A model generated the notes under the pieces. That model saw nothing but the letters and a program-made list of their open reading frames with translations. It did not search any database and had not been told where the DNA came from. Positions 1 to 64,000 of a DNA stretch of 64,000 bases are shown one piece after another; position 1 is the stretch's first letter; each line of letters opens with the position of its first letter. The DNA is from Roseburia sp. Its GTDB lineage: Bacteria; Bacillota; Clostridia; Lachnospirales; Lachnospiraceae. Location: positions 1 through 64,000 of the forward strand of contig JAPFDX010000014.1 in assembly GCA_026168605.1 (NCBI GenBank), given 5' to 3'. The position numbers and the translations under genes were made by a program.

Positions 1-611
1 TATTTGGATGTGGCGGACATGCAAGGAGTATCATAAATACCAGAAAGAATTGTCAGAAGGGCTGCACTATTGTATTAGTTGATTCAAACTGCCAACCAGG
101 GGAGATTATATTGGGATGCAACACATTAAACAGTAATGATTTTTTTGAACGACACGCGAATGAAACATTTGAATATATAGTTGGGATTGGGGATAATTCA
201 GATAGAAGAAATATCTATGAGAAGTTATTGCGGGAAGGGGGACAAGCACAGTGTATATGTGCAGACTCAGCGCTGATAGGATTGGAAACCAGAGTGGGAA
301 AAGGAACATATATTGCGGAAAAAGCATATTTAGGTCCACAAGTGGTGATTGAATATGATACAATTATTAACACAGGAGCTATCATTGAACACGAGACAAA
401 AATCGGCAGACATACGCACGTGGCACCAGGGAGCGTTATCTGTGGAAGGTGCAGGATAGGTGACAGGGTTTTTGTGGGAGCGGGGAGCACAATTATTGAT
501 AAAATAACAGTGGGCAATGATATTATCATAGGTGCTGGCAGTGTGGTAGTGCAGGACATTTTGGAAAAGGGAACTTATGCAGGCTGTCCTGCTAAAAAAA
601 TTCATGATTAG
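1..611 (+). CDS. NeuD/PglD-like sugar O-acyltransferase, 5' end cut off by window edge
   Basis: The reading frame is open to the first base of the window, so the gene begins upstream. The frame starting at base 3 gives FGCGGHARSI, the Rossmann nucleotide-binding loop typical of the PglD/NeuD N-terminal domain, so an apparent TTG start at 111 is not the true start. The C-terminal half is a left-handed beta-helix of hexapeptide repeats (for example IGRHTHVAPGSVICG) ending in the family-typical GCPAKKI. Such enzymes transfer acetyl or similar groups from acyl-CoA to amino-sugars or nonulosonic acids. The CBS/DegT aminotransferase follows by 36 bp, which fits an amino-sugar N-acylation job. The substrate is unknown. 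Confidence 0.85.
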   Translation, partial: FGCGGHARSIINTRKNCQKGCTIVLVDSNCQPGEIILGCNTLNSNDFFERHANETFEYIVGIGDNSDRRNIYEKLLREGGQAQCICADSALIGLETRVGKGTYIAEKAYLGPQVVIEYDTIINTGAIIEHETKIGRHTHVAPGSVICGRCRIGDRVFVGAGSTIIDKITVGNDIIIGAGSVVVQDILEKGTYAGCPAKKIHD

Positions 612-647
612 ATGAAATAAGACACACAGATAGAAGGGAGTATGCAC

Positions 648-2072
648 ATGATGAAAATGAATATTTTATGTAATGAGAAAAGTACCGTAAGAGATGCGCT
701 GGACAAGATCAATGAAAATGCGAAGGGTGTTGTATTTATTGTAGATGATAACCAGGAATTAAAAGGAGTCGTTACAGATGGGGATGTCAGGCGTGGTCTT
801 CTAAGAGGTGTGACGGTGGATGCCTCGGTAGGGGAGATTGTAAGCAGAGAATGTGTCTATGCCCGTAGTTCTGACGAGCCAGAGAAGGTTTTTAAAAGAT
901 TTAGTGAGAAAGTAAAGGTTATTCCTATTGTAAACGACAATATGCAGGTAATTGATTACAGTGAATATAATAGTCAGGTAAAGTTAGCGATTGCGCAGCC
1001 ACAATTAAATGGAAAAGAGCTTGACTATCTGTTGGATGCCTTTTTGTCAACGTGGATATCCAGTACAGGAAAATATGTTACCCAGTTTGAAAAAGAATTT
1101 TCTGATTACTGTGGTACAAAATACGGTGTTGCAACGTCAAATGGAACAACTGCACTTCATTTGGCTCTTGTGGTACTGGGAATTGGTGAAGGTGATGAAG
1201 TAATTATTCCGGATATTACTTTTGCAGCAACTATCAATTCTGTATTGTATACAGGAGCAACCCCGGTTATTGTTGATATTGAAGCAGACAGCTGGTGTAT
1301 TGATCCGGACGAAATTGAAAAAGCAATTACAGAAAAGACAAAAGCGATTATTCCTGTTCACATTTATGGACAACCATGTGATATGGGAAGAATCATGGAG
1401 ATTGCAAAGCGTCATAATCTTTATGTTGTAGAAGATTGTGCGGAAGCTCATGGCGCTATGTATGCAGGGAAAAAGGTTGGAAGTTTCGGTGATATTGGAT
1501 GCTTTTCATTTTTTGGAAACAAAGTGATCACTACAGGCGAAGGTGGTATGTGTATCACTGATAATCAGGAACTTGACCAGAAGATGAGAATATATCGTGA
1601 TCATGGGATGAGCAGGGAGCGAAAATATTATCACGAAGTTGTAGGATTTAATTATCGAATGACAAATCTTCAGGCAGCGATAGGAGTAGCGCAGCTCGAA
1701 AATATCGAAAAAACCTTAGAGTGGCGTGAAGAACTTGAAAATTCGTATCGTGACAAGCTAAATGCAGTTGCAGAAATAAACTTACAGAGAAATGATCTGC
1801 CAAATAGAAAGAAAATTACGTGGCTTGTCACTGCTTATGTGAGTGACGAGGAAAAGAGGGATGCCTGCATGAAAGCTATGGTGGATGCGAATATTGATGC
1901 AAGACCATTTTTCGTTCCACTGAGTGAGATGGAAATATACAAAAATTATGTATTTTCTAATAAAGTAAGTAAAGATATATCTGGACGTGGGTTCAATCTC
2001 CCGACGTCTTATGTAGTTGGGAAAGAACAAATTGACAAGGTGATTGCCGCAATAAAAACGGTGATTGCATAA
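648..2072 (+). CDS. CBS-domain / DegT-DnrJ-EryC1-StrS aminotransferase fusion
   Basis: Residues ~1-110 form a CBS (Bateman) module with the VVTDGDVRRGLL signature. Residues ~115-474 form a complete sugar aminotransferase of the DegT family: the PLP-binding region SNGTTALHLAL, the VEDCAEAHGA motif, and the Schiff-base lysine K292 in FFGNKVITTGEGG. It should convert a nucleotide keto-sugar to an amino-sugar. I start at ATG 648 because GGAG at 637-640 sits 7 bases upstream; the ATG at 642 would leave only one base. CBS modules usually sense adenine nucleotides and are more often fused to nucleotidyltransferases in such loci, so fusion to the aminotransferase is unusual. Confidence 0.88.
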   Translation: MMKMNILCNEKSTVRDALDKINENAKGVVFIVDDNQELKGVVTDGDVRRGLLRGVTVDASVGEIVSRECVYARSSDEPEKVFKRFSEKVKVIPIVNDNMQVIDYSEYNSQVKLAIAQPQLNGKELDYLLDAFLSTWISSTGKYVTQFEKEFSDYCGTKYGVATSNGTTALHLALVVLGIGEGDEVIIPDITFAATINSVLYTGATPVIVDIEADSWCIDPDEIEKAITEKTKAIIPVHIYGQPCDMGRIMEIAKRHNLYVVEDCAEAHGAMYAGKKVGSFGDIGCFSFFGNKVITTGEGGMCITDNQELDQKMRIYRDHGMSRERKYYHEVVGFNYRMTNLQAAIGVAQLENIEKTLEWREELENSYRDKLNAVAEINLQRNDLPNRKKITWLVTAYVSDEEKRDACMKAMVDANIDARPFFVPLSEMEIYKNYVFSNKVSKDISGRGFNLPTSYVVGKEQIDKVIAAIKTVIA

Positions 2073-2112
2073 GAAGATATGAGGAAATTGAAGTAGTCAG
2101 GAGATTATAGAG

Positions 2113-3537
2113 ATGGCAGTAACGGATTTGATGTTTTTGTTTTGGTTTATTCCGGGAGCTTTGTTGGTATATTATATAACGCGGGGTAAATGCAGGGAGT
2201 ATGTTTTGCTTGCGGTAAGTTTATTTTTTTATGCATGTGGTGCTCCAGACTATCTCTTTTTGTTGTTGCTTTCTCTGATTATAAATATCTTTACGGGATA
2301 TCTTATTGCTCATTTTAGAGAAAAAATAAGAGTGGCGAGATTTTTTCTTGCGATGGGAGTAATATATAATCTGGCAATTCTATTTTTCTTTAAATATTTT
2401 GATTTTGTGATGTTGAACCTGAGTAAAGTGTTTCAACAAAATTATGTATCACAGAATTTACTGCTACCATTGGGGTTGTCTTTTTTTACATTTAAGGCGA
2501 TTTCTTATTTGATCGATACATATACTGGAAAGATTGAAGTAAATAATGGGGTTGTTAAAGCAGCATTGTATATGTCATTTTTTGCCCAAATGCAATCAGG
2601 ACCATTATCCAGATACAATGATATGTTTGGACGAAAAGATAAATGTCAGGAAGGACGTTTTTCTTTGTTTTCAGAAGGCGTATATCGTTTTGTGATAGGA
2701 TTCAATAAGAAGATTTTATTGGCAAATACATTAGCAAATATTACACAAGAAGCGTTTGACTGGGGGATAAAAGGGGAGTTGTCCACCGGATTTGCATGGT
2801 TTGGAGCTGTTTGCTATTCAATGCAGCTCTTTTTTGATTTTTCAGGATATTCAGATATGGCAATTGGAATAAGCCAGATGTTTGGATATAGATGTCCTGA
2901 AAATTTTAATTATCCATATATGACATCGTCTGTTTCGGAGTTTTGGCACAGATGGCATATTACACTGGGGGCATGGTTTCGTGATTATGTGTACATCCCA
3001 TTAGGTGGATCAAGAGTTGATACAAAATTCAAATTATATCGGAATTTATTTGTCGTATGGTTTTTGACGGGAATGTGGCACGGGGCAAACTGGCAATTTA
3101 TTTTTTGGGGAGTAACATACTTTTGTGTGATAGCAATAGAGAAGACTTTTGATTGGCCTAACAGATTTAAATCAAGATTTGTCAGAATATTATATAGGCT
3201 ATGTGTTATTGTATTTGTTATTTTTGAATGGGTGATTTTTCGGGCAGATGGATTAAAAGCAGGTTTAGAGTATGTGAAGGTAATGATCTTGAATACGCCA
3301 AATTCTTTGGCAGATTTAAGAGGCATTTTTTTACTGAAGGATAATCTGGTCTTTGTTATCGTTGGGATATTATTATGTTTTCCAATTATGCCGGTAATCG
3401 AAAAATATTTGAAAAAGACAGAGGCGTCGACAGTGATTTGGAATATTGGAATATTGGCGAATGTGTTACTTTTTTTATGCGCAATTTCCTTTGTAGTTGC
3501 AGGACAGAATAATCCATTTGCATATGCAAATTTTTAA
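2113..3537 (+). CDS. MBOAT family membrane O-acyltransferase (AlgI/DltB-like)
   Basis: The 474-residue protein has about ten or more hydrophobic segments and the MBOAT core: EFWHRWHITLGAWFRDYVYIPLGG around residues 278-301 and TGMWHGANW around 320-327, whose histidine is the expected catalytic residue. MBOAT proteins of this type pass acyl groups across the membrane to surface polysaccharides. The DHHW/SGNH-like protein starting 17 bp downstream is the usual partner that finishes the transfer outside the cell, as AlgJ/AlgX does with AlgI. The A+T-rich codon use matches its neighbours and differs from the second MBOAT gene at 9936. Confidence 0.9.
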   Translation: MAVTDLMFLFWFIPGALLVYYITRGKCREYVLLAVSLFFYACGAPDYLFLLLLSLIINIFTGYLIAHFREKIRVARFFLAMGVIYNLAILFFFKYFDFVMLNLSKVFQQNYVSQNLLLPLGLSFFTFKAISYLIDTYTGKIEVNNGVVKAALYMSFFAQMQSGPLSRYNDMFGRKDKCQEGRFSLFSEGVYRFVIGFNKKILLANTLANITQEAFDWGIKGELSTGFAWFGAVCYSMQLFFDFSGYSDMAIGISQMFGYRCPENFNYPYMTSSVSEFWHRWHITLGAWFRDYVYIPLGGSRVDTKFKLYRNLFVVWFLTGMWHGANWQFIFWGVTYFCVIAIEKTFDWPNRFKSRFVRILYRLCVIVFVIFEWVIFRADGLKAGLEYVKVMILNTPNSLADLRGIFLLKDNLVFVIVGILLCFPIMPVIEKYLKKTEASTVIWNIGILANVLLFLCAISFVVAGQNNPFAYANF

Positions 3538-3553
3538 AAAAGGAGAATAATTG

Positions 3554-4765
3554 ATGAAAGGAAAGAAAGATATAGGTAAGGCCGTTTTAGCTGTTTTTTT
3601 CCTTGCAATGATTTATATAATAGGAATAAAAAGTGATCCATATATGACCTTTGCCGATACTATTACGATGATTGGTAAGAATCTGAAAGGGGATTTGGAC
3701 ACAGATGGTGTTACGGTCAATGAAGTAAAGGAAAACTACGCAGATGATATGTGGTTGAAGTCCCAGCTCATCAATCTTAATGGTGTGGTTGCAAGCAGTT
3801 TAAATATGAAAGGGTATTATAGCAGTCAGGGAATTTATGTTACTGACGAACGGTATATTGTTTCCTCGTATCCGGAAACGACCACAGACTATGAATATGA
3901 ACAGTTAGTAGATTTTAAGGAGTATTTGGATGAAAAAGAAATCAATTTATTATATGTCAGTGCACCAGCTAAATATCTGGATGATGAATTTGTAAAGGAT
4001 GAGTTTGGAATCCAGAGTTATAGTAATCAAAATACGGATTTGTTTCTGCAACGTATTTCCGGAGCGGGAATAGATTATATTGACTTGCGGGAAAACATAC
4101 AAAAAGAAGAAATGAATATCTATGATATGTTTTATCGCACAGATCATCATTGGACAACAAGAAGTGGGTTGTGGGCAACCAGAATTATTGCAGAGGCAAT
4201 GAATGAAAAATGCGGATATAACATTGATATGTCTATATATGATAGTGATAATTATAAATATACAGAATATGAGGATAGTTGGCTAGGGGAGCAAGGGCGC
4301 AAATTGGCTGTCAGCTATGTGGGGTTGGATGATTATGAATTGATCGAGCCCATGTTTGATACCAGTTTTATTGTGGAAAATGCAAGTGGTGTGCAAGAAG
4401 GAACATTTGATATCATGATTGATAAAAGCAGGCTTTCTGCTGATGCTGATGTATATAATATACCAAGTTGGCATTATACGTATATGCCATCGGGAATCCA
4501 CGAATCTGCAATTCATAATAACAATGTGACAGATGGTAAGAAAATACTTGTCTTGGCAGATTCTTATTCCCATGTGGTTGTTCCGTTTTTGTCATTAGGA
4601 GTATCAGATGTGGAAACTTTAGTTTTGCGGTCATATGATGAAAGTTTAAGGGAATACATAGAGGAGAATGAATTTGATACAGTTTTAGTGATATATGCGC
4701 AATTTATGATAGGGGCACATGATGACCCGGCATCAGCCAATTATGATATGTTTGATTTTCGGTAA
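3554..4765 (+). CDS. DHHW / AlgX-like SGNH-fold acetyltransferase partner protein
   Basis: A single N-terminal membrane anchor (residues ~8-25) is followed by an extracellular domain carrying RTDHHWT near residue 195, the signature of the DHHW family related to AlgX/AlgJ. Further conserved-looking blocks are NLLYVSAPAKY and KILVLADSYSH, the latter being the SGNH serine block. ATG 3554 is chosen because AGGAG (3541-3545) lies 8 bases before it; a TTG one codon earlier is possible. It probably accepts the acyl group exported by the MBOAT protein just upstream and places it on the glycan. The acyl group and target sugar cannot be read from sequence. Confidence 0.85.
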   Translation: MKGKKDIGKAVLAVFFLAMIYIIGIKSDPYMTFADTITMIGKNLKGDLDTDGVTVNEVKENYADDMWLKSQLINLNGVVASSLNMKGYYSSQGIYVTDERYIVSSYPETTTDYEYEQLVDFKEYLDEKEINLLYVSAPAKYLDDEFVKDEFGIQSYSNQNTDLFLQRISGAGIDYIDLRENIQKEEMNIYDMFYRTDHHWTTRSGLWATRIIAEAMNEKCGYNIDMSIYDSDNYKYTEYEDSWLGEQGRKLAVSYVGLDDYELIEPMFDTSFIVENASGVQEGTFDIMIDKSRLSADADVYNIPSWHYTYMPSGIHESAIHNNNVTDGKKILVLADSYSHVVVPFLSLGVSDVETLVLRSYDESLREYIEENEFDTVLVIYAQFMIGAHDDPASANYDMFDFR

Positions 4766-4778
4766 TAGAGGCTTTTTC

Positions 4779-4807
4779 TTGCAATCTAATGATCTTCATA
4801 GTAAAAT
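4779..4807 (+). promoter_or_regulatory. Predicted sigma-A promoter of the dGTPase gene
   Basis: TTGCAA at 4779-4784 and TAAAAT at 4802-4807 are separated by exactly 17 bp, and transcription would begin near 4814, about 60 bp before the ATG at 4873. It lies in the 107 bp gap after the DHHW gene, so the dGTPase gene is probably transcribed independently of the acylation genes. Confidence 0.55.
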
Positions 4808-4872
4808 GCAAATAGAATTACATATATAGCGAACTGCTTTACTATTTAGATGATTAAGGAAAGGAAAAGCGT

Positions 4873-6303
4873 ATGGAGAAAAGGATGAACTGGGAAAAGC
4901 TGTTGTCTGCTGAGACACAGGTACCAAGAGAAGAGGAACCAGAAGAATTTGGGAAATACCCCATGAGTGATTTGGAAAAAGATTATAAAGCGATTATTTC
5001 CAGTGCTGCTTTCCGGCGTCTTCAGGATAAAACGCAGGTTTTTCCGTTGGACAAAAGTGATTTTGTGCGAACAAGGCTTACCCATTCTTTGGAAGTGTCA
5101 ACAATTGCGCGACAGCTTGGAATTATGATCACAAAGAATAAGACGGGCTATGTGCCAAAAGAATTTGAAGCAAAAGAACTGGTTGAAAGAATACCAGTTG
5201 TGCTTTCCTGTGCGGGACTCCTGCATGATTTGGGCAATCCGCCATTTGGTCATTTTGGTGAGGTGGTCATTGGTGAGTGGTTTGAGAATGAGTTTCAGAA
5301 AGATGGATTTTGCTACAAGAGTGTTCCGATTGCAGAACATTTATCAGAACAGATGAGGCTTGATTTGCAGAATTTTGAGGGTAATGCACAGGCTCTCAGG
5401 ATTTTATCAAAAATTAGAAATAAAGGGAAGAGCCATGAAATCAATCTGACAACAGGTGTGATAGGGACGCTTATTAAATATCCGACCAGTTCCTTAAATT
5501 TTACACATAAGAAAGATAGCGATATAAGAAGGCACAAACTAGGGTACTTTTATGCAGAAAGGGAAACCTTTGAAAATGTAAGTAAAGAGATAGGAACCTG
5601 GGGAATTGAGGGAAATGTTGCCCGGCATCCATTGACATTTTTAATGGAGGCTGCTGATGACATTGCATACGCAACAGCAGATCTGGAAGACGCATTCAAA
5701 AAGAAGTTGTTTTCTTTGGAAGAATTTATTGATTACTTCAAAAAGAATATGGAAAATGATAAAAAGGCAAAGCTGTTAATCAGAAATTTAGAAGAACGTT
5801 TAGCTGATATCAGTGATCATGAGAGTAAAATGATAGCTTTTCAAAATTGGATGGATTATGCACGTGGATGGTTTATGTATTGTGTTGCATTTAATTTCTC
5901 TAAAAATTATGAGGATATCATGAAAGGAGAATTTCGCGGGGAATTGATAGAGGGTACTTTTCATGAAAAATCGATGAAGATTTTTAAGACTGCCATGTCT
6001 AAATTTGTATACAATGACGCAGAGATTGTCAAGTTGGAATTATCGGCGAAGAAAATTATATCAAGTTTATTAGATGATTTTATCTATGCAGTTATTTATA
6101 TGGATGAAGAAGATAAGCTGAGTAAGGCAGAGAGAAAATTATGCAGTTTATTGCCTGACAACTTGAAGGCAGATTATGAAAATGCTAAAACGGATAATGT
6201 GGGATACAATCTGTATTTACGTTTCTTGATGGTCACAGATTTTATCAGTGGCATGACAGACTCTTATGCGAAAAATTTGTATCAGGAGTTGAATGCATAT
6301 TAA
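4873..6303 (+). CDS. dgt: dGTP triphosphohydrolase-like HD-domain protein (Dgt family)
   Basis: The 476-residue protein carries the Dgt hallmarks: AFRRLQDKTQVF near the N-terminus, RTRLTHSLEV with H71, LLHDLGNPPFGHFGE with H118-D119, and the distal aspartate in EAADDIAYATADLEDAF near residue 262. These form the HD metal site that hydrolyses dGTP (or other dNTPs) to the nucleoside and triphosphate. A GGAAAGGAAA ribosome site precedes ATG 4873. The gene is A+T-rich like the glycan genes on its left. Dgt homologues are usually house-cleaning enzymes; some act in phage defence, but I see no partner that would suggest that here. Confidence 0.9.
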   Translation: MEKRMNWEKLLSAETQVPREEEPEEFGKYPMSDLEKDYKAIISSAAFRRLQDKTQVFPLDKSDFVRTRLTHSLEVSTIARQLGIMITKNKTGYVPKEFEAKELVERIPVVLSCAGLLHDLGNPPFGHFGEVVIGEWFENEFQKDGFCYKSVPIAEHLSEQMRLDLQNFEGNAQALRILSKIRNKGKSHEINLTTGVIGTLIKYPTSSLNFTHKKDSDIRRHKLGYFYAERETFENVSKEIGTWGIEGNVARHPLTFLMEAADDIAYATADLEDAFKKKLFSLEEFIDYFKKNMENDKKAKLLIRNLEERLADISDHESKMIAFQNWMDYARGWFMYCVAFNFSKNYEDIMKGEFRGELIEGTFHEKSMKIFKTAMSKFVYNDAEIVKLELSAKKIISSLLDDFIYAVIYMDEEDKLSKAERKLCSLLPDNLKADYENAKTDNVGYNLYLRFLMVTDFISGMTDSYAKNLYQELNAY

Positions 6304-6352
6304 CGTGGTATCATTCATCCCCCCCCCTTTAAAAATTTCCGCAGGAGTCATG

Positions 6353-6610
6353 ATGTTCAAGTATTTGCAGAGATTCCGAAATGCGCTATTATACGATTGT
6401 ATGATAGCGTATTTATTTAGGAAGAAAGTCGTGAAGAGAAGAAAGGTAGTGGTAAAGGTTGAGCTGGAATGTAAGAAAGCAGACGTTGAGGCAGAGGTAA
6501 AAGAGGAGGATAAAATTACCTTCGGTTCATTAGAAATGTGGAAAATGAAATGGGTTTCATATTTGAAATTTTTGATATACAACCTGGATAAGGTGTGGGA
6601 AGGCTTGTGA
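6353..6610 (+). CDS. Small hypothetical protein
   Basis: An 85-residue frame begins MFKYLQRFRNALLYD and is rich in Lys, Val and Glu (KKVVKRRKVVVKVE, then ADVEAEVKEED), with no domain I recognise. AGGAG at 6343-6347 sits 5 bases before ATG 6353. The same frame is open further upstream to an ATG at 6293 inside the dGTPase end, across a run of nine cytosines (6319-6327). The hydrophobic ends and charged middle suggest a membrane-associated small protein, but the coding status is not secure. Confidence 0.4.
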   Translation: MFKYLQRFRNALLYDCMIAYLFRKKVVKRRKVVVKVELECKKADVEAEVKEEDKITFGSLEMWKMKWVSYLKFLIYNLDKVWEGL

Positions 6611-6815
6611 ATGGGGGAGAACAAAAGAGATAAAAAATATGTGGTATAATAATTGCTGCGACATTTCAGCCTCGAGACGACGAGGATCTTTTATATGCGC
6701 AGCACCGCGGAGGGGCAGAGGCAGCGGATCAATGAACTGGGACTGTCAGAGAATGTCTGGGCTGCATGGCGGACCGCCTATGGGAAATTGGCGATAGACG
6801 CTATTGCATCCCCTA

Positions 6816-6824
6816 TGCTATACT
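6816..6824 (+). promoter_or_regulatory. Possible extended -10 element before the Gfo/Idh gene
   Basis: TGC directly before TATACT (6819-6824) forms an extended -10 box, with no convincing -35 at the right distance. A start near 6831 would give a leader of under 40 bases before ATG 6869. A second extended -10 (TGG-TATAAT, 6642-6650) lies at the composition boundary upstream. Either could drive the downstream genes. Confidence 0.3.
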
Positions 6825-6868
6825 GTTTCTACATAATTACTGGAGGCAAAGAAAGGCAGGAAACTCTT

Positions 6869-7852
6869 ATGGTACGGTTTGCGGTCATCGGTACGAACAT
6901 AATTACGGATATGTTTTTAGAGGCAGCCAAAGAGGTGGAAGGTTTTGTGCTGCGGGGCGTCTATTCCAGAACGATGGAGAGGGCGCAGGCATACGCGGCG
7001 AGGTATGGCGCAGAACGAACGTTTGACAGTCTGGAGGAGTTGGCGGCGTGTGAGGAGATCGACGCCGTCTACATCGCGAGCCCCAACAGTCTCCACGCGG
7101 CGCAGACGATCCGGATGTTGAGAGCGGAGAAGCACGTGCTCTGTGAAAAGACGATCGCATCCAACCTGCGCGAATTTGAGGAGATGAAACGGACGGCGGA
7201 GGAACATCAGACCGTGCTGTTGGAGGCGATGCGCAGCGTGCACGCACCGGGCTTTCGCGCGATCCGGGAGAACTTAAAAAAGCTCGGCGTGATCCGGAGA
7301 ATTTCCTTTCAGTTCTGCAAGTATTCTTCGCGGTATGACAACTATAAAAAAGGCGTGATCGAGAACGCCTTTAACCCGGTGCTCTCCAACGGCGCGCTGA
7401 TGGACATCGGCGTGTACTGCGTGCATCCCGCAGTCGCGCTTTTTGGTATGCCAAAGCAGATAAAAAGCAGTGCCCTAAAGCTCTCCAACGGGGTGGACGG
7501 AGCGGGAACGATCCTATTAGAATACGGAGAAATGCAGGGCGAACTGGTCTACTCCAAAATCTCCGATTCGAGGGTTGCGAGCCAGATCCAGGGAGAGGAC
7601 GGCACGATGGTGATCGGGGAGATCCAGAATCCGCAGGACGTCGTCATTTATTACCGGACGGGGGAGACAGAGAAACTTTCGATCCCGCAGACGGATAGGG
7701 ATATGTGCTACGAGATCCGGGATTTTCTGGAGCTTATCGCGAAAAAGAACGCGCGGCATCCATGGCTTTCCTACTCCGGGATGGAGCTGGAACTGATGGA
7801 TGAGGTGCGCAGACAGCAGGGGATCATCTTTCCGGCGGATCCGGCAGAATAG
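6869..7852 (+). CDS. Gfo/Idh/MocA family NAD(P)-dependent oxidoreductase
   Basis: The 327-residue protein starts MVRFAVIGTNIIT, an N-terminal Rossmann loop of the family, followed by DAVYIASPNSLHAAQ and the VLCEKTIASN block that replaces the usual EKP. The C-terminal part is the expected alpha/beta sheet domain with GALMDIGVYCVHP. Members oxidise or reduce cyclic sugars or nucleotide-sugars. ATG 6869 is chosen because homology-like sequence begins there; the frame is open 72 codons further up, but that part resembles nothing in the family. Next to a DegT aminotransferase it could provide a keto-sugar for amination, though the separate promoter of the next gene weakens that link. Confidence 0.85.
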   Translation: MVRFAVIGTNIITDMFLEAAKEVEGFVLRGVYSRTMERAQAYAARYGAERTFDSLEELAACEEIDAVYIASPNSLHAAQTIRMLRAEKHVLCEKTIASNLREFEEMKRTAEEHQTVLLEAMRSVHAPGFRAIRENLKKLGVIRRISFQFCKYSSRYDNYKKGVIENAFNPVLSNGALMDIGVYCVHPAVALFGMPKQIKSSALKLSNGVDGAGTILLEYGEMQGELVYSKISDSRVASQIQGEDGTMVIGEIQNPQDVVIYYRTGETEKLSIPQTDRDMCYEIRDFLELIAKKNARHPWLSYSGMELELMDEVRRQQGIIFPADPAE

Positions 7853-7886
7853 AAGTGGAGGAGAACATTCCCAGACGGCAGATTCG

Positions 7887-7916
7887 TTGACAAACTGCGG
7901 CAGAGTAGGGTATGAT
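7887..7916 (+). promoter_or_regulatory. Strong predicted sigma-A promoter
   Basis: TTGACA at 7887-7892 and TATGAT at 7911-7916 are 18 bp apart in the 110 bp gap before the aminotransferase gene, giving a start near 7923 and a 40-base leader ending with an AAGGAG ribosome site. It probably drives the run of same-strand genes from 7963 to 14079. Confidence 0.7.
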
Positions 7917-7962
7917 GTACATGATATTATGGTAGCGCAAGGCGCACCAGAAGGAGAATCCG

Positions 7963-9069
7963 ATGGAAAAGATATTGGTGACGCGCTCTTCCATGCCAAC
8001 GCTGGAGGAATACGCAGAGGAGATAAAAGATCTGTTTGAGACACACTGGCTGACAAACATGGGGCCAAAGCACAATGCGTTGGAGGAAAAGCTGGCGGAA
8101 TATCTGAAAGTAAAAAACATTTTACTCTTTTCAAACGGGCATATGGCGCTGGAACTGCTGATACAGGCGATGGGGCTCTCGGGGGAAGTCATCACAACCC
8201 CGTTTACCTTCGCATCCACGACGCACGCGATCGTGCGCAATGGACTGACGCCTGTCTTTTGTGATGTGAATCCCGAGGATTACACGATCGATGTGACAAA
8301 GATCGAGTCGCTCATCACCGAGCGGACAAGCGCGATCCTGCCGGTGCACGTCTACGGACATATCTGTGATGTCGAGGAGATCGAGCGGATCGCAAAAAAG
8401 CACCATTTAAAGGTGATCTATGACGCGGCGCACACCTTTGGCGTGGAGTACAGGGGAAGAGGGATCGCGTCCTTCGGGGATGCGTCCATGTTCAGCTTTC
8501 ACGCGACGAAGGTGTTTAACACCATAGAGGGAGGGGCTGTGTGCTTCAACAACAGCGAGAACGGTCTGCGGGAAAAGCTGTTCAGCCTTAAAAATTTCGG
8601 TATCTGGGATGAGGACGTGATCAAGGACGTCGGGGCAAATTCCAAAATGAACGAGTTTCAGGCTGCGATGGGACTCTGCAATCTGCGCCATGTGGACGAC
8701 GAGATCGCAAAGCGAAAAAAGGTTGTCGAGCGCTATCAGGAGAGGCTTGGCAGGACCGGAGGGATCCGTATCTCGCAGGAGCAGAGGGACGTTAAGGCAA
8801 ATTACGCCTATTATCCGGTGATCTTTGAGCCGGAGACCTTCGGAAAGACAAGGGACGAAGTATACGACCTTTTGAAAGTGAATGAGATCTACGCCAGAAA
8901 GTATTTTTACCCGCTGACCAACACGTTTGATTGCTACAAGGGACGGTTTGATCTGGGAGATACGCCGGTGGCGCTCGATCTTTCGAAAAAGGTTCTGACC
9001 CTGCCGCTGTATGCGGATCTGCGCATGGAGCAGGTGGACAGGATCTGTGATATCATTCTTGGAAAGTAG
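7963..9069 (+). CDS. DegT/DnrJ/EryC1/StrS sugar aminotransferase
   Basis: The 368-residue protein has the family layout: LLFSNGHMALELLIQ for the PLP phosphate, PVHVYGHICDVE, YDAAHTFGVEYRG, and the Schiff-base lysine in SFHATKVFNTIEGG. It should aminate a nucleotide-linked keto-sugar using glutamate. AAGGAG is well placed before ATG 7963. The presence of two DegT enzymes in one locus (the other is CBS-fused at 648) suggests two amino-sugars, or one inherited set beside another. No matching N-acyltransferase is adjacent, although LbH enzymes are encoded at the left edge and at 14089. Confidence 0.9.
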   Translation: MEKILVTRSSMPTLEEYAEEIKDLFETHWLTNMGPKHNALEEKLAEYLKVKNILLFSNGHMALELLIQAMGLSGEVITTPFTFASTTHAIVRNGLTPVFCDVNPEDYTIDVTKIESLITERTSAILPVHVYGHICDVEEIERIAKKHHLKVIYDAAHTFGVEYRGRGIASFGDASMFSFHATKVFNTIEGGAVCFNNSENGLREKLFSLKNFGIWDEDVIKDVGANSKMNEFQAAMGLCNLRHVDDEIAKRKKVVERYQERLGRTGGIRISQEQRDVKANYAYYPVIFEPETFGKTRDEVYDLLKVNEIYARKYFYPLTNTFDCYKGRFDLGDTPVALDLSKKVLTLPLYADLRMEQVDRICDIILGK

Positions 9070-9093
9070 GCGAAGCATAGGAGGAAATACAAG

Positions 9094-9906
9094 TTGGTAA
9101 CAGTGAAGATCGGAGACGGCATGGGCAACCAGATGTATAACTATGCCTGCGGCTATGCCGTTTCGCGCCGTCTGGGACAGAAGCTGCGGCTGGACATATC
9201 GGAATGTGATAATTCCACACTGCGGGATTTTGAGCTGGACAAGTTTCAGGTGGTGTATGAGGACAAAGAATCCTTCCCAAACCGCACCGTCTGGCAGAAG
9301 CTGTACAAACGCCTGCGCCGCAATCTGAAATACCATGTTGTGATGGAGCGGGATATGTATCATGTGGAGGAGCGCGTGTTCCGGAAACATTTGCGCGGGA
9401 CATACCTGCATGGATACTGGCAGTGTCTTGGGTATTTTGAGGAATATCTGGACGAGATACGGCAGATGTTTGTTCCGGCATATGACCAGAGTGCACAGGT
9501 GCGAAAGCTGGCACAGGAGTTCCGTGAAACGCCGACGTGTGCGCTCCATGTGCGGGGCGGTGATCTGGGCGGACCCGCCAGAGAGTATTTTCAGAGGGCG
9601 ATCGCAAGGATGAAGCAGGAGCGTCCGGGCGTGACGTTTCTTGTGTTTACGAACGATGCGCCGCGGGCGAAGGAGTGCCTGGAGCACGGCGACGGAATCG
9701 AAGATATGAGATATATTTCTGATATGGGAGAATTTTCTGACATCGATGAATTTTGGCTGATGTCGTCCTGTCAGAATCAGATTATCTCCAACAGCACATA
9801 TTCGACCTGGGCGGCGTATCTGAACACAATGCCGGGACGGGTTGTGATCGCGCCCGACTTTCATGGGATCGAGGTGATGAAACTGGCGGACTGGATCGTG
9901 CTGTAA
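9094..9906 (+). CDS. GT11-type alpha-1,2-fucosyltransferase
   Basis: The sequence opens with KIGDGMGNQMYNYACGYAVSRR, the N-terminal signature of GT11, and has LHVRGGDLGGPAREYF in place of the GDP-fucose-binding HxRRGD motif, with a shift to RGGD. The C-terminal SNSTYSTWAAYLN block is also typical. Length (270 residues) fits the family. Start is TTG 9094, nine bases after a full AGGAGG (9079-9084). It would add L-fucose from GDP-fucose, which the gmd/fcl/manC genes at 22.5-25.9 kb can supply. The Gly in place of the second Arg of the motif is worth noting. Confidence 0.88.
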   Translation: MVTVKIGDGMGNQMYNYACGYAVSRRLGQKLRLDISECDNSTLRDFELDKFQVVYEDKESFPNRTVWQKLYKRLRRNLKYHVVMERDMYHVEERVFRKHLRGTYLHGYWQCLGYFEEYLDEIRQMFVPAYDQSAQVRKLAQEFRETPTCALHVRGGDLGGPAREYFQRAIARMKQERPGVTFLVFTNDAPRAKECLEHGDGIEDMRYISDMGEFSDIDEFWLMSSCQNQIISNSTYSTWAAYLNTMPGRVVIAPDFHGIEVMKLADWIVL

Positions 9907-9935
9907 GCTACAATAAGAGAAGATGAGGAAAAGAG

Positions 9936-11438
9936 ATGCTGTTTAACTCAATTGATTTTTTAGTATTTTTCCCGGTTGTAGTATTGATCTACTGGCTGAT
10001 TCCGAAAAAACTGCGCTACATCTGGCTTCTGGTCGCAAGCTATTACTTCTATATGGGATGGAATGCGCAGTATGCCCTGCTGATCGCGACGTCCACGGGA
10101 ATTACGTACCTGTGCGGACTGGGGATCGAATGGCTGGGGAAAAAAGAGAAGAAATCTGCCACAGTCGGACAAAAATGCGTTGTGGCGGCGGGTGTTCTCT
10201 CAAATCTGGGTATCCTGTTTTTCTATAAATATTTTGACTTTTTCCTGGAAAATATAAATCTTGCGCTGGAGCATTTTCAGGTGAAACCCCTGACAAGCAG
10301 CATGGAGGTGCTGCTTCCGGTGGGAATTTCCTTCTACACGTTTCAGGCACTCGGCTATATGATCGATGTTTACCGTGGAGATATTGAGGCGGAGAAGAAT
10401 CCGCTGAAATATGCGCTGTTTGTGTCCTTTTTCCCGCAGTTGGTGGCAGGACCGATCGAGCGTTCGAAGAATCTGTTAGAGCAGATCAGGGACATCCCAA
10501 AAACAAAGACCTTTGTGTATCACCGCATTGTAAACGGTCTGATGCTGATGCTGTACGGGTATTTCCTAAAGATGGTGATCGCGGACAGGATCTCGATCAT
10601 GGTGGATTATGTGTTTGCCGAGTACTATAATCTGGGAACCTTTGAACTGATCGCCGGAGCGGTTGGCTTTGCTATCCAGATTTACTGTGATTTTGGCAGC
10701 TATACCTACATTGCGATCGGAGCGGCGCAGGTGATGGGCTTTACTCTGATGGAGAATTTCAACACGCCATATTTTGCAACCTCCATCAAGGATTTCTGGA
10801 GGAGATGGCACGTCTCTTTAAGCACATGGTTCCGCGATTATCTCTATATTCCGCTGGGCGGCAACCGCTGCTCGAAGATACGCAGATATTTCAATCTGAT
10901 GGTGACGTTTCTGGTGAGTGGACTGTGGCACGGGGCGGAGTGGACTTATGTGATATGGGGCGGCATCCACGGTCTGTATCAGGTGATCGGCGATCTGACC
11001 GCACCGCTTAAGAAAAAGATAAACGAGTTGTTTGAGGTAAAGACAGACTGTGTGAGCTATAAGCTGGGGCAGATGGCAGTCACCTTTGGACTGACTGCCT
11101 TTGCGTGGATTTTCTTCCGGGCAGACAGCCTGCAGCAGGCGCTTCTGTATATACAACGCATGGCGGTGCGTTTTAACCCGTGGGTTTTGTTTAACGGGGG
11201 AATGTACACGATCGGTCTTGACCGCTATGAGGCGAACATCCTGATCGCCGCGGTTTTTGTGCTTCTGCTGGCGGACATCATCCGCTACCGCAGGGGAGAG
11301 CGTCTGGATGAATTTTTGCAGCAGCAGAACTTCTGGTTCCGGTGGCTCGTCGTGATCGTGATGATCGTGATGGTGATCGTGTATGGAAAATACGGTCCGG
11401 CATACGACGCCAACCAGTTTATTTATTTCCAGTTTTAG
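9936..11438 (+). CDS. MBOAT family membrane O-acyltransferase (second copy)
   Basis: The 500-residue polytopic protein begins MLFNSIDFLVFFPVVVLIYW, the standard N-terminus of AlgI-like proteins, and carries FWRRWHVSLSTWFRDYLYIPLGG (from ~residue 288) and SGLWHGAEWTYV with the catalytic histidine near 331. It should carry acyl groups through the membrane for surface-glycan acylation. The SGNH partner follows 8 bp downstream. Its G+C-rich codon use differs from the MBOAT at 2113, so the two modules are unlikely to be a recent duplication. Confidence 0.92.
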   Translation: MLFNSIDFLVFFPVVVLIYWLIPKKLRYIWLLVASYYFYMGWNAQYALLIATSTGITYLCGLGIEWLGKKEKKSATVGQKCVVAAGVLSNLGILFFYKYFDFFLENINLALEHFQVKPLTSSMEVLLPVGISFYTFQALGYMIDVYRGDIEAEKNPLKYALFVSFFPQLVAGPIERSKNLLEQIRDIPKTKTFVYHRIVNGLMLMLYGYFLKMVIADRISIMVDYVFAEYYNLGTFELIAGAVGFAIQIYCDFGSYTYIAIGAAQVMGFTLMENFNTPYFATSIKDFWRRWHVSLSTWFRDYLYIPLGGNRCSKIRRYFNLMVTFLVSGLWHGAEWTYVIWGGIHGLYQVIGDLTAPLKKKINELFEVKTDCVSYKLGQMAVTFGLTAFAWIFFRADSLQQALLYIQRMAVRFNPWVLFNGGMYTIGLDRYEANILIAAVFVLLLADIIRYRRGERLDEFLQQQNFWFRWLVVIVMIVMVIVYGKYGPAYDANQFIYFQF

Positions 11439-11446
11439 GAGGAAGG

Positions 11447-12922
11447 ATGAAAAAAGTATTAAAGAGAATACTGGCAGTCATCGTTTTTGCCGGAATCGCC
11501 CTCGGTACGGTTTATTATCTGAACTGGCTGTTCCGGCTCAAATCGGTAGACGGTACCTATCCCGCGCAGATGCTTTACCGGCAGGAGGAGAATACCATAG
11601 ACGTGCTCTGCCTTGGCAGCAGCCATACATATTCCAACATCAATCCCGCAGTTCTGTGGGACGAGTATGGAATGGCGTCCTACAATCTGGCAGGATCGAA
11701 TCAGCCGCTCTGGAATACCTATTACTACTTTAAAGAGGCGTTAAAGTACCAGAGCCCGGAGCTTGTCGTCCTTGATGTGTACCGAGCGGTGGAGTCCTTG
11801 GACTATCAGGATGACGCCAGAGTGGCGATGAACACGTTTGGTCTGCGCTATTCGGAGGACTGGAAGGAAATGTTAGAGGTCAGCCTTGAGGACGAGGATT
11901 CCTACATGGATTATCTGCTCCGGTATCCCGTGTATCACAATAGGTATCAGGAATTGAAAAAGCAGGATTTTTTCCCGTATAACGGGGACTATAATAGGGA
12001 TAACTACAAGGGCTTTAACTTAAACTGTATCAGCACCACCTACTATGAGGGCTTCCCGGATATTTCGGGGGTGACGGACGTAGGTATCATGACGGAAAAG
12101 ACGGAGGAGTACCTCGTGAAGATCATAGAGCTGGCAAAGGAGAGGGACATTCCGCTGCTGCTCGTGTCCGCTCCGTATATGGGCGTGCTGCCGGAGGACA
12201 AGATGATCTACAACCGGGTGGAGGAGATCGCGGAGGAATACGGCGTCCGTTTTGTGGATTTCAACGAGTACTATCGCCAGATCGGCTTTAACCCGGCGAC
12301 GGATTTTGCGGAGAGCTCCCATCTGAATTATTATGGAAGTGAGAAGTATACCAGCTTCCTCGGAAAATACATCAAAAACCGCTATGACGTGACGGACCGA
12401 AGAGGCGATGAGAAGTACACGTCGTGGGAGGCGAACAGTGAGTTCTACCGGATGCACGCGGCGAATGTCGATCTGATGAAAACGGAGGACTTAGAGGAGT
12501 ACTTTGAAAAGCTGTTTCAGAACAAAGAACGTTATACGATCTGCATCAGCACCGCAGGAGAGTATCTCGGGGGAGGATATAATATCCGGAAACTGCTGGG
12601 TGATTACGGAATGGACGTCTCGGAGGAGAGCCTCTGGGTATTCCGGGGAGGAGAGCTGGTGCACACCCTGCCGGAGGAGATCACGGCAGACAGCTTTTTC
12701 TATGAGGACATGGGAAAGAGCAGTCTGACGGTAAAGTCGGAGATCTTGTACAGCGATATGATCGAGGATTACTATCCAAAGACCGGCATCTATATCGAGG
12801 GTGTGGGATGTGATGCTGCGAACAACGGCGTGAACATCATCGTATATGACAATGAATTGCAGACGATCGTGGACAATGTCGGGCTGGACGCTGCAAACGA
12901 ATACAGCTTTTTGAGATATTAG
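11447..12922 (+). CDS. Membrane-anchored SGNH/GDSL-like hydrolase, MBOAT partner
   Basis: The 491-residue protein has one N-terminal transmembrane segment (residues ~6-24) and an extracellular SGNH-like domain: DVLCLGSSHTYSN holds the nucleophile serine block, and DFAESSHLNYYGSEKY supplies the late Asp/His-type block. GGAGGAAGG lies immediately before ATG 11447, right after the MBOAT stop codon. The ~150-residue C-terminal extension after the SGNH domain (from about residue 340) is not typical and has no motif I recognise. It most likely completes glycan O-acylation together with the MBOAT protein. Confidence 0.8.
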   Translation: MKKVLKRILAVIVFAGIALGTVYYLNWLFRLKSVDGTYPAQMLYRQEENTIDVLCLGSSHTYSNINPAVLWDEYGMASYNLAGSNQPLWNTYYYFKEALKYQSPELVVLDVYRAVESLDYQDDARVAMNTFGLRYSEDWKEMLEVSLEDEDSYMDYLLRYPVYHNRYQELKKQDFFPYNGDYNRDNYKGFNLNCISTTYYEGFPDISGVTDVGIMTEKTEEYLVKIIELAKERDIPLLLVSAPYMGVLPEDKMIYNRVEEIAEEYGVRFVDFNEYYRQIGFNPATDFAESSHLNYYGSEKYTSFLGKYIKNRYDVTDRRGDEKYTSWEANSEFYRMHAANVDLMKTEDLEEYFEKLFQNKERYTICISTAGEYLGGGYNIRKLLGDYGMDVSEESLWVFRGGELVHTLPEEITADSFFYEDMGKSSLTVKSEILYSDMIEDYYPKTGIYIEGVGCDAANNGVNIIVYDNELQTIVDNVGLDAANEYSFLRY

Positions 12923-12945
12923 TGAAAGAGAGAGGGACAGATGAC

Positions 12946-14079
12946 ATGAAAACAATTTTGATCCATATCCAGAATTTTTTTCTGACGCTGGGAAGACTGA
13001 TCCGGCATCCGGTCGATACTGCCGATATTGTGATGCGGTACCGCAACAGTGAGGATTTGAAGCGGGATATCGACGCGATCAATAAGGAGCGGATCGAATC
13101 CCTCTACCAGATCAAAGAGGCGCCGGATACGGAGTCAAAAAAAAAAGAGTATCAGAGAATTAACGAATCCTTCCCAAAACGCATGATTTTCCATGTAGGC
13201 TTCGGCGCGGGTCTTTTTTCCGAGCTGGACAGCCTGATGGAGCATATGCTGTTTTGTTTTATCAACCATATCCGGTTTGAGATCTACGCGGACGACGCCA
13301 ACTTCTCCAAACCCGGTGGAAAGGGCTGGGAGGAACTGTTCGAACCGTTCTGTCCGATCAACCATGATAAGCTCAACCATGTGGCAAATTACCGCCCGAC
13401 TGATTACCAGAGTTATATGAGGAAACACCGTCTCTGGATCAAGGGGGAGCTGCTGCCGCGCATCTTAAAACGGCGCACCGGAGCGGACTATCTGACGCAG
13501 GATATCTGGTGTATGTGCATCAACAAGGAATTTAAAAATGCGCATTTAAACGCCCCGCTTTTTGGCATTGACGGACCGGGGGCGCTGGAGTTCACCAAGC
13601 TTTCGGAGATCGCGCTCTGCCCAAAGCCGGATGTGAGGGCGGAGATGGATGCGCTGATCGCCGGTTTAAAGCTGCCGGAGCACTACATTTCCATGCAGGT
13701 GCGCGGCGGCGACAAGCTGCTGGAGTACGACGAGCTGATCGGACTGGACAGATTTATTTCCTGCGTGGAGCATATGGATCCGGATCACCGCAATATTTTT
13801 CTGTTTACGGATGATTACACGAACGTGGAGCAGCTTCGAGAAAAGCGTCCGGACTGGAATGTCTATACGCTGACCCGCAAGGAGGAGCGTGGATACTATA
13901 ACAGCGAATTTAACAAGGCGGACTGGGAGTACCGCCGTTCCAATATCGTGAAACTGTTAGCAATCATGGAGGTCTGTGTGGGATCTGATCTGCACATCGG
14001 CTCAAAACAGTCCTGCGTAGACAGTTATCTGCGGTCTAAGAAGGGTGATACAAGATACCGCAAAGCAATAGAAGGTTAG
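12946..14079 (+). CDS. Putative fucosyltransferase-like glycosyltransferase (NodZ/GT23-type fold)
   Basis: The 377-residue protein has the motif ISMQVRGGDKLLEYDEL around residue 250, resembling the HxRRxDK GDP-fucose site of NodZ/FUT8-like enzymes, and later IFLFTDDYTNVEQL and GSDLHIGSKQSCVD, which match the order of that fold. Family assignment is by pattern only. ATG 12946 is preferred because a GAGAGGGA site ends 8 bases before it; GTG 12922 overlapping the upstream stop is the alternative. Its last six codons and stop lie in a perfect palindrome shared with the convergent gene at 14089. Confidence 0.65.
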   Translation: MKTILIHIQNFFLTLGRLIRHPVDTADIVMRYRNSEDLKRDIDAINKERIESLYQIKEAPDTESKKKEYQRINESFPKRMIFHVGFGAGLFSELDSLMEHMLFCFINHIRFEIYADDANFSKPGGKGWEELFEPFCPINHDKLNHVANYRPTDYQSYMRKHRLWIKGELLPRILKRRTGADYLTQDIWCMCINKEFKNAHLNAPLFGIDGPGALEFTKLSEIALCPKPDVRAEMDALIAGLKLPEHYISMQVRGGDKLLEYDELIGLDRFISCVEHMDPDHRNIFLFTDDYTNVEQLREKRPDWNVYTLTRKEERGYYNSEFNKADWEYRRSNIVKLLAIMEVCVGSDLHIGSKQSCVDSYLRSKKGDTRYRKAIEG

Positions 14080-14106
14080 GCGTTATGCCTAACCTTCTAT
14101 TGCTTT
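14062..14106. terminator. 20-bp perfect palindrome, bidirectional terminator that also encodes both gene ends
   Basis: Arms 14062-14081 and 14087-14106 are perfect reverse complements of 20 bases around a 5-base loop (GTTAT), with A's on the left flank and T's on the right, as expected of a terminator that works both ways. Each arm encodes the same KAIEG-stop ending, one for the plus-strand transferase (stop 14077-14079) and one for the minus-strand acyltransferase (stop 14089-14091). Confidence 0.85.
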
Positions 14107-14700
14107 CAGAACTTGCGCCGGATTGCCGCCGACGACAGTGTAGGGAGGGACATCCCTGGTCACAACGCTTCCGGCGGCGACCACAGCGCCTTCCCCGATG
14201 GTAACGCCCTTTAGAATGGAGACGCCGAAGCCGATCCATGCCTTGTCTTCAATGCGGATGGGGGCGCTCTTTACAACGGACCAGTCCTTGCCGGCGAGCG
14301 TCGGTCTTCCGGCAGCGGCGTTTTCCCACTCGACGGAGACGTCGTTTTTGCGCTCCTCCCACAGTACCGCGTGGGAATTGTGGTCATAGATCGTACAGTT
14401 CCACGCGATGATCACATCGTCGCCGATGGAGATGCCGTCGCGGGAGATCAGTTGTGTTCCGCCGCCGATGTGGACGCGGTCTCCGATGGAAATGTGTCCG
14501 CCCTCCGTCTCAAAGACGAATGAGGAGTCGATCATGCTCTTTTCGCCGATCTGCAGATACACACGATCTGCGGAGGGAGCGTGCAGTTCTAAATTAAAAT
14601 TTTCCCCGAGCACGGCGGTGGGGGCGATCTGGATATGATCTGCCGCAGCGCGAAGCTGCTTTTTTTTTCGCATATTTTTATAAATCTGCCGGATTCCCAT
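14089..14700 (-). CDS. Left-handed beta-helix acyltransferase (maltose/galactoside O-acetyltransferase type)
   Basis: The 203-residue protein is built of hexapeptide repeats ([38 protein letters not shown]) with the active-site histidine in YDHNSHAV and the C-terminal [19 protein letters not shown] common to NodL/LacA-like acetyltransferases. It should acetylate a sugar hydroxyl in the cytoplasm from acetyl-CoA. GAGGAGG stands 6 bases before its ATG. It follows the acyltransferase-3 gene by 12 bp on the minus strand, so the two probably form one operon. Confidence 0.9.
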
Positions 14701-14712
14701 AAGATACCTCCT

Positions 14713-15780
14713 CTAATTGTTTGCGCCGAGGAAAGAAAGGGCGAGTGCGTGCAGCTTTTGCCCGAAATTCCGGATGGCGAGTGTGATCTTCTGGATCAGT
14801 TTCATGATGAAGTTTGTAAGCATATCATCCACAGGTCCCAGAATGAGACGGCGCAGCTCATTGACGAGAATACAGCCCACCAGCACAAGCGCCGCAAAGC
14901 CCAGAAGAACCGGGAGGAAGAGCGGACCGCCCTGATAGCGGGACACATCAATGAAGTTTGCCAGAATGTGGCGTCCGTAGCCCTCGATGCAGTATAAGAT
15001 CACGACATTCGGAACCAGATGATTGATCAGCCGGTTGGAAAAATGCATCTCCCGGAAAAACAAAAAGAAGGAGACGGCTGCGACCACAACCAGTATGGAA
15101 TTGTCGCGCACAAACATACTCATGTAGACGCCCTGCAACCTCGTGAGGACAAGGTTTAAGGCGGAGGAGAGCAGCATCGAGCCGAGGCAGACGAGCGCCA
15201 GGCGGCTTCGCTTAAAATGGACGTCTTTATAATATAGGAAAAGATAGCGTCCGACGAGGTACATGATACTCATGCAGACAACGCCTTTTCCTGTGTCTTC
15301 GATGATCTCCGAGAAGAACACGGTGGGAACGATATAAAACAAAAGTAAAAGCAGCAAAAGGAGCGCGCGGAACTTTTCACGGCTCAGCTTCTCCGGTATT
15401 TTGTTCAAAAATGGAGAGAGAAACGCGATCACAAAATAGCAGCTTACGAACCAGTGCGTTTTAAAAATGACCGGCATACAGGCGGTCACCAGTCCCTTTA
15501 CGGAAAAGCCGGTAAAAAGGAAAAGGTTGAGCAGGTCGTAAAAAATAATGGCGATGTCAAGCTTGATCAGCTTATCCAGCTTGAAACGGATGCCAAAATA
15601 CCCCGATAAGAGCATAAAGAGCAGGTTGGTATTGTTGCTTATGGCGTGAATAAAGCTGGTTGCGACAAGATTGCCGCCGGTCATGTCATTCACATAGGGG
15701 CCGATGGTGTGCCATGCGACCACAAAAAAGATACAGATCAAACGGATCAGCTCCAGGCTGGAGTTTCTTTGCTTTGTCAT
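14713..15780 (-). CDS. Acyltransferase-3 family membrane protein
   Basis: The 355-residue protein has about ten hydrophobic segments and opens with SSLELIRLICIFFVVAWHTIG, where the early Arg and His are the family's conserved residues. LLFMLLSGYFGIRF follows, another acyltransferase-3 hallmark. Such proteins O-acetylate extracellular or membrane-embedded glycans. It is paralogous to the protein at 20352 (shared SGYF, HWF/SWYFTCYF, SPFLN and GKGxV blocks). First gene of a two-gene minus-strand operon read from a promoter shared back-to-back with the ABC gene. Confidence 0.88.
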   Translation of the reverse strand: MTKQRNSSLELIRLICIFFVVAWHTIGPYVNDMTGGNLVATSFIHAISNNTNLLFMLLSGYFGIRFKLDKLIKLDIAIIFYDLLNLFLFTGFSVKGLVTACMPVIFKTHWFVSCYFVIAFLSPFLNKIPEKLSREKFRALLLLLLLLFYIVPTVFFSEIIEDTGKGVVCMSIMYLVGRYLFLYYKDVHFKRSRLALVCLGSMLLSSALNLVLTRLQGVYMSMFVRDNSILVVVAAVSFFLFFREMHFSNRLINHLVPNVVILYCIEGYGRHILANFIDVSRYQGGPLFLPVLLGFAALVLVGCILVNELRRLILGPVDDMLTNFIMKLIQKITLAIRNFGQKLHALALSFLGANN

Positions 15781-15832
15781 AGGGAAAAATCCTTTCCAGT
15801 GATAAAATATAGGGTTTGTTGATCAAGTATTG

Positions 15833-15883
15833 ATTATAACAATATAGAAATAATTTGACAAGTTGTTGTTTTCTGAATATGAT
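15833..15883. promoter_or_regulatory. Divergent promoters sharing one -35 element
   Basis: On the plus strand TTGACA (15855-15860) and TATGAT (15878-15883) are 17 bp apart. On the minus strand TTGTCA (complement of 15856-15861) and TATAAT (complement of 15833-15838) are also 17 bp apart. The two -35 boxes overlap by five bases in the palindromic TTGACAA/TTGTCAA, so RNA polymerase can occupy only one direction at a time: toward the flippase gene or toward the acyltransferase operon. Confidence 0.75.
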
Positions 15884-15919
15884 TATTATTGGTATTTTAT
15901 AAGAAAAAGGAGAAATAGA

Positions 15920-17674
15920 ATGGGACAGTTGAAAAATGCGTTGGAGGTATTTGACGCAAAACAGAAAAGAAGTCTGATCTATCTGGCATTTATTATATTT
16001 GTAGATGCGTTTGTGGAACTGCTCGGCGTGACGGTGATCCTGCCGTTTATCAATGCGATCATGAGCCCGGACGCGCTGCTTGAAAATGAGATCGTGCGGT
16101 GGTTTTATGACCGTCTGCATATGCAGAGCACAGATGAACTGATCATCTGGATCGCAGTGCTCATCATCGGCATCTATATTTTTAAAAACCTTTTTCTGGT
16201 CTATATGTACAATTTGCAGTACAGATTTTCCTATTATGGAAAGAAACAGATGCAGAACACCCTGATGAAATATTATATCGGGCAGGACTACACCTTTTTC
16301 CTGAATTTAAACAGTTCCGAGCTGATCCGGAATATCAATACCGACCCGGAGATGTTTTATACGGCGGTGCTCAACACCCTGCAGCTTGTGTCGGAGCTTG
16401 GCGTATCCGTCGTGATCATCATCTTCCTGATGGTGACCGATGTGACGATCACACTGGGCGTTGCGGCGAGTATGGTCATCCTGCTTCTTATCATGTCAAA
16501 GGTGCTCAAGAGAATCCTTGAGGGCTATGGCAATGACCGGAGAGTCTATTCTGCCAGTATGTTAAAATGTATGCAGCAGGCGTTTGGCGGTATCAAGGAG
16601 ATCAAGATTGCGAACAGGGAAGAATATTTTGAGCGCGATTTTGAGAAGCAGAACGATGTCTATACCTACGTCATCAAGCAGAACGCGTTTTTGAGCGCGC
16701 TGCCAAAGCCGATCCTTGAGGCGCTTGCGATTGTCGGACTGATGGCGATGATCATCGTGAAGATTGCTGCGGGCAATGCGGACAACCAGCATTTCATCGA
16801 GGTGCTCGCCGTGTTTGCCGTGGCGGCGTTTAAGCTCCTCCCGTCCGTCAACCGGATCGCGTCCTACTATGCGGCGGTGATCCACAACGGTGTTGTCATC
16901 GACAAGATCCGCGGTGAGTACAGAGAGATGGCGGAGAACCATGACGCGATGGAGCGCGCGAGAGAAAAGAAAGAAAATGGTCAGAAGGTTTCACTCGATC
17001 GGGAAATTTCTGTGGAACACATGGCATTTACCTATCCGAATATGGAGGAAGCGGTGTTAAAGGATGTCAATGTGAAGATCGCGAAGAATTCCTCGGTGGC
17101 GTTCATCGGTCCGTCCGGTGCGGGAAAGACCACGTTTGTCGACCTGATCCTCGGCGTGCTGACGCCGCAGGAGGGCGTGATCAAAGCGGACGGTGTGGAC
17201 ATTCAGAGCGGTTTGAGAAGCTGGCATGAAAAGATCGGCTATATCCCGCAGTCCATCTATATGCTGGATGATACCATCCGCAACAACATTGCTTTCGGGG
17301 CGAAGGATGGCGTCGACGATGCAAAAATCTGGGAGGCGTTAAAGCAGGCGCAGTTGGATGATTTTGTGCGCGAGATGGAAGATGGTCTCGACACAGTGAT
17401 CGGAGAGGCGGGCGTGCGGCTTTCCGGCGGACAGCGGCAGCGCATCGGAATCGCGCGTGCGCTTTACCGCAGACCGGAGGTTCTGGTGCTTGACGAGGCG
17501 ACCTCGGCGCTTGACAACGAGACGGAGGCGGCTGTCATGGAGGCGATCGAGAACCTGCAGGGCAAGATGACGATGCTCATCATCGCACACCGTCTGTCTA
17601 CGATCCGCAACTGTGACGTTGTATATAAGGTAGAAAACGGTTTGGTGACGAGAGAGGAGAATCCAAACCGGTAG
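15920..17674 (+). CDS. ABC transporter, fused membrane and ATPase domains (PglK/MsbA-like flippase)
   Basis: The 584-residue protein has a six-helix membrane half (to ~residue 330) and an ATPase half with Walker A GPSGAGKTT (~397), signature LSGGQRQR (~499) and Walker B VLVLDEATSALD. Architecture and length match half-transporters that flip lipid-linked oligosaccharides, such as PglK. ATG 15920 follows AAAGGAG. With no Wzx in the window, this is the best candidate for moving the undecaprenyl-linked glycan across the membrane. The exact substrate cannot be read from sequence. Confidence 0.88.
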   Translation: MGQLKNALEVFDAKQKRSLIYLAFIIFVDAFVELLGVTVILPFINAIMSPDALLENEIVRWFYDRLHMQSTDELIIWIAVLIIGIYIFKNLFLVYMYNLQYRFSYYGKKQMQNTLMKYYIGQDYTFFLNLNSSELIRNINTDPEMFYTAVLNTLQLVSELGVSVVIIIFLMVTDVTITLGVAASMVILLLIMSKVLKRILEGYGNDRRVYSASMLKCMQQAFGGIKEIKIANREEYFERDFEKQNDVYTYVIKQNAFLSALPKPILEALAIVGLMAMIIVKIAAGNADNQHFIEVLAVFAVAAFKLLPSVNRIASYYAAVIHNGVVIDKIRGEYREMAENHDAMERAREKKENGQKVSLDREISVEHMAFTYPNMEEAVLKDVNVKIAKNSSVAFIGPSGAGKTTFVDLILGVLTPQEGVIKADGVDIQSGLRSWHEKIGYIPQSIYMLDDTIRNNIAFGAKDGVDDAKIWEALKQAQLDDFVREMEDGLDTVIGEAGVRLSGGQRQRIGIARALYRRPEVLVLDEATSALDNETEAAVMEAIENLQGKMTMLIIAHRLSTIRNCDVVYKVENGLVTREENPNR

Positions 17675-17716
17675 ATTCCGCGTGAGGGCGGCAGGAGAGA
17701 AAAGGGGAAGAAAACG

Positions 17717-18547
17717 ATGATTATAATAGAGCCTTGTGCGGGACTTGGAAACCGCCTGCTGGCGCTGACCTCCGCTTACGAGCTTTCCAGAAAACTGGAT
17801 CGGAAGCTGGTCGTGATCTGGAAGCGTGAGGCGGGCTGCAATATCTGTTCCGGGGATTTGTTTACATTTACGGATATGCAGGTGATCGATATCAGCGAGA
17901 ACGGTTTTAAGAATGAACCGCTTGCGACCTTAAAAGGAAACCGCATAAAGAAAAAATACCGCGGCATGGCGGAGCGCTTTGTCGAATGTGATGAGGTGGA
18001 GGACTGGAAACACGAGGGCGGCTATGAAAAGGTTGAACAGATGGTGCGCGGGGCGCAGGTGATCTATATAAAATCCTACACCAATCTGTGCGAGATCACG
18101 GCGGACAGCTTTGCCTTTCTTGCCCCGTCGCCCGCCGTGACGGAGCGTGGGAAGAAAGTGTTTGACAGGATTTCCTCCGGAACCGTCGGGGTGCACATCC
18201 GGCGGACGGATCACGCCGACGCGATCGCCAACAGTCCGCTGACACTTTTCGTTGAGCGGATGAAGGCGGAGGCGCAGAAGGAGAACACCTTCTTTTATGT
18301 GACGACGGACGACGCCTCTGTGCTGGCGGAGATCGGGAAGCATTTTCCGGAGGAGAGACTGATCGTATATGAGGACAAGGTGCTCGACCGTGATTCCACC
18401 GTGGGGATCCAGGACGCTTTTGTGGATATGCTTTGTCTTTCCAGATGCTGTAAAATAATAGGAAGCTACCGCAGTACCTTCAGTCTGATCCCGTCTGTCA
18501 TGGGGGGGATCCCTCTGGAAATGGTAGTGGAGGATTCTGTCAAATGA
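17717..18547 (+). CDS. Putative fucosyltransferase-like glycosyltransferase (HxRRTD motif)
   Basis: The 276-residue protein begins IIIEPCAGLGNRLLALTSAYELSR, a GLGNR-type nucleotide-sugar fold opening like that of GT11/GT23/GT65-type enzymes, and has VGVHIRRTDHADAI, the arginine-rich GDP-fucose site. FFYVTTDDASV and GSYRSTFSLIPS follow in the expected order. It probably transfers fucose. It overlaps the next gene by 4 bases (ATGA), so the two are translationally coupled. It is the third candidate fucosyltransferase of the window. Confidence 0.7.
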   Translation: MIIIEPCAGLGNRLLALTSAYELSRKLDRKLVVIWKREAGCNICSGDLFTFTDMQVIDISENGFKNEPLATLKGNRIKKKYRGMAERFVECDEVEDWKHEGGYEKVEQMVRGAQVIYIKSYTNLCEITADSFAFLAPSPAVTERGKKVFDRISSGTVGVHIRRTDHADAIANSPLTLFVERMKAEAQKENTFFYVTTDDASVLAEIGKHFPEERLIVYEDKVLDRDSTVGIQDAFVDMLCLSRCCKIIGSYRSTFSLIPSVMGGIPLEMVVEDSVK

Positions 18548-19272
18548 AAAAATGTAAGATACTTGGCACAGAGATTGCCGTGACCAATATGCAGGAAGTC
18601 GTCGGGATCATTGAGCAGCAGACAGAGTCGCTGCGCGGAAAATATATCTGTGTGTCCAATGTGCACACGACGGTCACTGCCTATGAGGATGCCGGTTACC
18701 GGGCGGTACAAAACGGCGCCGCCATCGCCCTGCCGGACGGGAAACCACTGTCGGTCTATTCCAGAAAGCACGGATATGCGGATGCCCAGAGAGTGACGGG
18801 GCCCGATCTGATGGGGGAGCTTTTTGCGCGGGACAACGGACTGCGCCACTACTTCTACGGGGGCACGCCGGAGACCATAGAGATCCTGCAAAAAAAGCTG
18901 CCGGAGGAATACCCGGCGCTTCAGATCGCGGGAATGGTGTCGCCGCCGTTCCGTCCCCTGACGAAGGAGGAAGACGAGAGAGCTATCCGGGAGATGAATG
19001 ATTCCGGCGCGGATATCATCTGGGTGGGGCTCGGAGCGCCCAAGCAGGAGATTTATATGGCGGAGCATCAGGGGATGGCGCACGGGGTGATGATCGGTGT
19101 GGGCGCAGGCTTTGACTACTATGCGGGCACGATCCGGCGCGCGCCGATGTGGATGCAGAAAATGAGTCTGGAGTGGCTGTACCGTCTGATGCAGGATCCA
19201 AAGCGTCTGTTTAAGCGCTATTTTGTGACAAATTTCAAGTTTCTGTGGCTGACGAGAGGCATGAGAAAATAG
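18544..19272 (+). CDS. WecG/TagA/CpsF family glycosyltransferase (GT26)
   Basis: The 242-residue protein has YICVSNVHTTVTAY, the catalytic-type aspartate in IALPDGKPL, GGTPETIEIL, and VGLGAPKQEIYMAEH, all diagnostic of the TagA/WecG family that adds the second sugar (for example ManNAc) to an undecaprenyl-diphosphate-linked sugar at the membrane face. The basic C-terminal tail (KRLFKRYFVTNFKFLW) is the membrane-binding appendage of the family. It fits early assembly of the lipid-linked unit started by the WcaJ-like enzyme at 41310. Confidence 0.92.
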   Translation: MKKCKILGTEIAVTNMQEVVGIIEQQTESLRGKYICVSNVHTTVTAYEDAGYRAVQNGAAIALPDGKPLSVYSRKHGYADAQRVTGPDLMGELFARDNGLRHYFYGGTPETIEILQKKLPEEYPALQIAGMVSPPFRPLTKEEDERAIREMNDSGADIIWVGLGAPKQEIYMAEHQGMAHGVMIGVGAGFDYYAGTIRRAPMWMQKMSLEWLYRLMQDPKRLFKRYFVTNFKFLWLTRGMRK

Positions 19273-19300
19273 CACGGATATATGGAAAATGAGGAGTGGG

Positions 19301-20347
19301 ATGGCAGAGAATAAGGTAACATACAAGTATTTGGATGTGGCAAGGGGACTCGCGCTTTTGCTCGTGATGATCTCCCATGCACACGGATTGAACCGTTTTT
19401 TGATCTATTATTATATTCAGGTGTTCTTCATCATCTCCGGTTACACGTACAGACCGGGGCGTGGAACTTACGGGGAGACCATCAAAAAGAAAGCGAAGCG
19501 TCTGCTGATCCCGTACTTTGGATACAGCGCGCTGCTATGGTGCTTCTATGCGCTGATCCGAAGGGACGGGGCGGCGATGAAGCAGTCGTTGTTTGGCGTG
19601 TTTTATTCGAGATTTTGTCTCTACAAGACGACGGCACACGAGGACAATGTCTATCTTCTGGATATCGCAAACGGTGCGATGTGGTATCTGACGGCATTTT
19701 TTGTGACGTCCCTGATATTTTACCTCGTGGCGGACAAATGCCTTTCGAGCTGGAAGATCTGTACGGTGACATCCATCGTGCTGCTTGTGGCGACAGGCAT
19801 TTTAAACGGGCTTCCCATTTTATTGCCGTGGAGTATTGATACGGCTGGGATCGCTGCGGTGCTGATGCTGATCGGCGCGCTTTTGCGCAAATATGAATTT
19901 TTTGACCGCCCGTTTTCCTTCTGGATGGTGGCGGGAGCGCTGGTGCTGTATGTCAGCACGGTGGAGTTTAACGGCAGACTGAATATGTCGATCCGCGAAT
20001 ACGGAAAATTCGAGGCGCTTAGTATTCCGTTTTTCCTGGTTGTCTCGGTGACCGGATCCATGCTCTGTATCTGGGTATCCAAATGGATCCAGAACACGGT
20101 GTGCGGAAAATTTTTGAGCTATCTCGGCACGCATACGATCGAGCTGATGTGCCTGCACATGGTAGGACTTGAGGTGTTTGAGATTGTAGCAAGCCGTTTT
20201 GTGGATGTAAATGCATTCACCGGCGCGATCAAGTGGATCTATGTTGCAGTCAGGGTGACTGCGGCGGTGGGCGCTGCGCTTGCCGGCGGTGCGGTCATTC
20301 ACTGGCTCGGCAGACGGTTTACAAAAACAAAAAGGGGGCTTGTGTAG
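19301..20347 (+). CDS. Acyltransferase-3 family membrane protein (fucose 4-O-acetylase type)
   Basis: About ten hydrophobic segments; N-terminus KYLDVARGLALLLVMISHAHG with the family Arg and His, then VFFIISGYTYRPG and a basic loop TIKKKAKRLLIPYFGYS, the pattern of YeeD/WcjD-like O-acetylases acting on glycans. GAGGAG lies 4 bases before ATG 19301; ATG 19289 is less well placed. 348 residues, standard for the family. Second of four acyltransferase-3 genes here. Confidence 0.87.
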   Translation: MAENKVTYKYLDVARGLALLLVMISHAHGLNRFLIYYYIQVFFIISGYTYRPGRGTYGETIKKKAKRLLIPYFGYSALLWCFYALIRRDGAAMKQSLFGVFYSRFCLYKTTAHEDNVYLLDIANGAMWYLTAFFVTSLIFYLVADKCLSSWKICTVTSIVLLVATGILNGLPILLPWSIDTAGIAAVLMLIGALLRKYEFFDRPFSFWMVAGALVLYVSTVEFNGRLNMSIREYGKFEALSIPFFLVVSVTGSMLCIWVSKWIQNTVCGKFLSYLGTHTIELMCLHMVGLEVFEIVASRFVDVNAFTGAIKWIYVAVRVTAAVGAALAGGAVIHWLGRRFTKTKRGLV

Positions 20348-20351
20348 AACT

Positions 20352-21383
20352 ATGGAGAGCAAAACAAGGGATTCCGGGCTTGAGCTGCTTCGCATTCTTG
20401 CGCTTTTGCTGACGTTCTGGATGCACGGGGCGAGCAGCTACAGCAATAATGAGCTGAGCGCATGGCTCTGTATCGTGATCGAGACGGTCGGCAATATCGG
20501 GGTGACGCTGTTTATCCTGATTTCCGGCTATTTCAGCGTCAAGCTAAAGCCCATAAAAATGATACAGTTGGATATGATGATCGTGTTTTACTGCTGGATC
20601 GGTCTGGCGCTGCGGTTCCTCTGGGGTGAGGCGCAGGCGTACAGTGGGGAACAGATTTTGTCTTATATATTTCCGGTGATCGGACGAAATTCCTGGTATT
20701 TTACCTGCTATTTTGCGCTGGTATTCTTAAGCCCGTTTTTGAACGAATTTGTGGAGAAGGTGAGCCGTGGTACACTGAAACGCCTTCTGGTCACGATGCT
20801 CGTCATCTTCTCCGGGATCACCACGTTCTGCTTTTTTGATATTACGCAGGATGGCGGCAAGGGGATCGTAAATATGATCATGATCTATTTCCTGGGAAGG
20901 TACATCCGCAAATATGGCGACCACCTTCCTGCCAGCCGTCCGAAGCTGATCGGTGGCTATCTGCTGGTGACGGTGGTCTGCATTGCCTTAAACGGCGCGC
21001 TCTATGTGGTGACGGGAACGATGCAGAACCGTTTTGCCCGCGACAACACGCTCTTTACGATCGCGGCGGCGGTGTGCGTGTTCCTGATCTTTAAGGATAT
21101 CCATTTTGAGAGCCGGCTGGTCAACCGCGTGGCGCTGCACGTGCCCGCTGCATTTATCATGGAGTGGACACTGCGCGGGATCATTACCAACTATATGTTT
21201 GACTATCTCGCGTGGAGAGAGAGCAACTGGCATGAGCTGATCCTGCTTGGGATCTCGGTGCTGCTTATCGTGATGGGAACAGTCATAGACATGGTGCGCG
21301 TGAAGCTCTTTGGCAGGCTGGAGGAGCGGATCGCTACCAGCGTTTTCGGTATTCTGAAGCGGTGCACCCCTCCATCTTTTTAA
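20352..21383 (+). CDS. Acyltransferase-3 family membrane protein
   Basis: The 343-residue protein opens SGLELLRILALLLTFWMHGASS and has TLFILISGYFSVKLKP, RNSWYFTCYFALVFLSPFLNE and QDGGKGIVNMIMIYFLGRY. The same blocks occur in the minus-strand protein at 14713, so the two are paralogues. Only 4 bp separate it from the upstream acyltransferase stop, suggesting coupled translation. Its last 50 bases overlap, antisense, the 3' end of the AraC gene. Confidence 0.87.
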   Translation: MESKTRDSGLELLRILALLLTFWMHGASSYSNNELSAWLCIVIETVGNIGVTLFILISGYFSVKLKPIKMIQLDMMIVFYCWIGLALRFLWGEAQAYSGEQILSYIFPVIGRNSWYFTCYFALVFLSPFLNEFVEKVSRGTLKRLLVTMLVIFSGITTFCFFDITQDGGKGIVNMIMIYFLGRYIRKYGDHLPASRPKLIGGYLLVTVVCIALNGALYVVTGTMQNRFARDNTLFTIAAAVCVFLIFKDIHFESRLVNRVALHVPAAFIMEWTLRGIITNYMFDYLAWRESNWHELILLGISVLLIVMGTVIDMVRVKLFGRLEERIATSVFGILKRCTPPSF

Positions 21384-22308
21384 AAATTTTATTGAAATAG
21401 CTTGCGTCATCAATGCCGCAGAGTCTCGCGACCTCCTCGATCGAGGAATCGCTGTAACGCAGGAGCTCTTTGGCATTGGTGATTTTTTTGGTCAGAAGAT
21501 ACTGGACGATGGTCGTGCCGTACTCCTTCTTAAATTCGCGGGAGAGATAGTACTTGCTGATAAAAAACTGCTCTGCGAGGCGGTCGAGCGAGATGTTCTC
21601 CGTATAATGCGCATCGAGATAGTGCAGGATATCTTTGAGCTTGTTACTTAGGGCGGAGCCTGCGGTTCCGCTCTTATCTGTCTCCGTGCAGATCAGCGTC
21701 AGGATATTCACGATCTGCTGCGCGGTCAAAAGGTCGGTGTCATCCGACGGCTCCTCGTGGAAGCGGATGACGGACTGGATGGCGGCGGTCAGCTCCGCGA
21801 GGTGGGAGGTGTGAAAATGCCAGCTCTGCTGCTCCCGGAAATAGGTATAGTAGGCGTCTGCCTGCGGACCGTAGAAATGGATCCACATCAGCTCCCACGG
21901 ATCGTCCTCGCTGCTGATGTGTGTGTATTCCCCCCGGCAGTCCAGAAAAAAGCAGTCGCCGGGGCTGGCGGGCACGGTGATAAGGCTGCCCGCCCGTTTG
22001 CCGGAACCTGGGGAGCGTCTGCCTGCATCGGCGGACGTTTTTTTGTGGGACAGGGATGTCCCGTGGGACGCACGGGTGTTTGCCGGTATGTCGCGGTAGG
22101 CGACCTCGCCGCTTCCGGAGAGGATGACAAGGAACAGGTAGGACTGCAGACCGCTTCTGCGGCTTAAATGGGGCTTTAGGCTTTTGAGGTAGCCGGCTTC
22201 CTGAATATAGAAGAAATTGGAGCGCGTAAACGGCGCCGGCGTGTTGATGACACGTCTGGTATTGGTGACCTCGGAGGTCTTATATTTTTCAAAAAAAGAA
22301 TCCCGCAT
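21334..22308 (-). CDS. AraC-family transcriptional regulator with cupin-like sensing domain
   Basis: The C-terminal ~100 residues are the double helix-turn-helix of AraC proteins (ISLDRLAEQFFISKYYLSREFKKEYG and IEEVARLCGIDDASYFNKIFKKMEG). The N-terminal ~180 residues resemble an AraC-type cupin that binds a small ligand (LITVPASPGDCFFLDCRG). Between the cupin strands, about residues 75-108, is a Ser/Arg/Lys-rich stretch that looks inserted. AAGGAG lies 8 bases before its ATG. It is divergent from the GDP-fucose operon and likely controls it, with sugar availability a plausible but unproven signal. Confidence 0.87.
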   Translation of the reverse strand: MRDSFFEKYKTSEVTNTRRVINTPAPFTRSNFFYIQEAGYLKSLKPHLSRRSGLQSYLFLVILSGSGEVAYRDIPANTRASHGTSLSHKKTSADAGRRSPGSGKRAGSLITVPASPGDCFFLDCRGEYTHISSEDDPWELMWIHFYGPQADAYYTYFREQQSWHFHTSHLAELTAAIQSVIRFHEEPSDDTDLLTAQQIVNILTLICTETDKSGTAGSALSNKLKDILHYLDAHYTENISLDRLAEQFFISKYYLSREFKKEYGTTIVQYLLTKKITNAKELLRYSDSSIEEVARLCGIDDASYFNKIFKKMEGCTASEYRKRW

Positions 22309-22336
22309 CTGTTTTCTCCTTCCGCAGAGATAAAAA

Positions 22337-22405
22337 ATTATAGCAATATAATACTATTTTTTGGCAATATTATCAATTATCAAATCCCATAAATTAGATT
22401 ATACT
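22337..22405. promoter_or_regulatory. Divergent promoter region of araC-like gene and gmd operon
   Basis: Rightward: TTATCA (22377-22382), 17 bp, TATACT (22400-22405). Leftward: TTGCCA (complement of 22362-22367), 19 bp, extended -10 TGC-TATAAT (complement of 22337-22342). TTGGCAATATTATCAATTAT (22361-22380) and a related TTGGCAAAATAATTAT starting at 22430 form a direct repeat that could be the site of the AraC protein. Confidence 0.5.
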
Positions 22406-22467
22406 AAACAGCGGCTCAAAGAAAACAGATTGGCAAAATAATTATATAAATGAAAAGGAGAACAAAA

Positions 22468-23502
22468 ATGAGTAAAACAGCGTTGATCACAGGCGTTACC
22501 GGACAGGACGGAAGCTATCTGGCAGAATTACTGCTGGAGAAGGGATATGATGTACACGGAATGGTGCGCCGTTCTTCCACGGAGAGAAGAGACCGCATCG
22601 ACCATTTAAATGATAACCCGAACTTCCATTTACACTACGGCGATCTGGCGGATTCCCTGAGTCTGGTCAAGATCATCGGTTCCGTAAAGCCGGATGAGAT
22701 CTACAACCTTGCAGCGCAGTCCCATGTGGGCGTAAGCTTTGACGTGCCGGAGTACACGGCTGACGTCGTGGCAACGGGAGTGCTGCGCGTGCTCGAGGCA
22801 GTGCGCGTGTGCGGACTGGAGAAGACCTGCCGTATCTACCAGGCGTCCACATCCGAGCTGTACGGCAAGGTGGAGGAGGTTCCGCAGCGCGAGACGACCC
22901 CGTTCCACCCATACAGCCCGTATGCGGTGGCAAAGCAGTACGGTTTCTGGATCGTGAAGGAGTACCGCGAGGCTTACAATATGTTCTGCTGTTCCGGTAT
23001 CCTGTTCAACCACGAGTCCGAGCGCCGCGGAGAGACGTTCGTGACGCGCAAGATCTCCCTTGCAGCGGCAAGGATCGCACAGGGAAAGCAGGACAAGCTG
23101 TACCTCGGAAACTTATCCTCCCTGCGCGACTGGGGTTATGCGAAAGACTACGTGGAGTGTATGTGGCTGATCTTACAGAACGACAAGCCGGAGGATTTCG
23201 TGATCGCAACGGGCGAGCAGCACTCCGTGCGCGAGTTCTGCGAGTACGCGTTCCGCGAGGCAGGCATCGAGCTTGAGTTCAAGGGCGAGGGCATGGAGGA
23301 AGTCGGCATCGACAAGGCGACCGGAAAGGTTGTGATCGAGGTGGCGGAGGAGTTCTACCGTCCGACGGACGTTGTGAACCTCTGGGGCGACCCGACAAAG
23401 GCAAAGACAGAGCTTGGCTGGAATCCGACCAAGACGACATTTGAGGAACTGGTAAAGATCATGGTAAAGCATGATATGGAGCTGGTTGCCAGAGAAGCAT
23501 AG
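22468..23502 (+). CDS. gmd: GDP-mannose 4,6-dehydratase
   Basis: The 344-residue short-chain dehydrogenase begins [23 protein letters not shown], has HGMVRRSST, the catalytic-site [10 protein letters not shown] and PYAVAKQYG (Tyr-x3-Lys), and [16 protein letters not shown], a Gmd-specific block. It converts GDP-mannose to GDP-4-keto-6-deoxymannose, the first step to GDP-fucose. ATG 22468 is chosen for its AAGGAG, rather than ATG 22450 that lies upstream of the site. A GGGACG/CGTCCC stem (23520-23550) with no T-run lies in the 118 bp gap before fcl and could tune readthrough. Confidence 0.96.
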
Positions 23503-23620
23503 ATCAAACGGAGAGACAGGGGACGTACCGGGCATATGGCGGCGCGTCCCTAAACTTGTAACATAGGAAATTGCTCTGCGATCATGCGCGGCGGGGCAGG
23601 ATAAAAAGGAGTAAAGAATC

Positions 23621-24565
23621 ATGATGGAAAAGGATGCGAAAATTTATGTGGCGGGACACCGGGGCATGGTTGGATCGGCGATCGTCCGCCAGCTTGAGAA
23701 AGAGGGTTATCACAATATCATTACAAGAACGCACAAGGAATTAAATCTGTGCCGTCAGGAGGAAGTGGAGCGGTTCTTTGCGGAGGAGAAGCCGGACTAT
23801 GTATTTCTGGCAGCGGCGAAGGTCGGCGGGATCATGGCAAACAGCGAAGCGCTGGCAGATTTTATGTACGATAACATGATGCTGGAGATGAACGTGATCC
23901 ACGAGGCGTGGAAGAACGGTTGTAAGAAGCTGATGTTTCTGGGATCTTCCTGCATTTATCCGCGCATGGCGCCGCAGCCGATGCCGGAGAGCTGTCTTTT
24001 GACGAGCGAACTGGAAAAGACAAACGAGGCGTATGCGCTCGCGAAGATCAGCGGTTTAAAATACTGTGAGTATCTGAACAAACAGTACGGGACAGATTAC
24101 ATTTCCGTGATGCCGACGAACCTTTACGGACCGAACGATAATTACCACCCGGAACACAGCCATGTGCTCCCGGCGCTGATCCGTCGTTTCCACGAGGCGA
24201 AGGAGGCAGGCTTAAAGGAAGTGACCTGCTGGGGAACAGGCACGCCGCTGCGCGAGTTTTTATATGTGGATGATCTGGCGGACGCCTGTGTGTACCTGAT
24301 GAACAATTATAGCGGAGACGAGACGGTCAACCTGGGAAGCGGCAAGGAGCTGACGATCCGGGAGCTGACAGATCTTGTGGCGAAGGTGATCGGCTATGAG
24401 GGCGAGATCAAATGGGATCCGAGCAAGCCGGACGGCACGCCGCGCAAGCTTTTGGATGTGAGCAAGCTTGAGAGTCTCGGCTGGAAATACAAGACGGAGC
24501 TTGAGGACGGCATCCGTCTCGCCTACGAGGACTTTTTAAACAACCCGATGCGCGCAGAGCGTTAG
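23621..24565 (+). CDS. fcl: GDP-L-fucose synthase
   Basis: The 314-residue enzyme has [32 protein letters not shown], the catalytic LGSSCIYPR and [16 protein letters not shown] (Tyr-x3-Lys), and [18 protein letters not shown], all typical of Fcl/WcaG. It epimerises and reduces the Gmd product to GDP-L-fucose. AAGGAG precedes ATG 23621. manC follows 16 bp after, so gmd-fcl-manC make a complete GDP-fucose supply from mannose-1-phosphate. This supports fucose assignment for the transferases upstream. Confidence 0.96.
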
Positions 24566-24581
24566 AGATAAGGAGAACGGT

Positions 24582-25940
24582 ATGTACATTGTATTATTAT
24601 CCGGGGGATCGGGGAAGCGCCTTTGGCCGCTTTCCAATGACCTTTGTTCCAAGCAGTATATCAAATTGATGAACCATGATACGGAAGTGGCGGAGGATAT
24701 GGACGACAGCGAGAAGTGCTCCATGCTCCAGAGGGTGTTCCGTCAGTTGGAGCGCGCGGGTCTCGCAGAGAATACGATCGTCTGCGCGAGCAATGCACAG
24801 GTGGAGATCATCGACAGCCAGTTGGACGGCGCTGCGGAGGTTGCCGTGGAGCCGATGCGCCGCGACACATTCCCGGCAGTCATGCTCTCCTGCGCATATC
24901 TTCTGTCAAAAAAGGGTGCGAAGCCGGAGGATGTTGTGGCGTTCCTTCCGGTCGATCCGTACACAACGGGAGAATTTTTTGCGCGTATCAGGCAGCTCGG
25001 CGACCGGATCGCGCAGACCGAGCAGACGATCGGGCTTTTGGGAGGCGTGCCGACCTACCCGTCCACAAAATACGGCTACATCGTGCCGGAGAAGGGCGAC
25101 GGCACATTCTTAAAGGTCGAGGGCTTCCGCGAGAAGCCGGATGAGGCGACCGCGGAGGAACTGGTAAAGAGCGGTGCGCTCTGGAACTGCGGCGTGTTCT
25201 GCTTCAAGCTTTCAATGGCGCAGCAGTGGGTGGGAAAATACGGTGTGACCACCGACTACGAGCGCATGGTGGCAGATTATGAGAAGCTGCCGAAGAAAAG
25301 CTTTGACTATGAGGTGCTCGAGCACTGGGAGCATATCGAAGCGATCAAATATGACGATATGTGGAAGGATCTGGGCACATGGAACACGCTGACCGAGGAG
25401 ATGAAGGAGAACAGCATCGGCGACGTGACATGGGACGGTACGTGTGAGAACAGCCATGCCATCAATGTGCTCGGCATCCCGCTTGTTGTGATGGGTGCGA
25501 AAAACATGGTGATCGCGGCGTCACACGACGGTATTCTCGTGGCGGACAAGCACCAGAGCTCTTACATCAAGAACTGTCTGGAAAATATCGAGGACACCTC
25601 CAAGTATGAAGAACGCCGCTGGGGAACAATCAAGACCATCGACCGGGACGAGGACGACGGCATCCGCAGTGTCACAAGGCGTGTGAAGGTGGTGGCAGGC
25701 AAGGAGATGCCGATGCACAAGCACTTAAAGCACACCGAGACGATCACCGTGCTCTCCGGCATGGGCAAGCTGATCTTGGAGGACGTCGAGGTGGATCTGA
25801 TCGCGGGCGCTACGGTCAGCATCGCAGCCGGCAAGGAGCACAGTATCCGTGCAGTCGGTTCCGATCTGCGGTGTATCGAGGTCAGCCTTGGGGATACCGG
25901 TGACGATGAGATCATGATCCAGAGGGGAATGACAGAATGA
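24582..25940 (+). CDS. manC: Mannose-1-phosphate guanylyltransferase with C-terminal cupin domain
   Basis: N-terminus YIVLLSGGSGKRLWPLS is the GTP-binding signature of sugar-nucleotide transferases; AFLPVDPYT, KYGYIVPEKGDG and FREKPDEATAEELV follow. Residues ~345-450 are a cupin of the type II phosphomannose isomerase kind (MPMHKHLKHTETITVLSG). It makes GDP-mannose. The match is to the ManC/CpsB type; whether the cupin half isomerises mannose-6-phosphate here is uncertain. The gene overlaps the next by 4 bases. Confidence 0.93.
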   Translation: MYIVLLSGGSGKRLWPLSNDLCSKQYIKLMNHDTEVAEDMDDSEKCSMLQRVFRQLERAGLAENTIVCASNAQVEIIDSQLDGAAEVAVEPMRRDTFPAVMLSCAYLLSKKGAKPEDVVAFLPVDPYTTGEFFARIRQLGDRIAQTEQTIGLLGGVPTYPSTKYGYIVPEKGDGTFLKVEGFREKPDEATAEELVKSGALWNCGVFCFKLSMAQQWVGKYGVTTDYERMVADYEKLPKKSFDYEVLEHWEHIEAIKYDDMWKDLGTWNTLTEEMKENSIGDVTWDGTCENSHAINVLGIPLVVMGAKNMVIAASHDGILVADKHQSSYIKNCLENIEDTSKYEERRWGTIKTIDRDEDDGIRSVTRRVKVVAGKEMPMHKHLKHTETITVLSGMGKLILEDVEVDLIAGATVSIAAGKEHSIRAVGSDLRCIEVSLGDTGDDEIMIQRGMTE

Positions 25941-26995
25941 ATATATTATTGACGTCCGCGGGAAGACGCGGATATCTGGTAGAATATTTTAAAAAGGCGC
26001 TGGACGGGCGGGGGGAGGTACACGTGGGAAACAGTACCCCGCTTTCCCCGGTTTTTTACTATGCGGATAAGAGCGTTGTCACCCCGCTCATTTACAGTGA
26101 GGAGTATATTCCGTTTTTGCTGCGCTACTGCGAAGAAAACAGGATCGACGCAGTCATATCGCTGTTTGACGTGGATCTGTATATGCTGGCGCAGCACAGG
26201 GATGCGTTTGCAGAGCGGGGCGTCACGGTGATCGTGTCAGCGCCGGAGGTGATCCTGACCTGCAATGACAAGTGGAAAACATACTGTTTCTGCCGGGAGC
26301 ATGGCTTTCTGGCGCCGAAAACCTACTGCAGTCTCAGCGAGGCGAAAAATGCGCTCGCGGCAGGCGAACTGTCCTATCCGGTCATCATAAAGCCGCGCTG
26401 GGGAATGGGGTCGATCGCCATCTATCAGGCGGAGAACGAGGAGGAGCTGGACGTGTTGACGCGCAAGGTGCAGCGGGAGATTTTTGCGTCTTACCTGAAA
26501 TACGAATCGGTTTTCGACAAAGAGGAGTGTGTGCTGTTTCAGGAAAAAATTGCGGGGCAGGAATACGGGCTTGACGTCGTGCACGATCTTTCCGGCGGAC
26601 ACTGTCTGACGGTGGTGCGGGAGAAAATCGCCATGCGCTCCGGGGAGACCGACTGTGCGAGAGTGCTTAGCGATCCGCGGATCGAGGAAGTCGGAACCGC
26701 CGTCGGCAGGACGCTTGGTCACATCGGAAATCTCGATATGGATGTGTTTGTGTCGGGGGATCAGGTGTATGTGCTCGAGATGAATGCGCGGTTTGGCGGA
26801 GGCTATCCGTTCAGCCATCTGGCGGGGGTGAATCTGCCGAGAGCGATCGTAAAGTGGCTTTCGGGCGAACCGCTGGCGGATGAACTTTCCGTGAAACATC
26901 CCGGGATCCTTGCACAGAAGGACATCCGTATGATCGACATCACGGAATGTGTCAGTGCCTTTGAAAACGGGCAGGAACCGTGCGGAAGGGAGTGA
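25937..26995 (+). CDS. ATP-grasp enzyme (carbamoyl-phosphate-synthase-large-like ligase)
   Basis: The 352-residue protein begins NILLTSAGRRGYLVEYFKKAL, a pre-ATP-grasp Rossmann domain, followed by the ATP-grasp fold: YPVIIKPRWGMGSIAIYQA for nucleotide binding and VYVLEMNARFGGGYPFSH with the Mg-binding Glu and Asn. Members activate a carboxylate as acyl-phosphate and join it to an amine or similar group. It overlaps manC by 4 bases and precedes a fold-III decarboxylase by 6 bp. The three-gene coupling suggests an amino-acid- or amine-derived group for the glycan, which is inference only. Confidence 0.85.
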   Translation: MNILLTSAGRRGYLVEYFKKALDGRGEVHVGNSTPLSPVFYYADKSVVTPLIYSEEYIPFLLRYCEENRIDAVISLFDVDLYMLAQHRDAFAERGVTVIVSAPEVILTCNDKWKTYCFCREHGFLAPKTYCSLSEAKNALAAGELSYPVIIKPRWGMGSIAIYQAENEEELDVLTRKVQREIFASYLKYESVFDKEECVLFQEKIAGQEYGLDVVHDLSGGHCLTVVREKIAMRSGETDCARVLSDPRIEEVGTAVGRTLGHIGNLDMDVFVSGDQVYVLEMNARFGGGYPFSHLAGVNLPRAIVKWLSGEPLADELSVKHPGILAQKDIRMIDITECVSAFENGQEPCGRE

Positions 26996-27001
26996 CGGAG
27001 G

Positions 27002-28144
27002 ATGGAATGGCAGGATTATAAAACGCCGTGTTATGTGATCGATCTGGAGCGTTTCAGAAAAAACTGTATGGAGATCAAAAGACCGTTTGAGGAAATGTGG
27101 GAGTCAAGGGTGGAGTTTGGTTACTCCGTCAAGACCAATCACGACAGGAACCTGATGCGGTATGCCGCAGAGCAGCTTGGATGGTATATCGAGACGGTAT
27201 CTCCGGCAGAATATGAGGACGCTTGTGCCGTGACAGTACCCGGACGGATTATTTTTAACGGACCGTGCAAGGGGGGGTATCTGAAAAAGGCATATGAGGC
27301 GGGAAGCATGATCAATCTGGATCACCTGTCGGAGGTGGAGGAGCTGTGCGGCGGCGCATATGGAAAAGACGGCGGCGCCGAGATCGGGATTCGCCTGAAT
27401 TTTGATCTGGAGTCCCTCTGCCCGGGTGAGACGACCGCCGGAGACTCGGTGAGCCGTTTCGGGATCTGCTATGAAAACGGGGACTTTGCAAAGGCGGTCG
27501 GGATGCTTCGGGCGGCGGGGATCGAGCCTGCCGGGATTCATCTGCACACCAGCACAAAGAGCCGGAGTGCCCGTGTATTCCGTATGCTCGCGCGCAAGGC
27601 GGCGGAGGTCATCAGAGAATTTGATTTAAAAATTTCCTATGTGGACATGGGCGGTGGATTTTTCGGTGGTCAGAAGGTCGCCGGAAAGCCGGAGATGAAG
27701 GAGTATGCGCAGTGCATTTGCGACGAGCTGAGGCAGGCGGTCAGCCCGCAGGAGACGAGACTCATCTTAGAGCCGGGGGCGTCCGTGCTGGCGACGAGCG
27801 TGTTATACTTGTCGCGCGTGATCAATGTCAGGGAGATCCGCGGAACAGAGGTGGTGACTCTGGATGGAACGCTTTTGCACATCAATCCGTTTTTTAATGA
27901 CCGGGTTCCTCCGTACAGGCTATACAGAAATGAGGAGACGGCGGTGCGTGCGCGCCGGAAGAAGCAGATTGTCTGCGGAAGCACGTGCATGGAGAACGAC
28001 AGATTCCTGGAACGCGCGGAGGCGGAGGCGCTGTGCGAGGGAGATCTGTTTGAATTTCATGCGGCGGGGGCATATACGATGGCGTTTAACAGTCAGTTTA
28101 TTCTGCGGGCGCCGGAGGTGTATGTGAGAAACGAAGAAGGATAA
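27002..28144 (+). CDS. PLP-dependent fold-III decarboxylase (LysA/NspC/ornithine decarboxylase-2 type)
   Basis: The 380-residue protein has VEFGYSVKTNHDRNLM with the PLP lysine K44, FGICYENGDFAKAVGML, IHLHTSTKSRSARVF, the phosphate-binding VDMGGGFFGGQ and a C-terminal GSTCMENDRFLERA with the active-site cysteine and aspartate of this fold. It should decarboxylate (or racemise) an amino acid; diaminopimelate, lysine, ornithine and carboxynorspermidine are family substrates. Its place next to an ATP-grasp ligase inside a GDP-sugar operon, not in a lysine operon, argues against plain LysA. Confidence 0.87.
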   Translation: MEWQDYKTPCYVIDLERFRKNCMEIKRPFEEMWESRVEFGYSVKTNHDRNLMRYAAEQLGWYIETVSPAEYEDACAVTVPGRIIFNGPCKGGYLKKAYEAGSMINLDHLSEVEELCGGAYGKDGGAEIGIRLNFDLESLCPGETTAGDSVSRFGICYENGDFAKAVGMLRAAGIEPAGIHLHTSTKSRSARVFRMLARKAAEVIREFDLKISYVDMGGGFFGGQKVAGKPEMKEYAQCICDELRQAVSPQETRLILEPGASVLATSVLYLSRVINVREIRGTEVVTLDGTLLHINPFFNDRVPPYRLYRNEETAVRARRKKQIVCGSTCMENDRFLERAEAEALCEGDLFEFHAAGAYTMAFNSQFILRAPEVYVRNEEG

Positions 28145-28169
28145 AGTGAGAAATAACGGGAGGAGAACC

Positions 28170-29111
28170 ATGCTGTCTGTGATTATTCCGGCTTATCAGG
28201 AGGAGGAGATGATACCGATCACGGCAAAAACAGTCTCGGAAATACTCGACGGTGCAAAGATACCGCACGAGCTGATTTTTGTAAATGACGGTTCGCGTGA
28301 CGGGACGTGGGGGCAGATTGTAGCTGCGGCAAAAACGATCCGCGGTGTGCGCGGGATTTCTTTTTCAAAGAACTTTGGAAAGGAGGCGGCGATGATCGCG
28401 GGACTTGCCTATGCAAAGGGGGATGCGAGCGTGATCATCGACTGCGATCTCCAGCATCCGCCGGAGAAGATCGTGGAAATGTATGGACTGTGGCAGCAGG
28501 GGTACAAAGTCGTGGAGGCGGTAAAGCTTTCGCGCGGAAAGGAAGGCGTGTTCCACCGGTTTGCGGCGGGTGTGTTTTATAATATCATCAGCCGTGCGAC
28601 CGGGATCGATATGCGCAATGCATCCGACTTTAAGCTGATGGACCGGGAGGTTGTCGAAACGATCTTAAAGATGCCGGAGCGTCAGTTCTTTTTCCGGGCA
28701 ATCTCTGCCTGGGTTGGTTTCCGGTCGACGGTGGTAGAGTTTGAGGTGCAGGAGAGACTGCGGGGCGATTCCAAATGGTCCTTAAAGTCTCTGACAAAGT
28801 ATGCGGTCACGAATATCACCTCTTTTTCCTCCGCGCCGCTTCAGGTGGTCACGCTGTCCGGTCTGGTATTTTTTGTCTTTGCACTGATACTGGGGGTGCA
28901 TACGCTGGTAAAATTTTTGAGCGGCGCAGCGCTGGAGGGCTTTACAACCGTGATCATGCTGCAACTGATCAGCAGCAGCATCCTGATGCTTGCGATCGGC
29001 ATGATCGGCTATTATGTGGCTAAAATTTATGATGAAGTAAAAGGACGGCCGCGCTATATTGTGGAGGCGGAAACGGGAGAGACGGATGCAGAGAATCATG
29101 GAGATTTATAA
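28170..29111 (+). CDS. GtrB-like GT2 glycosyltransferase (polyprenyl-phosphate sugar synthase)
   Basis: The 313-residue protein has a GT-A domain (SVIIPAYQEEEMIP, FVNDGSRDGTW, the DxD-type VIIDCDLQHPP, MPERQFFFRAISAWVGF, GDSKWSLKSL) followed by two transmembrane helices (~230-255 and 265-290). It is of the dolichol-phosphate-mannose-synthase/GtrB kind that moves a sugar from UDP-sugar to undecaprenyl phosphate. GGAGGAG stands just before ATG 28170. GtrA and a GtrII-like protein follow with overlaps, giving a full side-chain-glycosylation cassette. Confidence 0.9.
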   Translation: MLSVIIPAYQEEEMIPITAKTVSEILDGAKIPHELIFVNDGSRDGTWGQIVAAAKTIRGVRGISFSKNFGKEAAMIAGLAYAKGDASVIIDCDLQHPPEKIVEMYGLWQQGYKVVEAVKLSRGKEGVFHRFAAGVFYNIISRATGIDMRNASDFKLMDREVVETILKMPERQFFFRAISAWVGFRSTVVEFEVQERLRGDSKWSLKSLTKYAVTNITSFSSAPLQVVTLSGLVFFVFALILGVHTLVKFLSGAALEGFTTVIMLQLISSSILMLAIGMIGYYVAKIYDEVKGRPRYIVEAETGETDAENHGDL

Positions 29112-29514
29112 GAAATACAGGGAACTGATAGAGTATGGCTTCTGGGGCGTCATGACCACGCTTGTCAACTATATCGTATATTTCAGTTGCACAAAGCTGG
29201 CGGGAATCGATTATCTGGTCAGCAATGTGGCGGCATGGTGCGTCGCCGTGCTGTTTGCCTTTCTTGTGAACAAGGTCTTTGTGTTCCGGGCGTCATCGTG
29301 GAACTTAAAGGCGCTCGCATGGGAGTTTGGAAGTTTTACCTCGGCGCGCGTGCTGTCGGGCGTTATGGAAACCGGACTGCTGTGGCTTTTTGTGCAGCAG
29401 TGGGGCTTTAGCGACGCGGTGATAAAGATTGTGGCGGGAGTGCTGGTCATCATCATCAATTACGTGTTCAGCAAACTGGTCATATTCCGGAAGAGAGAGG
29501 AGAAAAAAGGATGA
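29086..29514 (+). CDS. GtrA-like small membrane protein (polyprenyl-phosphate sugar flippase)
   Basis: A 142-residue protein with four hydrophobic segments, beginning near YGFWGVMTTLVNYIVYF and containing FLVNKVFVFRA and ARVLSGVMETGLLWL, the GtrA signature blocks. GtrA proteins flip undecaprenyl-phosphate-linked sugars to the outer face. ATG 29086 has GGGAGA 5 bases before it and overlaps the upstream GT by 26 bases; its stop overlaps the next start as ATGA. This tight packing supports one functional cassette. Confidence 0.9.
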   Translation: MQRIMEIYKKYRELIEYGFWGVMTTLVNYIVYFSCTKLAGIDYLVSNVAAWCVAVLFAFLVNKVFVFRASSWNLKALAWEFGSFTSARVLSGVMETGLLWLFVQQWGFSDAVIKIVAGVLVIIINYVFSKLVIFRKREEKKG

Positions 29515-31106
29515 AGCTTGCGTTTGACGCGCCGGACGATTGTCTGGGAAAGGTATGGAAACGTATTCCGGTGCAGGTGAAGTATGCGTTTTTCGGCACG
29601 ATTGTGATCGGGCTGATGACGCATCTGTACCAGTTTACCAACAAGCTGTACAATTATGACGAGCTGGCAAATATGCCGGGAGGTTATGGAACGGGAGTAG
29701 AGTCGGGCAGATGGTTTTTGACCCTGCTCGGAGACAAGCTTGCTGTGGAGTTTGGAAATTATTCGATCCCGCTGTTAAACGGTATGATCTCCGTCTTGTT
29801 TCTGGCATTCTCTGCGGCGCTGGTCGTGGATATGTTTCAGGTGAAGAGCCGCTTTTTTTCGGCTACGATCGGCGGACTGATGGTAGCGTTTCCGGCGGTG
29901 GTATGCTCTTTTTATTTTATGTACACGGTCGTGTTTTACTATCTGGCGGTTTTTATGAGCGTGCTCGCGGCGTATCTGGTCGTCAGATTTCCGAAGAATA
30001 TCCCGCTCCATCTGCTGGCGGTCGTACTGATTGCCTGCGCAGTGGGAACGTATCAGGCATATTTTTCGAATACGGCGTGCCTGCTTTTGATGGCTGTTAT
30101 CATTGTTTGCGCAGAGGCTGGCGGGGAGAGGGACTGGAAGAGTATTTTTCTTCTGGCGATCCGCTATCTTGCCGTGCTGGCTGCCGGCATGGTGCTCTAC
30201 TTTGTGCTGAATAAATTTTTTGTGGCGCACTGGGGAGTCGTGCTCAACGGATACCAGGGGATCGACACGATGGGACAGATCACACTCGCGCAGCTTTTGG
30301 ATGCCGTCAAGACGAGCTATAAGGAATTTGCCGGTCTGTGCTATAAAAATGTGAGCTATTTAAACCCGACGGGTTATGTGAAGAAATGTTTTGTTTTGAT
30401 CATGCTGGTCTATGCAGTCGGCGCAGCGGCAAAGATCTTTGGCGAGAAGAACTGTGTGATAAAGAAGGTGGTTCTGGCGCTTGGATTTTTGCTGGTTCCG
30501 CTGGGAAGCTTTCTGGTCTATATCATGGTGCCGAACGGCTGGGTCTATACGATCATGGTGTACAGCGTTGTGTTTGTCCCGGTCTTTGCATTTGTGTGGG
30601 CAGACCGTTTCACCGTGGCATTTGACAGGAAGGGCTGGCTTCGGAAAGGAATGCAGTGGGCGGCAGCGCTTGCGGCTGTCGTGATGCTTGTGGTGTATGT
30701 GTGGTATGGAAACGGGTGCTATCTGTCGCTTGAATATACCAAATACCATGACATGGCGTACTATGAGACGATGGTGACGCAGATCAAAAGCGCGGATGGA
30801 TACACGGACGACCTTCCGGTGGCGCTGATCGGCGATACGATCACGGATAACACACATACCGTGGGCAGCATGATGGGAGTGACCTTTGGCATGGACGGCA
30901 AAATAGAGAGCAATATCAATGCCTACTCCAGAACGTTTATCATCACAAAGCTGCTGGGATTTGCGCCGCGTTTCTGCGGTTATGAGGAGATTAGGATGCT
31001 GATGGAAAAGCAGGAGGTCAGGGATATGCCGTGCTATCCGGACGATGGATCAATCCGGGTTGTGGACGATATTGTTGTGGTAAAAATGACAGAGCTGCCG
31101 GAATAG
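29511..31106 (+). CDS. GtrII-like glucosyltransferase-domain membrane protein
   Basis: The 531-residue protein has about ten hydrophobic segments. The N-terminal loop LYNYDELANMPGGYGTGVESGRW holds acidic residues of the kind GT-C enzymes use for catalysis, matching the Glucos_trans_II family of serotype-converting transferases. It would take the sugar from undecaprenyl phosphate made by GtrB and flipped by GtrA, and add it to the glycan outside. The C-terminal ~110 residues form a soluble extracellular end. The sugar is not determinable from sequence. Confidence 0.82.
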   Translation: MKLAFDAPDDCLGKVWKRIPVQVKYAFFGTIVIGLMTHLYQFTNKLYNYDELANMPGGYGTGVESGRWFLTLLGDKLAVEFGNYSIPLLNGMISVLFLAFSAALVVDMFQVKSRFFSATIGGLMVAFPAVVCSFYFMYTVVFYYLAVFMSVLAAYLVVRFPKNIPLHLLAVVLIACAVGTYQAYFSNTACLLLMAVIIVCAEAGGERDWKSIFLLAIRYLAVLAAGMVLYFVLNKFFVAHWGVVLNGYQGIDTMGQITLAQLLDAVKTSYKEFAGLCYKNVSYLNPTGYVKKCFVLIMLVYAVGAAAKIFGEKNCVIKKVVLALGFLLVPLGSFLVYIMVPNGWVYTIMVYSVVFVPVFAFVWADRFTVAFDRKGWLRKGMQWAAALAAVVMLVVYVWYGNGCYLSLEYTKYHDMAYYETMVTQIKSADGYTDDLPVALIGDTITDNTHTVGSMMGVTFGMDGKIESNINAYSRTFIITKLLGFAPRFCGYEEIRMLMEKQEVRDMPCYPDDGSIRVVDDIVVVKMTELPE

Positions 31107-31153
31107 GCAGCCTGCCCGGAAAATAGGAATGGATTTGGACGGAGAAGATAGCG

Positions 31154-32200
31154 ATGAGTGAAAAAGGGACACAAAAGACAAGGATTGCATATATGGAGCT
31201 GGTGCGCATCATCGCCTGCTTTTTTGTGATCGTCAATCACACGAACAGCGGGATTTTTATGTCGCAGACGCCGGGCGGAAAGACCTGGTGGGTTTCGCTG
31301 TGCTATTTTTTCATGTGCAAGACAGCGGTTCCGCTGTTTCTCATGGCGTCCGGGGCAGTTCTGCTGGGGAGAGTGGATGAAAATGAAAAGCACTTAAAGC
31401 GCATCCTGCGCATTGTGGCGGATCTTGTACTGTTTTCGCTGCTGATGTATCTGTATGGAACCTTCCGCTCGGGAGGCGAGGTTGATCTTTTGGAGTTTTT
31501 CAAGCGCATTATCCAGCAGAACGTGTCAAATGCTTACTGGTATCTGTATCTGTACCTCGGAATCCTTTTGATGCTGCCTCTGTTTCAGAGACTTTCGGTC
31601 AATATGGGACGCCGGGCGTACCGGTATCTCATTTTTCTGTCAGTCGTTTTTCTGGGTGCGATGCCGATTGTAACGCACTATTTTCCGGGTGCGTTCGTGC
31701 ATCCGCTTTTCCCGGAGACATTTTTGCCTGTATACGCAGGTCTGCTCTTTCTGGGATACTATCTGGCACATGAGATCGAGCTGAAACATTCGTACGCTGC
31801 CGTCAGCGCTGTGCTGTTTTTTGCCGTGCTGCTGTTTGAGGTGTACGCTACATACATGGAATATCAGAAAAATCCGGAGGATTATCTGTTTTATGACAAC
31901 AGAACCCTGCTCACGGTCACGGTGACTGCAGCGTCGCTTTTTTATCTGGCGCGGTGGTTTGAGAGCGTAGTGCATACAGAGTGGTTCTGGAGGGCGGTTG
32001 TCTCACTTGGCGGCTGCACATTTGGAGTTTATCTGCTCTCAGATCTTTTCATTGAAATATATGCGATGGGTTATCTGACGCTGATGGCGCGGATGCACGT
32101 ACTTCTGGCGGTTGTGGTATATGAATTGCTGGTATTTTTTACCTGCGCGGCGATCACTGCCATATGCAGGAAAATTCCATATATAAAGAGATTGTTTTAA
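31154..32200 (+). CDS. Acyltransferase-3 family membrane protein
   Basis: About ten hydrophobic segments; the family opening IAYMELVRIIACFFVIVNHTNSG has the conserved Arg and His, followed by AVPLFLMASGAVLLGR and NAYWYLYLYLGILLMLPLFQ. 348 residues. This subgroup resembles WecH/OatA-like integral O-acetylases. It follows the Gtr cassette by 47 bp and is the fourth acyltransferase-3 of the locus. No clear terminator follows. Confidence 0.87.
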   Translation: MSEKGTQKTRIAYMELVRIIACFFVIVNHTNSGIFMSQTPGGKTWWVSLCYFFMCKTAVPLFLMASGAVLLGRVDENEKHLKRILRIVADLVLFSLLMYLYGTFRSGGEVDLLEFFKRIIQQNVSNAYWYLYLYLGILLMLPLFQRLSVNMGRRAYRYLIFLSVVFLGAMPIVTHYFPGAFVHPLFPETFLPVYAGLLFLGYYLAHEIELKHSYAAVSAVLFFAVLLFEVYATYMEYQKNPEDYLFYDNRTLLTVTVTAASLFYLARWFESVVHTEWFWRAVVSLGGCTFGVYLLSDLFIEIYAMGYLTLMARMHVLLAVVVYELLVFFTCAAITAICRKIPYIKRLF

Positions 32201-32273
32201 AGAAAATATTACGCTTGAAAAGAAAAGATAGCATTATGAAAAGAAACAGGGTATAATAACTTCGATTTTGTTG

Positions 32274-32302
32274 TTGTAAAGATAAGAAAAAAGTGATATA
32301 CT
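32274..32302 (+). promoter_or_regulatory. Promoter of the blaI/blaR1-like operon, with possible operator
   Basis: TTGTAA (32274-32279), 17 bp, extended -10 TGA-TATACT (32297-32302) give a start near 32309. Just downstream, 32307-32333, GTGC and GCAC arms flank GTAGTT and a GACGT..GTAG pattern recurs, a likely place for the BlaI-like dimer to bind and repress its own gene. It does not match the classical BlaI box closely. Confidence 0.55.
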
Positions 32303-32347
32303 CAGACGTGCGTAGTTGCACTGCGGACGTAGGAAGGAGAATGATTT

Positions 32348-32722
32348 ATGGATATCAATGATATTTCAACATGCGAGAAATTTGTCATGAAAGTCATCTG
32401 GGATTCTACGGAGGATTTGGCATTACAGGATATTATGGGAAAAGTCAACGAGGAGAACGATAAGTCATGGAAACCCCAGACGGTGTCCACGTTTCTTTCC
32501 AGACTGGTGAGAAAGGGATACTTGAGTATGTATCGCAAGGGCAGATATTGCTACTATCAGCCGATCGTCAGCAAGGAGGAATTCTGGAAGGCGACTGTTA
32601 CCGAGGATGCACGTATATTCAGTAACGGAAGTCTTGAAGCATTTGCCTACTGTCTGTGCGATGAGATGCTTTCAGAGGATGAGGTTGAGAGACTAAAGAG
32701 AAAGCTGGATGAACTTAATTAG
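32348..32722 (+). CDS. BlaI/MecI/CopY-family transcriptional repressor
   Basis: The 124-residue protein has the winged-helix core of the family: CEKFVMKVIWDSTEDLALQDIM, KSWKPQTVSTFLSRLVRKGYLSM and KGRYCYYQPIVSKEEF, then a C-terminal dimerisation helix. In this family the sensor protease cleaves the repressor and releases the operator. AAGGAG precedes ATG 32348, and the stop overlaps the start of the BlaR1-like gene by 14 bases. Its targets beyond itself are unknown; glycan or wall genes nearby are candidates. Confidence 0.92.
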   Translation: MDINDISTCEKFVMKVIWDSTEDLALQDIMGKVNEENDKSWKPQTVSTFLSRLVRKGYLSMYRKGRYCYYQPIVSKEEFWKATVTEDARIFSNGSLEAFAYCLCDEMLSEDEVERLKRKLDELN

Positions 32723-34133
32723 TCAGATTATTTATGCAATTATTACAATGATAATCACGGGAACACTGGGGCTTGGTATCTGGTACATGACACATGAGGT
32801 TTTACAGAAGTGTCATCCGGGACTGCCCTATTTATTATTGCGGATCATCTGTCTGCTGTATGTGCTGCCGGTCGGCTATATCGTCATACAGACCGCAAGA
32901 CGGGATGGATATGTGTATGTCGACGGGCTCTGGCAGATGAACTTTGGACTGGCAGGTATGCTGCGTCTGATCGTAGACGTTGTCTGCCTGATCTGGCTTA
33001 TACTGACGGGCAGACAGATTTATGTCTGCCTTTTTGTATGGCACAGGAGAAGGCTGCGCAGAGCGGCACTTGCCCCGGAGACGGATGCCAGGGTGTGTGC
33101 AGAGTTCGAGCGTGTGAAGGCGAAGCTCCATATCCGCAGACCCATTGGTCTGTACCGGTCCAGTACGGCGTTTTCGCCGAAAACTTACGGCGTGTACCGG
33201 TGCATGATCGTGTTGCCCGACGATACTTACAGTCAAAAACAGCTCAACGTGATTTTTCATCATGAACTGATGCACTGTAAAAGCTACGATGTATTTTACA
33301 AGCTTTGCAGTGTATACATAGTAAGCTTTTATCGTGCCAAAGGTCTTGGCTATAAGCTTTTGGTGCCTTTGAATGAGTGGAGCGAATACTATTGTGACAT
33401 CAGGGCGATCGAAGCCATCCGTGATGAGATGAGTGCAGCAGAATACTTTAGGATGATTCTTGACGTGATAGAGCAGAGGGCAGGAAGACGGAAGGCAGAG
33501 AATGATTTTTCCGGATTAGGCGAAAGCAGGTCACGATTAGAGAGGAGAATCGACTATATGATGAAATATAAAAATGTTAAGGCACGGTTGAACGCGACGG
33601 CAGTTGCAATCGCAGCACTGTTTGTGCTGACAAATGTCACGACGGTTTACGCGGCAGAGAGCGGTCTGTCGGATCTGTATGACATACTCTACCAGAAGGT
33701 GGAGCCGACGATGGAGGAGGTGAGCACGGCTCATGATCTGGAGGAATTTTATATTCCGGCAGCGGAGGATGACACCTATGAGAGACTGGAGTACGCCAAC
33801 CCGGAGGGGGAGACGGTCGCTCCGGCGCTGGATGAGAATGAGATTGTCTCCTTTAATTGGACAGTCTCTGCCGGCACACGCACGGCGTCCAAAACTTTCT
33901 ATGTGAAGAAGGGACAGAATATCAGTATGGCAACAGTAGTTACTCCGGGAGGCAGCACCTGCTGGATGGGCATTATGGATCCGCAGAATTCCGTGCGCTA
34001 CGTGGAAGGTACGGGGAGTCTTTCCCATGAATTTGCAGTGACCCAGTCAGGCTTCTACCGCGTGTTTGTGCAGAACCGCGGCAGTTCTGGGAGTATCACA
34101 GCCAGTGGCAGCTATTATATCTACACTCCGTAA
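32709..34133 (+). CDS. BlaR1/MecR1-like M56 membrane metalloprotease with non-PBP sensor domain
   Basis: Four or so N-terminal membrane segments and a zinc-protease motif HHELMHCKSYD (H185-E186-x2-H189) mark the M56 family. Classical BlaR1 ends in a penicillin-binding domain; here the last ~160 residues contain no SxxK/KTG set and look like a beta-sandwich (TFYVKKGQNISM, SGFYRVFVQNRG, SITASGSYYIY). The protein probably senses an envelope or sugar-related signal and then cleaves the BlaI-like repressor. The ligand is unknown. Confidence 0.87.
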   Translation: MNLISQIIYAIITMIITGTLGLGIWYMTHEVLQKCHPGLPYLLLRIICLLYVLPVGYIVIQTARRDGYVYVDGLWQMNFGLAGMLRLIVDVVCLIWLILTGRQIYVCLFVWHRRRLRRAALAPETDARVCAEFERVKAKLHIRRPIGLYRSSTAFSPKTYGVYRCMIVLPDDTYSQKQLNVIFHHELMHCKSYDVFYKLCSVYIVSFYRAKGLGYKLLVPLNEWSEYYCDIRAIEAIRDEMSAAEYFRMILDVIEQRAGRRKAENDFSGLGESRSRLERRIDYMMKYKNVKARLNATAVAIAALFVLTNVTTVYAAESGLSDLYDILYQKVEPTMEEVSTAHDLEEFYIPAAEDDTYERLEYANPEGETVAPALDENEIVSFNWTVSAGTRTASKTFYVKKGQNISMATVVTPGGSTCWMGIMDPQNSVRYVEGTGSLSHEFAVTQSGFYRVFVQNRGSSGSITASGSYYIYTP

Positions 34134-34211
34134 GCGGATATAGACTGGAAACAGAGATACTGTTACACACAAAAGATAAGGATGCGTGACCACGGAAGCT
34201 CTGTCTATGTA

Positions 34212-35165
34212 TCATTTTAAAGTAACGCTATTCGGGGCGGTGCTAAAATTAAGCACCGTCCTATTTTTTGCCTCCAGTGAATCCTTTAGTTCGCTTGCCG
34301 GAAAATCCGGGTTTTCCGTGATGTCTGTGGGCGCGTCAAAGAAAAAGACGGACGCGCCGGTTTTCTCATAAAATTCTTCGGAGAAAGACCAGTTTCCGTG
34401 GTGACCGACCTGCACATAATCGCAGGCAATGGCGTCGCCGTACTGTGCGAGCAGGCAGGCGTCCATATCATATTTGATATCGGAACAGAAGAGCATACTG
34501 CTCTCTCCGCTGCTGACCTCAAACAACAGGGAGGCATTGTTCTGGTAATCGAGCTCCTCGCCCACATTGGCGAGGACGGTGTCGTCATAGGCGTTGTAGA
34601 CAGAGAAGGTCAGTCCGCAGATCTCCAGCACATCCCCGCGCTTTAGGTGGGTGACATTGGAGGCGTCTTTCGTGAGCGCATAGTAGTCCTGCAAAACCGT
34701 GATGTCGTCATACGGCTCTCCGGCAGCCATGATAAAATTGTAGTCAAAGCCGTTATCGTAGATCTGTTTTACGACAATATCGCCGGGATCCTTCATGATG
34801 GCGTTGAAAGCTCCGGCATGATCCTTGTGCGGATGCGAGATGATCCATGCGTCCACCGTATTGCCGTGTTCTGCGATGATCCGGCGGAGTGCGTCCTCGT
34901 TCTCTGCCCATCCCCCGTCGATGATGATCAGGGTATCCTCGTTTGTAATGGTATAGCAGGTCGCCTGCACCCCGGTCGCGTCGGGGTACTGTGTCACAAG
35001 GTATTCCGTTGTGGGATCCGGGGTGTGACCGGTGGAATCGACGGTCTTTTGTGGCATAAGAGTGGCTCGCGAAGCGAACCACTCGTTGTCTCCTGTCAGA
35101 AGAAAAATGCCCGCCGTAAGGACAAGCAGTCCGGCGGCGATGGCGAGTATTTGTTTGTTTTTCAT
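34212..35165 (-). CDS. Membrane-anchored MBL-fold metallo-hydrolase (ComEC-C-like)
   Basis: An N-terminal membrane anchor or signal (residues ~5-23) precedes an MBL domain with the metal motif SHPHKDHAG (H111, H113, D115, H116), TLIIIDGGW, and a late YVQVGHHGN block, the pattern of ComEC C-terminal-like and related extracellular MBL proteins, not of beta-lactamases. It may hydrolyse a phosphoester in the envelope. It is convergent with the BlaR1-like gene; the plus-strand terminator of that gene lies inside its 3' end. Confidence 0.87.
   Translation of the reverse strand: MKNKQILAIAAGLLVLTAGIFLLTGDNEWFASRATLMPQKTVDSTGHTPDPTTEYLVTQYPDATGVQATCYTITNEDTLIIIDGGWAENEDALRRIIAEHGNTVDAWIISHPHKDHAGAFNAIMKDPGDIVVKQIYDNGFDYNFIMAAGEPYDDITVLQDYYALTKDASNVTHLKRGDVLEICGLTFSVYNAYDDTVLANVGEELDYQNNASLLFEVSSGESSMLFCSDIKYDMDACLLAQYGDAIACDYVQVGHHGNWSFSEEFYEKTGASVFFFDAPTDITENPDFPASELKDSLEAKNRTVLNFSTAPNSVTLK
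34234..34269 (+). terminator. Rho-independent terminator for the blaI/blaR1-like operon
   Basis: An 11-pair stem (34234-34244 with 34252-34262, two G-U pairs, 7-base loop) is followed by ATTTTTT. It reads as a terminator on the plus strand, 100 bp after the BlaR1-like stop, yet it lies within the last coding codons of the convergent MBL gene. Confidence 0.7.
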
Positions 35166-35202
35166 GAAAATGCTCCAGTTCTGTTTTTATATTGTAGACT
35201 CA

Positions 35203-35502
35203 GAGGTCAAAACGGTTTTGTGAAGAATGGGATTGGAAAAATGCACGCATCGTATTCTGATTTGTGAATATGGAGAAGCTTAGAAACTTCTTAATGTTCT
35301 GTCAATTTCCAGTAATTCGACGGCAGGGATGCCGGCGAAAGCCCGAATTGCGCCACGGATGGCGCATGGAGGGCGGTTGCGTCTGGAGCCAATACCGAAC
35401 CCAGAACATTTTAGAAGTTCTTAGCTTCGGAATCCTGAACAAAAAGAATACTATGCGTGCATTTTTTCAGTCGCAATCTTTAAAAATCCCTTTTGCCACC
35501 TC
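35203..35502 (+). repeat. 300-bp near-palindromic repeat element, copy A
   Basis: The stretch between the MBL gene and the GT2 gene is a long inverted repeat that matches 51205-51501 in the opposite orientation. Outer arms 35237-35258 and 35445-35466 pair at 21 of 22 positions; inner arms (GAAGCTTAGAA and TTCTTAATGTTCTG with their complements at 35403-35428) also pair. The 54-bp core at 35314-35367 is identical to copy B and contains small hairpins, including GGC-GAAA-GCC and TGCGCCA-CGGA-TGGCGCA. The ends are related to GGTGGCAAAAGG. There is no transposase. It is either a miniature inverted-repeat transposable element or a structured RNA gene. Confidence 0.85.
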
Positions 35503-35552
35503 AATTTACATTATCAAAAATGCGAGGAAATGTAAACGAATAAACACAAGAC

Positions 35553-35581
35553 TTGCAACAAATATTAGAAAATGTTAGTAT
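35553..35581 (+). promoter_or_regulatory. Possible promoter of the tandem GT2 gene
   Basis: TTGCAA (35553-35558), 17 bp, TAGTAT (35576-35581), ending 25 bp before ATG 35607. The match is moderate; transcription could also start in the repeat element just upstream. Confidence 0.35.
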
Positions 35582-35606
35582 AAAGCCATTGGGAAAGGAA
35601 AATGGA

Positions 35607-38051
35607 ATGGATACACATAAATTTTTTGTGGAGAAGCTGCGGTTTCATCTGACGGACAGAAATAAGCTTGTGTTCGTGGGATGGTTTTTTGACGGAAACA
35701 CGAAGAACCACTCTCTTGAGGCATATCTGGATGACCGGAAGCTCCCACTGCAGATACAGATCAATAAAGGGGCAGAGGTCAGGCAGAAGTATATCAGGAG
35801 CATCAATGAGATCGAGGAGGAAGTGGTCGGGATCGTGACGCTTCCGGAGAACTGGCAGGACGGCAGAAAGTTTTGTATTGTGTCGTTTTACGGGGAGCAG
35901 CGCTCGAAGGCATACAGTGCCTCCGCCGCAAAGCTGCAGCGTCTTGCGCAGGAGATCAGCTACTATGTGGAAAGCTGCCACCGCGGGGAGGACCGCGTGA
36001 CAGTCACCGGCTGGTGCATGGCGGACGGCGAGGTGAAGATCGATGTTTTAAATGCGGCGAAGCAGCCGATTTCCGAGAAGGTCGAGCATTATTATAGGAA
36101 GGATCTGCTTTCCGTATTTCCGGAATGCGTAAAAGAGAGCAAGCCCGGCTTTCTGGTCTCCGCGAAGGTGCGTGCGGATGAGCCGGGACCTTTTTTTCTG
36201 GAGATGCGCAATGCGAGCAGGATGTCGCGGACGAAGCTGCGCAAGTGGGATGACGGCACGAAGCTTCAGTACATGATGGAAAAGGCGGGGAGTGCGGTGC
36301 GCTATTTAGAACGCAACGGCGCAACGGCAACCTTCTATAAAATACAGAGCAGGCTTTTAAAGAAAGAAGGCAACACCTACGAGAACTGGCGGAAGAAATA
36401 CGCGGTGACGGAGGAGGAGCTTGCGGCGCAGAGAGAGCGGCAGTTTACAAAAAAGATCCGCTTTTCCGTTGTCGTGCCCCTATATGCGACAAAGCCTGCC
36501 TATCTGCGCGAGATGATAGAATCCGTTTTGGCGCAGACCTATGCAAACTGGCAGCTCTGCATGGCGGACGGCAGTCCGGATACCGAACTGACGGCGATCC
36601 TGGAGGAATATGCCGCGAAGGATGCGCGCATCTGTTTTACGACGCTTGCGGAGAATTGCGGTATTTCTGGAAATACAAACGAGGCGCTCGCGCTTGCGGA
36701 CGGCGATTATCTGGTGTTTGCAGATCATGACGATCTCCTCGCGCCGAATGCGCTCTATGAATTTGCGGCTGCGATCGAGCGCGAGCCGGACATTGATATG
36801 CTTTATTCCGATGAGGATAAGGTGGATATGGACGGAAAGAAATATTTTGAGCCGCATTTTAAACCGGATTTTAATGTGGATCTGCTTTGCAGTATGAACT
36901 ATATTTGTCATCTTCTCGCCGTGCGGGGGGATGTGGTGGCGCGCGCGGGGCATTTTCTCGCGGAGTATGACGGCGCGCAGGATCTGGATTTTATTCTGCG
37001 GTGCAGCGAGCAGGCGGAGCATATCCATCATGTGCCAAAGATCCTCTACCACTGGCGCAGCCATATGGATTCGACGGCGGCAAACCCGGAGAGCAAGCGC
37101 TATGCCTTTGAGGCGGGGCGGCGCGCCATAGAGGCGCATTACAGGAGGCAGTCCATCCCGGCGCGTGTGGAGAACGCACAGTTTTACGGGATGTACCGCA
37201 CACGCTATGAGTGGCAGGAGACGCCGCTTGTCTCCATCATCATTCCGAACAAGGATCATGTGGCGGATCTGGACGTCTGCGTCCGTTCCATTTTTGAGAA
37301 GTCTCGGTACCGGAATTTTGAGTTTGTGATCGTGGAGAACAACAGTACAGAGGAAGAGACGTTTACTTACTATAAAAAGCTTGCAAGCGAGCGCGACAAT
37401 GTCCGCATCGTGCACTATGAGGGAGAGTTTAATTATTCCAGGATCAACAATTTTGGTGTGAAGGCGGCAGGGGGAGAGTATCTGCTGCTGCTAAATAACG
37501 ATACGGAGCTGATCGACGGTGAGGCGATCGGCGAGATGCTCGGCTATTGCATGAGAGAGGACGTCGGCGTTGTCGGAGCAAAGCTTTTGTATGGGGACGA
37601 TACGATACAGCACGCCGGAGTGATCCTTGGCTTTGGCGGGACCGCGGGGCACGCATTTATCGGCAAGAACCGTTACGATACCGGATATTTCGGCAGGATT
37701 TTGTGTGCGCAGGACTATTCGGCGGTGACGGCGGCGTGCATGATGACGAAGCGCAGCGTGTTTGAGGCGGCTGGCGACATGACCGAGGAGCTGGCGGTGG
37801 CGTTTAACGATATCGACTACTGTCTGAAAGTGCGCAGCCTCGGAAAACTTGTGGTGTATGATCCGTACGCGGAGCTGTACCACTACGAGTCAAAGTCGAG
37901 AGGGCTTGAGGATTCGCCGGAGAAGGTGGAGCGCTTTAACGGGGAGGTGGACATCCTGCTTTCGCGCTGGAGAGCGCTGATCGAGGCGGGCGATCCATAC
38001 TATAATTGTAACCTGACACTGGATAACTCGGATTTTTCCCTGAGAAGATGA
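35607..38051 (+). CDS. Tandem GT2 glycosyltransferase with N-terminal beta domain
   Basis: The 814-residue protein has an N-terminal ~250-residue region of beta character (LVFVGWFFDG, repeated as VTVTGWCMADGE), then GT2 domain 1 (SVVVPLYATKPAYLREMIESVLAQTY, LVFADHDDLLAPNALYEFA, MLYSDEDKVD) at about residues 290-540 and GT2 domain 2 (VSIIIPNKDHVADLDVCVRSIF, LLLLNNDTELIDGE, AFNDIDYCLKVRSLG) at about 550-790. Two active sites suggest that it adds two sugars in a row, as bifunctional rhamnosyl- or galactofuranosyltransferases do. ATG 35607 has AAGGAAA upstream. Confidence 0.87.
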   Translation: MDTHKFFVEKLRFHLTDRNKLVFVGWFFDGNTKNHSLEAYLDDRKLPLQIQINKGAEVRQKYIRSINEIEEEVVGIVTLPENWQDGRKFCIVSFYGEQRSKAYSASAAKLQRLAQEISYYVESCHRGEDRVTVTGWCMADGEVKIDVLNAAKQPISEKVEHYYRKDLLSVFPECVKESKPGFLVSAKVRADEPGPFFLEMRNASRMSRTKLRKWDDGTKLQYMMEKAGSAVRYLERNGATATFYKIQSRLLKKEGNTYENWRKKYAVTEEELAAQRERQFTKKIRFSVVVPLYATKPAYLREMIESVLAQTYANWQLCMADGSPDTELTAILEEYAAKDARICFTTLAENCGISGNTNEALALADGDYLVFADHDDLLAPNALYEFAAAIEREPDIDMLYSDEDKVDMDGKKYFEPHFKPDFNVDLLCSMNYICHLLAVRGDVVARAGHFLAEYDGAQDLDFILRCSEQAEHIHHVPKILYHWRSHMDSTAANPESKRYAFEAGRRAIEAHYRRQSIPARVENAQFYGMYRTRYEWQETPLVSIIIPNKDHVADLDVCVRSIFEKSRYRNFEFVIVENNSTEEETFTYYKKLASERDNVRIVHYEGEFNYSRINNFGVKAAGGEYLLLLNNDTELIDGEAIGEMLGYCMREDVGVVGAKLLYGDDTIQHAGVILGFGGTAGHAFIGKNRYDTGYFGRILCAQDYSAVTAACMMTKRSVFEAAGDMTEELAVAFNDIDYCLKVRSLGKLVVYDPYAELYHYESKSRGLEDSPEKVERFNGEVDILLSRWRALIEAGDPYYNCNLTLDNSDFSLRR

Positions 38052-38078
38052 CCGGAATGGTAGAAAAGAGGCAGTCCC

Positions 38079-38282
38079 ATGATGAAGGTATATATCTGCC
38101 CATCCTGCGGCTGGATGCGTGTGGTGTCCAGACGCAGGGAGGTAGAGTGTTATAAATGTGACGAGAAGCAGATGGTTCTGGCAAAACTCGATTTTGCAAA
38201 GTATGCAAAGATGTCGGAAGAGGAAAGGAAAAATTATTCGGATGGATGGATCTATATCCATCAGAGAAAGCATGGAGTATGA
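38079..38282 (+). CDS. 67-residue zinc-ribbon protein between two tandem GT2 genes
   Basis: A small basic protein with a clear zinc ribbon: C7-P-S-C10 and C24-Y-K-C27, followed by a helical KYAKMSEEERKNYSDGW part. It lies 27 bp after one tandem GT2 gene and its stop overlaps the start of the other (ATGA at 38279-38282), so it is made in step with it. Codon use matches its neighbours. I do not recognise the family; a structural or regulatory partner of the glycosyltransferases is possible, nucleic-acid binding is equally so. Confidence 0.72.
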   Translation: MMKVYICPSCGWMRVVSRRREVECYKCDEKQMVLAKLDFAKYAKMSEEERKNYSDGWIYIHQRKHGV

Positions 38283-40213
38283 AGATTACAGTTTCAAATG
38301 TAAAAAAAGGTATGCGTTATCTGAAGCATTACGGCGTGAAGGAATTTTTCATCCGTCTGCAGGAGAAACGGGAGGCGGAGAGTATTCCCTATGAGCCGTG
38401 GTATGAAGCCCATAAGGCGACGCCGGAGCAGCTTGCGCGCCAGAGAAAGGAATACGGTAAGTGGCAGGATGCGCCGCAGATCAGCATTGTCGTGCCGTTA
38501 TACTGCACAAAGGAGACTTTCCTGCGCGAAATGATCGCATCGGTGCAGGCGCAGAGCTATGGGAACTGGCAGCTCTGTCTGGCGGATGCAAGTCCGCGCG
38601 AGGGGGAGAACTGTCCGGAAACCGGGCGTATTGTGGCGGAGTACGCCGCGCAGGACAAACGGATCGTCTATTCGGCGATCGCGGAAAATCTGGGGATCGC
38701 GGAGAACACGAATGCGGCGATCGCGCTGGCGACGGGCGACTGGATCGCGTTTATGGATCACGATGATCTTCTGGCGCCGGACGCCCTCTATGAGGCGGTC
38801 CTCCTGATGCGGAGAGGCAGCAGGCGCGGGACACCGGCGGAGTGTGCCGGGCTTTTGCATCCGCAGGAACAGGATGCGGTTTATGAGCTGATCTACACGG
38901 ATGAGGACAAGGTGGATATGGAGGGCAACGTACATTTCCAGCCGCACCTGAAACCGGATATCAATATCGATCTGCTCCGCTCCAACAACTACATCACACA
39001 TTTTACGATGGTAAGCCGCGCGCTGTATTCCCGTGTGGGAGGTCTGCGCGCGGAATTTGACGGAGCGCAGGATTACGACTTTATCCTGCGCTGTGTGGAG
39101 CAGGCGCAGGCGGTGGGTCATGTGCCGCGGATCCTCTATCACTGGCGTTCCCACCAGGAATCCACGTCGTCCAATCCGTTCAGCAAGCAGTATGCCGTGG
39201 ATGCGGGCAGACGCGCGATCGCGGAGCACTTAAAACGGATGGGCGTACGCGGTGAGGTGACGGCGACAAAGGACATGGGTTTCTACACGGTGCGCTACGA
39301 GACGCAGGGCGAGCCGCTGGTATCTATTATCATTCCGAACAAGGACGAGGTGGAATCTCTGGAAAAGTGCCTTTCTTCCATTGAAAAGTCGTCTTACACG
39401 AATTATGAAGTGATCATTGCAGAGAATAACAGTTGTGAGGAGACGTTTTCTTATTATAAGAAGATTGCGCCGGACTGCGTGGAGAAAAACGGTACGGTCT
39501 GCTACGAGGGCAGGCTTTCCGGAGGACAGAGACTGTGCGTGGCTGTCTGGAAGGAGGGGTTCCATTATTCAAAGCTGAATAATTTTGGAGTCTCTTTTGC
39601 ACAGGGCGAGTATCTGGTGCTGATGAACAATGACATTGAAATGCTCTCCGGTACATGGATGTCGGAGATGCTCGGCACTTGCCAGAGAAGGGAAGTCGGC
39701 GCGGTCGGCGCAAAGCTCTACTATCCGGACGATACGGTGCAGCACGCGGGGATCGTCGTCGGCATCGGAGGCAGTGCAAGAGGCATCGGACAGAATATGT
39801 TTGCCGGGTTAAAGCGCGGGCGCAGCGGCTATCTGCACAAGGCGTCCCTGGCGATCGATTACAGCGCCGTGACAGCGGCGTGCCTGATGACAAAGAGAAG
39901 CGTCTACGAGGCGGTCGGCGGATTTGCAGAAGAGTTGGCGGTGGCGTTTAACGATGTGGATTTCTGCCTGAAAATCCGCGCGATGGGGCTGCTTGTCGTA
40001 TACCAGCCGCGCGTGGAGGCGTACCACCATGAGTCGAAGTCGAGAGGAAGCGAGGACACGCCGGAAAAAGTGGCGCGTTTTCAGACAGAAATAGAATATA
40101 TGCGCGAAACATGGATTGGAATCTTAAAGAATGGAGACCCTTATTATAATCCGAATTTTTCGCCTTACGCATCCGACTATGCGCTGCGTGATAACCGCAG
40201 GAGCAGGGGATGA
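38279..40213 (+). CDS. Tandem GT2 glycosyltransferase
   Basis: The 644-residue protein contains two GT-A domains: ISIVVPLYCTKETFLREMIASVQAQSY with IAFMDHDDLLAPDALYEA and IYTDEDKVDMEG (about 70-330), and VSIIIPNKDEVESLEKCLSSIEKSS with LVLMNNDIEMLSG and AFNDVDFCLKIRAMG (about 350-620). It parallels the enzyme at 35607 in its C-terminal 500 residues but lacks the N-terminal beta domain. ATG 38279 overlaps the zinc-ribbon stop. An internal loop RRGSRRGTPAECAGLLHPQEQDAVYE is longer than in its paralogue. Confidence 0.87.
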   Translation: MKITVSNVKKGMRYLKHYGVKEFFIRLQEKREAESIPYEPWYEAHKATPEQLARQRKEYGKWQDAPQISIVVPLYCTKETFLREMIASVQAQSYGNWQLCLADASPREGENCPETGRIVAEYAAQDKRIVYSAIAENLGIAENTNAAIALATGDWIAFMDHDDLLAPDALYEAVLLMRRGSRRGTPAECAGLLHPQEQDAVYELIYTDEDKVDMEGNVHFQPHLKPDINIDLLRSNNYITHFTMVSRALYSRVGGLRAEFDGAQDYDFILRCVEQAQAVGHVPRILYHWRSHQESTSSNPFSKQYAVDAGRRAIAEHLKRMGVRGEVTATKDMGFYTVRYETQGEPLVSIIIPNKDEVESLEKCLSSIEKSSYTNYEVIIAENNSCEETFSYYKKIAPDCVEKNGTVCYEGRLSGGQRLCVAVWKEGFHYSKLNNFGVSFAQGEYLVLMNNDIEMLSGTWMSEMLGTCQRREVGAVGAKLYYPDDTVQHAGIVVGIGGSARGIGQNMFAGLKRGRSGYLHKASLAIDYSAVTAACLMTKRSVYEAVGGFAEELAVAFNDVDFCLKIRAMGLLVVYQPRVEAYHHESKSRGSEDTPEKVARFQTEIEYMRETWIGILKNGDPYYNPNFSPYASDYALRDNRRSRG

Positions 40214-40224
40214 AGGAGGACACG

Positions 40225-41190
40225 ATGCCGAAAGCAGCGGAAGTGACAGTGATCATTCCCAATTACAACGGGAAACAGCTTTTGGAAAATTGCATAAGGA
40301 CACTTGAGCGGCAGACCTGCCGCGATTTTACGCTGCTAGTCATCGACAACGGTTCGACGGACGGGAGTGCGGAGGTGACATCTGTGCTGCCCGGATTTCA
40401 GATGGTTGTGCTGCCGGAGAATACCGGATTCTGCGGCGCGGTCAACGAGGGGATCCGCCGCACGGTGACGCCGTATTTCCTTCTGCTGAACAATGACACG
40501 GAGGCGGAGCCGGAATTTGTGGAGGCGCTGCTTGCCGGGATCAAAAAGTCCGGGCGGATTTTTTCGTGCGGCGCCATGATGATCGATTACCGGAACCGGG
40601 AACTCATCGACAATGCCGGGGACTACTATACGGCGCTCGGCTGGGCGGTGGCGCGCGCGAAGGGGAAACCGCGCGGCGCTTACGAAAAGGAGCGCGCAGT
40701 CTTTTCCTGCTGTGGCGGCGCGGCGATCTACCGCACGGACGCGGTGCGGGAAACCGGACTTTTCGACGAAAACCACTTCGCCTATCTGGAGGATGTGGAT
40801 CTGGGCTACCGCGCCCGTATTTTCGGCTATGAGAACCGCTATATTCCGCAGGCGAAGGTGTTTCATGTGGGAAGCGCAACGACCGGCACGCGCTACAATG
40901 AGAAAAAGGTGTTTCTCGCGGCGCGCAATTCGATCTATCTGGTCTATAAAAATATGCCGTTTGTGCAGATGCTTTTGAATCTGCCGTTTCTTCTTCCGGG
41001 GATTCTGGTAAAGACATTATTTTTTGCGGGCAAAGGGTTTGCGGGCGAGTATCTCAAGGGGATCGCCGCGGGCATCCGGGGCGCGCACCGCTGTAAGCGG
41101 GTGAAGTTTCGCGCTGCACACCTGAAAAACTATGTAAAAATCCAGTTGGATCTGTGGCTTAATATCGTGCGGATTGTGCTTTCCGTGTAA
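40225..41190 (+). CDS. GT2 glycosyltransferase (WbbL/rhamnosyltransferase-like)
   Basis: A 321-residue GT-A enzyme: VTVIIPNYNGKQLLENCIRTLERQ, LVIDNGSTDGS, YFLLLNNDTEAEPEFVE, the late FAYLEDVDLGYRARIFGY with the catalytic acidic cluster, and a membrane-binding C-terminus (FVQMLLNLPFLLPGILV). The pattern matches WbbL-like rhamnosyltransferases. AAGGAGG 5 bases before ATG 40225 decides the start; ATG 40210, overlapping the previous stop, lies upstream of it. Confidence 0.88.
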   Translation: MPKAAEVTVIIPNYNGKQLLENCIRTLERQTCRDFTLLVIDNGSTDGSAEVTSVLPGFQMVVLPENTGFCGAVNEGIRRTVTPYFLLLNNDTEAEPEFVEALLAGIKKSGRIFSCGAMMIDYRNRELIDNAGDYYTALGWAVARAKGKPRGAYEKERAVFSCCGGAAIYRTDAVRETGLFDENHFAYLEDVDLGYRARIFGYENRYIPQAKVFHVGSATTGTRYNEKKVFLAARNSIYLVYKNMPFVQMLLNLPFLLPGILVKTLFFAGKGFAGEYLKGIAAGIRGAHRCKRVKFRAAHLKNYVKIQLDLWLNIVRIVLSV

Positions 41191-41239
41191 TCTAAAGAAA
41201 ATATTAAGGATTTGTTACGAATTGTTTGCGGAAAACGGG

Positions 41240-41268
41240 TTGTGCTTTGCAGGAAATTATTGTATGAT
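41240..41268 (+). promoter_or_regulatory. Promoter before the initiating sugar-phosphate transferase gene
   Basis: TTGTGC (41240-41245), 17 bp, TATGAT (41263-41268), with a TG directly before the -10, leads to a start near 41275 and a 35-base leader before ATG 41310. It starts a probable operon running to 47270. Confidence 0.6.
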
Positions 41269-41309
41269 TAAGGTCATGTGGTAATGACTGAACTAACAAG
41301 GATAACAAT

Positions 41310-42728
41310 ATGATAAAAGATAATCAGCAGCATTTTAACAGGCTGCACGTCATCATAGATGCGGCGGTGGTTGCGGTATCTTATATGCTGGCGTGGTGGC
41401 TGAAGTTTAAAAGCGGCATCTTGGACAGCGGACTGGGAGCTCTTTCGTTTGGCTTTTATATGAGCGCGCTGATTGTGATCGTTCCCGGGTATATTCTGCT
41501 CTATTATTCATTTAATCTGTACACGGCGAAGCGTGTGCAGGGGAGGCGTCTGGAGCTTTCCAATATCGTGCTGGCGAACACGGTCGGTATTCTGGTACTG
41601 TTTACGCTGCTTTACAATCTGCAGTCCTACGAGTCACAGTTTAAGAATTTCTCACGTGAGATGCTCTTTTACTTTTATGTGATCAACATTGTGGATGAGG
41701 AGATCATCCGGTTGCTGATCCGCCGCTTCCTGCGCGACATCCGCAGAAAGGGCTATAATCTAAAGCATATTCTGCTCGTCGGATATTCGCGGGCGGCAGA
41801 GCAGTACATTGATAGGATCCAGCAGAATCCGCAGTGGGGCTACCACATCCGCGGGGTGCTCGACGACAATATTGCCCGCGGCACTTCCTACAAGGGGATC
41901 CGGGTGATCGGCAGCATCGGGAATCTGAGTTATATCCTGCCGCAGAACAGTCTGGACGAGATCGCGATCACACTCGGACTGGAGGAGTATGACAAGCTGG
42001 AAAAGATCGTGGCTGAGTGCGAGAAGTCCGGCGTGCACACCAAGTTCATTCCCGATTACGGCAACATCATTCCGACCAAGCCGTACACCGAGGATCTGCT
42101 GGGGCTGCCAGTCATCAATATCCGCTATGTGCCTCTGACCAACACATTTAACGCGCTGGTGAAGCGCTGCATGGATGTGGTCGGTTCGATCTTGTGCATC
42201 ATTGTATTTTCCCCGGTGATGCTGTTTTCGGCGATTCTGGTAAAGACGACGTCGAAGGGACCGCTGATCTTCGCGCAGGAGCGCGTGGGTCTGCACAATA
42301 AGCCGTTTAAAATGTACAAGTTCCGCACGATGTACGTGCAGACGGAGGAAGAGGAACAGAAGGGCTGGACGACGAAGAATGATCCGAGGATCACGAAATG
42401 CGGCGGCTTTCTGAGAAAGACAAGCCTCGATGAGTTCCCGCAGCTTTTTAATGTGTTAAAAGGCGATATGAGTCTGGTAGGACCAAGACCGGAGCGTCCG
42501 CAGTATGTCGAGAGGTTCCGCGAGGAGATCCCGCGCTATATGATCAAACACCAGGTGCGTCCGGGGATGACCGGATGGGCGCAGGTAAACGGTTACCGCG
42601 GCGACACCTCCATACGAAAGAGAATAGAGCATGATTTGTATTACATTGAAAACTGGACAGTTGGTTTGGACATCAAGATTTTGTTTCTGACCGTTTTCAA
42701 AGGTTTTATCAATAAAAATGCATATTAG
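41310..42728 (+). CDS. Undecaprenyl-phosphate sugar phosphotransferase (WcaJ/WbaP-like)
   Basis: The 472-residue polyprenyl-phosphate hexose-1-phosphate transferase has four N-terminal membrane helices, a central CoA-binding-like Rossmann domain (LLVGYSRAAEQYI) and the catalytic C-terminal domain: KRCMDVVGSILCIIVFSPVML, FAQERVGLHNKPFKMYKFRTM, KTSLDEFPQLFNVLKGDMSLVGPRPERP and PGMTGWAQVNGYRG. It puts the first sugar phosphate (often glucose or galactose) on undecaprenyl phosphate. It probably starts the unit that the glycosyltransferases here extend. Confidence 0.94.
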   Translation: MIKDNQQHFNRLHVIIDAAVVAVSYMLAWWLKFKSGILDSGLGALSFGFYMSALIVIVPGYILLYYSFNLYTAKRVQGRRLELSNIVLANTVGILVLFTLLYNLQSYESQFKNFSREMLFYFYVINIVDEEIIRLLIRRFLRDIRRKGYNLKHILLVGYSRAAEQYIDRIQQNPQWGYHIRGVLDDNIARGTSYKGIRVIGSIGNLSYILPQNSLDEIAITLGLEEYDKLEKIVAECEKSGVHTKFIPDYGNIIPTKPYTEDLLGLPVINIRYVPLTNTFNALVKRCMDVVGSILCIIVFSPVMLFSAILVKTTSKGPLIFAQERVGLHNKPFKMYKFRTMYVQTEEEEQKGWTTKNDPRITKCGGFLRKTSLDEFPQLFNVLKGDMSLVGPRPERPQYVERFREEIPRYMIKHQVRPGMTGWAQVNGYRGDTSIRKRIEHDLYYIENWTVGLDIKILFLTVFKGFINKNAY

Positions 42729-42738
42729 GAGAAGATTC

Positions 42739-43851
42739 ATGAGTAGAGAAATGGAAAAGAAACCCCTGACAAAGAAACAGAGAGCGGCGATCCGCAAAAA
42801 GAAGCAGCAGAGAAAGATCCTGCTTGTAGTGCTGGAAGTTCTGGTGCTGCTGATCCTTGGGATCGTACTGTTTGCGGTATTAAAACTGGGAAAGATCCAG
42901 AAGGACACATCGTTTGACGAGGGAGATCTCGAGTTTAACGAGGGAATTTCTGCGGAATCCCAGGAACTGATGGACAACTACACGACGATCGCGCTGTTTG
43001 GTCTGGATAACCGGTCCAACGGTAATCTGTCAAAGGGTAACAGCGACGTGATCATGATCGCAAGTATCAACAATAAGACGCATGAGGTGAAGCTTGTGTC
43101 TGTGTTCCGTGACACCTATCTGGATATCGGAAACGACACCTACCGCAAGTGCAACGCGGCGTACGCCAACGGCGGACCGGAGCAGGCGATCACCATGCTC
43201 AACAAGAACCTCGACTTAAATATCACCGACTATGTGACCGTGGACTTCAATGCGGTTGTCGAGTGCGTCGACCTGCTCGGCGGCGTGGAGGTGACGATCA
43301 CGGACGAGGAGGCAGTCCTGATGCAGGGCTACATGAAGGAGATCAATAAGCTCACGAAGAAGAGCCCTTCCGAATATTCGGAGTATTTGCCGGGAGCAGG
43401 AACCTACAATATGGACGGTGTGCAGGCTTGTTCCTACGCGCGTATCCGCTATACTGCAGGTGATGATTACAAGCGTGCAGAGCGCCAGAGGACCGTGCTT
43501 GCAGCCATGGTGGAGAAGGTGCAGAAGTCTGATCTCAAGACGATCAACAGTCTGATCGACCAGGTATTTGGCGACATCAAGACAAGCTTCAGCAATACGG
43601 ATCTGATCGCACTCGCAGCGCAGGTGTTCAATTATAAGCTGGGAGAGACAGCGGGATTCCCGTTTGAGAAGAATACGGCAACGCTTGGCTCGAAGGGAAG
43701 TGTGGTTGTGCCGTGTGATCTGAAGTCCAATGTTGTGGAGCTTCACAATTTCCTCTATGAGGATGAGGTCTATGAGCCGACCGACGCGGTGAAGAACAAC
43801 AGCGAAAAGATTATTAACGATACCGGTTTCCATCAGGGAGATGGTTATTGA
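42739..43851 (+). CDS. LytR-CpsA-Psr family wall-glycopolymer ligase
   Basis: The 370-residue protein has a basic N-terminal stretch, one transmembrane helix (~residues 28-50) and the extracellular LCP domain with LFGLDNRSNGNLSKGNSDV, SVFRDTYLDIGN, DFNAVVECVDLLGGVEVTI and the arginine-rich YARIRYTAGDDYKRAERQRTVL. LCP enzymes transfer undecaprenyl-linked polymers to peptidoglycan. This makes the product likely a wall-anchored glycan. AGGAG precedes ATG 42739. Its stop overlaps the next start (TGATG). Confidence 0.93.
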   Translation: MSREMEKKPLTKKQRAAIRKKKQQRKILLVVLEVLVLLILGIVLFAVLKLGKIQKDTSFDEGDLEFNEGISAESQELMDNYTTIALFGLDNRSNGNLSKGNSDVIMIASINNKTHEVKLVSVFRDTYLDIGNDTYRKCNAAYANGGPEQAITMLNKNLDLNITDYVTVDFNAVVECVDLLGGVEVTITDEEAVLMQGYMKEINKLTKKSPSEYSEYLPGAGTYNMDGVQACSYARIRYTAGDDYKRAERQRTVLAAMVEKVQKSDLKTINSLIDQVFGDIKTSFSNTDLIALAAQVFNYKLGETAGFPFEKNTATLGSKGSVVVPCDLKSNVVELHNFLYEDEVYEPTDAVKNNSEKIINDTGFHQGDGY

Positions 43852-44810
43852 TGAAAGTAGATATAATTATTCCGGTTTACAAGCCGGACGATACATTTTG
43901 TCTGCTCCTGCAAAGATTGCGGGAGCAGACCTTTGTCGTTCATAGGATGATTCTTTTAAATACAGAGGAAGATCTGTGGGAGGATGCGTGTGCAAAATAT
44001 CCGATCGCGCAGCGTCTTCGGGAGCTTCCCTTTGCGCATACACTGACCCATGTGACGCGGGATTCCTTTGACCACGGCGGCACCAGAAATCTTGGCGCCG
44101 GGCAGTCGGATGCGGATATTCTGATTTTTATGACGCAGGATGCCGTACCGGCGGACAGTCGGCTGGTGGAGAAGCTGACAGAGCCGTTTTCCGACACGGC
44201 GGATGGGAAGGAAAAGGTGGCGGTCGCCTATGCGCGCCAGCTTCCGGCGGAGGACTGCGGCGTGATCGAGCGCTATACGAGACAGTTCAATTATCCAGAG
44301 GAGAGCCGCACAAAGGGGCGGGAGGATATTCCTACACTTGGCATCAAGACCTTTTTCTGCTCGGACGTCTGTGCGGCATACCGCAGAGATCTCTTTGTGG
44401 AGCTTGGGGAGTTTGAGACCCCGGTGATCTTTAATGAGGATATGTTTTTTGCGGCACACGCGGTGATGGAAGGGTGGCAGATCGCATATGTGGCCGAGGC
44501 GAGGGTGATTCACTCGCACAATTATTCGGCAGTGCAGCAGTTCCACCGTAATTTCGACCTTGCCGTGTCGCAGACGTCGCACCCGGAGATCTTTGCGCAG
44601 GTCAGCTCGGAGGCGGAGGGGATGAGACTGGTTAAGAGCACAGTAAAATATCTGTGCAGCGCGGGGAAACCCTGGCTGGTCTGGAAGCTGTTTGTACAGT
44701 GTGTGGGCAAATATGCCGGGTATTTTCTGGGAAAACGATACCGGAAGCTTGGCAGGAAAATGATCCTGCGGTGTACCATGAACCCCGCTTACTGGAAAAA
44801 GGTCTGGTGA
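43851..44810 (+). CDS. GT2 glycosyltransferase (RfbF-like)
   Basis: A 319-residue GT-A enzyme: VDIIIPVYKPDDTFCLLLQRL, VTRDSFDHGGTRNLGA, ILIFMTQDAVPADSRL with the metal-binding QDA in place of DxD, and FSDVCAAYRRDLFVELGEF. SFDHGGTRN is typical of rhamnosyltransferases of the RfbF type. A basic, hydrophobic C-terminus suggests attachment to the membrane. Coupled to the LCP gene by a one-base overlap. Confidence 0.87.
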   Translation: MKVDIIIPVYKPDDTFCLLLQRLREQTFVVHRMILLNTEEDLWEDACAKYPIAQRLRELPFAHTLTHVTRDSFDHGGTRNLGAGQSDADILIFMTQDAVPADSRLVEKLTEPFSDTADGKEKVAVAYARQLPAEDCGVIERYTRQFNYPEESRTKGREDIPTLGIKTFFCSDVCAAYRRDLFVELGEFETPVIFNEDMFFAAHAVMEGWQIAYVAEARVIHSHNYSAVQQFHRNFDLAVSQTSHPEIFAQVSSEAEGMRLVKSTVKYLCSAGKPWLVWKLFVQCVGKYAGYFLGKRYRKLGRKMILRCTMNPAYWKKVW

Positions 44811-44838
44811 CCCGCGACAGGATGGAGAGAACGAAGGC

Positions 44839-45807
44839 ATGGAAGATACTTTATATATTGTAGTGCCCTGCTATAACGAGCAGGAGGTTTTACCGGAGAC
44901 CGCAAGACGGTTGTCAGAGAAGCTTGCGGAATTGAAAAATCAGGGAAAGATCGGGGCGGCAAGCCGCATCATGTTTGTCAATGACGGTTCGAAGGATCAG
45001 ACGTGGAGCATGATCGGGGAGCTGTGCGCGCAGGATGCAGTGTTTGCCGGGGTCAATCTGTCCCGGAACAGAGGACACCAGAACGCGCTTCTCGCCGGGA
45101 TTTCGACGGCGGTGTCACACGCGGATATGATCGTGTCGATGGATGCGGATCTGCAGGACGACATTCATGCGGTGGACGCGATGATCGATGCATACCACGA
45201 GGGAAATGATGTGGTCTACGGCGTGCGCTCATCCAGACAGAGGGACACGTTTTTCAAGCGCAGTACGGCGCAGGCGTTTTACCGCTTGTTAAAGCTTCTC
45301 GGCGCGGAGATCGTATACAATCATGCGGATTACCGGCTTTTGAGCAGGCGGGCGGCGGAGGCGCTGCTCTCTTTTGACGAGGTCAACCTATTTTTGCGCG
45401 GGATCGTGCCGATGGTCGGTTTTCGCAGCACGACGGTTTCCTACGAGCGCGGGGAGCGTTTCGCGGGAAAGAGTAAATATCCTCTGGGCAAGATGCTGAC
45501 GTTTGCGCTGGAGGGGATCACGTCGCTGTCAATAAAGCCGATCCGGATGATCACGATCGGGGGGCTGTTTGTCTGTCTCGTCAGTCTGGTGATGCTTGTC
45601 AAGGCGTTCGTGGATTACTCACTGGGAAATGTCGTTCCGGGGTGGACAAGCGTCATTATTTCCATCTGGGTGCTCGGTGGTCTGCAACTGTTTGCCATTG
45701 GCATTATCGGAGAGTATATCGGTAAGACCTATATGGAGACGAAGGCGCGTCCGAAGTTCATCATTGAGTCGGTGCTTCTCTCGGAAGAGAAGGATGGGGA
45801 GTCATAG
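44839..45807 (+). CDS. GtrB/DPM1-like GT2 glycosyltransferase
   Basis: A 322-residue protein with a GT-A domain (LYIVVPCYNEQEVLPETARRL, FVNDGSKDQTW, LSRNRGHQNALLAG, VSMDADLQDD) and two transmembrane helices at the C-terminus (~232-258, 270-290). It is the second enzyme of this kind in the window (the first at 28170). It likely makes an undecaprenyl-phosphate sugar for the polytopic protein encoded directly downstream. Only 2 bp separate the genes. No GtrA-like flippase is adjacent. Confidence 0.9.
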   Translation: MEDTLYIVVPCYNEQEVLPETARRLSEKLAELKNQGKIGAASRIMFVNDGSKDQTWSMIGELCAQDAVFAGVNLSRNRGHQNALLAGISTAVSHADMIVSMDADLQDDIHAVDAMIDAYHEGNDVVYGVRSSRQRDTFFKRSTAQAFYRLLKLLGAEIVYNHADYRLLSRRAAEALLSFDEVNLFLRGIVPMVGFRSTTVSYERGERFAGKSKYPLGKMLTFALEGITSLSIKPIRMITIGGLFVCLVSLVMLVKAFVDYSLGNVVPGWTSVIISIWVLGGLQLFAIGIIGEYIGKTYMETKARPKFIIESVLLSEEKDGES

Positions 45808-45809
45808 GC

Positions 45810-47270
45810 ATGGGGAAAAAGACAGACAGAAAGTTCTATATTTTTTGGATTGCGATGTTTCTCGCAGCGCTTGCCGTACTTGGATTTGCCGGATATTCCG
45901 ACGGCGACGACACCTATTTTTACCAGCATACGCACAGTATGGGATTTCTGGAATATCTGGGCTGGCGCTATGAGACGTGGGTTGGCAGAATGGCGGCGGA
46001 GGCTCTGGTCTATGTCGCATTTCATCTGGGGCTGCCGTTCTGGCGCATCATCAATGCCCTGATGCTCGTGCTTCTTCCCATCGGTATTCTGTCTCTGGCA
46101 GTGCGTGCTGCGCGGATTCCGGAGGGGACACTTGGCAGATTCTGGGACAGAACGCCTGCGTGCGCGGGGAAAAGCTGTGTGCAGACAGGGCTTTGGGCTT
46201 CCGTGGCGTGCGTGGCGGGGTATTTTATGATGAATGTCCAGACGCTTGGCTATGCTGCGGTGTGGGTCAACGGCTCTATTTTTTATACCTGGTCATTCAC
46301 CTGCGGTATCTGGGCGCTCACCACGTTTGCGGAGTTTGTGTTCCGCGAGAAGCCTGCGGCGGATGTGCGCGGCAGGATTACATTTGGGATGGAGGGCTGC
46401 CCGGGGTGGAAGTTCCTTTATGCTGTTCCGTGCGCTGTGGTGGCGTCCATGTCGATCGAGCAGATGGGGGCGGTGCTCCTTGTGTTTGAGGTGCTGGGCA
46501 TTGTCTACGGGATCCTCAAATGGCGCAGTGTGCACCCGCTTTTGCTTTTGCAGGCGTGCGTGACACTGGTGGCTTTCGCGGTCTTGTTTGCAGCGCCGGG
46601 CAATGATGTGCGCGTGGCGGCGGAGATCGTCAACTGGATGCCGCAGTATGAGACGATGTCTTTCGGACAGCATCTGTTTATCACGGCGCACTGGCTGATC
46701 TCCTCCTTTGCCAATGAGAATAAGCTGTTTCTCTGTGCAATCTGGATCGCGGGAATCCTGCTTTTGCTGCAAAAGGAAAAAAGGAGCAGGACGGACGGTG
46801 TGATGGCGGTGCTTGCGGTCTTGCTTACGGTTGTCGCGCTTCTGCCGTATCTTGGGATTACCGCGTTTTCCAATCTGGGAATGCAGTATCTGGATATTAC
46901 GCAGTGTATCACGGAGGTTCCGGTTTTTGAGCGCTTTACGGGGATGCAGCTTGCGGCGATGTTATGGTGGGCGGCGGCGCTTGTCTATACATTTGTGTTT
47001 CTCTGGCGTGTGTCGGGCTGTCAGATGACGCTGCTCCTCGCCTACCTCGCAGGGATCGCAAGCGAGGCGATCATGTTTTTTTCGCCGACGATGTATGCGT
47101 CCGGCGCGCGGGTCTATTATCTGACAGACCTGCTGTACTTATTTATGATACTGTGTCTTGCATTTGGCATCCGTGACGTTCGCCGCAGAAATGGTATGTA
47201 TGCGGTCTGTGTGGGGGCGGGAATCATCAATTTTGTGAGCCAGCTTCCCGCGTTTTTCGCCATGTTATAA
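45810..47270 (+). CDS. Polytopic membrane protein, GT-C-like (DUF6056-type)
   Basis: The 486-residue protein has some 11-12 hydrophobic segments. The first extracellular loop GYSDGDDTYFYQH carries an acidic pair as expected for a GT-C active site; WVNGSIFYTWSF and APGNDVR match the DUF6056-like proteins found in Gram-positive glycan loci. It likely uses the polyprenyl-phosphate sugar made by the upstream enzyme to modify the glycan outside the cell. Polymerase function cannot be excluded. Confidence 0.75.
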   Translation: MGKKTDRKFYIFWIAMFLAALAVLGFAGYSDGDDTYFYQHTHSMGFLEYLGWRYETWVGRMAAEALVYVAFHLGLPFWRIINALMLVLLPIGILSLAVRAARIPEGTLGRFWDRTPACAGKSCVQTGLWASVACVAGYFMMNVQTLGYAAVWVNGSIFYTWSFTCGIWALTTFAEFVFREKPAADVRGRITFGMEGCPGWKFLYAVPCAVVASMSIEQMGAVLLVFEVLGIVYGILKWRSVHPLLLLQACVTLVAFAVLFAAPGNDVRVAAEIVNWMPQYETMSFGQHLFITAHWLISSFANENKLFLCAIWIAGILLLLQKEKRSRTDGVMAVLAVLLTVVALLPYLGITAFSNLGMQYLDITQCITEVPVFERFTGMQLAAMLWWAAALVYTFVFLWRVSGCQMTLLLAYLAGIASEAIMFFSPTMYASGARVYYLTDLLYLFMILCLAFGIRDVRRRNGMYAVCVGAGIINFVSQLPAFFAML

Positions 47271-47319
47271 GGTGCGGGAGCAGATTTTTCCGGAAATCAT
47301 AGAATTTTGATATTTCTGT

Positions 47320-47337
47320 CACAATTCCAACACAATT
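47320..47337 (+). promoter_or_regulatory. 11-bp-spaced CACAATT direct repeat before htrA
   Basis: CACAATT occurs at 47320-47326 and again at 47331-47337, one DNA turn apart, 64-81 bp before the htrA start. Such spacing is typical of OmpR-type response-regulator boxes (for example stress control of htrA by CssR in Bacillus). Assignment is by analogy. Confidence 0.4.
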
Positions 47338-47400
47338 AAACGGTAGACTTACCATATCACAAGGAAAGAGTAATCGCTTGTGGATGAAAGGAGAAACGTC

Positions 47401-48876
47401 ATGGATCACAATAACTATAATAACAACAATGGCAATAACGGACAGTCTTCCGACCCGTTTTATTCGTATAATCACACCTACGTGGGAGAGAATGGAAACG
47501 CCGGAAATACGGCTGCGGGCGGCAATGTGGCAGGCAGTGAAAACACAGCAAATGCGGGCGGCTGTGCGGCGGGTGGTTTCCAGAACCAGAACAACACATA
47601 TCAGGAGCGCTTTTACCAGACGGCGAGCGCACCGCAGAACTCCGGAAAGAAGCAGAAGAAGCCGAGAAAACCGGGAGGTTTTGGGATGAAGCTTGCGAAG
47701 TGCGCAGCGCTGGCACTGGTCTTTGGTCTGGTGGCAGGAACGGTGTTCGAGGGCGTGCAGTTGGCGTCCGGCGCGATTTTCGGCGATGACAGCAGGACGG
47801 CAAGCGCGGAGGGGAACACGTTGAGCCAGTCGTCCTCCGGCGATGTAAAGACGACGTCCACGTCCTCAAATTATGTGGCGACGGATGTCTCGGATATCGT
47901 CGAGGAAGTGATGCCGTCCATCGTGGCGATCACAAATGTGAGCATTGCAGAGTACCAGAGCCTCTGGGGCGGCAGAGAGGTATACGAAGTGCCGAGCTTC
48001 GGCTCCGGGATCATCATCAGCCAGAACGACGAGTATCTGTATGTTGTGACAAACAACCATGTGGTTGCAGGTGCAAACAGCCTGACTGTGACGTTTGTCG
48101 ATGAGTCGACGGCAAGCGCAGAGGTGCGCGGAACAGATCCGTCCACCGATCTGGCGGTGATCCAGATCCCGCTTTCCGGTATCGCGGAGGAGACGCTCTC
48201 CCACATCAAGGTTGCAACGATCGGCAACTCCGACGAGCTCAAGGTGGGCGAGGCGTCGATCGCCATCGGAAATGCGCTGGGCTACGGACAGTCGGTGACG
48301 ACCGGATGCATCAGTGCACTGGACCGCGAGGTATCGGTGTCCGATTCCGGAAGCAACACGAACTATACCCAGAGACTGATCCAGACAGACGCAGCCATCA
48401 ATCCGGGCAACAGCGGCGGCGCGCTTTTGAATGCTGCCGGCGAGGTGATCGGTATCAACTCTGTGAAATATGCGGATACGGACGTGGAGGGTATCGGTTA
48501 TGCGATCCCGATCAGCACGGCAAGCCCGATCATTGAGGATCTGATCACGAAGGAAAAAGTGGATGAATCCGAGAGTGCATTTTTGGGCGTTTCGGGCGTG
48601 GATGTGACGAGCGAGGTTGCAGAAGCTTACAATCTGCCGACGGGCGTCTCTGTCAGACAGGTGACCAAGGGATCTGCAGCAGAGAAGGCGGGTATCCAGG
48701 TGGGCGACATCATCACGAGCTTTGACGGCAGAGAGGTGAAATCCATGGAGGAGCTGTCCACGCGGATGCAGTATTACAGGGCGGGCGACACCGTGGAGGT
48801 GGTGATCAAGAGAGCCTCCGATGGAACTTATGCCGAGCAGACGCTGGAGGTGACACTCGGCAAGAGAGAATCATAA
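47401..48876 (+). CDS. htrA: HtrA/DegP-like serine protease with PDZ domain
   Basis: The 491-residue protein has a ~90-residue Asn/Gly-rich cytoplasmic head, one membrane helix (~97-120), a trypsin-like domain with H220 (VTNNHVVAG), D250 (DPSTDLAVI) and S338 (NPGNSGGAL), and a C-terminal PDZ domain (about 395-488, VGDIITSFDGREV). It degrades misfolded envelope proteins. AAGGAG sits 7 bases before ATG 47401. A direct repeat upstream and a terminator downstream mark it as a separate unit. Confidence 0.95.
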   Translation: MDHNNYNNNNGNNGQSSDPFYSYNHTYVGENGNAGNTAAGGNVAGSENTANAGGCAAGGFQNQNNTYQERFYQTASAPQNSGKKQKKPRKPGGFGMKLAKCAALALVFGLVAGTVFEGVQLASGAIFGDDSRTASAEGNTLSQSSSGDVKTTSTSSNYVATDVSDIVEEVMPSIVAITNVSIAEYQSLWGGREVYEVPSFGSGIIISQNDEYLYVVTNNHVVAGANSLTVTFVDESTASAEVRGTDPSTDLAVIQIPLSGIAEETLSHIKVATIGNSDELKVGEASIAIGNALGYGQSVTTGCISALDREVSVSDSGSNTNYTQRLIQTDAAINPGNSGGALLNAAGEVIGINSVKYADTDVEGIGYAIPISTASPIIEDLITKEKVDESESAFLGVSGVDVTSEVAEAYNLPTGVSVRQVTKGSAAEKAGIQVGDIITSFDGREVKSMEELSTRMQYYRAGDTVEVVIKRASDGTYAEQTLEVTLGKRES

Positions 48877-48900
48877 TTTTATAAGGGTATTCGTACAAAT

Positions 48901-48945
48901 AAAATCGCAGCGACCGAATGTAAGTTTTCGGCGCTGCGATTTTAT
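48901..48945 (+). terminator. Rho-independent terminator after htrA
   Basis: AAAATCGCAGCG pairs fully with CGCTGCGATTTT, with an inner CCGAA/TTCGG stem and a single bulged A, followed by TTTATTT. A strong terminator 24 bp after the htrA stop. Confidence 0.9.
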
Positions 48946-48956
48946 TTGAAATTTTC

Positions 48957-48985
48957 TTGACGCTTCCGCAAAAAATAGATACCAT
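48957..48985 (+). promoter_or_regulatory. Predicted promoter of proC
   Basis: TTGACG (48957-48962), 17 bp, TACCAT (48980-48985), 40 bp before ATG 49026 and directly after the htrA terminator. Confidence 0.5.
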
Positions 48986-49025
48986 TAGAGGTAGAAAATG
49001 GTATTTCGGAAAGGAAGGTCTTTGT

Positions 49026-49841
49026 ATGATTGACAAGATTATCGGCTTTATCGGCGCGGGAAATATGGGAAGCGCGATGATTGGCGGGATTTTAAACGCA
49101 TCGTTAGCGTCGACCGGACAGTTGATCGCGAGCGCACACTCTGCGGAGACATTAGAGCGGCTGCATGAGAAGTTTAAGATAGAGACGACGCTCTCAAACC
49201 AGACGGTTGCGGAGCGCAGCGACATCCTTTTTCTCGCGGTGAAGCCGGATAAATTTGACGAGGTGATCCCGCAGATTGCCCCGCATATCAAAAGCCGGTG
49301 CATTATCGTGTCGGTTGCGGCGGGAAGGACGATCGCCTCGGTCGAGGAGAGCTTTGGGAGAGAGATCCGGCTGGTGCGCGCGATGCCAAACACGCCTGCG
49401 CTTGTGGGGGAGGCGATGAGCGCGCTGTGCGCCAACGCGAACGTGACCGCCACAGAACTCGGCGAGGTGCAGCAGATTTTCAATGCGTTCGGCAAATCGG
49501 AGATTGTGCCGGAGAGCCTGCTCGATGCGGTGGTGGGAGTGTCGGGATCTTCGCCGGCGTATGTGTATCTGTTTATCGAGGCGATGGCGGACGCCGCTGT
49601 CGCGGAGGGGATGTCCCGGGCGCAGGCATACAAATTTGCCGCGCAGGCGGTTTACGGGGCTGCCAAAATGGTGCTTGAGACGGGAAAGCATCCGGGAGAG
49701 CTAAAGGATGCCGTCTGCTCGCCGGGAGGGACGACGATCGAGGCGGTCGCCGCACTGGAAAAAGGCGGTCTGCGCGACGTCGTGATCACGGCACAGCGCG
49801 CCTGCACGGAGAAATCGCGCGCGATGGGAAGAAAAGAATAA
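49026..49841 (+). CDS. proC: Pyrroline-5-carboxylate reductase
   Basis: The 271-residue enzyme starts IIGFIGAGNMGSAMIGGIL, the NADPH-binding loop, and has FLAVKPDKFDEVIPQI, RAMPNTPALVGEAMSAL, VVGVSGSSPAYVYLFIEAMADAAV and the C-terminal SPGGTTIEAV block of ProC. It makes the last step of proline synthesis. GGAAGG precedes ATG 49026. The GH13 gene follows 25 bp later, probably in the same transcript. Confidence 0.95.
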   Translation: MIDKIIGFIGAGNMGSAMIGGILNASLASTGQLIASAHSAETLERLHEKFKIETTLSNQTVAERSDILFLAVKPDKFDEVIPQIAPHIKSRCIIVSVAAGRTIASVEESFGREIRLVRAMPNTPALVGEAMSALCANANVTATELGEVQQIFNAFGKSEIVPESLLDAVVGVSGSSPAYVYLFIEAMADAAVAEGMSRAQAYKFAAQAVYGAAKMVLETGKHPGELKDAVCSPGGTTIEAVAALEKGGLRDVVITAQRACTEKSRAMGRKE

Positions 49842-49866
49842 AAGAGAAGAGAGAGGACAGATTTTT

Positions 49867-51177
49867 ATGTGGGCGTATGAGAGTGTTTTTTACCAGATTT
49901 ATCCACTGGGTTTTTGCGGGGCGCCGTTTGAGAACGACGGGGTAGCTGCGCACAGAATCTTAAAGGTCAACGACTGGATCGGACATATCAAAAAGCTTGG
50001 GGCGAACGCCATTTACTTTTCCCCGGTGTTTGAGTCGGATACGCACGGCTACAATACCAGAGATTTCACAAAGATCGACACGCGCCTTGGCACAAATGAA
50101 GATTTTGCCGGGGTATGCCAAAATCTCCATAAGGAGGGGATCCGAGTGGTGCTCGACGGCGTGTTTAACCATGTCGGGCGCGGTTTCTGGGCGTTTCGCG
50201 ACGTGCTGGAAAAGCGGTGGGATTCGCCGTACAAGGACTGGTTTCATCTGAATTTTGACGGAAATTCAAATTATAACGACGGGCTGTGGTACGAGGGCTG
50301 GGAGGGCAATTACGACCTCGTGAAGCTCAACCTTCGGAATGAGGAGGTCGTACAGCATATCTTTTCCTGCATCGGACAGTGGGTGGAGGAGTTTGACATC
50401 GATGGTCTCCGCCTCGACGTTGCCTACTGTCTCGACCATGATTTTCTGCGCAGACTGCGCAGCTACTGTGAAAGTTTAAAGCCGGATTTCTTTCTGGTGG
50501 GGGAGACGCTGCACGGCGATTACAACCAGATCATGAATGACGAGATGCTCCACTCTGTCACGAATTATGAGTGCTACAAGGGGCTTCACTCCAGCTTCAA
50601 TTCGATGAATATGTTTGAGATCAACCATTCACTGCTGCGCCAGTTTGGACCGGAGAACTGGACGCTCTACAAGGGAAAGCATCTGCTCTCCTTTGTGGAT
50701 AACCATGACGTCACGCGTGTGGCAAGCATTTTGAATAATCCTGCGCATCTGCCGTTGATCTATGCGCTCGCGTTTGGGATGCCGGGGATCCCGTGCGTCT
50801 ATTACGGAAGCGAGTGGGGAGCAAAGGCGCGCAAGGAGGAGGGAGATCCCGCGCTCCGAGCCTGCTTTGAGGAACCGGAGTGGAATGAGCTGACAGCGTT
50901 TATCTGCAGGCTGGCGGAGGCGAAGAAGGCTTCTGCGGCATTAAATTACGGGGATTTCCGCTCGGTACTCCTGACCAATCAGCAGTGTATTTTTGAGAGA
51001 AAGACGGAAGGCGAGCGCGTACTCGTTGCCATCAATGCCGATGAAAATGATTTTACGGCACATTTTGATGCTGGTTGTGGTCAGGCGGAGGATCTGCTGA
51101 CCGGAGAGACGCATGATTTTGGCGGTGGAAGCGTGCTGCCGGGATATTCGGCGGCATTCTGGAAAATGGAAGCTTAA
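49867..51177 (+). CDS. GH13 alpha-amylase-family glycoside hydrolase, cytoplasmic
   Basis: The 436-residue protein has no signal peptide and shows the four GH13 regions: LDGVFNHVG, GLRLDVAY (nucleophile D184), LVGETLHG (acid E213) and FVDNHDVTR (D281), ending with a small beta domain. It likely cleaves alpha-linked malto-oligosaccharides inside the cell (maltodextrin glucosidase or cyclomaltodextrinase type). It lacks the N-terminal immunoglobulin-like domain of cyclomaltodextrinases. Confidence 0.92.
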   Translation: MWAYESVFYQIYPLGFCGAPFENDGVAAHRILKVNDWIGHIKKLGANAIYFSPVFESDTHGYNTRDFTKIDTRLGTNEDFAGVCQNLHKEGIRVVLDGVFNHVGRGFWAFRDVLEKRWDSPYKDWFHLNFDGNSNYNDGLWYEGWEGNYDLVKLNLRNEEVVQHIFSCIGQWVEEFDIDGLRLDVAYCLDHDFLRRLRSYCESLKPDFFLVGETLHGDYNQIMNDEMLHSVTNYECYKGLHSSFNSMNMFEINHSLLRQFGPENWTLYKGKHLLSFVDNHDVTRVASILNNPAHLPLIYALAFGMPGIPCVYYGSEWGAKARKEEGDPALRACFEEPEWNELTAFICRLAEAKKASAALNYGDFRSVLLTNQQCIFERKTEGERVLVAINADENDFTAHFDAGCGQAEDLLTGETHDFGGGSVLPGYSAAFWKMEA

Positions 51178-51204
51178 AAAGGAACGAAATTTCTTATAAA
51201 GCTT

Positions 51205-51501
51205 GGGATGTCAAAAGGTTTTACAGATTGCGGCTGGCAAATACACAAATGATATTCCTTTTTGTTCAGGATTCCGAAGCTAAGAACTTCTAAAATGTTC
51301 TGCGTATCGGTAATGTGCAGGAACGTAACCGCCCTCTATGCGCCATCCGTGGCGCAATTCGGGCTTTCGCCGGCATCCCTGCCGTCGAATTGCTGGAACT
51401 TGGCAGAACATTAAGAAGTTCTAAGCTTCTCCATATTCACAAATCAGAATATCATTTGGGCATTTTGCCAATCCCATTTTTGAAAACTCCTTTTGCCACC
51501 C
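51205..51501 (-). repeat. ~300-bp near-palindromic repeat element, copy B
   Basis: In the 393-bp gap between the GH13 gene and crt lies a second copy of the element at 35203-35502, in reverse orientation. The core 51338-51391 is an exact reverse complement of the 54-bp core of copy A. Its outer arms (51236-51257 and 51447-51469) pair with each other at about 20 of 23 positions but differ in sequence from the arms of copy A. There is no open frame of interest in it. Confidence 0.85.
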
Positions 51502-51515
51502 AAATCCTATAAAGA

Positions 51516-51554
51516 AAAACGGTACGTCTGTGGATCGCACAAACGTACCGTTTT
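51516..51554 (-). terminator. Rho-independent terminator of crt
   Basis: Arms 51516-51527 and 51543-51554 form a 12-bp perfect stem. On the minus strand it is followed by a T-rich TTTTTCTTT, so it terminates crt, which ends 17 bp before. Confidence 0.85.
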
Positions 51555-51570
51555 GATTTTACTAGAGTGA

Positions 51571-52374
51571 TTAGAAATCAGTGAGGTTTGCAGCTCTTCT
51601 CTCAAGGAAAGCGGTCATGCCCTCTTTCTTGTCGTTGGTGGAGCAGGTCACACCAAAGAGATTTGCCTCCATCTCGACAGCGTTCTGGATATCCATATCG
51701 TAGCCGTTGTTGATCGCTGCCTTTGCAACGGAAACGGCGAAGCTGCCCTTGGAGATGATCTTTGCTGCCATAGCCTTTGCGGTAGCCATCAGTTCTTCCG
51801 GAGCGACAACCTTATTCACAAGACCGATGCGGTATGCTTCTGCCGCGTCGATGGAATCGCAGGTGAAGATCATTTCTTTTGCACGGCCCATGCCAACCAA
51901 GCGCGCAAGTCTCTGTGTGCCGCCAAAGCCCGGGATGATGCCGAGTCCCGTCTCCGGCTGTGCGAAGGTAGCGTTCTCAGATGCGATGCGGATATCGCAC
52001 GCCATCGCGATCTCGCATCCGCCGCCGAGTGCAAAACCGTTGACGGCAGCGATGGTCACCTGACGCATATTCTGTAATTTGAAGAAAGGTACGGAAGCCT
52101 TCATGCCGAATGCTCTCGCCTCTGCCGCCGAGAAGTTCACCATCTCGGAGATGTCAGCGCCTGCCACGAAAGACTTGAACTCATTGCCCTTCTTGTCCGG
52201 TCCTCCGGTTAAGATGACAACCTTCACGTCGTCTCTTGCCTCGATCTCGGTGAGAGCTGTATTCAGCTCGTCCAGAGTCTCGCTATTTAAGGCGTTGAGT
52301 GCCGCCGGTCTGGAGATTGCGAGAACTGCAATTTCAGCGGCAACGTTTAAGGTTAAGTTGTTAAATTCGCTCAT
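51571..52374 (-). CDS. crt: Enoyl-CoA hydratase/crotonase (3-hydroxybutyryl-CoA dehydratase type)
   Basis: The 267-residue protein has the crotonase folds: FVAGADISEMVNFS for the oxyanion loop, AVNGFALGGGCEIAMACDIRIAS, and QPETGLGIIPGFGGTQRLARLVG with the catalytic glutamates. It resembles Crt of butyrate formers that makes crotonyl-CoA. ATG at 52374 has an AGGAGGGT site before it. In butyrate producers crt often sits with thl, hbd, bcd and etf; none is here. Confidence 0.92.
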   Translation of the reverse strand: MSEFNNLTLNVAAEIAVLAISRPAALNALNSETLDELNTALTEIEARDDVKVVILTGGPDKKGNEFKSFVAGADISEMVNFSAAEARAFGMKASVPFFKLQNMRQVTIAAVNGFALGGGCEIAMACDIRIASENATFAQPETGLGIIPGFGGTQRLARLVGMGRAKEMIFTCDSIDAAEAYRIGLVNKVVAPEELMATAKAMAAKIISKGSFAVSVAKAAINNGYDMDIQNAVEMEANLFGVTCSTNDKKEGMTAFLERRAANLTDF

Positions 52375-52444
52375 TTCAAAAACCCTCCTGAATCGATAGA
52401 TTGTGATAAATATTTGATAAAAAATTAACAATATTGCTATTTAC

Positions 52445-52473
52445 AGAGTACTTCTTTTGGGGGAATTTGTCAA
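52445..52473 (-). promoter_or_regulatory. Predicted promoter of crt
   Basis: On the minus strand TTGACA (complement of 52468-52473), 17 bp, TACTCT (complement of 52445-52450), about 70 bp before the crt ATG. Confidence 0.55.
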
Positions 52474-52501
52474 TAGATTTTGTGCCTCCTATTACATATA
52501 A

Positions 52502-52530
52502 TTGAGATCAAAAGGACAGTGTGGTATACT
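52502..52530 (+). promoter_or_regulatory. Predicted promoter of mutY
   Basis: TTGAGA (52502-52507), 17 bp, extended -10 TGG-TATACT (52525-52530), about 30 bp before ATG 52561, so the leader would be very short. Confidence 0.6.
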
Positions 52531-52560
52531 GGGAAAAAATGATAGCAAGGACAGAAAAAT

Positions 52561-53700
52561 ATGTTGCAGGATGTGAAATTAGAGGCACTGGCAGAGCCGC
52601 TGTTAGACTGGTTTACCGGTCATGCGCGGGTGCTGCCGTGGAGGGAGGAGCCAACGCCGTACCGGGTCTGGATCTCGGAGATCATGTTACAGCAGACAAG
52701 GGTTGAGGCGGTGAAGCCGTACTTCGAGCGGTTTACGACGGCTCTGCCGGATGTGGCAGCCCTTGCCGCCTGCCCGGAGGATAGGCTGTTAAAGCTGTGG
52801 GAGGGACTCGGCTACTACAACCGCGTGAGGAATCTGCAAAAGGCGGCGGTTCAGGTGATGGAGGACTACGGCGGCGTGATCCCGGGGGAGTACGACGAGC
52901 TGTTAAAGCTGAAGGGGATCGGTCACTATACGGCGGGAGCGGTGGCATCGATCGCATATGGAAAGTATGTTCCGGCGGTGGACGGCAACGTGCTGCGGAT
53001 CTTAACGCGTGTGACGGCGGATGACACGGACATCATGAAACAGTCGTTCCGCAGTGAGATGGAGCGCGCGCTGCTTGAGACGATGCAAAAGCTTTCCATT
53101 TCAGACAAATTAACGGGCAGACTGCGCGATAAGAATATCCCAGGGGCGCTTAATCAGGCGATGATGGAGCTCGGGGCGACCGTCTGTGTGCCAAACGGCG
53201 CGCCGCTCTGCGGAGAGTGCCCGTGGCAGGAGGTGTGTCTGGCAAAAAAGGAAAACCGCACGGGGGAGATTCCGGTGAAGAGCCGGGCGAAAGCGCGGAA
53301 AATAGAGGCACGCACAGTGCTCATCCTGCGCGACGGGGATAAGGTGGCGATCAAAAAGCGTCCGAAAAAGGGGCTTCTGGCGGGGCTTTATGAGCTGCCG
53401 AATGTCGAGGGAGCGCTTGCGCAGGAGGAGGCGCTTGCGCTGGTGAAGCAGATGGGATTTGCACCCGTACGCATCGAAAAGCTTGCGCCGGCAAAGCATA
53501 TTTTTTCCCATGTCGAATGGCATATGGGTGGATACGCGGTTTTGCTTGAGGGGACGGACACAGAGCAGATTTCCACGGACGGGGGACTGCTGTTTGTGGA
53601 GGCAGAGGACGCGAAGGAGCGCTATGCGATCCCGTCTGCTTTTGCGGCATATGCAGGCTATATGAATATCAGGCTTGGAAACGACCGCTTTGCGGAGTAA
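52561..53700 (+). CDS. mutY: A/G-specific adenine DNA glycosylase
   Basis: The 379-residue protein has WISEIMLQQTRVEAVKPYF with E40, the helix-hairpin-helix LKGIGHYTAGAVASIAYG, the catalytic D141 in AVDGNVLRI, and the iron-sulphur cysteines C209, C217, C220 and C226, spaced 7-2-5 where 6-2-5 is usual. The C-terminal ~140 residues are the NUDIX-like domain that recognises 8-oxoG. It removes adenine mispaired with 8-oxoguanine. AAGGA precedes ATG 52561. Confidence 0.95.
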   Translation: MLQDVKLEALAEPLLDWFTGHARVLPWREEPTPYRVWISEIMLQQTRVEAVKPYFERFTTALPDVAALAACPEDRLLKLWEGLGYYNRVRNLQKAAVQVMEDYGGVIPGEYDELLKLKGIGHYTAGAVASIAYGKYVPAVDGNVLRILTRVTADDTDIMKQSFRSEMERALLETMQKLSISDKLTGRLRDKNIPGALNQAMMELGATVCVPNGAPLCGECPWQEVCLAKKENRTGEIPVKSRAKARKIEARTVLILRDGDKVAIKKRPKKGLLAGLYELPNVEGALAQEEALALVKQMGFAPVRIEKLAPAKHIFSHVEWHMGGYAVLLEGTDTEQISTDGGLLFVEAEDAKERYAIPSAFAAYAGYMNIRLGNDRFAE

Positions 53701-53722
53701 TAGAGTTCTGAAAAAAAGAGGG

Positions 53723-53748
53723 AGCCGGTGCTTTCGCACCGGCTTTTC
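53723..53748 (+). terminator. Rho-independent terminator after mutY
   Basis: A perfect 9-bp stem AGCCGGTGC/GCACCGGCT around a TTTC loop, preceded by A7 and followed by TTTC, 22 bp after the mutY stop. Confidence 0.85.
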
Positions 53749-53774
53749 ATATGAAAAAGATTGTGTGTATGGAA

Positions 53775-53849
53775 AGTGAAATAAATTCACTGTCTTTTGG
53801 GAGGAACCTTGCTTATCAGATAAGCAAGGCTGTCTGGCATCTCTGCCAG
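53775..53849 (+). other. Three consecutive hairpins in the glf upstream region
   Basis: The 413-bp gap between mutY and glf contains AGTGAA/TTCACT (53775-53791), CCTTGCTTATC/GATAAGCAAGG with a one-base centre (53807-53829) and CTGGCA/TGCCAG (53834-53849). None has a T-run. They could be part of a structured RNA or operator sites. The rest of the gap up to the glf promoter is A+T-rich and shows nothing else I can name, apart from a bare TATAAT at 53896-53901. Confidence 0.4.
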
Positions 53850-54018
53850 GAATGAAAAAATCTATGAAAAAAATCTTGCTGTCTCATTGGATAGTTATAA
53901 TATAAAAGTTAATTATGACCTGCGTATGCAGAGTTTATTAGAATTTTGTAAATAAAATATGAACAAATACTTTTCCCGGTCAAAGAAAGCCAAATTCGGA
54001 CAAATGGGAGAAAAAGGT

Positions 54019-54047
54019 TTGGCGTACCGCCTAAAAACGTGTATAAT
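54019..54047 (+). promoter_or_regulatory. Predicted promoter of glf
   Basis: TTGGCG (54019-54024), 17 bp, TATAAT (54042-54047), start near 54054, 60 bp before ATG 54114. GGCG/CGCC arms cover the -35 and may serve as an operator. Confidence 0.65.
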
Positions 54048-54113
54048 GAAATCAGTTATGATAAAAAATATGCCGGAAAGCCCTGGAGGGCTACGGTTTC
54101 AGATGGAGGAGAA

Positions 54114-55256
54114 ATGTACGATTGCATCATCATAGGCGCCGGGATCGCAGGCGCTGTCGCGGCGAGAAAGCTTGCGGAGGAAAAGGGAAAGAAGGTGCTC
54201 GTTCTTGAGCGCAGAGATCATATAGGCGGGAACTGTTATGATGAGGTGGACGGGTATGGCGTCCTCATCCACAATTACGGCCCGCATATTTTTCATACGG
54301 GGATGGAGGAGGTGTTTGCCTATCTGTCGCGTTTTACGGACTGGTATCTGTTCGGGCACGAGGTGGTCGCGAAAGTGGACGGCAGGCTGATCCCGATCCC
54401 GTTTAACTTAAACACGCTCCATATGGTTTTTGAAAAGGAAAAAGCGGAGCGTCTGGAGTGCAAGCTCATTGAAACATACGGAGAGGGCAGCAGAGTTCCG
54501 ATCATGAAGCTTCGGGAAAATGAGGATGCGGATATCCGTGAGATCGCGGATTACGTCTATGAAAATGTGTTCCTGCGCTATACGATGAAACAGTGGGGGC
54601 AGATGCCGGAGGAGATCAGTCCGGAGGTGACGGGGCGCGTTCCGGTGCTCATTTCCTATGACAACCGCTACTTTCAGGACAAATACCAGGGGGTGCCAAA
54701 GGACGGCTTTACGCCGATGTTTGAGCGGATGCTGGCACATGAGAATGTCACCGTCCGCTCCGGCGTGGACTGCAAGGAAGTACTCACATTTTCCGGCGAA
54801 GGGATCATGCTGGATGGAGAGCCGTTTTCCGGCGACGTCATTTACACGGGGGCGCTGGACGAGCTGTTTGACTGTAAATTCGGCAGACTGCCGTACCGCT
54901 CGCTGCGCTTTGATTTCGAACACTACAACCAGGATTCCTATCAGGGGCACAGCGTTGTGAATTACACGGTCAGCGAGGATTTTACGCGCATCACGGAGTT
55001 CAAATTCCTGACCGGGCAGCAGGATACGGACGGCACCACGATCGTGAAGGAGTATCCGTTTGCCTACACGGGGGCGGAGGGTGAGATCCCCTACTACGCG
55101 ATTTTGAATGAGGAAAATCAGGCGCTGTATGAGAAATACCGCGCGCTGACGGACGGCATGAAGCGGTTTCATCTGCTGGGACGTCTGGCGGAATACAAAT
55201 ATTACAATATTGATGCGATGACAAAGAAAGCAATGGAGCTTGCAGACAGTCTGTAA
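54114..55256 (+). CDS. glf: UDP-galactopyranose mutase
   Basis: The 380-residue flavoenzyme begins YDCIIIGAGIAGAVAARKLAEE with the FAD loop, then VLVLERRDHIGGNCYDE, NYGPHIFHTG, FNLNTLHMVF, QWGQMPEEISPEVTGRVPV, and the C-terminal HLLGRLAEYKYYNIDAM, all typical of UGM. It makes UDP-galactofuranose, so the glycan probably contains Galf. GGAGGAG precedes ATG 54114; the frame is open 25 codons further, but those lie over the predicted promoter. Confidence 0.96.
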   Translation: MYDCIIIGAGIAGAVAARKLAEEKGKKVLVLERRDHIGGNCYDEVDGYGVLIHNYGPHIFHTGMEEVFAYLSRFTDWYLFGHEVVAKVDGRLIPIPFNLNTLHMVFEKEKAERLECKLIETYGEGSRVPIMKLRENEDADIREIADYVYENVFLRYTMKQWGQMPEEISPEVTGRVPVLISYDNRYFQDKYQGVPKDGFTPMFERMLAHENVTVRSGVDCKEVLTFSGEGIMLDGEPFSGDVIYTGALDELFDCKFGRLPYRSLRFDFEHYNQDSYQGHSVVNYTVSEDFTRITEFKFLTGQQDTDGTTIVKEYPFAYTGAEGEIPYYAILNEENQALYEKYRALTDGMKRFHLLGRLAEYKYYNIDAMTKKAMELADSL

Positions 55257-55279
55257 TTCCGGCATGAAAAGGAGAGACC

Positions 55280-56293
55280 ATGAAATTATTAACATTTGCG
55301 ATTCCGTGCTATAACTCGGAAGCCTATATGGAAAATTGTATCAGATCGCTGCTTCCCGGCGGTGACGATGTGGAGATTCTGGTGGTTGACGACGGCTCAA
55401 AGGACCGCACTGCGGAGATTGCGGACGAGTATGAGCGCAAATATCCGGGCGTCGTCCGCGCGATCCATCAGGAAAACGGAGGACACGGCGCGGCGGTGAA
55501 CGCGGGTATCCGCAATGCGACCGGGCTCTATTTCAAGGTGGTCGACAGTGACGACTGGGTGGATGCGGACGCTTACCGGAAGATCTTAGACAAACTGCGC
55601 GAGCTTTCCGGCGGGGAGACGACGCTTGACATGATGATCGCCAATTATGTCTATGAGAAAGAGGGTGCGAAACACAAAAAGGTGATGCGTTACACTGCGC
55701 TGCCAAAGGACAGGGTTTTTTCCTGGAAAGACACGGGGCATTTCCGCAAGGGACAGTACATCCTGATGCACTCGGTGATCTACCGCACAAAGCTGCTCCG
55801 CGAGTGTGGGCTGGAATTGCCGAAGCATACCTTTTATGTGGATAACCTCTATGTCTACAAGCCGTTGCCGAATGTGCGGAATATGTATTACATGGATGTG
55901 GATTTTTACCGTTATTATATCGGGCGTGAGGATCAGTCGGTCAACGAGAAGGTGATGATCTCGAGAATTGACCAGCAGATCCGCGTTAACAAGATCATGG
56001 TGGATGCGTTTGACCTCTGGAAGATTCCAAACCGCAGGCTCCGTAAATATATGTTCAACTATCTTGAGATCATCACGGTGATCTCCACGATCATGCTCAT
56101 CCGCTCCGGTACGGAGGAGAACCTGGAGAAAAAGCGGGAACTCTGGAAATATATCAAGGAAAAGGATATCCGTCTGTTCCACCATCTGCGCTCCGGTATT
56201 ATGGGCAGCACCATGAACCTGCCGGGAAAGAGCGGCAGGAAGATTTCTGTGGCTGCATATAAGATTTCACAGAAGGTGGTCGGGTTTAACTGA
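55280..56293 (+). CDS. GT2 glycosyltransferase
   Basis: A 337-residue GT-A enzyme: LTFAIPCYNSEAYMENCIRSLL, LVVDDGSKDRTAEIADEYE, HQENGGHGAAVNAGI and LYFKVVDSDDWVDADAYRK with the DxDD metal site. The C-terminal ~150 residues are helical with basic patches. It starts 23 bp after glf, so it is a candidate galactofuranosyltransferase by context, not by motif. Confidence 0.88.
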   Translation: MKLLTFAIPCYNSEAYMENCIRSLLPGGDDVEILVVDDGSKDRTAEIADEYERKYPGVVRAIHQENGGHGAAVNAGIRNATGLYFKVVDSDDWVDADAYRKILDKLRELSGGETTLDMMIANYVYEKEGAKHKKVMRYTALPKDRVFSWKDTGHFRKGQYILMHSVIYRTKLLRECGLELPKHTFYVDNLYVYKPLPNVRNMYYMDVDFYRYYIGREDQSVNEKVMISRIDQQIRVNKIMVDAFDLWKIPNRRLRKYMFNYLEIITVISTIMLIRSGTEENLEKKRELWKYIKEKDIRLFHHLRSGIMGSTMNLPGKSGRKISVAAYKISQKVVGFN

Positions 56294-56386
56294 CTGTGCC
56301 GGAGAATATGCTGGTAAGGACATAAAATACTGGTCTTGCTGAGAGAACAGAAGCAACGGAAAGTTTGGATTTTTGGAGGCGTTTAG

Positions 56387-56800
56387 ATGAATATATCACA
56401 AACCCAAAAGGAAATTACTGCAAGGTATCCATTGGAATATATTTCTATAATGATAGGACTTACCTGCATAGGATTTTTCTGTTTGCTGATTTGTTCACTC
56501 ATTGTACCACCGGAACAAAAGTCAGAAATTATTCCGTTAATTTTAGGAATTTCAGTTATTTTATTGATATTGAGCATTGGATTTAAAAGATACAAAATAA
56601 TTCTGAACAGTGATGGTATTATTGAAGTGCCTATTCTTGGTAAAAAGAAACAGATAAAATTTGAAGAAATTGAAAGTGTCAAGATTAGACGTTCTAAAGC
56701 AATTTCTATTTTGGGCAAGAAGCATAGGATATATGTAGACCCTGCTGTGACAGATTACAAGTACATTTTTTCTGCTCTTTCTGACAAAGAGCTTATCTAA
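56387..56800 (+). CDS. Hypothetical two-helix membrane protein with PH-like domain
   Basis: The 137-residue protein has two hydrophobic segments (about 19-42 and 48-66) and a C-terminal ~70-residue beta-rich part (YKIILNSDGIIEVPILGKKKQIKFEEIESVKI) whose pattern resembles bacterial PH-domain proteins. Codon use is A+T-rich, unlike the glf operon before it, which points to separate acquisition. Function unknown. Confidence 0.6.
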   Translation: MNISQTQKEITARYPLEYISIMIGLTCIGFFCLLICSLIVPPEQKSEIIPLILGISVILLILSIGFKRYKIILNSDGIIEVPILGKKKQIKFEEIESVKIRRSKAISILGKKHRIYVDPAVTDYKYIFSALSDKELI

Positions 56801-56875
56801 AACCGATCATCTTATTTGGTAAGTTTTATTCTGCGAAGCGGCATTAGTTTTAGAGAAAGTTATGGAGGTGGCATA

Positions 56876-57286
56876 GTGCAGGAATACAATCTTGAATTAG
56901 ATTATTATGGTTTACTTAATTTGCATAAAGCACTATTAGAAGCAAAGTTTCATACGATGCCAGATAATGAATTGGTTTCAGGAAGCCCCATTATAGCAAA
57001 CATATATATTCAGGTAAGAGATTTACTGATAACAAGTGATAAAGGAGATCAATGGAAAAATTGGTTTCAACTGGGCAATAGACCAGACCGCAAAAGACAA
57101 GCCATTGCTCTGATGAAAAACGATGAGAGTTGGAGTAATGCAACCATTGGCGAAAAAGAGAAAATTGCCAGCAATTATTTAGCCCCGTTTATTTTTGATG
57201 AGAAAGAATTGGAAGGTGTAATAGCGGAAGTAGATCAGAATCGGAACGCAACCGTAGACACATTTGAACAAAAACCAAATATATGA
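56876..57286 (+). CDS. Hypothetical protein
   Basis: A 136-residue soluble acidic protein starting at GTG 56876, chosen because GGAGG (56864-56868) lies 7 bases before it; a TTG at 56816 has no such site. It contains LDYYGLLNLHKALLEAKFH and SPIIANIYIQVRDLLI but no domain I recognise. Its A+T-rich composition and position before a toxin-antitoxin pair suggest accessory DNA. It follows the PH-like protein by 75 bp. Confidence 0.55.
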   Translation: MQEYNLELDYYGLLNLHKALLEAKFHTMPDNELVSGSPIIANIYIQVRDLLITSDKGDQWKNWFQLGNRPDRKRQAIALMKNDESWSNATIGEKEKIASNYLAPFIFDEKELEGVIAEVDQNRNATVDTFEQKPNI

Positions 57287-57291
57287 TCTTG

Positions 57292-57322
57292 TTGTTTTGG
57301 TACATAATTATGCTATAATTAT
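57292..57322 (+). promoter_or_regulatory. Promoter and operator of the toxin-antitoxin operon
   Basis: TTGTTT (57292-57297), 16 bp, extended -10 TGC-TATAAT (57314-57319). Two identical self-palindromic ATAATTAT sites (57304-57311 and 57315-57322) are 11 bp apart and cover the -10, the layout expected for autorepression by a YefM/Phd-type antitoxin. Confidence 0.65.
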
Positions 57323-57344
57323 ACTAAGAAGGGAGTGAAGCATT

Positions 57345-57608
57345 ATGCCGATTATTATGCCTATTAGGGATTTGCGCAATACAACTGAGATTTCCAATAT
57401 CGCACACAAGGAACAGGAGCCTATTTTTATTACCAAAAACGGATATAGCGATCTGGTTGTAATGAGTAGTGAATTATATGATAAATTCGCAAGAATGAAC
57501 CGTATCGACCAGGCAATCTTTGAGTCTGAGCAGGAAATTGCTGCTGGAGCGGAAACAGTTGACGCAGAGACAGTTTTTGCGGAATTGGAGAAGAAACATT
57601 TTGGATAA
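57345..57608 (+). CDS. Type II antitoxin, Phd/YefM family
   Basis: The 87-residue protein has the YefM fold: IMPIRDLRNTTEISNIAHKEQEPIFITKNGYSDLVVMSSELYDKF, which binds DNA through its N-terminal part, and a flexible C-terminal helix rich in Glu and Ala that should wrap the toxin. AGGGAG precedes the ATG. The stop overlaps the toxin start by 8 bases. It should repress the operon through the ATAATTAT pair upstream. Confidence 0.92.
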   Translation: MPIIMPIRDLRNTTEISNIAHKEQEPIFITKNGYSDLVVMSSELYDKFARMNRIDQAIFESEQEIAAGAETVDAETVFAELEKKHFG

Positions 57609-57924
57609 ATATAAGGTAAAGATCAACCCCAGAGCAATCTGTGAATTAGACCACATTTACGAATATATCGCAAATGAGAAATTGGCTTCTGAAAATGCCA
57701 AAGTACAGGTTGATCGAATTAAGAAGGCGGTTTTAAGTCTGGACACCTTTCCACAGTCCCACCAAGAGCGTAACGAGGGCAGATATGCTGGAAAAGGTTA
57801 CAGACAGTTGTTGATTGATAACTATATTGCCATTTTTCGTATTGATGAACGGAACAAAATAGTTTATGTCGTAATAATACAGTATCAGGGACGGAATCTA
57901 TGGGATAAGCACCAAATGGTGTGA
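57601..57924 (+). CDS. Type II toxin, RelE/ParE family
   Basis: The 107-residue protein starts at TTG 57601 in the end of the antitoxin gene and has the family core KVKINPRAICELDHIYEYIANEKLASENAKVQVDRIKKAV, PQSHQERN, GKGYRQLLIDNYIAIFRIDE and VYVVIIQYQGRNL. The Arg-Leu-x-Ile-x-x-Tyr strand pattern is that of ParE/RelE toxins. Whether it targets gyrase or mRNA cannot be read from sequence. The frame upstream of 57601 is only antitoxin shadow. Confidence 0.9.
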   Translation: MDKYKVKINPRAICELDHIYEYIANEKLASENAKVQVDRIKKAVLSLDTFPQSHQERNEGRYAGKGYRQLLIDNYIAIFRIDERNKIVYVVIIQYQGRNLWDKHQMV

Positions 57925-58062
57925 GTGGGTTTAAATGTCGCTGTTGAAAACATATTGTTTTTTCTTTTGATGGATTCCTGTTTGTAGGGGGATAGGACTA
58001 AAAATCGAAGTTGTTAGAGCTCAGATTTTCTGATGTATAGCAAGGGAGCATGTGGGAAGAAA

Positions 58063-58359
58063 ATGAAAATGGTCTGCGTGGAAGTGGTTGTTACAAAAAT
58101 TATTGACTTATCCCATCCCCTTTGGGTTGAGTGCAAATTGGAAGATGCATATGGAAAAGAACATATCTTTCAAGATAAAATGCCGATTTTTCTTAAAAAA
58201 GATGTTACAGAAGCAGACTTACCAGTATATGGTGAATTACGGTGCGTGATTATAGGACGTGATGAAAAGGCTATAAGAATAGACACCGTAAAACCTGATG
58301 GTGTACAATCCAAATTAGGGCAAACAATATTTGATGTATCGCTCCATCAGTTAAAGTGA
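58063..58359 (+). CDS. Hypothetical small protein
   Basis: A 98-residue mostly beta protein (VCVEVVVTKIIDLSHPLWVECKLEDAYG, then LPVYGELRCVIIGRDEKAIRIDTVKPDG) with no family that I recognise; it resembles small OB- or immunity-like folds only in secondary-structure feel. GGAAG lies 5 bases before ATG 58063; ATG 58033 is the alternative. A+T-rich. The 138 bp before it, after the toxin stop, shows nothing I can support. Confidence 0.5.
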   Translation: MKMVCVEVVVTKIIDLSHPLWVECKLEDAYGKEHIFQDKMPIFLKKDVTEADLPVYGELRCVIIGRDEKAIRIDTVKPDGVQSKLGQTIFDVSLHQLK

Positions 58360-58402
58360 CAACTCTAGTTTATCAGGGAATTTAGCGAATCGGGAAATCG
58401 GA

Positions 58403-58540
58403 ATGTATCAGGAAGTGTCCTATTGCGAACAAACATTTGATGACTGTCATATATTTGAATTCGATTTTTTAGCATACAAAGTCAAGCAAAAGGTTCCTAA
58501 GGCTGCTATATTTATGGCAGGGAGGCAAGGGGCTGCTTAA
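58403..58540 (+). pseudogene. Possible gene remnant in a 315-bp gap
   Basis: In the gap 58360-58674 a 45-codon frame from ATG 58403 (open further left to about 58355) reads like coding sequence (EQTFDDCHIFEFDFLAYKVKQ) but has no good ribosome site and ends at TAA 58538. It may be what remains of a gene of the same kind as its neighbours. The rest of the gap shows nothing I can name. Confidence 0.25.
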
Positions 58541-58674
58541 GCAATTAAATGATATCATCAATTATGCAGAATTTATGAATATTCGACAAGTTTTACAAAA
58601 TCGAGATGTATTTTGATGGTCGGATAAAGTATAATGAAGTCAACGACAAATCAGAATATCGAGGAGGAATTGGT

Positions 58675-59202
58675 ATGGGATTGTTTTCCAAAAAGGCTAA
58701 GGAAGTAGACTATGATCCGGTGGCTAGCACAAATAATAAAGTATGTATGCGTAGGCTTTTTAATGAAGCTGTTTCAGAAGGGGATAGCTATACAATAATG
58801 GAATGCTATTCTTCTACATCAAAATTTGAACAAGGCATTTGGTTTAATAAAACGACAACCAGTTTTTATTTTTATATTTTGGGTTATCGGAGAAGTGATA
58901 ATCAGGTCATACTTGTACAAGTAGATAGCAACTTAACGGAACATAGTGAGGCATTCTTTGTTGATATGGAAGCATTGGCGGATATAGTTTACTATCCTAA
59001 GATTGAGCAAGCTGCGCTTGTATATCGGAAGGGATATGGACCTTATGGAGAAATCCTTAATTTGGGAGACTTAGGAAGAAAAGGAATAGGGATAACAAAT
59101 CTTTATCAAAAAGAAGAACGTAATGATTTTTTGAATTTTCTGGAGGAATATCGCCATATTTTAGAAAGAAAAGGCTGTAAACTTTCCAAATGGAAACGGT
59201 AA
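58675..59202 (+). CDS. Hypothetical protein
   Basis: The 175-residue protein starts MGLFSKKAKEVDYDP at ATG 58675, after AGGAGG (58662-58667). It has alternating beta strands (TTTSFYFYILGYRRSDNQVILVQVDSNL) and a basic C-terminal helix. I do not recognise the family. Gene and surroundings are A+T-rich. A 13-bp terminator hairpin follows at 59265. Confidence 0.6.
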   Translation: MGLFSKKAKEVDYDPVASTNNKVCMRRLFNEAVSEGDSYTIMECYSSTSKFEQGIWFNKTTTSFYFYILGYRRSDNQVILVQVDSNLTEHSEAFFVDMEALADIVYYPKIEQAALVYRKGYGPYGEILNLGDLGRKGIGITNLYQKEERNDFLNFLEEYRHILERKGCKLSKWKR

Positions 59203-59264
59203 AGGTAGAATCCTTTTGGGGAAATTCAGAAAAATTCGATTTATTGAACAGATAACAAAGACCG

Positions 59265-59301
59265 GCGGGGCAGTCAGCATTTTCATAACTGACTGCCCCG
59301 C
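59265..59301. terminator. Strong hairpin between convergent genes
   Basis: A perfect 13-bp G+C-rich stem (59265-59277 with 59289-59301), loop of 11, extended outward by a partly paired GAACAGA/TCTGTTC. The T-runs are poor on both sides (ATTGTCTGTT; GGTCTTTGTT). It lies between the unknown gene at 58675 and pncB and probably terminates both. Confidence 0.7.
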
Positions 59302-59334
59302 ATTGTCTGTTCGGCAGCAACATTTTTATCTGGT

Positions 59335-60786
59335 CTAATCCCTGTTCATCTGGTTTAACAATCCCGTTTTCATATCGTAGAGCTTCTGCGAGAGATCGAC
59401 ATAGACCTCATGCGGATTTTCAAAGCGCCTGGTCTCCTCCCAGAGCGTGTCTTTTTCGCGGGCGCAGATCTCGCGGATTTCCATGACGGTCGGGGAGGTG
59501 TAGATGGTTTTTCCCTGCACAATCACGGGGACAAGCATTTCGCGGAGCGTATAGCTGCCCGCCGCAAGGCGTGTCTTTTTCCAAGGTGCAGCCGGGTCAA
59601 AGAGCTTTAGGGGAGCCGTCTCGTCAAAGACTTCATCGACAAGACAGATGAGGTCTGCCTTTATTTTTCCGGTTGCCTTGTCATAGATGCGGTAAAAAGT
59701 CTTGTTGCCCGGATTGGTAACTTTTTCAATGTTTTCCGAAAGCTTGATCTTCGGCTGGAAACTGCCGTCCTCCTTCTGGATGGCGGCAAGCTTGTATACA
59801 CCGCCGAATGCCGGATTGTCTTTTGAGGTGATCAGGTTTGTGCCGACGCCCCAGGAGGTGATGGCAGCGCCCTGCTGCTTTAAGCTTGCAATCAGGTACT
59901 CGTCGAGGTCGTTGGAAGCCGAGATCACCGCGTCCGGGAAGCCGGCTGCATCCAGCATTTTGCGGACTTTCTTGGAGAGGTAGGCGAGATCGCCGCTGTC
60001 CATGCGGACGCCATAGTAGGTGAGCGGGATGCCCTGCTTTCGCATTTCCGTAAAGACGCGGATGGCGTTTGGAACGCCGGATTTCAAGGTGTCATAGGTG
60101 TCGACGAGCAGGATGCAGGCGGAAGGATAGAGGCGGGCATATTCCCGGAATGCAGTGTACTCGTCCGGAAAGCTCATGATCCAACTGTGCGCGTGCGTCC
60201 CGAGCACCGGAACGTCAAACAGTTGTCCGGCAAGGACGTTTGACGTGCCCTTGCAGCCGCCGATCATGGCAGCTCTTGCGCCGTAAGTGCCGGAATCCGG
60301 ACCCTGCGCGCGGCGCAGTCCAAACTCCATCACACCGTCGCCCTGTGCGGCGTAGCAGACTCTGGCAGCCTTTGTCGCGATGAGCGACTGGTGATTTAAG
60401 ATATTTAAGATAGCGGTTTCGATGAGCTGCGCCTCCATGATGGGCGCGATCACTTTTATGAGAGGCTCGCGCGGAAAAATGACGCTGCCCTCCGGCACTG
60501 CGTAAATATCCCCGGAAAAATGAAAGCTGCCCAGATAGGCGAGAAAATCATCCTCGAAGATGCTGAGACTTCTCAGATAGGCAATATCGTCCGCATCAAA
60601 ATGAAGCTGTTCGATATAGTCAATGACCTGTGCAAGCCCTGCGCAGATGGCATAGCCGCCGTCGCACGGATTATTCCGGTAGAAGGCGTCGAAAACCACG
60701 ACGTCATGGTTGTTGTTTTTGAAGTAACCCTGCATCATGGTGAGCTCATACAGGTCGGTCAGTAAGGTAAGATTCAATGTACTCAT
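59335..60786 (-). CDS. pncB: Nicotinate phosphoribosyltransferase
   Basis: The 483-residue enzyme starts NLTLLTDLYELTMMQGYFKNN, the family opening, and has FDAFYRNNPCDGGYAICAG, FGLRRAQGPDSG, GCKGTSNVLAG, GTHAHSWIMSF with the phosphorylated-type histidine pair, YGVRMDSGDLAYLSKKVR and SWGVGTNLITS. It makes nicotinate mononucleotide for NAD salvage. An extended -10 (TGA-TATAAT) reads toward it from the complement of about 60830-60840. Confidence 0.95.
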   Translation of the reverse strand: MSTLNLTLLTDLYELTMMQGYFKNNNHDVVVFDAFYRNNPCDGGYAICAGLAQVIDYIEQLHFDADDIAYLRSLSIFEDDFLAYLGSFHFSGDIYAVPEGSVIFPREPLIKVIAPIMEAQLIETAILNILNHQSLIATKAARVCYAAQGDGVMEFGLRRAQGPDSGTYGARAAMIGGCKGTSNVLAGQLFDVPVLGTHAHSWIMSFPDEYTAFREYARLYPSACILLVDTYDTLKSGVPNAIRVFTEMRKQGIPLTYYGVRMDSGDLAYLSKKVRKMLDAAGFPDAVISASNDLDEYLIASLKQQGAAITSWGVGTNLITSKDNPAFGGVYKLAAIQKEDGSFQPKIKLSENIEKVTNPGNKTFYRIYDKATGKIKADLICLVDEVFDETAPLKLFDPAAPWKKTRLAAGSYTLREMLVPVIVQGKTIYTSPTVMEIREICAREKDTLWEETRRFENPHEVYVDLSQKLYDMKTGLLNQMNRD

Positions 60787-60900
60787 ATTTTACAGAACAA
60801 AACTGTTCCGCTCCTTCCTCAAGTATGATATGATTATATCATTATCAGTAACCAAAAGCATTGTGAAAATACCACAAAAGTGGCAGAAATGGGGGAACTT

Positions 60901-61356
60901 ATGAGAAGAGAGAAAGCGATGGCACTGTTTGAGGAGGGATATAACTGTGCGCAGGCGGTGTTTCTTGCATTTTCGGATCTGCACGGGATGGACGAAAGGA
61001 TGGCGGCGGCGCTCAGCTCATCGTTTGGCGGCGGCATGGGCAGGCTGCGGGAGGTCTGCGGCGCGGTGTCGGGAATGTTTATGACCATAGGGATTCTTTA
61101 CGGTTATGAAGATCCGAAGGCGCGGGAGGAGAAGACGGCGCACTATGCGCGCGTGCAGGAGCTTGCCGCTGCATTTCAGCAGAAAAACGGTTCGATCATT
61201 TGCCGGGAGCTGCTGGGACTTTCCGCGGGAAAAGACGATCCGACGCCGGAGGCGCGCACAGCGGAGTACTATAAAAAGCGTCCGTGTAAGGAACTCGTGG
61301 GGGATGCGGCGGAGATCGTGGAGCGATACATAGAGGAACATCCGACAGTACGTTAG
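60901..61356 (+). CDS. C_GCAxxG_C_C family redox-type protein
   Basis: The 151-residue protein shows the cysteine pattern that names this family: GYNCAQAVFLAF, then FGGGMGRLREVCGAVSGMFM, IICRELLG and RPCKELVGDAAEI. Members are small proteins of unknown role in anaerobes with likely metal or redox function. ATG 60901 has GGGGGAA before it. The GNAT fusion gene begins 13 bp after its stop, so they are probably co-transcribed. Confidence 0.88.
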   Translation: MRREKAMALFEEGYNCAQAVFLAFSDLHGMDERMAAALSSSFGGGMGRLREVCGAVSGMFMTIGILYGYEDPKAREEKTAHYARVQELAAAFQQKNGSIICRELLGLSAGKDDPTPEARTAEYYKKRPCKELVGDAAEIVERYIEEHPTVR

Positions 61357-61369
61357 AAGGGGAGAAAGT

Positions 61370-62437
61370 ATGAATATCAGAAATACGAGGACAGAGGATC
61401 TGGAAGAGGTCATGCGCATTTATGGACGCGCGGCAGGGTACATGGCAGAGACGGGGAATCCGAACCAGTGGACGCCCGGTTATCCGCCCAGAGAGATGAT
61501 CGAGGAGGACATCCGGCGCGGCGTCAGCTATGTCATGGAGGAAAACGGGCAGATCGAGGCAGTTTTTGCTTATATCGAAGGCGTCGATCTGACCTATGGA
61601 AGAATTGAGAACGGCGCATGGCGCAGTATGGAACCTTATGCGACGGTGCACCGTCTCGCGTCCGCCGGAAGAAGGCGGGGAGTCGCAGGCGTGTGTTTTG
61701 CATGGTGCGCGAATCAGGCGGCTGCACATAGGTGCAGCAGTCTGCGGGCAGATACGCACCGGGATAACAGGGTGATGCAGCGTGTGCTTTTAAGAAACGG
61801 ATTTGTGTACTGTGGGGATATCCGTCTGGCGGACGGCTCGCCGCGACTGGCATATGAGAGGCTTCTGTGGCAGGGGCAGGGCAGCCAGGCAGGACAGTCG
61901 CAGTGGGCGCCCGGTGTGAACCAGCCACAGTGGACGCCCGGTGTGAATCAGTTACAGTGGGCGGGCAATAGGAACCAGTCGCAGCAGTCAGGCGGCAGGC
62001 AGAAGGGGGACGGCATCGCGCTTGGAGTGGCGTCGCTGGTGCTGGGGATCACCTCATTCCTTCTGTTCTGCACCTGCGTGAATGTTATCATGTCGATCAC
62101 GGCGATCATCCTTGGAATCGTCCAGATCAGCAAGAATAAAGAAAAAGCCCTTGCGATCGCAGGAATTTCGACGGGCGCAATTTCCCTGTTGATGGCAGTA
62201 TTTTTTATGTTTCTGTTTGGTGTGGGGATCTCGTCATCCGACTATTATAACAGCTACGATTCCTATGACAGCTACTACGACAGCTATTATGACAGTTATG
62301 ATTCGTATGACAGCTATTATGACGGATATGATTCATATGACAGTTATTATGACAGCTATGACTACTACGATGATTACGATTATTACGATTCGTATGATAG
62401 TTATTATGAGGAGGAGGGAGGGCAGAAGCTCTTGTAG
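61370..62437 (+). CDS. GNAT acetyltransferase / DUF4190 membrane / Tyr-Asp-Ser-rich tail fusion
   Basis: Residues ~1-165 are a GNAT domain (NIRNTRTEDLEEVMRIY, acetyl-CoA loop RLASAGRRRGVAG, and NRVMQRVLLRNGFVYCGDI). A Gln/Gly-rich linker repeats QWAPGVNQ/QWTPGVNQ (about 178-200). Residues ~213-285 match DUF4190 two-to-three-helix membrane domains. The last ~60 residues are almost only Ser, Tyr and Asp (SYDSYYDSYYDSYDS pattern), encoded by a tandemly repetitive stretch at 62240-62410. GNAT proteins acetylate amines. This fusion and tail are unusual, and I know no function for them. Confidence 0.85.
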   Translation: MNIRNTRTEDLEEVMRIYGRAAGYMAETGNPNQWTPGYPPREMIEEDIRRGVSYVMEENGQIEAVFAYIEGVDLTYGRIENGAWRSMEPYATVHRLASAGRRRGVAGVCFAWCANQAAAHRCSSLRADTHRDNRVMQRVLLRNGFVYCGDIRLADGSPRLAYERLLWQGQGSQAGQSQWAPGVNQPQWTPGVNQLQWAGNRNQSQQSGGRQKGDGIALGVASLVLGITSFLLFCTCVNVIMSITAIILGIVQISKNKEKALAIAGISTGAISLLMAVFFMFLFGVGISSSDYYNSYDSYDSYYDSYYDSYDSYDSYYDGYDSYDSYYDSYDYYDDYDYYDSYDSYYEEEGGQKLL

Positions 62438-62449
62438 GCTTCTGCTTCC
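62422..62449 (+). terminator. Weak hairpin at the end of the GNAT fusion gene
   Basis: GCAGAAGC (62422-62429) pairs with GCTTCTGC (62438-62445) around the TAG stop. It is followed by TTCCTATT only, so termination may be partial. Confidence 0.4.
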
Positions 62450-62455
62450 TATTGA

Positions 62456-63229
62456 CTATAAGATCTGAAAATGTCTGAGTGCCTTGTGGATGCCGCCGGC
62501 GTCAATGTCTGCCGTGACATAGTCGGCAGCGTCCCGGACACCTTCCGTGGCATTGCCCATGGCAACTCCGATTTGGGCAAATTTTAACATATCCATATCG
62601 TTTTCGGCGTCTCCAAATGTCATGATCTCATGTTGCCCGATCCCATAAACCTCACAAAAATATCTGATGCCGTCCACCTTTCCGCCTTTCGTGGAAATGA
62701 TGTCCGCTCCGTGTTCACACCATCTTGTGAGACGGCAGCCCTGCGGCAGATGTGGGGTCAGCAGCGTTTCCTCGCTTTTCGTGAGAAAAACGGTCGCCTG
62801 ATAGACCACTCCGTTTTCATATGTTCCGGTTTCCGGCACGGGGGTGGAGATGCTCTGCTGGGCTTTGATCACCGTATCGTTGACAAAGTTGATATAAAAT
62901 TTTTCTTCGTCTATGAGCACCATAGGGTATGTTTTTTCTCTGAACAGAGAGGCCAGTGCAGTGGTCGTTTCCGGCGAAAGGGGCGTCCCGTGCACCGGCT
63001 TTTTACCGTTGTCTAAGCAGAGCTGTCCGTTTAAGGTGACATAACCGTCAAAATGCAGGTCATTGACCGGAAGTTCCGCTAATTCCACCGGATGTCTTCC
63101 CGTAGCCATGAAAATTTTGATCCCTTTTTCGCGCAATCTGGATAAAGCGGATATGGTGTCAGCGGGAATCCTTTTTGTGGTGTGGGAGAGCAACGTGCCG
63201 TCCACGTCAAAAAATATAGCTTTTATCAT
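62456..63229 (-). CDS. Cof-type HAD-IIB family phosphatase
   Basis: The 257-residue protein has motif I IKAIFFDVDGTLLSH, motif II IFMATGRHP, a C2-type cap domain, and motifs III/IV in STKGGKVDGIRYFCE and IMTFGDAENDMDMLKFA. Such enzymes remove phosphate from sugar phosphates, flavin precursors or pyridoxal phosphate. AAGGAG precedes its ATG on the minus strand. It ends 19 bp from the convergent GNAT gene. Confidence 0.92.
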   Translation of the reverse strand: MIKAIFFDVDGTLLSHTTKRIPADTISALSRLREKGIKIFMATGRHPVELAELPVNDLHFDGYVTLNGQLCLDNGKKPVHGTPLSPETTTALASLFREKTYPMVLIDEEKFYINFVNDTVIKAQQSISTPVPETGTYENGVVYQATVFLTKSEETLLTPHLPQGCRLTRWCEHGADIISTKGGKVDGIRYFCEVYGIGQHEIMTFGDAENDMDMLKFAQIGVAMGNATEGVRDAADYVTADIDAGGIHKALRHFQIL

Positions 63230-63323
63230 ACTGACCGGGTCTCCTTTTGAAAATATCTGGTGATTTTTATTGTATACTATTTATCGGGCGTCTACAACAT
63301 TCAATGTATAAGAAATGGAGGAC

Positions 63324-63352
63324 TTGCTTATTTCCTATAAAACAGTTAATAT
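63324..63352 (+). promoter_or_regulatory. Possible promoter of the DUF1934 gene
   Basis: TTGCTT (63324-63329), 17 bp, TAATAT (63347-63352), 45 bp before ATG 63398. A second TATACT at 63273-63278 has no matching -35. Confidence 0.4.
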
Positions 63353-63397
63353 GAATAATTGTAGTAATTGGATTTCTTCGAGGTATGGAGAGTAACG

Positions 63398-63841
63398 ATG
63401 ACAAAAGAAGTACTGGTCACAATCAGCGGAATACAGTTTACAGACGAACCGGACGGAGAACCGATCGAGATGATCACCTCCGGCAGCTATTACAAAAAGA
63501 ATGGCAAGCACTATATTCTTTTTGAGGAGCTGATGGAGGGCGTAGATGAGCCGGTAAAGAATACCGTCAAGCTCGGTGAGGAAAGCTTTGACATTACAAA
63601 GCGCGGCGGCACAAGCGTTCATTTGCAGTTCGAGAAAGGCAAGGACAATCTGACCTATTACTATACACCGTATGGCAGCATACTGGTGGGAACCAAGACG
63701 AGGGGCGTGCAGATTGAGGAGACGGAGCAGAACCTTCATGTGCAGGTGGAGTATGCGCTCGAGGTCAATTACGAGCATATGGCAGACTGTAAGATCGTGA
63801 TGGATGTGAAATCAAAAAATGCAGGGGACTTTAAAATCTAA
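63398..63841 (+). CDS. DUF1934 family protein (YwiB-like)
   Basis: A 147-residue beta-barrel-like protein: KEVLVTISGIQFTDEPDGEPIEMITSGSYYKKNGKHYILFEE, then YTPYGSILVGTKTRGVQIEE and VEYALEVNYEHMADCKI, the conserved DUF1934 pattern of Firmicutes. Structure of the family is a calycin-like barrel; function is not established. GGAG precedes ATG 63398. An 18-bp terminator overlaps its stop codon. Confidence 0.92.
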   Translation: MTKEVLVTISGIQFTDEPDGEPIEMITSGSYYKKNGKHYILFEELMEGVDEPVKNTVKLGEESFDITKRGGTSVHLQFEKGKDNLTYYYTPYGSILVGTKTRGVQIEETEQNLHVQVEYALEVNYEHMADCKIVMDVKSKNAGDFKI

Positions 63842-63857
63842 AGTTCCCTGCATTTTA
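63816..63857. terminator. Terminator overlapping the DUF1934 stop codon
   Basis: AAAATGCAGGGGACTTTA pairs with TAAAGTTCCCTGCATTTT (one G-U pair in 18) around AAATC and is followed by TATGT. It can also terminate the convergent gene ending at 63865, since the left side is A-rich. Confidence 0.85.
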
Positions 63858-63864
63858 TGTAAGA

Positions 63865-64000
63865 CTATTTCTTGTTTTTCTTCTCGTTCTCAAGCGCTGC
63901 GGACGCCATTCCTGCTTTTTCTTTTAAGCGTGCACGCCAGTGCTTCTTGCCCTGCGGCTTCTCGAGAGATCCTCTGACTCCTGTTACTTTCGTGATATAA
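63865..64000 (-). CDS. 3' end of an unidentified gene, cut by window edge
   Basis: On the minus strand the frame entering from the right edge encodes about 45 residues rich in Lys, Glu and Ala (VTGVRGSLEKPQGKKHW, then ARLKEKAGMASAALENEKK) and stops at TAG, the complement of 63865-63867. It shares the terminator at 63816-63857. The segment has good coding character but is too short for me to name the family. Confidence 0.55.
   Translation of the reverse strand, partial: YITKVTGVRGSLEKPQGKKHWRARLKEKAGMASAALENEKKNKK

Follow-up and report, generated by a model that had tools for sequence, protein, structure and literature searches.

The window analyzed here is a 64,000-nucleotide stretch of the draft genome of a Roseburia species, and it contains two copies of a palindromic element in inverted orientation. 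Copy 1 lies between genes at 34212-35165 (minus strand) and 35553-38051 (plus strand). A metallo-beta-lactamase-fold gene starts approximately 32 bp from this copy, which precedes a glycosyltransferase gene by approximately 100 bp. Copy 2 lies between genes at 49867-51177 (plus strand) and 51571-52431 (minus strand), with an amylase gene and an enoyl-CoA hydratase gene as its neighbors. The strands of the flanking genes confirm an earlier description of one gap as divergent and the other as convergent.

The first-pass annotation of this DNA had also reported a related inverted pair with a 54-bp core, and this was found to be correct. The two copies are 80.9% identical across the aligned extended element (gaps excluded), and the longest exact run that they have in common is 54 bp. 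The long imperfect palindromes noted at the same time were confirmed by comparing RNA folds with those of shuffled sequences. The folding energies of copies 1 and 2 were determined to be -133 and -126 kcal/mol, with z scores of -9.5 and -7.7, respectively; the shuffled sequences had a mean of approximately -80 kcal/mol in both cases, and none of 100 shuffles was as low. Each predicted fold is a long imperfect hairpin with short hairpins close to its tip. The ends of both copies are variants of GGTGGCAAAAGG, and with these ends included the full elements extend slightly beyond the limits first given for them. In keeping with the first-pass annotation, no transposase was seen beside either copy or among the eight window proteins scanned with Pfam. 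The coordinates of the features are collected in Table 1.

Table 1. Positions of the two elements and of their associated features within the window
Feature	Position	Strand	Basis or remark
Promoter-like site at copy 1	35164-35193		Chance level for region
TATATT, -10-like box directly 5' of copy 1, sense direction	35188..35193	+	
Expected target-site duplication site of copy 1	35189..35197	.	4/9 match to 35506-35514, not evident
Element copy 1, type II (RNA strand plus)	35198..35505	+	End-motif match, 39-copy comparison
Copy 1 left arm and terminal inverted repeat	35198..35268	+	Pairs with 35436-35505
TwoAYGGAY RNA core of copy 1 (RF01731)	35269..35435	+	111.6 bits, cut-off 43
Copy 1 hairpin 1, loop AGGGAT, GGA 35327-35329	35321..35334	+	Fold
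Copy 1 hairpin 2, loop ACGGAT, GGA 35357-35359	35350..35365	+	Fold
Copy 1 right arm and terminal inverted repeat	35436..35505	+	
Copy 2 target-site duplication, CTTATAAAG	51193..51201	.	8/9 match to other side
Element copy 2, type II (RNA strand minus)	51202..51505	-	End-motif match
TwoAYGGAY RNA core of copy 2 (RF01731)	51269..51435	-	110.6 bits
Copy 2 hairpin 2, GGA loop	51340..51355	-	Fold
Copy 2 hairpin 1, GGA loop	51371..51384	-	Fold
Copy 2 target-site duplication, CCTATAAAG	51506..51514	.	Abuts terminator-like hairpin
Terminator-like hairpin beside copy 2	51516-51554	-	

Both copies match the TwoAYGGAY motif of Rfam across all 168 model positions. A search with this model returned 39 matches in the draft genome (2.73 Mb in 50 contigs), all of them above the Rfam curated cut-off. 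No TwoAYGGAY match was found in 14 control genomes, and the recurrence is thus well beyond chance. The element is approximately 305 bp long, reaches approximately 70 nt beyond the Rfam model on each side, and has no transposase gene inside. The 39 copies were sorted by eye on the sequence of the closing stem; a script pattern left three of them (L008, L019, and L025) undecided. Twenty-seven copies, including the two from the window, have the closing stem TATGGAGAAGC with variants and are designated type II, and the other 12, with ATGTGGAGAATC and variants, are designated type I. The mean pairwise identity is 80% among type II copies and 71% among type I copies, and the greater divergence makes type I look older. 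A scan of genome contigs with a strict core pattern, which possibly leaves out near records, returned a single locus in a Lachnospiraceae MAG. Copy 1 had no blastn match in plasmids and phages at an E value of 0.001, and two exact element patterns had no match in viral contigs.

The type II copies end in terminal inverted repeats that read ATTCGGGTGTCAAAAGG inward from either side. Target-site duplication was examined in the 21 of 27 type II copies with both ends matching at no fewer than 11 of 17 positions, and the other six were omitted. The 9-bp flanks of these 21 copies were found to be 63% identical when each was compared with its own partner and 41% identical when the partners were swapped; none of 5000 shuffles attained the observed value. 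The signal was strongest at this length, the corresponding shuffle counts (of 5000) for 7, 8, 10, 11, and 12 bp being 1782, 4347, 3564, 433, and 4845, respectively. Two copies have exact 9-bp duplications, CCTATCAAG and CCGGATAGG. The duplications that the first-pass annotation had suggested looking for are therefore present in the type II class and at copy 2, and are not evident at copy 1 (Table 1); none is evident by eye in the type I copies. Of the type II copies, 15 are followed by a gene on the RNA strand and 11 by one on the opposite strand, with no gene in reach of the remaining copy. Inverted ends, a 9-bp target-site duplication, and insertion in either orientation together give the element the structure of a non-autonomous DNA transposon (MITE). 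The interpretation of the element as a MITE that carries an RNA as cargo is well supported by these comparisons. A MITE and a structured RNA family had been offered earlier as two explanations that would both fit, and the element appears to be both at once, with the ends and the 9-bp duplication of the former and the Rfam match and GGA loops of the latter.

The end motif, with three or fewer mismatches allowed, has 48 matches in the genome versus 10 for a reversed-pattern control. Of 62 genomes from the genus, 13 contain an exact 15-mer of the end and none contains its control. The additional end-motif matches include internally deleted derivatives in which the ends are kept, and some look like chance. 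In one derivative, 199 bp long, the two GGA hairpins are missing and the ends are intact; another is hardly more than the two ends. No autonomous partner was found among the end matches inspected, which covered 20 stretches in two genomes and some in the genome of the window. The sole transposase family searched for was PF00872, and no intact member is present in this genome. The only PF00872 gene is a broken IS256-type gene (G000 C33:4798-5833, two matches) on a contig without an end-motif match. In the comparison for an empty site, the nearest orthologous loci have an amylase gene with approximately 77-79% identity and a rearrangement at the position of copy 2.

The surroundings of individual copies were also inspected. 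Palindromic flanks were rejected as a general feature; just 4 of 79 copies attain the 99% background level. At one copy (L119, G054:C1:811600-816800) the flanks form a nearly perfect inverted repeat that continues for approximately 50 bp past the element, and at another (L118) a flanking inverted repeat runs for approximately 23 bp. Short repeats, GCCGCAGTGCGATCC, and palindromes resembling TTTATAGGAAACGACGTTTCCTATAAAG are found near some elements, and the latter kind contains the preferred target. Repeats flank five copies (L014, L016, L035, L037, and L039) and, by eye, three more (L006, L015, and L022). Close head-to-head pairs of copies (minus then plus), separated by a few hundred bases, occur in five genomes (G052, G014, G016, G067, and G145), and none occurs among the 39 positions of the window genome.

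The same RNA was found within a second type of element. A complete genome from another family (G297, family f40) contains at least seven copies with common ends resembling CTGYAATTCGTAATATA, which are unlike the type II ends. Words common to the two flanks of a copy include GTACATAAAA, ATCATATAA, and ATGGAATGG. The mean length of the longest common flank word is 8.0 for the true flanks versus 3.69 for swapped flanks, and the single permutation of 5040 that attains 8.0 is the true pairing itself. The common word is short in two of the seven copies (TTATAT and ATCC). A further 13 copies from class-level genomes, two of them at contig ends, were viewed by eye alone. On the strength of these sequence signatures, an Rfam family of unknown function that is filed as cis-regulatory is carried by mobile DNA in two bacterial families. 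Carriage of this kind would explain the dispersed, patchy, and high-copy distribution of TwoAYGGAY.

The type I copies have a different relationship to their neighboring genes. The next gene is on the same strand as the RNA in all 12. In nine of the 12 type I copies and in two of the 27 type II copies, the 26 nt preceding the 5' end contain a TATAAT-like box, versus 46 of 778 background windows; on the opposite (antisense) side the counts are 3 and 4, respectively. Three type I copies have no -10 box under the rule used. A ribosome site and a start are found within a few tens of bases of the 3' arm in most type I copies. With all 12 in the sense orientation and nine preceded by a -10-like box, the type I copies look like 5'-UTR leaders, and it is likely that some of them serve in this manner. 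The downstream genes, named by reading their translations, include those for Pol IV, a UvrD-type helicase, GreA, an AraC-type regulator, and an rRNA methyltransferase. These genes have no common theme, which is more in keeping with capture by insertion than with a planned regulon. By eye, further promoter-like sequence is found downstream of the element in three type I copies, those adjoining secA-like, rhomboid-like, and purL-like genes. The ribosome site of the type I genes is outside the hairpin (by eye), and thus the classic repression of translation by CsrA is not straightforwardly applicable. The simple gene caller that was used gave an unlikely frame for one copy (L004) and perhaps for a second (L008); a better frame on the same strand is present in both.

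The window copies were considered in the same way. Copy 1 is in the sense orientation and is one of the two type II copies with an upstream box (TATATT). The promoter scan returned two sites at this copy versus a mean of 1.0 in shuffled sequences, which is the level expected by chance, and the promoter signal is therefore weak. For copy 2 no promoter-like site was found, and the gene that follows its 3' end runs toward the element, so this copy is not placed as a leader. There is no good evidence that either window copy acts as a regulator.

All 39 copies have the GGA trinucleotide at each of the two loop positions, and the first loop is mostly AGGGAT, a variant of AYGGAY. When the core alone was folded, the minimum-energy structure was found to have GGA in two hairpin loops for nine of the 12 type I copies and for 17 of the 27 type II copies, a total of 26 out of 39. 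The core folds from three relatives contain the two loops in 19 of 20, 10 of 10, and 9 of 10 copies, respectively. The second hairpin stem of one copy (L042) is poor. In the accessible sections of Gardner and Eldai (2014, PMC4333381), TwoAYGGAY was matched to a model of the CsrA site and the sequestration of CsrA was proposed.

The distribution of the RNA was compared with that of CsrA in two samples that share some genomes. In the family sample of 200 genomes, one genome a genus, there are 35 with the RNA and 110 with CsrA (108 when the curated cut-off is applied), and 34 of the 35 genomes with the RNA also have CsrA (p = 2e-9). In the class sample of 391 genomes, 36 have the RNA (27 with a score above the curated cut-off) and 125 have CsrA, both being present in 31 of the 36 (p = 2e-12). 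Outside its own family the RNA is accompanied by CsrA in 25 of 30 genomes. Within the genus, CsrA was found in 56 of 60 genomes and the RNA in 24, of which 23 have both; CsrA is nearly universal there, and the association within the genus therefore says little. The exception in the family sample (G227) has one RNA copy near a contig start, with no frame of at least 80 residues in the 1.9 kb examined, and is perhaps a binning error. The five genomes of the class sample with the RNA and no CsrA (G437, G478, G517, G535, and G577) are 84, 80, 88, 95, and 98% complete, respectively, and CsrA-bearing congeners are present in the sample for all five. In these counts, which are uncontrolled for relatedness and flagella, CsrA looks to be needed but not sufficient for the presence of the RNA. 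The association across families could arise from flagella or from shared ancestry.

The window genome has five CsrA-family genes, the canonical copy being on contig C15. Leu4 and Arg44 are binding residues of CsrA from E. coli. By eye, both residues are present in the canonical protein and in the copies from contigs C38, C9, and C26, and the copy from C47 has Arg44 and an isoleucine at position 4. It is likely that the TwoAYGGAY RNA is a ligand of CsrA, and the co-occurrence of the two provides comparative support for the binding proposal of 2014. The four extra CsrA-family genes (L046, L044, L045, and L043, on contigs C47, C26, C38, and C9 of G000, respectively) are frames of 79-100 residues. 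From the Pfam matches, flagellin genes adjoin those on C38 and C47, and tyrosine-recombinase genes adjoin those on C38, C26, and C9; the genes on C26 and C9 are at contig ends. The extra CsrA-family, flagellin, and recombinase genes possibly form a flagellin switching system.

The arms outside of the Rfam model pair better with their own partner than with the partner from a different copy, to approximately 75 nt on each side and no further. This co-adaptation was found inside each of five groups, and 0 of 5000 shuffles attained the observed value. The own partner is the best one over the whole arm for 20 of 20 copies in G016 and for 9 of 27 in the type II copies of the window genome. Changes on both sides were found at 33 of 73 predicted pairs in an alignment of 26 of the 39 copies. 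An anchored, zoned count of arm mismatches gave 264 G-U versus 338 A-C overall (29:26, 50:43, 97:137, and 88:132 with distance from the core), with shared ancestry included, and thus no excess of G-U. A slight lean toward G-U was seen by eye in alignment columns of the inner arm, and the zoned count does not confirm it. The lack of an excess weakens the view that the arms are a plain RNA stem. In counts that likewise include shared ancestry, the G-U to A-C ratio for the closing stem of the core is 22:3 in this genome and 15:23 in three relatives pooled, and wobble pairs versus A-C mismatches in the loop stems are 14:4 in this genome. We infer that the tip may be kept as RNA and the arms kept complementary at the level of DNA, for example by template switching between the arms or by the needs of transposition.

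The gene order around copy 2 was compared with that of the nine nearest loci that were fetched, three of which are truncated. All four genes are present in the other six, in the order hydratase, proC, amylase, and the gene at 47380 (convergent). Amylase and hydratase matches from the rest of the genus are found at varied distances and in varied orders. The proC-amylase block of the window (approximately 2.2 kb, in the region 48877-51570) is inverted relative to the six readable loci. Copy 2 is at one joint of this block, and a terminator-like hairpin is at the other, where no element was seen by eye.

The first-pass annotation had further suggested that recombination between the two copies could invert 16 kb of glycan genes. 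The four proteins scanned inside this interval are two glycosyltransferases, an amylase, and pyrroline-5-carboxylate reductase, so that the description of the genes suits part of the interval. The inversion itself is not supported. Programmed or frequent inversion of the intervening 16 kb would draw on the inverted orientation, the 54-bp exact match, and the joint of the proC-amylase rearrangement at copy 2. However, the observed rearrangement is smaller than, and differs from, the one suggested, its other joint has no visible element, many other copies could recombine in the same way, and no recombinase was found among the eight window proteins scanned. We give this possibility very little credence.

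We consider it probable that the pair represents two of approximately 39 copies of a MITE of approximately 305 bp, with the TwoAYGGAY RNA as cargo and probable CsrA ligand, and with type I copies that have become leaders. A trans-acting transposase would cleave the inverted ends and join them to the target. This enzyme would prefer a near-palindromic, TATA-like target (approximately CTTTATAGG), which in several copies adjoins a terminator T-tract or another small palindrome, and would duplicate 9 bp. The cargo encodes no protein and is predicted to fold as a long hairpin with two short GGA-loop hairpins at the tip. In a copy transcribed in the sense direction, the two loops would most likely bind one CsrA dimer. 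The type I copies, mostly located just 3' of -10-like boxes, would make up most of the 5' UTR and may have been recruited as leaders, by which either the gene or the pool of free CsrA would come under CsrA influence. On the simplest view, the two window copies would be insertions that add CsrA sites only when transcribed, copy 2 being behind a terminator in a convergent gap and copy 1 having a weak, chance-level -10-like box.

An ordinary MITE, with a center that is a DNA hairpin read by the transposition machinery rather than an RNA and with CsrA irrelevant, would account for arms that co-adapt in five groups without an RNA-type G-U bias. Conserved loops would also be expected if the transposase reads single-stranded hairpins, as in the IS200/IS605 family, but a 9-bp duplication and inverted ends are unlike transposition of that type. 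The derivative without the GGA hairpins has intact ends, which also argues against a role for the hairpins in transposition, although their deletion may have followed insertion. The sense orientation of all type I copies, the wobble pairs of the loop stems, and the link to CsrA would require another cause, and we regard this explanation as unlikely. It is quite improbable that the copies belong to a fixed family of trans-acting, CsrA-sequestering small RNAs or cis-acting leaders that has spread by duplication and not by transposition. The listing of TwoAYGGAY as cis-regulatory in Rfam, the leader-like type I copies, and the sequestration proposal in the accessible part of PMC4333381 are all in keeping with such a family. 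The 9-bp duplications, the conserved ends, and the two orientations of type II are nevertheless signatures of transposition, and similar signatures with other ends are found in G297 from another family. The type II class also has no upstream -10 signal (window copy 1 is one of its two copies with a box).

The probable reading as a MITE with a CsrA-binding cargo can tentatively be extended to TwoAYGGAY as a whole, which would possibly be a transposon-borne CsrA ligand that unrelated ends have captured at least two times, each insertion being a site for a CsrA dimer. If this is true, transposition writes the sites of a global RNA-binding regulator into a genome. In CsrA-bearing Clostridia it would build and rebuild a post-transcriptional regulon together with a CsrA sponge, and old copies would become fixed as sense leaders. 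A mobile TwoAYGGAY is not described in the searchable literature, which mostly excludes subscription papers, and the accessible portions of PMC2864571, PMC4333381, PMC11701678, PMC4383904, PMC11661157, and PMC7657543 contain no mention of mobility. A table in the accessible part of PMC2864571 places the motif in the human gut, gamma-Proteobacteria, and Clostridiales and rates it n for cis-reg.

The element has the sequence and structure of the TwoAYGGAY motif over the whole model, with two GGA-loop hairpins on a long stem, and it differs from the motif as described in having co-adapted arms, defined ends, and target-site duplications. CsrB, CsrC, RsmX, RsmY, and RsmZ similarly have GGA in hairpin loops and a presence that is tied to CsrA. 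In contrast to these RNAs, the element has only two sites per RNA, occupies tens of loci, and is spread by transposition, and nothing at the window copies suggests an independent small-RNA gene. The Correia/NEMIS, ERIC, Nezha, and BOX elements are also short and non-coding, with inverted ends and tens of copies near genes, but the element found here has an RNA core, a pair of GGA loops in every copy, and a subfamily found only in the sense orientation. The REP/BIME sequences are likewise dispersed palindromes at the ends of genes and near terminators, and the element described here differs from them in being much longer and in having target-site duplications.
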